A stretch of 26,790 nucleotides of DNA, taken from IMG/VR virus record IMGVR_UViG_3300014819_000057, positions 1-26,790 of that record. One strand, written 5' to 3'. A program made the translations under genes and the position numbers. Shown piece after piece: positions 1 to 26,790 of the stretch (positions are counted from its first letter, which is position 1; each line of letters starts with the position of its first letter). The notes below the pieces were generated by a model. That model saw nothing but the letters and a program-made list of their open reading frames with translations, was not told where the DNA came from and did no database searches. The DNA comes from a virus.

Positions 1-9
1 TATTCCATG

Positions 10-38
10 TTGAATATTTTTTAATCCAGAGCTATAAT
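10..38 (+). promoter_or_regulatory. sigma70-like promoter ahead of the split dUTPase gene
   Basis: TTGAAT at 10-15 and a perfect TATAAT at 33-38 are separated by exactly 17 bases, as expected of a bacterial housekeeping promoter. A start site about seven bases after the -10 box would fall on or next to the ATG at 45, giving a transcript with almost no leader. No Shine-Dalgarno sequence precedes that ATG. The match is by eye and AT-rich DNA gives chance -10 boxes, but the correct spacing raises confidence. Confidence 0.5.
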
Positions 39-44
39 ACTTAT

Positions 45-599
45 ATGACTAATTATCCTTTTCTATCAGAAATTCACTTTAAGAAAACTCATCCCGAGGC
101 TCTTCTTCCGCGTAGAAATAATTCTAATGATACAGGTTATGATCTATTTGCTGTAGAGGATGTTACTATTCCTTCCAAGGGAGATGGAGTTGTTCCAACT
201 GGAATCCAAGTAGCAAAGGTACCAGAAAATATTTGGTATTTAATTCTTCCGCGATCTGGTATGGGCTTTAAACATGGTATACAACCTCATTTAGGTGTAA
301 TTGATAATTGTGTACCAGCTGGTACTAAAATTCTTACATCAGAAGGAGAAATAAATGTAGAAGATCTTTTTGAAAGAGAAATTAAACCAAACATTATTTC
401 ATATCACATCGACTCTCATCAGCTTCAGGAAGATAATATAAAGGATATGTGGATTGTAGAAAACCGTGAACTTTTTAAAATACATACAGCGGATGGTAAT
501 ATACTAGAAGTTCCTCCAGAAAAAGAACTTTATACAAAAAAAGGATGGATAAAAGCTTTGAATTTGACAGAAGGAGATGAAATACTATCAGTTTCTTAA
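45..599 (+). CDS. dut: dUTPase N-terminal half fused to split-intein N-terminal domain
   Basis: dUTPase hydrolyses dUTP to dUMP and pyrophosphate, keeping uracil out of phage DNA and supplying dUMP for dTMP. Residues 1-88 are the N-terminal extein: motif I (NDTGYDLFA, 28-36), motif II (PRSGMGFKHGI, 69-79) and the first half of motif III (GVIDN, 84-88). Residue 89 is Cys1 of an intein: block A is CVPAGTKIL, and a block B-like region (about 140-170) ends in GWIKALNLTEGDEIL. A TAA then stops the frame after 96 intein residues. The rest of the intein and motifs III-V lie in a separate gene at 1557. The usual block B histidine is not present; Lys or Glu stands there. An active enzyme should need trans-splicing with the downstream product to give a 148-residue dUTPase, the normal family length. 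Identification as dUTPase plus intein is secure; splicing activity is inferred. Confidence 0.94.
   Translation: MTNYPFLSEIHFKKTHPEALLPRRNNSNDTGYDLFAVEDVTIPSKGDGVVPTGIQVAKVPENIWYLILPRSGMGFKHGIQPHLGVIDNCVPAGTKILTSEGEINVEDLFEREIKPNIISYHIDSHQLQEDNIKDMWIVENRELFKIHTADGNILEVPPEKELYTKKGWIKALNLTEGDEILSVS
309..596 (+). other. Split-intein N-terminal segment (IntN)
   Basis: This 96-residue segment starts at Cys1, directly after dUTPase Asn88, and ends at the stop codon. It carries block A (CVPAGTKIL) and a block B-like stretch around HTADGNILEVPPEKELYT. The length is close to that of other natural IntN fragments from fractured phage genes. In the no-gap comparison I could make with gp41-type IntN (from memory), the block B His aligns with Lys. 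Confidence 0.88.
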
Positions 600-634
600 T
601 ACCATTACCACCACGATATAGGGTAAGTATACGT

Positions 635-1591
635 ATGAAGCACGAACACACATGCCCGCAATGTTATATTACATTTTTTAACTCCAAAAAAATTTCTAAA
701 TACTGTTCCAAAAAATGCAAAATAGAAGCAATGACAATTGCTAAAATTTTAAAGTGTGAACTTTGTTTAAAACCATTCAAATCTACAGATTTACAACGGC
801 GTTTTTGTTCTGTTTTGTGTTCATCAACTGCACATAAAAATCGCAAAATTTTAGAATGTTTATATTGTTTTAAAAAATTTGAAGTTATGGGATATATGGC
901 TTTAAAAACAAAATATTGTTCTCGAGAATGCAGTTCAAAAGATATAAAATTAAAAGGTATTTTAAAAGTTCCAGAATCTGAAAAAAATGTTTTAAGCAAG
1001 AAATGTAATAACTGCCAAAAAGATTATAAAGTTTGGGGATACAGGAAAGAAATTTCAAAATATTGTTCAACTAAATGTCGTTATGAAACTGGTAGAATTT
1101 CTTGTATATGTTCAATATGTAAAACTTCTTACGAAGAAGAATATAATGTCTATTGTAACAGCTTTAATGTTAAACACAAATGTAAAAATTGTAGAGAATT
1201 AAATTCAACTTCCTCTTTTGAGTTGGATGTAAGGTTGTTCCTTAAACAAAATGGATTTAAATTTTCAACGAACCAGGCTGTAGCAAAACCAAACAAAAGG
1301 GGATATGTGTATCCAGACATTGTTTGTGGAAATATTATTATTGAATGCAATGGTGATTTTTTTCATTGCAATCCGGAAATTTATTCATCTTCTTTTATAA
1401 ATCCTCGCACATTAAAAACTGCACAAGAAATTTGGGACCATGACAAGTATAAAAGAGACCTTTATATGGAATGTGGTTATAATGTAATTGTTGTGTGGGA
1501 ATCAAAGTGGAAAAATCAGATTCACCAACTAGAAATTTTAAATATTCTTAAATCTTATGAAAATAACCCACTCCAAAGTGACAAAAATTGA
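635..1591 (+). CDS. Free-standing homing endonuclease, zinc-finger array plus EDxHD (Vsr-like) nuclease domain
   Basis: This 318-residue protein is encoded between the two halves of the split dUTPase gene. Residues 1-190 carry four C-x2-C...C-x3-C zinc fingers (Cys 7/10/24/28, 41/44/58/62, 75/78/95/99, 124/127/144/148) and a fifth, less regular Cys cluster (157-186). Residues 193-310 form a PD-(D/E)xK-type nuclease core with the order seen in Vsr-like EDxHD homing endonucleases: Glu196 (SFELDVR), Asp228 (YPDIV), Glu237 and His244 (IIIECNGDFFH), His269/Asp270 (WDHDKYKRD) and a final VVWESKW strand. The likely role is to cut dUTPase genes lacking the intein so that the split cassette is copied in; the fingers would supply DNA binding. 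It overlaps the IntC gene by 35 bases in another frame. No good Shine-Dalgarno precedes the ATG. The nuclease family call is by motif order, not by search. Confidence 0.87.
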   Translation: MKHEHTCPQCYITFFNSKKISKYCSKKCKIEAMTIAKILKCELCLKPFKSTDLQRRFCSVLCSSTAHKNRKILECLYCFKKFEVMGYMALKTKYCSRECSSKDIKLKGILKVPESEKNVLSKKCNNCQKDYKVWGYRKEISKYCSTKCRYETGRISCICSICKTSYEEEYNVYCNSFNVKHKCKNCRELNSTSSFELDVRLFLKQNGFKFSTNQAVAKPNKRGYVYPDIVCGNIIIECNGDFFHCNPEIYSSSFINPRTLKTAQEIWDHDKYKRDLYMECGYNVIVVWESKWKNQIHQLEILNILKSYENNPLQSDKN

Positions 1592-1673
1592 AAAATCAAC
1601 TTCTAAAGACATTTTTTATTTATCTGTAAAAAATAACGCCAATTATTTTGCTAATAAGCTTTGTGTACACAAT
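1557..1673 (+). other. Split-intein C-terminal segment (IntC)
   Basis: This 39-residue segment runs from its own ATG to the Asn of CVHN; the codon for Cys+1 of the extein starts at 1674. The His-Asn pair and Cys+1 are the residues needed for branch resolution and Asn cyclisation, and all are present. Confidence 0.9.
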
Positions 1674-1856
1674 TGCTATCGTGGCGATCTGGGAGTTAAA
1701 TTATATAATTTTTCGGACAAAGACTATAAGGTGTTAAAGGGGGATAGAGTAGCTCAAATAGCTTACTTTCCGTTGATATCTCTCGAACCACAATGGTCAG
1801 AAGAAGTGGAAGAAACCGACCGAGGAGCTAACGGCTTTGGTCAATCAGGAAAATAA
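1557..1856 (+). CDS. dut: Split-intein C-terminal domain fused to dUTPase C-terminal half
   Basis: This 99-residue gene supplies the partner of the protein at 45. Residues 1-39 are the intein C-terminal fragment: a block F-like stretch (IFYLSVKNNANYFAN) and block G ending in CVHN, with the conserved His-Asn pair before the splice point. The extein begins with Cys+1 and holds the second half of motif III (CYRGD), motif IV (KGDRVAQ) and the flexible C-terminal motif V (DRGANGFGQSGK) that closes over the active site. The start at 1557 gives a 39-residue IntC, the usual size for this class. It lies in the last 35 bases of the endonuclease gene, so translation may be coupled. The frame is the same as the N-terminal half, but stop codons separate them. 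The gp44 start follows two bases after its stop. Confidence 0.93.
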   Translation: MKITHSKVTKIEKSTSKDIFYLSVKNNANYFANKLCVHNCYRGDLGVKLYNFSDKDYKVLKGDRVAQIAYFPLISLEPQWSEEVEETDRGANGFGQSGK

Positions 1857-1858
1857 TT

Positions 1859-2791
1859 ATGAACAATCATTATAAAAATTTATGGTGTGAAAAATATAGA
1901 CCACAAAAATTTGAAGATCTTGTTTTAGAACAAGAAATTAAAAATCATTTATTGTCTATCAATGAAGATACCCCTCATCTTTTGTTTCACGGTAGTGCTG
2001 GTATCGGTAAAACCACCTCAGTTAAGATTCTAGTCAAACATGTATTAAAGTGTCAGTATCTTTATATTAATGCTAGTGATGAAAATGGTATTGACACCAT
2101 TCGTAACAAAGTTATTTCATTTGCTCAAACTCGATCTTTAGATGGAAAGAAAAAAGTAGTGATTCTAGACGAAGCTGACGGATTGACTGGAGATTCTTTG
2201 CGTATTCTACGGAATGTAATGGATGAATTTACAGATACTACTCGTTTTCTTCTTACTGCAAATTATATTAATAAAATCATTGAACCTATTCGTTCAAGAT
2301 GTATGTTGTTTAAGCTTCAACCTAACCTTAAAGGTATTGTACAGCGAAGCATAGATATCCTTAGAGGTGAAGGAATTTCTGTAGCAGATGATCAAAAGTC
2401 TGCATTGCTAAGTCTTATAGAAAAAAACAGTCCTGACATTCGTCGAATTATTAATGATTTACAAAAATATTCGGTCTCCGGTCAATTAATCATTAAAGAA
2501 GATAATCAAATATCAAATTTTGCGTCTTCTATATTTAAAGATTTAACAGCAAAGACTTCTACCTTAGAAATTCGTAAGAAGATTATTGAAGCAGAAAAAT
2601 CTTTTAATGGAGACTTTCAAAGTTTGATGAAAGAATTATTTGAATACATTTATCGCTCAGATTTTAAAGACAATGTTAAAAAATCTTTAATGTTAAATCT
2701 CGGAGAATATATGTATAGAGATGCAACAGTTTTAGACAAAGAAATTAATTTCTTTTGTTGTATAATTGCTCTGGAAAATGATTTAAAATAA
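1859..2791 (+). CDS. 44: Sliding-clamp loader ATPase subunit (T4 gp44 type)
   Basis: This AAA+ ATPase of the RFC small-subunit/T4 gp44 family loads the gp45 sliding clamp onto primer-template DNA with gp62. The 310 residues match the family length (T4 gp44 is 319). Visible motifs are the N-terminal EKYRPQKFEDL signature (11-21), Walker A GSAGIGKTT (45-53), Walker B VVILDEADG (100-108), sensor 1 FLLTANY (130-136), the SRC arginine-finger motif (146-148) and sensor 2 PDIRRIINDLQ around 184-194. A plausible Shine-Dalgarno (AGGA) lies about eight bases before the ATG, one of few in the window. It follows dut-C by two bases. In T4 this gene sits beside 45 and 62; here its right neighbour is an opposed gene of unknown function. 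Confidence 0.95.
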   Translation: MNNHYKNLWCEKYRPQKFEDLVLEQEIKNHLLSINEDTPHLLFHGSAGIGKTTSVKILVKHVLKCQYLYINASDENGIDTIRNKVISFAQTRSLDGKKKVVILDEADGLTGDSLRILRNVMDEFTDTTRFLLTANYINKIIEPIRSRCMLFKLQPNLKGIVQRSIDILRGEGISVADDQKSALLSLIEKNSPDIRRIINDLQKYSVSGQLIIKEDNQISNFASSIFKDLTAKTSTLEIRKKIIEAEKSFNGDFQSLMKELFEYIYRSDFKDNVKKSLMLNLGEYMYRDATVLDKEINFFCCIIALENDLK

Positions 2792-2792
2792 A

Positions 2793-3371
2793 TTACTTCT
2801 TTTTAGAGGTAATTTTGACCAACTTTGGTGCACCTGGTTTACTTGTGTGTGCCAAAGTTGTATTTTTTATCGGCAAGAAATCATCTTCTGGACGATTATC
2901 TACCTTTGTTTCCATTTTGAACACTTTGATATCTCCATTCAAAGGCAATTCATACCTATTAGGAACACCTTGTACTGGAGGGAGATTAATTCCATAATCT
3001 TTAATGTCTAATAAATCAAAATCTCCTGGAATAGTAAACTCATTATATTCTGTAGGCCACTGAACAGTGCGCGGATCTGTGTGTAAACTAAGATATACAT
3101 CACCAGCTCCTTCGTTATCATTAGCATCCTTTACATTTTGCAAGGATCCACGACTAACAACCCTTTTGATAAAGAACATAACTTCATTATTAATAAGTTC
3201 TTTCAAAAAATTAGAAAAAGCCTCATGACCACTATAATGTTTTTTAAAATAATCACACTTCAAAAAACTAGGTTTTAATACAATAGGAGTGCCCTCTCTA
3301 AATCCTCCATTGGAAAAGTGAGAAAATGCTGTTTCAAATAAATTTTGAAATTTGTTAAATTTGTTATTCAT
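2793..3371 (-). CDS. Conserved-type phage protein of unknown function
   Basis: This 192-residue protein is the only convincing leftward gene in the window. It has no signal peptide, membrane segment or catalytic motif I can name. The N-terminus (FQNLFETAFSHFSNGGFREG followed by a charged helix) recalls in layout a hypothetical protein of T4-like cyanophages that starts with a short helix, a Gly-Gly-Phe-x-x-Gly turn and a loop; this is memory only. The C-terminus is Lys-rich (KITSKKK). The gene ends one base from the end of gp44, tail to tail, leaving no room for a separate terminator. It starts from the same 36-base gap as gp25, in which GATAAATA lies 25 bases ahead of its ATG, so late expression is likely. 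It could be a minor virion or assembly protein. Confidence 0.75.
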   Translation of the reverse strand: MNNKFNKFQNLFETAFSHFSNGGFREGTPIVLKPSFLKCDYFKKHYSGHEAFSNFLKELINNEVMFFIKRVVSRGSLQNVKDANDNEGAGDVYLSLHTDPRTVQWPTEYNEFTIPGDFDLLDIKDYGINLPPVQGVPNRYELPLNGDIKVFKMETKVDNRPEDDFLPIKNTTLAHTSKPGAPKLVKITSKKK

Positions 3372-3390
3372 ACATTATAGAGATTTTAGG

Positions 3391-3404
3391 CATAAATATT
3401 TATC
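3391..3404. promoter_or_regulatory. Overlapping bidirectional T4-type late promoter
   Basis: The palindrome ATAAATATTTAT (3392-3403) gives CATAAATA reading right and GATAAATA reading left, each one base off the T4 late promoter TATAAATA. It sits in the 36-base gap between the divergent genes starting at 3371 (-) and 3408 (+). Rightward, the ATG is only nine bases beyond the box, so that transcript would have almost no leader; leftward there is room for about 20 bases. Confidence 0.5.
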
Positions 3405-3407
3405 ACC

Positions 3408-3938
3408 ATGGCCGCTATTTATTTAGATAATATAGTTAAACCCAAGATTACTAATAGTAGTTCTGCTCTCACAGACCAATACAACAAATCTGCCTCTAGT
3501 TATACTTATACAGATTTACACCTAGATTTAAAAATATCCCAGAACATAGGAAACGGTTTAAATCCAGTTTTTTCTGCAGATTTTGAAGTAGACCATGATA
3601 AAAAAGCTATTTCAAATTCTATTTACAACATTTTTTCCTGTAAGCAAGGTTGGAAAGTTTTATCACCCAATTTTTTCGGATCTCTTGACAGATTTTTATT
3701 TGAAGCAGTAACAGAATCTAATGCCAACATTATAGGCAATGATATAGTACGTTCTATAGGTACATTTGAACCTCGCATAGAATTACTTAAATTATACATC
3801 AAACCCAATAAAGAGGAATATAGTTACGAAATATCTATTAATTACAGAGTCAAACAATCTGGTTTGTTAGATAAATTAGAGTTTAGATTTAATACACAAC
3901 ACTATTCAGGGGTAAACAATATTACAGTATATGGATAA
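3408..3938 (+). CDS. 25: Baseplate wedge protein gp25 (lysozyme-like fold family)
   Basis: gp25 joins the baseplate wedge to the sheath initiator in contractile tails. The 176 residues contain the family pattern: DHDKKAISNSIYNIFSCKQG (63-81, 'AV..si.nil.t..GE' in relatives), then SPNFFGSLDRFLFEAV (a 'P.fGs.l...lFe' match), and the hallmark EPR triad at 121-123 followed by beta strands. The protein is longer than T4 gp25 (132 residues), mainly through about 40 extra residues at the N-terminus (LDNIVKPKITNSSS...). The overlap of eight bases with the gp6-like gene supports a functional pair, as 25 and 6 are wedge partners. The start follows the bidirectional late promoter and lacks a Shine-Dalgarno. 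Confidence 0.83.
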   Translation: MAAIYLDNIVKPKITNSSSALTDQYNKSASSYTYTDLHLDLKISQNIGNGLNPVFSADFEVDHDKKAISNSIYNIFSCKQGWKVLSPNFFGSLDRFLFEAVTESNANIIGNDIVRSIGTFEPRIELLKLYIKPNKEEYSYEISINYRVKQSGLLDKLEFRFNTQHYSGVNNITVYG

Positions 3939-5700
3939 TCAATTTTTAGCTTTTGATGCATTAGAATTGCGCAATAAAATTGTTGATAAACTCAACAATA
4001 GTCAAGTTTTTACTGATCAAAATTTTCAAGGATCTAATATTTCTGCCATAATTGATATTATCAGTATGGCTTTTGGTAGTTTACAATTTTACAACAGCAA
4101 AACCTCTTCTGAGAGTATGTTTTCCGAAGCTCAAATATATGAAAACATGAATCGAATTGTTAAAATTTTAAACTACAATCCGATAGGCAAAACTTCTCAA
4201 TCAGTTCCCTTTACTATCACCGCTTCTAGTGATCTCTCTGCAAATTCTTATATAATACCTCGCTATAGTTACACATCAGTTGGTGGTACTATTTTTACCT
4301 TGACTCAAGATATAGGTTTTACAAAACAAACAGCTGGAACAGAAACCATTGCAGACGTAAATCACACTTATATGCTGAGAGAAGGTTCTATACAAGAATA
4401 TGATATCCATTCTGCTTTGGGAATTGAAAATGAAGTGGTGTATATAGCAACGGGAGATGATGTTTTCATTGATCACCTTACCATAGATGTTTATGTATTA
4501 AAAGACACTCAAACTTGGAAAAAATGGAACAGAGTGGAAAATTTAACTCAATATTCTGCCACTGCTAAAGTGTATGAAGTAAGATATAATGCTAATAAAA
4601 GGTATGAAATTTTATTTGGTGATGATATTAACGGTCAAAAATTAGATGCTGGAGATCAAGTGGCTATTTATTTTTTAAAAATAAACCCAGGTAGTAACAC
4701 CATTGGACCACATGCTTTAAGAAATAATATTTTTGTTCCATTCAACTCTAGACAATTTAGTACAATTTTTAATCAAACTAAATCTATTTTTGGCACCTAT
4801 TTTACTTTTGATAAACTTAATTTCCTGTCTTTAGACAATTTATTTCCTTCCTCTCAATATAGTGATGAAGAATCAGTTGAATCTATAAGAAAAAAAGCCC
4901 CAAAATCTTTTAGAAGTCAACAAAGATTAATAACAACAGATGATTACAATTATTTTGTTAATAATAATTTTTCTAATATTATTAAAGATTCAAAAGCTAT
5001 TGATAATGACACCTATTTAAATACTCATTTAAAATATTTATATTCTATAGGTTTAAGCAAACCTCAATTAGAAACCCAAATTTTGTTGAATCAAGTTAAA
5101 TTTGCCAATTCGTGCAATTTTAACAATGTTTACATATACAGTATTCCAAAAAATTCTCAAAAATATTTATTATCTGCTCAAAAAGAAATAATTTTAAAAG
5201 AAGTTAATAGATACAAAGGTCTTGGAATCCAAATTGTTCCTATGGATCCTGAATATATGTTGTTTGATTTTTATTTAAAAGATTTATACAAACCAGTTAC
5301 TACTACAGATATTCTTCAGACAACTTTAAGAATACACAAAAATCCCAATACACGTAGGTCTAGTGCTTCTATTAAATTTGATGTGGTTAATTTAATTAAA
5401 AACTATTTTGCCGCAGCAGTTCTCGGATATAATATTAATACTCATCAATTGACTACGTATATTATTGGAATAGATGGAGTAGACTATATAGATAGTTATC
5501 GTAAAGATACCGACACAGTTTCAAGACAATTATCATTTTTAGTATGGAATTCCAAATATCCCACAAATGATATAAATGTTTATACTCAAACAATATATTT
5601 AGATGATTTTAAATATCCATTGCTTAATAATGTTGCTTATTTAGCAGATCGCATTGAAGTAGTAGATCTTTCTTATTCTGTAAAAATAGCAGACTTTTAA
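3931..5700 (+). CDS. 6: Baseplate wedge protein gp6 (baseplate J-like)
   Basis: gp6 forms the ring that holds the wedges together. The 589 residues are near the T4 length (660). The N-terminus is a helix ending near NISAIIDIISMAFGSLQFYN, then SEAQIYENMNRIVKILNYNPIG, matching the 'l..ll..~..~.~....e..~~.A.l..~a..lgY.p' pattern of the gp6/baseplate J family. The centre has VYEVRYNANKRYEILFGDD, the conserved 'G' strand, and a region near 395-445 (ESVESIRKKAPKSFRSQQRL) matching the A/P-rich 'R..aP..f.~..RavT..Dy' signature with TTDDYNYFV directly after it. This last motif is the strongest evidence. It overlaps gp25 by eight bases and precedes the next gene by two. Confidence 0.84.
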   Translation: MDNQFLAFDALELRNKIVDKLNNSQVFTDQNFQGSNISAIIDIISMAFGSLQFYNSKTSSESMFSEAQIYENMNRIVKILNYNPIGKTSQSVPFTITASSDLSANSYIIPRYSYTSVGGTIFTLTQDIGFTKQTAGTETIADVNHTYMLREGSIQEYDIHSALGIENEVVYIATGDDVFIDHLTIDVYVLKDTQTWKKWNRVENLTQYSATAKVYEVRYNANKRYEILFGDDINGQKLDAGDQVAIYFLKINPGSNTIGPHALRNNIFVPFNSRQFSTIFNQTKSIFGTYFTFDKLNFLSLDNLFPSSQYSDEESVESIRKKAPKSFRSQQRLITTDDYNYFVNNNFSNIIKDSKAIDNDTYLNTHLKYLYSIGLSKPQLETQILLNQVKFANSCNFNNVYIYSIPKNSQKYLLSAQKEIILKEVNRYKGLGIQIVPMDPEYMLFDFYLKDLYKPVTTTDILQTTLRIHKNPNTRRSSASIKFDVVNLIKNYFAAAVLGYNINTHQLTTYIIGIDGVDYIDSYRKDTDTVSRQLSFLVWNSKYPTNDINVYTQTIYLDDFKYPLLNNVAYLADRIEVVDLSYSVKIADF

Positions 5701-5702
5701 TT

Positions 5703-8700
5703 ATGATATCTTTCGTAAATTTTTCTGTAAGTTCTTCTACCGGATATGTAGGAATAACTCCAATTTCTTTTTTTCCTACCATATATCCGATTACCAAAGA
5801 TACAAAGGTTACTTGGTATTTTGGAGACGGATCTTCCAGTTCTTTATTATATCCAACCCATACATATTCTTCTGCTGGCTCTTTTCTGGTTAAATTAGTA
5901 GCATATGGTCCTAGTGGTGATGCTGTAGAATCTCAAAGTATTCAAACTATTACGATTACCCTCTCTCTAAATGAATCTATATATTTTGAAAGAGTACCGC
6001 CGCCCACTCACGCAGGATTTTTAAATGCTTATCCGTTTAAATTGGTTATTACTTCTCCCGACACTAAAGATCATTTTATACAATTATCAACTTTATTTTC
6101 TCGCTCTAGTAATCCAGGTTCTGGTACTAAATGGAATTTTCTCAGACCTGAGACTCGTTTTTATGATTTAAATGGTAATCAAATCCAAACTATAAAAACT
6201 ATAGATACCATATTACACTCTAATTCTGCGGGTAAATTAAATCCTGCTGGATCTTATGTCGCTGGAGTTAGTGGATATGCTGAGTTTTATTTCTCAGACG
6301 ATTTATATAATATGGATGTTGCATCTTCTTCTTCTGATTATACAACCATACTAGCTACATTATTAACAGATAATTCCAAAGATTATACACTACAAACTGA
6401 ATCTTTAAATTTTTTACCTAGTTATGCTAATAGCAAAACTGTTGCGGTTTGTCCGTATGTCCAGACTTGGAAAACTCCAGATATTTTAAAAATAACCGAA
6501 AACGGAATCAGAGAACATGCAAATCCTCGTTGGTCTACATCCAAGGTACCTATCATAGTCAATGCTACATATTCTCCGATAACTTTAGACGATCCGTGGT
6601 TATCAGAAAATAATTTTAAATTTCCTTCAGATTCTTCTTATTTTGTTCATAGTTTTCCATTAAAAAACGAAGACAATTTTCCTATAGAAGTGGGTCTGAT
6701 TGGTTTGAGTGCTACATTTGACCCAGAACCGTATTTTAACTGGACAGATTACTCTAACTATAAAACTCCTGGATATTATAAAGGACAATTTGATGCAGAA
6801 AACGTTAATACTTTAGGTGTTTGCATTACAGCTCATTTATCCGCAGCAATGCCACCATTGACTGCAAACTTTTTTAATCCTCTATTATGGCTTTCTAATC
6901 CAGAAAACGGCTCTGTAACTGTCGCTCAATACAGTAGAGTCAATTTATTATCATCCTTGATAGTACCTCTGATTGTTCAACAATCCTTTGAAATGCCAGT
7001 GGTAACTAATGGACTGAGTGGTTTTCATGGAATATACAGCATTGCTGCGTTACCATATCCATACTACCAAGCTTGGATGTTAGACTCTGAACTTAGTTAT
7101 TTATATAGAATAGATTCTAAAGGAGATATATTAAGTGCTATAGATATAAATGATTTAGTTACCACAAATTTAGGAATAACCGGAACAACCACATATCCTA
7201 TAGCAATGAGTTTAGATAGCCAACAAAATATATGGTTAACGTTAAGTGACTCAGTGACATCTATAAAACTAGATAGTTATGGTAATTTCTTAACAGCCAT
7301 AAACCCATCTTCATTTGTTTTTTCTTCTTCCAGCAGTTTAAGCAGTTTTGTTCCATGGTTGTGTGCAGAAAGTTACTTTCCAACATTAACCAGTTTTTTG
7401 ACTGATGAAATATTCATAGAACCGACATTTTTAGATATTGATATAAATGACAATATTTTTATTTGCTATTCAAATCCTTTGAGCAGTTTTATTGTTCAAT
7501 ATAAAGCAGATGATTTTTCTATATTATATGCTATATCTTTACCAGCTTTATCCACTCCTTCTGAGATTGTTTGTGATAACAATCGAAATGTTTGGATATC
7601 TTTACCGTTTAATCAAGGCGACAACTTAGGTTATATAGAAAGGCGTAATTCTACTTTAACCCTATTGTCTAGTGCCCCTGGCGGACTTTCTCGATTCGGA
7701 CCTTATCAAAACATTAATAATTTAACTATAGATAATAACCAAAACCTATGGTTTACTCATGATTATCGATCTGTATCCAAGATAACAGTAACAAATGATA
7801 TATCCGGTAACGAATTATATTCGACTCAAACTGTTGAATTGTTTACAGCTAATTCATATTTAAACGCAGAAACTCATGTATTGGAGGGCATATGTTCAGA
7901 TTTGGCTGGAAAAATTTATGTTATTAATTCTATAGAAAATTGCGTATATCTTTTAGACAACGACAGTGTGTCTATTGTGGATAGCTTTGTCATCAATCCT
8001 CAAGGTTTTGTACATTATTTAGATGCAAATAATAAAAATGCATTAGCATATGGCAGAGGTAATAAATCTTTACAGGCTAATGGAGATTGGTCTGGATTTA
8101 GATGGACGAACAAATTTGGGTTAAAGTATCTTTCTTCTATAGAAAAATCTACAAAATATTTTTCCGTTTCGGGAATATCTAGACCATTAGATTTTTATGC
8201 TGATAATTCTTATGCCTATGGATTAGCCAAGATAAATGAAGACTTTGATATGGCTTCTTATATGAAAAAATTAGCCTTTATGCCAATTTTACAGGACAGC
8301 CCTGTTTTATTTGATGATTTTTTTGCTAGTATTTTAGGAAATAAAGCCGGTGATTTGGGCACGGACATATATGAAAAAATTGCCAATTTTACCAGTAATA
8401 ATGTAGACATAGATACTTGCAATATAGATCAGCTATATAGTTTATCTCAAATGGTAGATTTAAACACAGATGATTTTTTGTTTACCTATCCTGAGTCTAT
8501 AAAAAGATTAATGAATTTAATTAGCATTAATCAAAGTAGACTTCGAGGTGCTAAAGATTCGAGAAAGTATTTTTTCAAAAGTATTCCTGGGCAGCAAATA
8601 GAAGCGTTCAACAAAGGTCCAATATACACCTCTTCTATGGGAATTTCTGCCGGTGAACCTGTTATATTAAAAAATAAAAGTATAGATGAATACCAACTCA

Positions 8701-8978
8701 TTTATACTGGAAATATTAATAATTTTACACTTTATTCAACCAATATGTTAGCATCATATCTTAATTTGCCACAAAATTGGACTGAATATTATGAATTTTA
8801 CAAATATATTACCTTAAGTGAAGGAAAAACTCTTGAGGGAATAATAGATTGGGAAAATCCATTTACCACCATTAATTACAACACTTCTTCCAAGGAAGAA
8901 TGGCAGGGTAATGAGGGAATATACGAGACTCTATTAACCTATGAATTATACAAGGGATTAAATTTGTTGAACTATTAA
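5703..8978 (+). CDS. Large baseplate structural protein with PKD domain and beta-propeller (possible gp7 counterpart)
   Basis: This 1091-residue protein has three parts. Residues about 30-85 form a PKD-type Ig fold (VTWYFGDGSSSS, then PTHTYSSAGSFLVKLVAYG). Residues about 455-780 show repeated propeller blades of the NHL/SMP-30 kind (IAMSLDSQQNIWLTL, IVCDNNRNVWISL, LTIDNNQNLWFTH, ICSDLAGKIYVIN). The rest is mostly helical: a GFRWTNKFGLKY motif, then DLGTDIYEKIANFTSNN, CNIDQLYSLSQMVDLN and ESIKRLMNLISINQSRLRG. Size and position right after gp25 and gp6 match T4 gp7 (1032 residues), but I cannot confirm homology from sequence alone. No signal peptide or membrane segment. The start is two bases after gp6, with no Shine-Dalgarno. 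It should be a virion protein made late. Confidence 0.62.
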   Translation: MISFVNFSVSSSTGYVGITPISFFPTIYPITKDTKVTWYFGDGSSSSLLYPTHTYSSAGSFLVKLVAYGPSGDAVESQSIQTITITLSLNESIYFERVPPPTHAGFLNAYPFKLVITSPDTKDHFIQLSTLFSRSSNPGSGTKWNFLRPETRFYDLNGNQIQTIKTIDTILHSNSAGKLNPAGSYVAGVSGYAEFYFSDDLYNMDVASSSSDYTTILATLLTDNSKDYTLQTESLNFLPSYANSKTVAVCPYVQTWKTPDILKITENGIREHANPRWSTSKVPIIVNATYSPITLDDPWLSENNFKFPSDSSYFVHSFPLKNEDNFPIEVGLIGLSATFDPEPYFNWTDYSNYKTPGYYKGQFDAENVNTLGVCITAHLSAAMPPLTANFFNPLLWLSNPENGSVTVAQYSRVNLLSSLIVPLIVQQSFEMPVVTNGLSGFHGIYSIAALPYPYYQAWMLDSELSYLYRIDSKGDILSAIDINDLVTTNLGITGTTTYPIAMSLDSQQNIWLTLSDSVTSIKLDSYGNFLTAINPSSFVFSSSSSLSSFVPWLCAESYFPTLTSFLTDEIFIEPTFLDIDINDNIFICYSNPLSSFIVQYKADDFSILYAISLPALSTPSEIVCDNNRNVWISLPFNQGDNLGYIERRNSTLTLLSSAPGGLSRFGPYQNINNLTIDNNQNLWFTHDYRSVSKITVTNDISGNELYSTQTVELFTANSYLNAETHVLEGICSDLAGKIYVINSIENCVYLLDNDSVSIVDSFVINPQGFVHYLDANNKNALAYGRGNKSLQANGDWSGFRWTNKFGLKYLSSIEKSTKYFSVSGISRPLDFYADNSYAYGLAKINEDFDMASYMKKLAFMPILQDSPVLFDDFFASILGNKAGDLGTDIYEKIANFTSNNVDIDTCNIDQLYSLSQMVDLNTDDFLFTYPESIKRLMNLISINQSRLRGAKDSRKYFFKSIPGQQIEAFNKGPIYTSSMGISAGEPVILKNKSIDEYQLIYTGNINNFTLYSTNMLASYLNLPQNWTEYYEFYKYITLSEGKTLEGIIDWENPFTTINYNTSSKEEWQGNEGIYETLLTYELYKGLNLLNY

Positions 8979-9001
8979 ATTTCATTCTAAGTATTATTGC
9001 C

Positions 9002-12000
9002 ATGGCAGCTGCTGACTCCGCTTTTTTAATTGAAAAATTAGGTACCTGGCCCACAGAAACCTACAGAATTTCTCCTAGTTCTCAACTTATAGAACCACGA
9101 CTTGGAGAACTTCCAGCTGAAAATTTACTCAGGCTCAGCAACGTGCCTATCAACGAAGTAGAAAATGTTAATACAGTTTATTACGACAAAGCATCTTACT
9201 TTTTTTCCAATCAAACTAGTCAATATATAATTAATACAGACACAGGAGCATCCTTTGTATGGGATTTATCTAGTCACCGCACAAAATATAATATAGGTCA
9301 TCAGTTTAATTATTTTTACGTAAATATTAACCCGGGAGCAGAAGCTGCTTTTAAAAGAGAATATGCCTATTCTCTTTATCCTTCTAGATTATTTCTCAAA
9401 CCAGTTTCTTTAGTTAAAAATATTAGTTCTTGGACCCTAACCACCTCTGCAGTAGTAACAGATCACACTACCTATTTTTTTAAATCCTCTGCTTCAGAGG
9501 CATTGGCATATAGCCAACATTATGATTTTTTAAACAACGGACCCACATTCAGTCCTCTTCCTACTACACCCGATACTTCTTATGTTTTTAGCTTAAGTTC
9601 TTGCAGACAACGAATTAACTATCCCGTCATTATTTTTTCACCTATCAACAACCCGTATAATTCTGTTCGGGCTTTGGAAGATACCACTATTAAGTCGAAG
9701 ATAAGACCAGATTCTCCGTGTGTAACATATTATGTAACATATTCTGCGTATGATGGTGTTTTGTCTCTTGGCCAAGATCGTATAGATACCCACCCTGAAC
9801 TTCCTCATTCTTTTAAAAGTTCTTATATTCTTAATAATCAAAGTTTATCTAGCAATCGTCAGGCATTTCAATTACTACAATTTAGAGCCTTGGGTGACAC
9901 TATCTCTAATCTTGGAGATGCAAGCAATTGCATATTAAGTGCAGTAGTAGATCTGTCTTCCTCTACAGTTAATTATTATAGTCGGTATCATTATGTTAAT
10001 AAAACAATATATAGTGATGTAACTGGAAGACCCGGATCTTTCCTTGGATTAGATTTTATATCAGATAGTCCAATTTTATTATATTCTTTAGAAACTGTAA
10101 ATTCTACTCTTAGTGCCTTTTATATTAATTCTGTTGGTTATGATTTAAATGTTCCAATTTCACCGACAGTTGCTAACAAGAGTATACAAACAATTACTAA
10201 GTATCCTCCTCATTACTATTCTTATCAGTTATCTTTATCAGCTCCAAAACTTGGATTTAATAATTTAACAGATTCATGTTATTTAACTTTTAGCTTAATT
10301 ACATCAGCAGTTTCTGCAAATTCTCAAACCGTTGTTTTATCTTCTTTTATAAGTTCTGATTACGGATTGTTAAAATATGATCTTAAAAATAATAATGTAA
10401 AAGAATATATAAAATATGAATTATTATCTGATTCTTTTTTATTAGACCTAAGTGCTATTAATGTATATTACGGACCAAACAAAGACCCATATAATTTAAA
10501 ATTTTCTCCATGGGTTCCGGTACCATCTGGAGTAGACTTAACCATAGATTATCCACACACTCCTTATGGAGAGGCTACTTTAGTATTGAGATCTACATTA
10601 AGTTCTGCTGGTGGTTGGATTACCTCTAAATTACCTACAGTAATAACTATAGCAAAAAACCAAACCCAAAGTTATACCGGATCACCTATATTTTTAAATC
10701 CAATTAATCAGACCGGCACCACTTTTGAGGTATCTTGTGATATGTTGACAGCAGCTCCTCAATGGCCTACTAGAGATTTAAGAAATTCTTATATTACTTG
10801 GAGTTATTCACCATCTGGTTTAGGTGCTACATTAAGTTCTTTAGACCTCAGTGGAAACATTATTAAATCCTTATCTGCTAATGTACCAATTTTATTTTCT
10901 GCGCAAACATCTTATGTAAGATTTAGTGACTTTGGATTGAATACCATTACCATTCAACTATCTTCTCAGAAGTATAATGAAGTAACCACCTTACAATCCA
11001 ACTCTGCCATTCAAAATCCGTTTGATGAAAAAAGATTTCTTATAGGACCTAATAAAAATTTTAACAATTTAAATAAAATTAGAACCATAGGTTTATCTGC
11101 GTTAGTACCTTATCACGGCAAAGTGTATCAGTTTCCGACTGGCACCTCTTTGTCCTGGTCTTGGAAATATGCATCCATATTACAACCAGAGTTAACACCA
11201 ATTAGTGTATATTACTACGGAAGCGGCGGTTCTCTCACTCCATATAGTTACGGAACCATACTACCAGCAACTCAACTTAGTTCTATTTTTGTAGAGGTGA
11301 CTCCGGGATACTCAACACAATTACCAGATGTTAATGAAGTGGAAATGGTTTTAATGTGTCATTCTCAAAATAATTTATTCAAAACTAATTATAGTTTTTA
11401 TGTAGATGAATTTCCGTCCAGGGATCTTTTGAATTCAGATTTTACTATATCATATACCGGATATAACTCTATATCTGCAACCATATTAGACACCACTTTA
11501 AATCAATACATTCTGACCAGACCAAATGACAACACAAATGTATTTTCTCTGTCTTCTTATAGCACATCTGACGTATCTTTAAGCACTACTTATGTATGGA
11601 GTGTTTCTGACAACACTGGACATACTCTATTAATTTCATCACTTTACGGCAAACATCCCACTTTAAATTTTGCAATTACTTCTGCAAATATTAATACTAC
11701 CATAGTTACATTATGTGCCTTAAGTGCCTATGCGGTAGGATGGCAAGATCCCAATTTAATAGAAAATGTAGATTTTAAAATTCCAGCATATCATAATATA
11801 GCAACAACTGTTACGATTTATACCCCAAATTCATCTGAATTTTATACTCCATTAAAATTTATTACATACCCAGAGTATTGTTGGAGTGGAACAAGGGCAG
11901 TTTTGCTAAGTGCTAGCAATTATACATTAGCAAATGCTCCTACGGCATATAATAATAAGAAATCTAGTAGTCAAAATTTTTATGTCAGTGCCAACAAGAT

Positions 12001-14818
12001 AATGACAGAGTACGACTATAGTATTGGATCTCAAAAAACCTTTTTATCCACACTAAAATCCCCTTCAGCAACTCTAATATCTCTACCGTATACTCCAGAG
12101 TTTCTCTCAAATGACGGTCTAACTATATCTTTAACAGCATATGGACAGATGTATCCGCAGACTACACCTTTTCAGTATGTTAAACCGTCTAGTGTGGGTG
12201 GAGAATTAAGGATGTATAATTTTAACCTTACTGCAAGTTCTGTTTTACCATCCACAACTGGTGTAAATTCTTTTGAAAAAAACCCAACATTAGTAAACTT
12301 TAATACAGATGTTCTTTTTTCTTATACTCTAGATTCAACTAAGATAGATTTAGATTATAAGAGATATATTTCTTTGACACAATTTATAAGCTCTACAGAT
12401 TCCTCCTCTCCAGTAATTCCAGTTAGTGGTGGAACTGTTACATATGCTCTTAAAAGTACATTTTGGCCAGATTCTTATTTAGTAACTGTTCCAGCAACCA
12501 CTGGAACCCAAACAATTAATTTGCAAATAGGGGATCCCTACGAACCTGGTTATTTAACTGAAGAGCAAATCAACAGATTAAGCATATCTTTATATAGTAC
12601 CAATATTCCATTCTCAATTCCTAGCTCTACTTTCAGCAATTATTCATCTGAAGTTTGGCCTCAAGGAGGCGATTTATGGAATCCTGTATTTGGTCAAAGA
12701 ATTTATCCATTGAGTGGAGATAATAGATGGAGAACATTTACAGCATTTGCCACCGCAGTGTCTCCCTCTATTTTTGTTTCAGATTTTATATCCATCACAG
12801 GAGCTCCAATATCAGTTGCATATACCTCTCCAGCGGAAGTAGATGATAATAATATTCTTTTTTATAGAACATATTTTGGAGAAAATGCCACAGATGGTGT
12901 AATTTCCTATAAAGGAGAATTAGCAGAACATATATACTCCCAGCCTGGGACATATTTTATAGATTATGAAGCAGTCTATCAAGACGGAGCTACTAAAATA
13001 GGCACCTTAGCTGAACCAATCATAATTAAATCCAAATGGTCTGAATATAATCAAACTCATTTAAGAGATCTTAATGAGGAGGTTATAGATTTGCCATGGA
13101 CTCGAGAGCAAACTCACATCCAACCCAATGAATGGGGAATAGCAGATATCTTTAACACTTCTTTAAAAAGATTAAGTGACAATTTAACCAAACTTCAAGA
13201 CAGTACACAATCCATCAATAGTGATTTTCCAACCGTTTATTATGGATGGCTTGGATGCAATGCTACAAAAAAGGGATTTGGTATTCGCTGGCATAACAAA
13301 TATTTTGGTGGCAAATATTATGATTCTCCAACTACATTTAGTTATATAAATAATAATGTTTATAAAGTTAGTACTGTGCAATTCTTTAATAACATAATAG
13401 ATATTTCTTCTTCTGGCGATTATCTATATGTTTTAGATGATTATTTTAATGTTAGGATGTTTTTAAACAAAAACTACAAACCACAAGAAATAATATTCAC
13501 AAATACTCCATCTTTTGCTAGTCAATTTGTAAGACCAACCAACATAGAAGTGGATGAAAATGGAATAATGTATATATTAGACCCACCATCTAATAAACTT
13601 TATAGTTTAAATATAGACATAGAATCACAAACCATTAATATATCTATCAATGTCGGAGGATTTGGTGGACGAAATGATTCTAGTAGATTTTCTGCTCCAT
13701 CAGATTTATCTTTGTCTGAAAACAATGTATTTGTTTTGGATTATAATAATAAATGTGTCAAAGAATTTACTAGTGATCTAAATTGGATTCACACCTATTA
13801 TACAGAAAAATTTGAAACAGATAGACCAGAATATCTAGCCACTCATTTTGACGGAATGTGTTATACGATTTCCGAAAACCATAATTTATATGTTTTTGAT
13901 ATTTCATCTCCTTCCCCGTTATATGTAAAATCTTTATCAGAAATTAGTATCTATTATCCAAATGCAGTTATAACCAAAATGACTTTGGACGAAGCTGGTG
14001 AATTTTTATACATCATTGCTTCTAATGGTAGAGGTGGTTTATTGTTTAAATATAGTGCTCTTGGAGTGTATATAGGAACTTCTCCTCTTACATATAATCC
14101 CCTAACCATTAAAAAATCTTCCTACCGTAATTTATTAATGGCTATTCCACAAGCTATTGTAAAAATTCAAGATGTGGTAGATTTGTTTCGTATTGGCCAA
14201 GGTTTGCCGACAAATATGTGGTCTGAAGAACAAATATTATTAAAAAAAGATGATTTTGCTTCAGATATTTCTTACAATAAATCTTTGAAGAGAATTTCTC
14301 AGAATATAAAAACTTTCAGAAATAATCTTAATGGAAAATTTTCTAAAGTTACAGAAAGACTTTCCGTTGGAATAGTTACCTATTATGCTCAGATACCGGT
14401 ATCAATTACAGAACAACCATCCTTACACAAAGATGTAGAGAAAGACACCGTCTCTGTGGGTGTAAATGAATTTCATCTTCCTCAAATTTTAAATAGAGAA
14501 ATAGACAAAATTTACGACTCTATATTATCTATCAAACAATTTTTAGATATTTCACCTCTTTCCTTACCTGATTTTAAAGTAGAAGGAGCTGGTGTATCTG
14601 TAATATGCCCACAGGGATTCTGTTGGTCTTGGAATGCTATGTCTTGTTACAATCTATCTCTACCATCCATAAGAATATGTAATGTAAATCCCATCACCTA
14701 TCGAGAATTGGAATCTTCTTTTCCTATAAATTATGATTCTAGTGAAGGATGGACCAAAACCTGGAACAACGCTAGTTCTGATTGCTGTAACAGCACACCC
14801 AATCCCTTGGACGAATAA
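9002..14818 (+). CDS. Giant structural protein, 1938 residues, beta-rich with late beta-propeller
   Basis: This is the largest gene in the window, about 210 kDa. The first ~1250 residues are Ser/Thr/Tyr-rich beta sequence resembling serial Ig-like or fibre domains, without a named family I can assign. A PKD-like stretch lies near 1280-1345 (HIYSQPGTYFIDYEAVY). Residues about 1460-1695 are propeller blades (GDYLYVLDDYFNVRMF, IEVDENGIMYILDPPSNKL, LSENNVFVLDYNNKCVKEF). The propeller is flanked by two copies of a helical motif (NTSLKRLSDNLTKLQD near 1383, NKSLKRISQNIKTFRN near 1757). The C-terminus is Cys-rich (CPQGFCWSWNAMSC, then a CC pair near the end). A GIRWHNKYF motif before the propeller resembles one in the preceding protein, suggesting related modules. 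Neighbours make it a baseplate or baseplate-associated fibre protein. It is expected to be virion-located. Confidence 0.6.
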   Translation: MAAADSAFLIEKLGTWPTETYRISPSSQLIEPRLGELPAENLLRLSNVPINEVENVNTVYYDKASYFFSNQTSQYIINTDTGASFVWDLSSHRTKYNIGHQFNYFYVNINPGAEAAFKREYAYSLYPSRLFLKPVSLVKNISSWTLTTSAVVTDHTTYFFKSSASEALAYSQHYDFLNNGPTFSPLPTTPDTSYVFSLSSCRQRINYPVIIFSPINNPYNSVRALEDTTIKSKIRPDSPCVTYYVTYSAYDGVLSLGQDRIDTHPELPHSFKSSYILNNQSLSSNRQAFQLLQFRALGDTISNLGDASNCILSAVVDLSSSTVNYYSRYHYVNKTIYSDVTGRPGSFLGLDFISDSPILLYSLETVNSTLSAFYINSVGYDLNVPISPTVANKSIQTITKYPPHYYSYQLSLSAPKLGFNNLTDSCYLTFSLITSAVSANSQTVVLSSFISSDYGLLKYDLKNNNVKEYIKYELLSDSFLLDLSAINVYYGPNKDPYNLKFSPWVPVPSGVDLTIDYPHTPYGEATLVLRSTLSSAGGWITSKLPTVITIAKNQTQSYTGSPIFLNPINQTGTTFEVSCDMLTAAPQWPTRDLRNSYITWSYSPSGLGATLSSLDLSGNIIKSLSANVPILFSAQTSYVRFSDFGLNTITIQLSSQKYNEVTTLQSNSAIQNPFDEKRFLIGPNKNFNNLNKIRTIGLSALVPYHGKVYQFPTGTSLSWSWKYASILQPELTPISVYYYGSGGSLTPYSYGTILPATQLSSIFVEVTPGYSTQLPDVNEVEMVLMCHSQNNLFKTNYSFYVDEFPSRDLLNSDFTISYTGYNSISATILDTTLNQYILTRPNDNTNVFSLSSYSTSDVSLSTTYVWSVSDNTGHTLLISSLYGKHPTLNFAITSANINTTIVTLCALSAYAVGWQDPNLIENVDFKIPAYHNIATTVTIYTPNSSEFYTPLKFITYPEYCWSGTRAVLLSASNYTLANAPTAYNNKKSSSQNFYVSANKIMTEYDYSIGSQKTFLSTLKSPSATLISLPYTPEFLSNDGLTISLTAYGQMYPQTTPFQYVKPSSVGGELRMYNFNLTASSVLPSTTGVNSFEKNPTLVNFNTDVLFSYTLDSTKIDLDYKRYISLTQFISSTDSSSPVIPVSGGTVTYALKSTFWPDSYLVTVPATTGTQTINLQIGDPYEPGYLTEEQINRLSISLYSTNIPFSIPSSTFSNYSSEVWPQGGDLWNPVFGQRIYPLSGDNRWRTFTAFATAVSPSIFVSDFISITGAPISVAYTSPAEVDDNNILFYRTYFGENATDGVISYKGELAEHIYSQPGTYFIDYEAVYQDGATKIGTLAEPIIIKSKWSEYNQTHLRDLNEEVIDLPWTREQTHIQPNEWGIADIFNTSLKRLSDNLTKLQDSTQSINSDFPTVYYGWLGCNATKKGFGIRWHNKYFGGKYYDSPTTFSYINNNVYKVSTVQFFNNIIDISSSGDYLYVLDDYFNVRMFLNKNYKPQEIIFTNTPSFASQFVRPTNIEVDENGIMYILDPPSNKLYSLNIDIESQTINISINVGGFGGRNDSSRFSAPSDLSLSENNVFVLDYNNKCVKEFTSDLNWIHTYYTEKFETDRPEYLATHFDGMCYTISENHNLYVFDISSPSPLYVKSLSEISIYYPNAVITKMTLDEAGEFLYIIASNGRGGLLFKYSALGVYIGTSPLTYNPLTIKKSSYRNLLMAIPQAIVKIQDVVDLFRIGQGLPTNMWSEEQILLKKDDFASDISYNKSLKRISQNIKTFRNNLNGKFSKVTERLSVGIVTYYAQIPVSITEQPSLHKDVEKDTVSVGVNEFHLPQILNREIDKIYDSILSIKQFLDISPLSLPDFKVEGAGVSVICPQGFCWSWNAMSCYNLSLPSIRICNVNPITYRELESSFPINYDSSEGWTKTWNNASSDCCNSTPNPLDE

Positions 14819-14831
14819 GGTAAATATTACA
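14819..14831 (+). promoter_or_regulatory. Weak late-promoter-like sequence
   Basis: GGTAAATATTACA, 13 bases before the fibre gene at 14845, matches GATAAATATTACA ahead of the fibre gene at 26508 except at one base. The TAAATATTACAT core is shared. It is two bases off TATAAATA, so it could be a weak late promoter or only a favoured AT-rich leader. Confidence 0.3.
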
Positions 14832-14844
14832 TCCCACATTTGTT

Positions 14845-17319
14845 ATGAGTAACCGTTTTCATTCTAAGTACCATCGCCAAAATCATCACACCTACTCTAG
14901 TAGTGATAATCCAGATGCTGGGCACGACCCAATAGCAAGTCCAGAAGCTCCTTTCCAGGGACCGTTTGTAATCAATGGTACCTTAAGTGCAATTGCCCCT
15001 CTCAGTGCTTCTGCTGGATTTTTTAAAAGCAATTACACAGGAATTGTGGCTTGTGGAAATGTTCTTGGAGCTGATATATACGGTAACACCTGTATCCATG
15101 GCAATTTAACTATATCTGGAAGTATTAATAATGCTGGCGTAGGTGGAGGTGGTGGAGGTGGTAATTATACTTTTACAGATGGGCTACAGGTGAATGGAAC
15201 TGTAGTAAAAGTTTATACAGATCCAAATACTATAAGCATAGCCAATGACGGAAGAATGTCTGTCAACTTGACAACCATTACAGATGCTTTGTGTGCCATG
15301 GTAGGACACCCGCCAACATTTAGCAGAAACTCTTATTGTTTTGCATCTAATTCTGGCTTACAGTCTTCTTATTTAGCGACTAGTTTTGATCCCTCGAGTG
15401 GAGTACAGACTACTTGTTATGGTGTAAATTTAAATGTAGATAACAATTCTATTCAAATAAATCCGGTATCTAATTTAGTAGAATTGACATCCGCTAGTCG
15501 ATTTAGATTTATTCCATCTGCTGGATTTACTATCAATTCTGCGATTAGTTCTGGTTACACTTCAATTTCTGCTGCAGTAGATAATAACACCATTAAAATT
15601 ATAAATGGTCAGATATCTTCCATAACTACTTTTGGTACTGGAATGAGTGTCAGTACAGACAAAGTTGTAACCCCAAACTTAGACAATACATCCATAAAGC
15701 TTAACAATTTAAATAAAATAAGTTTGGGTTATAATTTTAACCAAGGAGTTTGTTTAAATGGCTCTACAGTTGCAGCAAACGTCGACGGAGAAACCATTGT
15801 AGTCAACAACAGCAATCTGTTATCTGCAATTAATGTAATAAAAACCAATCAACCACAAAGTTCTATACAAACTATTAACGGATCTTTAACTGTTACAAGC
15901 AATTTAAGTGCCCTTAGCGGAATAACTTTTGCAGATGGTACAAAAATTACTTCTTATAGCAGTATACCCAAAACTGTTGCATTTTTTGGAGAAAATCATA
16001 CCAGTCACTGGACCGCCAATGTAGTGACTTCGGACAATCGAATAATAATGTGGGGTAATAATCGATTCTTTTCTAAAAATGATAATGCTAGTATATGGCC
16101 TCCTATGCAAATTCCATTTGATGGATTTTATAACTTTACACTCCCAGCAAATACCAAAGTTATAAAGATGATAACTACCAGAGCTCATTCCATGGTGCTG
16201 TTTGATGATGGTACTTTGTGGTTTATAGGAGTAGATGCTCTAGGTAATTGGAATTATTATTTTCAAAAAATAGCCATTTCAGCCTTTATAGTAGATTTTG
16301 AAACATCCAGCCACGGTAGTTATGATTGGCCAAATACAGCCGCCATAGACTCTAGTGGTAAATTATATACTTGGGGCACTAATTATTATGGAGAATTGGG
16401 ACACGGTACATGGACATACTGGCAAAATATTAAAACCCCTACTGGGTTTGAAAGTGGTGTAAAACAAGTAGTAATGACTCGCACTTGTTTGCATGTACTT
16501 AAAACAGATGGAACTCTGTGGTCATCTGGTGGAAATTACTATGGCCAGTTCAGCAATGGCACTGGTTCACCTGCTCAAACAACTAATACACTTGTAGTGG
16601 CTCAGAAAAGTTTAAACAATGATGGTAATTTGCCGGGCACACCATTTAATAATATTACTAAAATTTTTAGAAAGAGCACCTCTTGTTATGAATCTTTGTA
16701 TGTTTATACAGCAGACAATTCTGTATATGCAGTTGGACTAAATGATTCTGGTCAATTGGGTGTGGGTGATAATACTAATAGAAATCTTTTCAAGAAAATA
16801 GCCACATTTACATCTGGTATTGTAGATATGGCAATTTATGGAGTTGGTAGTTATACTCATTGTCTTGCATATACTTCTAACGGTACAGTATACACCTGGG
16901 GATACAATGGTTATGGTCCATTGGGATTTGGAGATGATACTAACAGAAATACTCCAACCGTAGTATCTTCTTTAGCCGGCATAGCTCCAGTTAAATTAAT
17001 AAAATATGGCATAGATAGTAATCCCACAAATTCTGCTTTTATAGGAACTGATGGTTATTTATATTTGGCGGGATGGCGCGCTTTAACCACAGAACAATGG
17101 ACTGGAGCAAAAGATTATGTTACAAATTTTGCAAGAGTTCCAGTACCAAACGTTGTAGATGCTCAGGCAGTGACCGGCATTAATCATGTTGTAGGTTGGT
17201 TGATCAAAGACAAATATAATAAAATTTATATGATATGCAGCTATCCTAGTAGCTATTGGTCCGGCCCTGTTAACATACAAACAAGACATCCAGCAGATAT
17301 AACTAGTTGGTTAGTTTAA
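14845..17319 (+). CDS. Tail fibre protein with C-terminal RCC1-type beta-propeller
   Basis: This 824-residue protein has a charged, His-rich N-terminus, then NGTLSAIAPLSASAGFF and GNTCIHGNLTISGSI repeats, a Gly7 linker (GVGGGGGGGN) near residue 100, and about four copies of a fibre motif of the form '(V/L)Dn.tI.i......is' (VDNNSIQINP, VDNNTIKIIN, LDNTSIKLNN, VDGETIVVNN). From about residue 375 to the end, seven or eight RCC1-like blades occur: DNRIIMWGNN, DGTLWFIG, GKLYTWGTNYYGELGHGT, DGTLWSSGGNYYGQF, NSVYAVGLNDSGQLGVGD, GTVYTWGYNGYGPLGFGD, DGYLYLAG and NKIYMICSY. RCC1 propellers are protein- or nucleic-acid-binding folds; on a fibre the terminal propeller would most simply be a receptor-binding head, which is inference. 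There is no Shine-Dalgarno; the start follows the TAAATATTACAT element. Confidence 0.82.
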   Translation: MSNRFHSKYHRQNHHTYSSSDNPDAGHDPIASPEAPFQGPFVINGTLSAIAPLSASAGFFKSNYTGIVACGNVLGADIYGNTCIHGNLTISGSINNAGVGGGGGGGNYTFTDGLQVNGTVVKVYTDPNTISIANDGRMSVNLTTITDALCAMVGHPPTFSRNSYCFASNSGLQSSYLATSFDPSSGVQTTCYGVNLNVDNNSIQINPVSNLVELTSASRFRFIPSAGFTINSAISSGYTSISAAVDNNTIKIINGQISSITTFGTGMSVSTDKVVTPNLDNTSIKLNNLNKISLGYNFNQGVCLNGSTVAANVDGETIVVNNSNLLSAINVIKTNQPQSSIQTINGSLTVTSNLSALSGITFADGTKITSYSSIPKTVAFFGENHTSHWTANVVTSDNRIIMWGNNRFFSKNDNASIWPPMQIPFDGFYNFTLPANTKVIKMITTRAHSMVLFDDGTLWFIGVDALGNWNYYFQKIAISAFIVDFETSSHGSYDWPNTAAIDSSGKLYTWGTNYYGELGHGTWTYWQNIKTPTGFESGVKQVVMTRTCLHVLKTDGTLWSSGGNYYGQFSNGTGSPAQTTNTLVVAQKSLNNDGNLPGTPFNNITKIFRKSTSCYESLYVYTADNSVYAVGLNDSGQLGVGDNTNRNLFKKIATFTSGIVDMAIYGVGSYTHCLAYTSNGTVYTWGYNGYGPLGFGDDTNRNTPTVVSSLAGIAPVKLIKYGIDSNPTNSAFIGTDGYLYLAGWRALTTEQWTGAKDYVTNFARVPVPNVVDAQAVTGINHVVGWLIKDKYNKIYMICSYPSSYWSGPVNIQTRHPADITSWLV

Positions 17320-17328
17320 AAATAATTT

Positions 17329-18003
17329 ATGTTTTTTGAATCTTCTGCAACTTTATTAGAATCTTTATCTTCTAGTGGTATAACTATAGAAGGAGTAAGT
17401 CCGTTAATGCTTACTATAGATCCTTCTCTTTTATACTCTTCTAAAAATAGTGATAGCGGTAAAAAATTAATCAGAATAGAATATGATTTTGGAGATGGCA
17501 CTCCGACCCACATTCAAAAAATGTTTTTTACAACAAAAATCGCAGATTTTTCAATGCCTATATCAGAAGATTTGGGTGATCCTCGAAATTATCCTATAAA
17601 ACATCTTTTTAATATAAAAGATGGTAATAAAACTTCTATTAACATTTCTGTAAAATGTGTTTGGACTCAACCCCCCTCACTAAGACAAGATAATTTTCAG
17701 ATATATAATATATTTTTAAATTTAAATACAGCTATTTTAGCTAGTAATCCAACAGAAATAAGTGCTAAATTTTTTGAAGACGTACATTTAGTCTCTACCA
17801 AAATGTTCGGAATAGATGACTCAATTATTTACAATTTTCAAACATTTGAACCATCTTATTTAAGCCCAGTTTTGGTAAAGTGGAAGAATAACAATATTCC
17901 AACTCTTCGACAACAATTAATATCTACTCCCAGGTCTATTGTTAAAGTTATACCAGCTTTTGACACTCAAAATAATTTAGAGCAATCTGTAAATATCGTA
18001 TGA
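17329..18003 (+). CDS. Small structural protein of unknown function with PKD-like stretch
   Basis: This 224-residue protein is not recognised. Residues about 50-100 resemble a PKD domain start (IRIEYDFGDGTPTH, then YPIKHLFN), as in the 1091-residue baseplate protein. The rest is predicted beta-rich (VDIDTQ-like strands absent; FNIKDGNKTSINISVKCVW present) with no signal peptide or membrane helix. It lies between two fibre genes, nine bases after the first, and its stop overlaps the next start in ATGA (18000-18003), so the two products are probably made in fixed ratio. Likely roles are a fibre connector or a minor virion protein, by position only. Confidence 0.6.
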   Translation: MFFESSATLLESLSSSGITIEGVSPLMLTIDPSLLYSSKNSDSGKKLIRIEYDFGDGTPTHIQKMFFTTKIADFSMPISEDLGDPRNYPIKHLFNIKDGNKTSINISVKCVWTQPPSLRQDNFQIYNIFLNLNTAILASNPTEISAKFFEDVHLVSTKMFGIDDSIIYNFQTFEPSYLSPVLVKWKNNNIPTLRQQLISTPRSIVKVIPAFDTQNNLEQSVNIV

Positions 18004-18860
18004 ATTTTGTAGAACAAGCCAATCTTCCGGGAGAATTGTGGTTAAGATCTCCAAACGGAGCCAAAGACACAGCAAATAATGTATTATCTGGAGTATATTC
18101 CAAATATTCTCAATATTCTTCTTTTTATAGAGAATTAACTTCCAATTCTATTAGAAGATTTGATACTTTTTATGATTGTCTTTTTGTAGAAACAAAAAGT
18201 GGTTGTTTTTTTGAAAAAATTGTCGTAGAAAACAATTCTATACAATCTTTTAATCGTTACAGCCAGTTTACTCCCCACTCTGGCCAAGTACCAGGATATG
18301 CTGCGTTTAACACTCGACCAGGGTACTGGTTTGATGATGTTAATAACTTAATATATCACGTAATTTTAACACCATCAGCTCTTAATATTAATTTTAGTTC
18401 TCGTTTTTATCTCAATATTCATGTAAAAATTTTTGATTGTAATACCAATGATACAAAAACAGTTTTATTAGACCAACTAGTGCTTATATTAAAAGAACCA
18501 GGCACCGATTGGAGTACCTACAATTATGCTTTAGAAGATCCTTGTTTGACTTTTAATTCTTCTACAAAACATTTTAATATTTCTTTTTTAATTAAAAATA
18601 TACCAAGACAAACCGGCATAATTAGTATTAATTTTAAATCCGGAGATTCAAAATATTATGATGATTTTGTTATCACAGAAGTAAACGGCCACATACCATT
18701 TTTTAAAGTAGATCTGGAAAATACCATCACCAGGCCATTCTTTCCTGGACTCATATATCCAATTCACATTCTTACAGTAGATCCACAACCTACAAAAAAC
18801 GACAAAGCCATACAAGTCCTCTCAACTGATTTTAAGAAATATTTACTTGTTCTGGAATAA
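18000..18860 (+). CDS. Structural-block protein of unknown function
   Basis: This 286-residue protein is not recognised. It starts MNFVEQANLPGELWLRSPNG, contains aromatic-rich strands (YWFDDVNNLIYHVILTP, RFYLNIHVKIFDCN) and a segment GIISINFKSGDSKYYDD, and ends in a hydrophobic tail (KKYLLVLE). No helix-rich, catalytic or membrane features are apparent; the pattern is of a globular beta protein. Translation is coupled to the upstream gene through a four-base ATGA overlap. The next fibre gene follows 11 bases after its stop. Position suggests a fibre adaptor or assembly protein; no function can be assigned. Confidence 0.6.
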   Translation: MNFVEQANLPGELWLRSPNGAKDTANNVLSGVYSKYSQYSSFYRELTSNSIRRFDTFYDCLFVETKSGCFFEKIVVENNSIQSFNRYSQFTPHSGQVPGYAAFNTRPGYWFDDVNNLIYHVILTPSALNINFSSRFYLNIHVKIFDCNTNDTKTVLLDQLVLILKEPGTDWSTYNYALEDPCLTFNSSTKHFNISFLIKNIPRQTGIISINFKSGDSKYYDDFVITEVNGHIPFFKVDLENTITRPFFPGLIYPIHILTVDPQPTKNDKAIQVLSTDFKKYLLVLE

Positions 18861-18871
18861 GTATAAACAAG

Positions 18872-21800
18872 ATGGCCATTACATGCGAAGACATTCGGAT
18901 CACAGACCTATGTAGAGCAGATCACTTAGTTAACAGTGATTTACTATTAGCTGCTACTAATCTCTCCACTCAAGCAAGCACACAAGCTGTCTCCGCTTGT
19001 ATTATATTAAATTATATAGCAGACAGATCCGCATACAGACTAGATAATCAGTGTAATATTGTACCATCTAATCCCTTGGTTGGCCAAAGTTATAACAACA
19101 CCATCACTCTTTCTAAATATTCTAATATAGCCAGTGGTTTGAGTAATCATATTAATGCTGCTGGAGACAGTGGTGGATCCACTATCGGTTCTGGTAATTG
19201 TAATTACGTAGGGGATGATTTATCTGTTGTTGGGGGTGGCGAACACAATTTTGTAGATGCTTGTGCATCGGCTATTGTTGCCGGTGCTTATAATTGTTCT
19301 ACTGGCATATACGACTTCATTGGAGCTGGTGCATTTAATAAAGTTACCTTACCCAAATCTTCTATTGTTGGTGGAGAAGGCAACCGAGTATGTGCTATTA
19401 AAAGTTTTATTGGTGGCGGAGAAGGCAATTTAATAAAATCTGATTATTCTTCCATTGTGGGTGGGTATAGTGGAATAGTAGACAGTCCATACTCCACTAT
19501 AGCTGGTGGAAGTAATAATATAGTTTGTGGAGATCACAATTTTATAGGATCTGGTACTTGTAATCAAATAGATGGAGCACATTCTTCTGTGAATGGAGGC
19601 TCTTATAACATAGTTAATTCCTCTTATGCTGCAATTGTTGGAGGTAACTTAAATAGAACCAATGCAAATCATAACTTTATAGGTGCTGGAGTAAATAACA
19701 CCACTAACCAAAATTGTGCTTCTATAGTTGGTGGTGAAGATAATTTTGTAAATGGTGAAATCAGTTCTATCTTAGGAGGATATAGCAATGTAGTTAGTGC
19801 TAGTGGATCCTCTATTGCTGGTGGATGTTGCAATAACGTTTCTGGCGAGTTTACTTCTGTGGGAGCTGGTGGATGTAATGTCGCTAGTGGAGATTTTGCT
19901 TCTATAGTGGGAGGTAAAACTAATTCTTTATCTGGAAATTATGCTTCAATCCTTGGAGGAGAATTAAATAAAGTAGTTTGTGACCATTCCATCATAGCCG
20001 GAGGACTTAATAATTGTGTTGCAGATTGTTTATCGTTTATAGGAGGAGGCCAAAGTAATTTTTCTAGCAATACTCACACTGTTATAGATGGAGGATTTTG
20101 CAATACAATTAGTGGAGAGAGATCTTCTATTGTGGGAGGTTATTGCAACAACATTTCTGGTCTCAATGATTTTATTGCTGGTGGAGGACGCAATATTGTA
20201 AAATCTAATTTTTCTTCCATCGTCGGTGGATTTAGTAGTTCTGTATTAAGTGGAGATTGTTCTTTAATTGTTGGTGGAGAATGCAATGTAATTACAGCCG
20301 GTGGTTCTTCTATTGTCGGCGGTATAAACAACCAAATTAAGGGCAACAACTCTGTTATTGGTGGAGGGTGTTGTAATTCAGTACAAACCTACCATTCTTC
20401 TATAGTTGGTGGTTATAGTGGTTCTATATTAGGAGGAGACCATTCTACTGTAGTAGGTGGGTGTAAAAACGTTGTTAATGGGGGCAAGTCTGTAATCACC
20501 GGTGGAGCTTCAAACAATGTTATAGGAAATGCTAGTTTTATAGGTTCTGGAGAAATTAATCAAGTTAATGGTAATTGTTCTTCTGTAATAGGTGGAAGCA
20601 ACAACACCATAACTGCTTATAGATCATCTATTGTAGGAGGAGACAGTAATACACTTAATTCTAATAATTCTTATATAGCCGGTGGATTAAATAACTCAAG
20701 TTATAATTTTTCAAATACTTTTATATTAGGTAGCAACATTAATGCTTCGTGTGCAAATTATACATACGTCAACAATTTATCTGCCATTCAAGACGTTACT
20801 AGCTTTAATGTATGCGGAAGAACTTTGATATCTTCTCCTAGTGCAGTTATAACCAATATAACCGCTAATAGTGCGGTGAGAATTGCCTCGTTTGTATCTG
20901 CCCCTAGTGCTTATACCACAGATACGGTTGTAGAAAATGTTTTATACGGCAATAATGTTTGCGCTTCTACTGTATTTAAGTCTCCTAGTGCAGTTATAAC
21001 CAATATAACAGCCAATAGTGCAGTTAGAATTGGCTCATTTGTATCAGCTCCTAGTGCTTATACCACAGATACGGTTGTAGAAAATGTTTTATACGGCAAT
21101 AATGTTTGTGCCTCTACTGTATTTAAGTCTCCGAGTGCAGTTATAACCAATATAACCGCCAATAGTGCTGTAAGGATCTCTTCTTTTGTATCCGCTCCTA
21201 GCAGTTATTTTACATACACAGTTGTAGAAAATGTTTTATACGGCAATAATGTTTGTGCCTCTACTGTATTCAAATCCCCGAGTGCTTCAATTGTCTGTGC
21301 AACTATTGATGATACATTAAAAGTTTGTACTCTCCTTAGAGCAGCTAGTGCTTCCATAGGCAATACAACTGTGGATAATACATTATATGGCAACACAGTA
21401 TGTGCTTCTACTGTATTTAAATCTCCAAGTGCTTCTATAACTTGTGCAGTTATAGACGACACTCTTAAGATTTGTACTCTCCTTAGAGCAGCTAGTGCTT
21501 CTATAGGAAATGCCTCGATTGACTCTGTATTACACGGCAATACAGTTTGTGCTTCTACTGTATTTAAGTCCTCAAGTGCTTCAATTATATGTGCAACTAT
21601 TGATGATACATTAAAAGTTTGTACCCTTTTAAGAGCAACTAGTGCTTCCATCGGCAATTTAAGTGTAGATAATACTATATACGGAAATACCATTTTAGCT
21701 TCCACTCAATTTTCTTCTCCCAGCGCAACTCTTACTAATGTAACTATTACAAGTGGACAATTTTCAAATGTATATGTTAACAACAATTTAATAGGCAATA

Positions 21801-22921
21801 CTATAAATGCTTCTACAGCATTTAAATCACCGAGCGCCTCTATAGATTATATAACTGTTAATTATAATCTTACTAGCAATAACATAACAAGTCGTTCTAA
21901 TTTAATAAGTCCGACCATATATTCTAACTATGTTATTAATACCAATTCTATAAATTCTCCAGTAATTAATGCTAGTACTCAAATATTAAGTGCTGGCACG
22001 GATATCGGAGCCATATTTCTTAAAGCCGGTAGCGTTGATCAAGGATTTTCTACAACTTTATACCCTTACAAAGCACCTAATTTTATATCTTATACAGTTT
22101 CTAATAACTCAACAACAACCTTTGTTCTTCCAGGAAATCTTTTTGTAGGAACACTGTCTAATGATTATATAGTCTTCATAGACGGCATACATCAAAAACC
22201 AGCCATTAATTACACTATAGATGGTGTATATGGTTTAGTAACTACATCCACTGTCCCCATAAGTTCCAAAGTCAATATCTTCTCTTATGATTATAGTGGT
22301 AACTATTCCCTAAGGCCTAATATACAAACATTTGCCAGCAACGGAATTACCTCTTTGTTTAATCTTAGTATATTATCTTCTACTTATAATCTAGAAAATA
22401 CTCGTTATTTTGTATTTGTAAATGGAATTATACAACAACCAGGAGTTGATTTTATTATTAATACCACTGGTGGTAGATCCATTCAATTTACCTCACCACC
22501 TCCACAAATAGGAGGATTGAATGGAACTATAGTAGTTTATGAATATTTGTACGGATCTCTTGGAATAACTCAACCAGATTTCTTATCTTTCACCGGCAAT
22601 GGTTCAACTTCAGCTTTCAATGTTAGTACTTCTTATATCAGTCCATCTGCAACCAACTATCTCATATCTCTAGGTGGTGTTGTTCAACGACCAGAAATAG
22701 ATTATGTAGTAAATTCTGTTAACAATGGAACTATTCAATTTACAACTCCGCCTCCATTAAATGCCAATATGGGGGTATTTTATTTTAAATTTGGTAATTA
22801 TAACAGCAATCTTAACATTGTAAATATAATCTCTAAAACCACTCCAATGACTGCTACAGGTGATTTTATATCTTTAGTAATAAATGGAAATCAAAAATAT
22901 ATTCGTCTCTGGGAAGGTTAA
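18872..22921 (+). CDS. Repeat-built tail fibre protein, 1349 residues
   Basis: The first 60 residues (IRITDLCRADHLVNSDLLLA...) look like the attachment domain of T4-like marine fibres ('i..L.....l...D.~~~....'). Residues about 103-621 are a solenoid of 35 near-perfect 15-residue repeats with core S-[SF]-I-V-G-G-x-x-N-x-V, like YadA-type head repeats. Residues 655-948 are six 49-residue repeats (SPSA...YGN.VCASTVFK). Residues about 1070-1308 hold three ~80-residue fibre repeats of the 'F.gNGsTs.F.......~~VFvnGi.QqPg.Dy.i.....I.FtsPP' type. The C-terminal GDFISLVINGNQKYIRLWEG matches a short beta end-cap common in such fibres. No intramolecular chaperone or peptidase domain is seen. It should form a long trimeric shaft. 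There is no Shine-Dalgarno before the ATG. Confidence 0.85.
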   Translation: MAITCEDIRITDLCRADHLVNSDLLLAATNLSTQASTQAVSACIILNYIADRSAYRLDNQCNIVPSNPLVGQSYNNTITLSKYSNIASGLSNHINAAGDSGGSTIGSGNCNYVGDDLSVVGGGEHNFVDACASAIVAGAYNCSTGIYDFIGAGAFNKVTLPKSSIVGGEGNRVCAIKSFIGGGEGNLIKSDYSSIVGGYSGIVDSPYSTIAGGSNNIVCGDHNFIGSGTCNQIDGAHSSVNGGSYNIVNSSYAAIVGGNLNRTNANHNFIGAGVNNTTNQNCASIVGGEDNFVNGEISSILGGYSNVVSASGSSIAGGCCNNVSGEFTSVGAGGCNVASGDFASIVGGKTNSLSGNYASILGGELNKVVCDHSIIAGGLNNCVADCLSFIGGGQSNFSSNTHTVIDGGFCNTISGERSSIVGGYCNNISGLNDFIAGGGRNIVKSNFSSIVGGFSSSVLSGDCSLIVGGECNVITAGGSSIVGGINNQIKGNNSVIGGGCCNSVQTYHSSIVGGYSGSILGGDHSTVVGGCKNVVNGGKSVITGGASNNVIGNASFIGSGEINQVNGNCSSVIGGSNNTITAYRSSIVGGDSNTLNSNNSYIAGGLNNSSYNFSNTFILGSNINASCANYTYVNNLSAIQDVTSFNVCGRTLISSPSAVITNITANSAVRIASFVSAPSAYTTDTVVENVLYGNNVCASTVFKSPSAVITNITANSAVRIGSFVSAPSAYTTDTVVENVLYGNNVCASTVFKSPSAVITNITANSAVRISSFVSAPSSYFTYTVVENVLYGNNVCASTVFKSPSASIVCATIDDTLKVCTLLRAASASIGNTTVDNTLYGNTVCASTVFKSPSASITCAVIDDTLKICTLLRAASASIGNASIDSVLHGNTVCASTVFKSSSASIICATIDDTLKVCTLLRATSASIGNLSVDNTIYGNTILASTQFSSPSATLTNVTITSGQFSNVYVNNNLIGNTINASTAFKSPSASIDYITVNYNLTSNNITSRSNLISPTIYSNYVINTNSINSPVINASTQILSAGTDIGAIFLKAGSVDQGFSTTLYPYKAPNFISYTVSNNSTTTFVLPGNLFVGTLSNDYIVFIDGIHQKPAINYTIDGVYGLVTTSTVPISSKVNIFSYDYSGNYSLRPNIQTFASNGITSLFNLSILSSTYNLENTRYFVFVNGIIQQPGVDFIINTTGGRSIQFTSPPPQIGGLNGTIVVYEYLYGSLGITQPDFLSFTGNGSTSAFNVSTSYISPSATNYLISLGGVVQRPEIDYVVNSVNNGTIQFTTPPPLNANMGVFYFKFGNYNSNLNIVNIISKTTPMTATGDFISLVINGNQKYIRLWEG
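19178..20759 (+). repeat. Array of about 35 fifteen-residue (45-base) coding repeats
   Basis: Repeat cores begin at residues 103, 118, 133 and then every 15 residues to 448 without exception; three later steps are 16 residues (448-464, 509-525, 600-616), the others remain 15. Each core is S-x-I-[VIAG]-G-G, with a conserved Asn eight residues after the first Ser. The repeat is a protein-level solenoid and diverged in DNA, with much synonymous change. Confidence 0.9.
20834..21715 (+). repeat. Six tandem 147-base (49-residue) repeats in two subfamilies
   Basis: Units begin at residues 655, 704, 753, 802, 851 and 900, each exactly 49 apart. The first three share AVITNITANSAVRI...VENVLYGNN; the last three share ASI.CA.IDDTLK.CTLLRA..ASIGN. 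All six have VCASTVFK or a variant at the end. Neighbouring copies are nearly identical in DNA; for example GTTGTAGAAAATGTTTTATA occurs three times. The array ends in a degenerate unit. Confidence 0.9.
22079..22795 (+). repeat. Three diverged fibre repeats of about 80 residues
   Basis: Each copy has an aromatic/Ser-Thr strand (NNSTTTFVL, NGITSLFNL, NGSTSAFNV), a V-F-[IV]-[DN]-G-I-x-Q-x-P turn (IDGIHQKP, VNGIIQQP, LGGVVQRP) and a final strand. The last two end in TSPPP or TTPPP. This module is widespread in marine T4-like fibres. Confidence 0.75.
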
Positions 22922-22934
22922 CAAAATTTAAATT

Positions 22935-25682
22935 ATGAGTTTGCAAATATTATCTCAACCACATCTAGTCCAGAACTCTTTTTCTGTTAATGGAGTATTA
23001 AGTGCAACTACAGCTGTATTTAATTCTATCAGTGCTAATTACATAAACGTTGGCAATGTTTCTGCACCAGCTTTAAGTGGTAAATTTTATGGAGACGGAA
23101 GTCAATTAACTGGATTGAGTGGAGTGGGAGGAACATACACTCCTCCAGCTAATGCTACATTTACTTCTTCAGTTTCTGCACCAGCTTTAAGTGGCGTACA
23201 TTATGGAGATGGAAGTAAGTTAACTGGTATAGCTGGAACATACACCCCACCAGCAAATGCTACTTTTACTTCTAGTGTCTCCGCTCCAGCTTTAAGTGGT
23301 ACATTTTATGGAGATGGAAGTAATCTGATAAACTTAGATGCCGGAGATTTTACACAAGGAACTCTAAACAACGCTAGACTATCAGCCATAGTTTCTGTTC
23401 AGCTCGCTGTAATAGCACCTTCTTTTACAGGTTCTCATTTCGGAGACTTAAGTGGAACTCACTATGGAGATGGAAGTAATTTGAGTGGTGTTATCAAGAC
23501 TCAGTATACTCCACCTGCAAATGCCACTTTTACTTCTAGTGTTTCAGCACCTGCTTTAAGTGGAACCCATTACGGAGATGGAAGCAATTTAAGTGGAGTT
23601 ATTAAAACTCAATACTCACCACCTGCCAATGCTACTTTTACTTCTAGTGTTTCTGCACCAGCTTTAAGTGGTACTTTCTATGGTGATGGAAGTAAATTGG
23701 TTAATATACTATCAACAGATTCTACTAAGTTACCGTTAGCAGGGGGTACTTTGATTGGAACCCTAAATGGAACAATAGGCAGTTTTAGTACTTCGTTATC
23801 ATCACCAGCTTTAAGTGGTACTTTCTATGGTGATGGAAGCAAGTTAACTGGTATAGCAGGAACATATACCCCACCAGCCAATGCTACTTTTACTTCTAGT
23901 GTTTCAGCACCCGCTTTAAGTGGAACTCACTACGGAGATGGAAGTAAATTATCTTTCACCAACATTCAAGCCCGAGACGCCTTCAATCCTATTGGAGGTA
24001 TTACTTTCAGTGATGGTTTTGTCTCCTTAAGTGCTAGTAGCACTAGTCAAATAATAACTTTTGACAATGCATTTATCCGGCCCAAAGTAACTATATACGG
24101 AACAGTTTCTGCTCTGTCTTTAAGTGGTATGCATTATGGTGACGGTAATAATTTAAGCTTCTCTAACATTCAAGCTCGGGACATTTTGACAGGACTTCCG
24201 AGCGGTGGAATTACTTTTGGTTCTAATAGTATTACCTTGAGTACAACTAATACCCAAGTAATGGGTATAGATACCACTTCTTTAACTAAGGTAACTATAT
24301 ACGGATCAGTTTCTGCACCAGCTTTAAGTGGTACATTTTATGGTGATGGAAGCAATCTAAGTGGAGTAATTAAAACCCAATATACTCCACCAGCCAATGC
24401 TACATTTACTTCTAGTGTTAGTGCTCCAGCTTTGTCTGGTACTCATTATGGAGACGGAAGTAATCTAAGTGGAGTTATTAAGACCCAATATACTCCACCA
24501 GCTAATGCTACTTTTACATCCTCAGTTAGTGCTCCGTCTTTAAGTGGTTCCGTTTTATATAGTTCTGGTGATAGTTATATTAACTCCATTTCTATAGGTA
24601 GAGGAGCCGGAAATGTAAATACTAATACAGTATTGGGAGCCGGAGCTTTAGCTTCAAATACTATTGGGGGATCAAACGTAGCAATTGGATATTCTGCATT
24701 AGCTAGTAGTAGTACGGTTGGAGGAAACGTAGCAATTGGAAGATTTGCTCTGACTAGTAATGGTTTAGGTAGTAGTAATACTGCAATAGGGACCAATGCT
24801 CTTTCTGCTACTGGTGACAGTAATTTGAGTGTTGCAGTAGGTAGTGCTTCTCTTAAAAACTTAACAACTGGTGATAGCAACATTGCTATAGGATACAACG
24901 CTGGAAACGCTATAACTAGCGGAACAAATAACACTATTATAGGCAGTATTGCAGGAACAGCTAGTTTAAGCAATACCGTAATAATTGGAGCAGGATCCAC
25001 AGAGCGGATGCGGATTGATTCCAATGGAAACACTACATTTACTACATCAGTTTCTGCTCCGTCTTTAAGTGGCACTCATTATGGAAAAATTAAAGCAAGA
25101 AGCTCAGATGGAGAAAACGTTACTTTATTAGGAAGATCAGCGGACAATGTTAGTACTATTACAGCTTATAGAAATGACGAAACTACTGGAACTGGTAGTG
25201 TATTTTTTAGTCCGACATTAGTTTCAATAAGCACAGTTGCTGGACAAGCAATGAATATAAATTCGTCTAATAACACTACTTTTACGGGTTCTGTTTCTGC
25301 TCCGTCTTTAAGTGGTTCTCATTATGGTGATGGAAGTAATTTATTAAATTTAAATTCTTCCAATATAACTACAGCTGTAAATGGAAGCAAGTCTGGTACT
25401 TACACATTAGCTCTTGCTGATGCTGGAGGTATTTTATCATTCAATTCATCCGTTTCCAGTGTTTGTCAAGTTCCAGCAAATTCTGTGGTTCCTTTTGCAA
25501 TTGGTACTCAAATGGTAGTGATACAAGAAGGAACTGGAACTGTAACTTTTCAAATAGTTCCTAGTTCTGGAGTAGATCTTAAATACTATAATAATAAATA
25601 TATAACATCTGGGCAATATAGTTTAGCTACCTTAGTAAAGGTTGGAACTGATTCCTGGAGACTAGGAGGAACTTTATCATAA
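22935..25682 (+). CDS. Tail fibre protein with YGDGS repeats and YadA-like head
   Basis: This 915-residue fibre has about 14 copies of SAPALSG or SAPSLSG, most followed by [TVK][HF]YGDGS[NK]L, spaced 35-60 residues apart, many joined by YTPPANATFTSSV. The GDGS-L repeat is the fibre shaft unit of many T4-like phages. Residues about 552-692 change to YadA-like head repeats (SNVAIGYSAL, GNVAIGRFAL, SNTAIGTNAL, SNIAIGYNAG, NTIIGSIAG, NTVIIGAGSTERMRID). The final ~100 residues (GTYTLALADAGGILSFN..., SGQYSLATLVKVGTDSWRLGG) form a compact C-terminal end of a kind seen after such shafts, without an S74-type chaperone motif. It precedes the glycine-rich gene by one base, so that product may bind its tip. 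No Shine-Dalgarno at normal spacing. Confidence 0.87.
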   Translation: MSLQILSQPHLVQNSFSVNGVLSATTAVFNSISANYINVGNVSAPALSGKFYGDGSQLTGLSGVGGTYTPPANATFTSSVSAPALSGVHYGDGSKLTGIAGTYTPPANATFTSSVSAPALSGTFYGDGSNLINLDAGDFTQGTLNNARLSAIVSVQLAVIAPSFTGSHFGDLSGTHYGDGSNLSGVIKTQYTPPANATFTSSVSAPALSGTHYGDGSNLSGVIKTQYSPPANATFTSSVSAPALSGTFYGDGSKLVNILSTDSTKLPLAGGTLIGTLNGTIGSFSTSLSSPALSGTFYGDGSKLTGIAGTYTPPANATFTSSVSAPALSGTHYGDGSKLSFTNIQARDAFNPIGGITFSDGFVSLSASSTSQIITFDNAFIRPKVTIYGTVSALSLSGMHYGDGNNLSFSNIQARDILTGLPSGGITFGSNSITLSTTNTQVMGIDTTSLTKVTIYGSVSAPALSGTFYGDGSNLSGVIKTQYTPPANATFTSSVSAPALSGTHYGDGSNLSGVIKTQYTPPANATFTSSVSAPSLSGSVLYSSGDSYINSISIGRGAGNVNTNTVLGAGALASNTIGGSNVAIGYSALASSSTVGGNVAIGRFALTSNGLGSSNTAIGTNALSATGDSNLSVAVGSASLKNLTTGDSNIAIGYNAGNAITSGTNNTIIGSIAGTASLSNTVIIGAGSTERMRIDSNGNTTFTTSVSAPSLSGTHYGKIKARSSDGENVTLLGRSADNVSTITAYRNDETTGTGSVFFSPTLVSISTVAGQAMNINSSNNTTFTGSVSAPSLSGSHYGDGSNLLNLNSSNITTAVNGSKSGTYTLALADAGGILSFNSSVSSVCQVPANSVVPFAIGTQMVVIQEGTGTVTFQIVPSSGVDLKYYNNKYITSGQYSLATLVKVGTDSWRLGGTLS
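23050..25345 (+). repeat. Fourteen SAPALSG/YGDGS fibre repeats
   Basis: Repeats of 'SAPALSG-x-[FH]YGDGS' recur along the gene, the first near 23057 and the last near 25340. Long stretches such as GCTTTAAGTGG appear many times. Codons for identical residues vary between copies (tctgcacca, tccgctcca, tcagcacct). The same module begins the next fibre gene (about 26680-26735). Confidence 0.88.
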
Positions 25683-25683
25683 T

Positions 25684-26442
25684 ATGCTTAGTTTTTATGG
25701 TTTAAATGGCGGTTCTCCCTCTACTATAATATCTTCTGGATTTGTTGAATTTACTGCCGTAGGCACAAACCAGTCAATTACGTCTGGAATGATTCCAGCT
25801 GGCGTGACCAGAGTTCGGGTTCATTTGATTGGTGGTGGAGGCGGTAACTTTGATGCTGGTGGAAGTGATGGTGGAAATTCTACATTTTCAGCTGCTGGTG
25901 TAACTGTGATGTCTGGGGGAGGAGGAGCTGGAACTAACAATACTAGTGGTGGGTGGGGAGGAGGAATTGCGGCTGTTGCTGGTGTTATAGGTTCTGCAAT
26001 TGGAGGATCTGGTGCCCTAGGTTCAAACGGAGGTCAAGGTGGCATAGGAATTGACGTTGGAGTTGCAATGGGCGGTGGAGGAGGAGGGTATGGGTATTTT
26101 CAATTTGATCCAGACGGAAGTTCCTATGCAAATGGAGGAGGAGGACAAGTAGGTTTGCTTGGACCATCAATTTTAGACTTTAATGGTGGAGCTGGTGGAG
26201 GATATAACAGAGGACAAACTCTTCCAATTTATGGAAACAAAGGTGGAGCTGGAATTAGTGGAAATGGTTGGTCAAACGGTGGTTTCAATTCAGGAGGAGG
26301 AGGCGGTGCTTATGCGATGTTTTATGCTCCAATACAAGGTGCTACAAATTACACAAACGCTATAACGATTGGAAACGCGGGAGGTGACGGAAATGGTGTT
26401 CAGTCTGGTTATTGCAGAATTGAATGGGGATCTGGAATATAA
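25684..26442 (+). CDS. Glycine-rich fibre-tip protein (possible adhesin)
   Basis: This 252-residue protein starts one base after the fibre gene. Residues about 15-58 (SGFVEFTAVGTNQSITSGMIPAGVTRVRVHLIGGG) match the N-terminus of the widespread phage 'glycine-rich domain' family, in which a small beta domain with PAGVT.VRV.liGGGGG precedes Gly runs. The rest has at least eight Gly clusters (MSGGGGAG, SGGWGGGIA, MGGGGGGYGY, NGGGGQVG, NGGAGGGY, NSGGGGGAY and others) separated by variable segments, ending in ITIGNAGGDGN and a YCRIEW strand. This spacing recalls polyglycine-type adhesins such as gp38 of T-even-like phages; assignment as the receptor-binding tip of the upstream fibre is inference. 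A GGAGG lies about 12 bases before the ATG, unusually strong for this window, within the end of the upstream gene. Confidence 0.78.
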   Translation: MLSFYGLNGGSPSTIISSGFVEFTAVGTNQSITSGMIPAGVTRVRVHLIGGGGGNFDAGGSDGGNSTFSAAGVTVMSGGGGAGTNNTSGGWGGGIAAVAGVIGSAIGGSGALGSNGGQGGIGIDVGVAMGGGGGGYGYFQFDPDGSSYANGGGGQVGLLGPSILDFNGGAGGGYNRGQTLPIYGNKGGAGISGNGWSNGGFNSGGGGGAYAMFYAPIQGATNYTNAITIGNAGGDGNGVQSGYCRIEWGSGI

Positions 26443-26456
26443 AATACGATTTAAAA

Positions 26457-26464
26457 TATAAATA
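26457..26464 (+). promoter_or_regulatory. T4-type late promoter (exact TATAAATA)
   Basis: The 65-base gap between the glycine-rich gene and the last fibre gene has an exact TATAAATA at 26457-26464, the T4 late promoter core. Transcription should begin near 26470, giving a leader of about 38 bases before the ATG at 26508. No terminator hairpin is seen in the gap. Confidence 0.6.
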
Positions 26465-26493
26465 AAGATCTTAGAGGTTCTGCTGGCAAATTA

Positions 26494-26501
26494 GATAAAT
26501 A
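26494..26501 (+). promoter_or_regulatory. Second late-promoter-like box close to the start codon
   Basis: GATAAATA at 26494-26501 is one base off TATAAATA. It lies six bases before the ATG, so transcripts from it would begin about at the start codon. It shares ATAAATATTACAT with the element before 14845. It may be a second promoter or a translation-start context. Confidence 0.3.
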
Positions 26502-26507
26502 TTACAT

Positions 26508-26790
26508 ATGAGTCTTACTAGAGTGCCTATTACCATGTTTGAACCTACCTCTGGAGGAGGTTCTATCGTGGGTTTGAATAATGTTGTATCCAATGTCAAT
26601 TCTTATGTTATAGGTACGGGTATCACTACCACATTGGACAATACTAGTTATGTCAACAATTTAAGTTCTTTGGGATTTGTATCTGCTCCAGTTTTAAGTG
26701 GCAGGTATTTATACGGTGATGGTAGTAGACTTTCTAATATTTACACCGCACCCAGTGCTGCAACATTCTCTGCCTCGGTTTCCGCTCCGA
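26508..26790 (+). CDS. Tail fibre protein, N-terminal part (runs off window)
   Basis: An open frame of 94 codons continues past the end of the window. It starts MSLTRVPITMFEPTSGGGSI, has no Shine-Dalgarno, and contains VSAPVLSGRYLYGDGSRLSN and ATFSASVSAP, the same SAP-LSG-YGDGS module as the 915-residue fibre. It is therefore another fibre gene of that family; its length and tip are unknown. The exact late promoter upstream may drive it separately from the genes before it. Confidence 0.8.
   Translation, partial: MSLTRVPITMFEPTSGGGSIVGLNNVVSNVNSYVIGTGITTTLDNTSYVNNLSSLGFVSAPVLSGRYLYGDGSRLSNIYTAPSAATFSASVSAP

What the first reader, a model, noticed from the sequence alone, without database searches (positions are those of the whole stretch)
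45..1856. Fractured dUTPase gene: split intein with a free-standing endonuclease gene between the halves
The sequence shows dUTPase motifs I-II plus an intein start in one gene, an intein end plus motifs III-V in another, each with its own start and stop, and an endonuclease gene between. The layout is the 'fractured gene' arrangement known from marine metagenomes for helicase, ribonucleotide reductase and similar genes. I do not recall dUTPase among the described hosts, so this may be a new one. It is the best candidate here for an undescribed system: a trans-spliced nucleotide-metabolism enzyme spread by a homing nuclease.
Basis: partly seen in the sequence, partly recalled or inferred. Interest (0 to 1): 0.9.

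Follow-up and report, generated by a model that had tools for sequence, protein, structure and literature searches.

The report
Split-intein dUTPase with homing nuclease
A phage gene for the DNA-precursor enzyme dUTPase is broken at its active site into two genes whose products should be stitched together by a split intein; a DNA-cutting gene sits in the gap to spread the insert, and the same trick recurs in at least eight phage lineages with an unusual intein active site.

Summary
Window 45-599 encodes dUTPase residues 1-88 plus a 96-residue IntN. Window 1557-1856 encodes a 39-residue IntC plus the last 60 dUTPase residues. Between them, 635-1591 encodes a zinc-module endonuclease of the Vsr/EDxHD homing family (fold matches: I-Bth0305I, Vsr). 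A 98%-identical phage (L003) carries the same dut uninterrupted. Differences between the alleles cluster within 18 bp of the insertion, a co-conversion footprint of homing. A third strain (L031) has the occupied 3' junction. No intact second dut was found in contigs up to 348 kb. The surprise is the intein active site. None of the eight has the block-B histidine (18 of 18 control inteins do). Six have Lys there, and five of those six have His instead of Asp at F:4. Seven IntN halves contain no histidine at all. It is a new variant of a known kind (fractured genes) with a possibly rewired splicing chemistry. Splicing and cleavage themselves are inferred, not shown.

The parts
45..308 (+). dUTPase N-extein, residues 1-88 (motif I NDTGYDL, motif II PRSG, first half of motif III GVIDN)
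   Evidence: Pfam/NCBIfam/PHROG dUTPase matches; 100% protein identity to uninterrupted dut of L003
309..599 (+). IntN, 96 residues plus stop; Cys1; Pro-Pro-x-Lys72 in place of the block-B Thr-x-x-His
   Evidence: NCBIfam intein_Nterm E 8e-8; profile alignment to NrdJ-1, RecA and DnaB inteins in PDB
635..1591 (+). Free-standing homing-type endonuclease, 318 aa: five CxxC...CxxxC zinc modules then a Vsr/EDxHD nuclease domain
   Evidence: AF2 model and PDB fold search; relatives in the same position in five other fractured duts
653..1192 (+). Array of five Cys4 (treble-clef-like) modules, endonuclease residues 7-186, presumed DNA-binding part
   Evidence: Motif count and model secondary structure
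1211..1525 (+). Vsr/EDxHD nuclease domain, about residues 193-297 (PDI ... IECNGDFFH ... D270 ... WE)
   Evidence: Conserved columns in A8; fold search
1557..1673 (+). IntC, 39 residues, ending Cys-Val-His-Asn; Tyr21 at block F position 4; its start codon lies inside the endonuclease gene (35-nt overlap)
   Evidence: Pfam Intein_splicing, intein_Cterm, alignment, overlap
1674..1856 (+). dUTPase C-extein, 60 residues: Cys+1, YRG (second half of motif III), motifs IV and V
   Evidence: dUTPase matches; 95% identity to L003
309..1673 (+). Whole insert (1365 bp) absent from the empty allele in L003
   Evidence: Flank alignment
291..308 (.). Left co-conversion tract: 5 of the 9 left-flank differences from the empty allele, all synonymous
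   Evidence: binomial P 7e-5
1674..1685 (.). Right co-conversion tract: 4 differences from the empty allele, shared by the second occupied strain L031, including the Gly-to-Cys change at +1
   Evidence: binomial P 6e-4 for L031 vs L003
1859..2791 (+). Clamp-loader large subunit (T4 gp44-like) directly downstream; same neighbour in L003 and L057
   Evidence: phrog_168 E 8e-71; DNA collinearity; L057 ORF

Best explanation
This is a 'fractured' dUTPase gene of a T4-like phage. Translation makes two half-enzymes that should be inactive alone. The acidic IntN and basic IntC fragments associate, a Cys1/Cys+1 protein trans-splicing reaction ligates the halves (about 148 residues) and frees the intein pair, restoring an active site that was cut between the catalytic Asp (E. 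coli Asp90 equivalent) and the uracil-stacking Tyr. The free-standing zinc-module/EDxHD endonuclease recognises the uninterrupted dut motif-III DNA of a co-infecting phage, cuts it, and repair from the occupied copy transfers the whole 1365-bp insert with a few flanking bases. Because the site is in the conserved active-site motif, the insert is hard to lose without an exact deletion. Shown here: anatomy, recurrence, empty and occupied alleles, co-conversion footprint, absence of a second dut in long contigs, open and conserved reading frames. Inferred: ligation, inactivity of the halves, nuclease cleavage and homing.
For: dUTPase and intein matches at both halves. Empty allele 98% identical in DNA, with no homologous endonuclease in its 131-kb genome. 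Difference clusters at both insert edges, the right one shared by two occupied strains. Seven further fractured-dut lineages at the same motif, all with open halves. Zero amino-acid changes in the N-extein against 8 synonymous codon changes. In L077-79 the endonuclease is frameshifted in an A10 run while the dut halves stay intact. Fractured dut is the only dut in 87-348 kb contigs. Extein and intein identities disagree, e.g. window vs L090 26% vs 48%, which points to horizontal spread; fractured duts are not one clade among duts. Endonuclease fold = I-Bth0305I/Vsr. Opposite net charges of IntN and IntC in all eight.
Against: No splicing or cleavage data. [quoted passage not shown] retention of Lys in six lineages at 41-57% intein identity argues against decay. 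The window contig is only 26.8 kb, so the rest of its own genome is unseen. The right-flank footprint is small (12 bp) and a second divergent patch at 1715-1742 also exists.
Confidence: 0.88

Rival explanations
1. Decayed intein: the two halves no longer splice and the gene is dead or dying, the missing block-B His being the sign of decay.
For: Block-B His absent, block-F Asp absent; one of the two His-less inteins listed in the 2014 review was a degraded pseudogene (PMC4031507).
Against: All halves are open in eight lineages; the same Lys is kept in six of them; N-extein shows only synonymous change against the empty allele; no replacement dut in long contigs; Cys1, penultimate His, Asn and Cys+1 are kept in all eight.
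Confidence: 0.08
2. Genes-in-pieces without splicing: the two dUTPase halves fold together as a nicked enzyme and the intein parts are passive tails, as for the phage NrdA split by a homing endonuclease.
For: dUTPase is a homotrimer with active sites made by neighbouring chains, so complementation is conceivable (general knowledge); a split NrdA that retains function is known (Friedrich 2007, cited in PMC3322345).
Against: Intein-terminal nucleophiles and the Asn are invariant in eight lineages, which passive tails would not need; the break lies between catalytic Asp and Tyr inside one motif.
Confidence: 0.04
3. The insert no longer homes: the endonuclease is a passenger and the element is inherited vertically.
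For: Endonuclease activity untested; frameshifted in L077-79.
Against: Empty and occupied alleles among near-identical phages with edge-clustered differences; intein more similar than extein between distant duts; fractured duts not monophyletic.
Confidence: 0.1

Closest known systems
Fractured genes with split inteins and Vsr-related endonucleases (Dassa et al. 2009, NAR 37:2560; text not held, known from memory and citations)
   Same: Enzyme gene cut in two by a split intein, free-standing endonuclease gene between, EDxHD/Vsr-type nuclease, phage DNA-metabolism gene
   Different: Host gene is dUTPase; block-B His missing; in two lineages (L107, L115) the nuclease is a different type (DUF1064/TnsA-like PD-(D/E)XK)
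Aes123 PolB1 split intein of Aeromonas phages (JN377899; PMC11923092)
   Same: IntN - VSR endonuclease - IntC order in an isolated T4-like phage, with short overlap between nuclease and C-half gene
   Different: DNA polymerase host; Ser1-type cysteine-less intein
NrdJ-1 split intein (PDB 8ubs)
   [quoted passage not shown] a clear profile match in PDB
   Different: Canonical T-P-D-H block B and Asp at F:4; Nrd host; +1 Ser (last three from memory)
Tko CDC21-1 intein
   Same: A splicing intein without the block-B His (PMC4031507)
   Different: Cis intein; compensates with Lys58 outside the motifs, not with Lys at B:10
I-Bth0305I (EDxHD homing endonuclease, 3r3p)
   Same: Catalytic-domain fold
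   Different: Intron-encoded in a RecA gene (from memory); DNA-binding part here is a zinc-module array of 4-6 units
Cyanophage CL131 dCTP deaminase intein (PMC6293099)
   Same: Intein in an enzyme of the dUTPase/dCTP-deaminase fold family; shown to self-excise
   Different: Continuous (cis) intein, other site (KSTYAR|C), canonical TPDH block B

Membership tests
Fractured gene (Dassa 2009 arrangement) | Conserved enzyme region broken in two by split-intein halves | tested here: met
Fractured gene (Dassa 2009 arrangement) | Free-standing endonuclease gene between the halves, each with own start and stop | tested here: met
Fractured gene (Dassa 2009 arrangement) | Halves ligated by protein trans-splicing | not testable with these tools
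   Needs expression; sequence is consistent
Class 1 intein | Cys/Ser at position 1, penultimate His, terminal Asn, Cys/Ser/Thr at +1 | tested here: met
   C1, H38, N39, C+1 in all eight
Class 1 intein | Block-B His (B:10) with Thr at B:7 | tested here: not met
   Pro/Lys in six, Thr/Thr and Thr/Ser in two; controls 18 of 18 His
Class 1 intein | Asp (or Cys/Trp) at block F:4 | tested here: not met
   Tyr in the window, His in five, Asp in two; controls 18 of 20 Asp
Class 3 intein | Cys at F:4, no N-terminal nucleophile | tested here: not met
   Cys1 present, F:4 is Tyr/His/Asp
EDxHD (Vsr-like) homing endonuclease | Vsr-type catalytic fold | tested here: met
   3r3p and 1vsr at probability 1.00, E about 0.005-0.01
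EDxHD (Vsr-like) homing endonuclease | Named catalytic residues in register | tested here: inconclusive
   E237, G240, H244, D270, W288, E289 invariant in six relatives; not mapped residue by residue to I-Bth0305I
EDxHD (Vsr-like) homing endonuclease | Cuts the intein-less allele and is copied in | not testable with these tools
   Supported indirectly by empty allele and co-conversion
Trimeric dUTPase | Five conserved motifs across the joined halves | tested here: met
   NDTGYDL, PRSG, GVIDN|CYRG, GDRVAQ, RGANGFG

The most novel reading that the evidence does not exclude
The dUTPase split inteins are a distinct catalytic variant: the N-S acyl shift is assisted by Lys at B:10 instead of His, with the active-site His supplied in trans at F:4 by IntC (Tyr in this window). 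The N-half thus carries no block-B histidine (in seven of eight no histidine at all) and stays inert until the C-half docks, and homing has spread this variant through unrelated phage dUTPases next to the catalytic Asp.
Probability: 0.4. Interest if true: 0.85.

Novelty: new variant of a known kind. Interest (0 to 1): 0.7.

Why it matters
It adds a nucleotide-sanitation enzyme to the known hosts of fractured genes and shows the arrangement recurring in at least eight phage lineages, with an empty/occupied allele pair that catches homing in the act. [quoted passage not shown] It may also supply new Cys1 split inteins whose N-half is inert alone, useful for protein ligation.

Tried and rejected
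Second intact dut: none found. Isolated phages with a fractured dut: none recognised among the listed hits; the one promising hit, Vibrio phage GR11A, is a cis intein in a ResIII-type helicase. GTDB genomes: no relatives found; the second scan could not be built. RNA hairpin before the endonuclease start: no excess folding in the window (z -0.04) or L057; only L076 shows one (z -2.2), so not pursued. AF2 of the N half was low confidence (pLDDT 66) and was not used. PDB sequence search with the endonuclease gave nothing; the fold search did. The cis inteins L067, L068 and the Nrd inteins were used as controls only. The C-side junction pattern found nothing because it demanded an acidic residue after YRG (L057 has Asn) and no spacer residue between the +1 Cys and Tyr (L075 and others have one).

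Full report
Observation. The 184-residue N gene is dUTPase up to residue 88 and an intein N-terminal region from Cys89. The 99-residue C gene is an intein C-terminal region to Asn39 and then dUTPase to its end. By alignment to E. coli dUTPase 1rnj/1dud the C-extein Cys falls at position 92, so the break lies one residue after the catalytic Asp90 equivalent, and the +1 Cys directly precedes Tyr93 (residue roles from general knowledge of dUTPases). Motif III itself is split.

The middle gene. Sequence libraries barely see it (Vsr TIGR00632 E 0.035). An AF2 model from six relatives (mean pLDDT 79, pTM 0.42) matches the I-Bth0305I catalytic domain (3r3p, TM 0.76 of target) and Vsr (1vsr), both probability 1.00 with E about 0.005-0.01. 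The N-terminal half is five Cys4 modules; relatives have four to six. Tblastn in isolated phages finds the nuclease domain inside or beside broken polB genes: Aeromonas Aes123 (annotated split polB with N- and C-intein), Tenacibaculum PTm1, Klebsiella KP13-7, and beside split polB in Campylobacter CP21 and F379.

Empty and occupied alleles. IMG/VR contig 3300027733_000034 (131 kb, L003) is 98% identical to the window across 4.3 kb right of the insert and 97% across 310 bp left, and carries an uninterrupted dut, GVIDN-G-YRG. It has no homologue of the endonuclease. Contig 3300009151_005351 (L031) begins in the last 7 bases of IntC and is therefore a second occupied strain. On the left, 5 of 9 differences from L003 lie in the last 18 bp, all synonymous (P 7e-5). 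On the right, the first 12 bp carry 4 differences shared by both occupied strains, whereas the next 7 differences separate the window from both L031 and L003 (P 6e-4 for L031 vs L003). That is the pattern left by homing with short co-conversion. The native +1 residue is Gly, Pro, Ser, Glu or Gln in empty relatives; the insert brings its own Cys.

A family. The endonuclease query found L057/L058 with the same layout upstream of the same clamp-loader gene. An IntC-junction profile then found L075, L076, L077-79, L090/91, L107 and L113/115/117-121. Window and L057 are inserted after Asp-Asn; the other six are inserted directly after the catalytic Asp, one codon upstream. In every case the C-half start lies inside the end of the nuclease gene (overlap 17-38 nt by the starts assumed; L075 and L115 starts are approximate). 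L107 and L115 carry an unrelated nuclease (weak DUF1064 and TnsA-like matches; the relatives found are Bacillus phage endonucleases and an uncultured phage). In L077-79 the Vsr-type nuclease is frameshifted in a run of ten A while both dut halves are open.

Spread. Intein identity exceeds extein identity between distant duts (window-L090 48 vs 26%; L077-L090 55 vs 30%), and L077 groups by extein with L107/L115 (42, 39%) but by intein with L090. In a 32-row dut tree the fractured genes are not one clade (0% of bootstraps), and the window pairs with intact L003 at 100/99. The dut inteins lie on one side of a branch from Nrd inteins at 94/92. L076, L077 and L090 exteins are long branches, so their exact places are unsure.

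Not a relic. All half-ORFs are open in eight lineages. The N-extein differs from L003 by 8 synonymous and no non-synonymous codons; L031's C-extein differs from L003 only by the +1 Cys at protein level. Fractured dut is the only dut in contigs of 87, 152, 177, 309 and 348 kb, and the 131-kb empty relative has a single intact dut.

The intein active site. Aligned without gaps to solved inteins, block B reads P-P-E-K in the window where NrdJ-1 has T-P-D-H and the DnaB intein T-A-N-H. Across eight dut inteins B:10 is Lys six times, Thr once, Ser once, never His; 18 of 18 distinct control inteins have His. F:4 is His in five, Tyr in the window, Asp in the two without Lys; controls are Asp in 18 of 20. 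Seven IntN halves contain no His at all. PMC4031507 calls His B:10 the most conserved intein residue and knew two exceptions in 2014: one a pseudogene, the other Tko CDC21-1, which uses a Lys outside the motifs. PMC6333167 shows that the -1 residue can partly replace it. Dut inteins have Asp or Asn at -1. My reading, marked as inference, is that Lys B:10, and His F:4 supplied by IntC, take over the N-S acyl shift. The controls were drawn by the same scans and are mostly Nrd inteins, and sequences within each set are related, so the contrast is descriptive, not a probability.

Known or new. The layout is that of fractured genes (Dassa 2009). The paper is not held, so whether its host genes include dUTPase could not be checked; no held paper found here couples dUTPase with an intein. 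The nearest enzyme case, the cyanophage CL131 dCTP deaminase intein, is a cis intein at another site with a canonical His. I therefore file it as a fractured gene, new in host as far as I could search and with a non-canonical intein, not as a canonical class 1 intein.

Limits. No splicing, dUTPase or cleavage activity was or could be tested here. The window is a 26.8-kb fragment.

Noticed in passing
L107:3079-3972 and L115:3073-3960: Two fractured duts carry a PD-(D/E)XK-like (DUF1064/TnsA-like) nuclease instead of the Vsr-like one: nuclease swap in the same split intein family.
   Followed up: partly
L077:3740-3800 (also L078, L079): Endonuclease gene frameshifted in a run of ten A while both dut halves stay open; decayed nuclease, slippage or a shared sequencing indel.
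   Followed up: partly
L031:1-7: A 25-kb contig begins within the last bases of IntC, suggesting assembly broke where occupied and empty alleles mix in one sample.
   Followed up: no
L072:1-4447 (Klebsiella phage KP13-7): Unannotated fractured family-B DNA polymerase: PolB+IntN, Vsr-like endonuclease, IntC+PolB, all called hypothetical proteins.
   Followed up: partly
G006 (348-kb contig of L090) at 826, 43196, 49932, 343044: Four Vsr-like endonuclease matches in one jumbo phage contig; three are outside dut and may mark other broken genes.
   Followed up: no
L064:3001-4155: Relative of the endonuclease inserted within a tape-measure-like gene, possibly intron-borne.
   Followed up: no
endonucleases of window, L057, L075, L076, L090, L064: Number of Cys4 zinc modules varies from four to six between relatives, as if target-binding length were built from repeats.
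   Followed up: partly
window 18872-25682: Large proteins with many near-identical repeats (e.g. TPPANATFTSSVSAPALSGTHYGDGS), probably tail fibres with internal duplication.
   Followed up: no
window 1715-1742: Second patch of dense differences (SDKDY vs SNTDH) that sets the window apart from both L003 and L031; unexplained, perhaps recombination with another dut.
   Followed up: no
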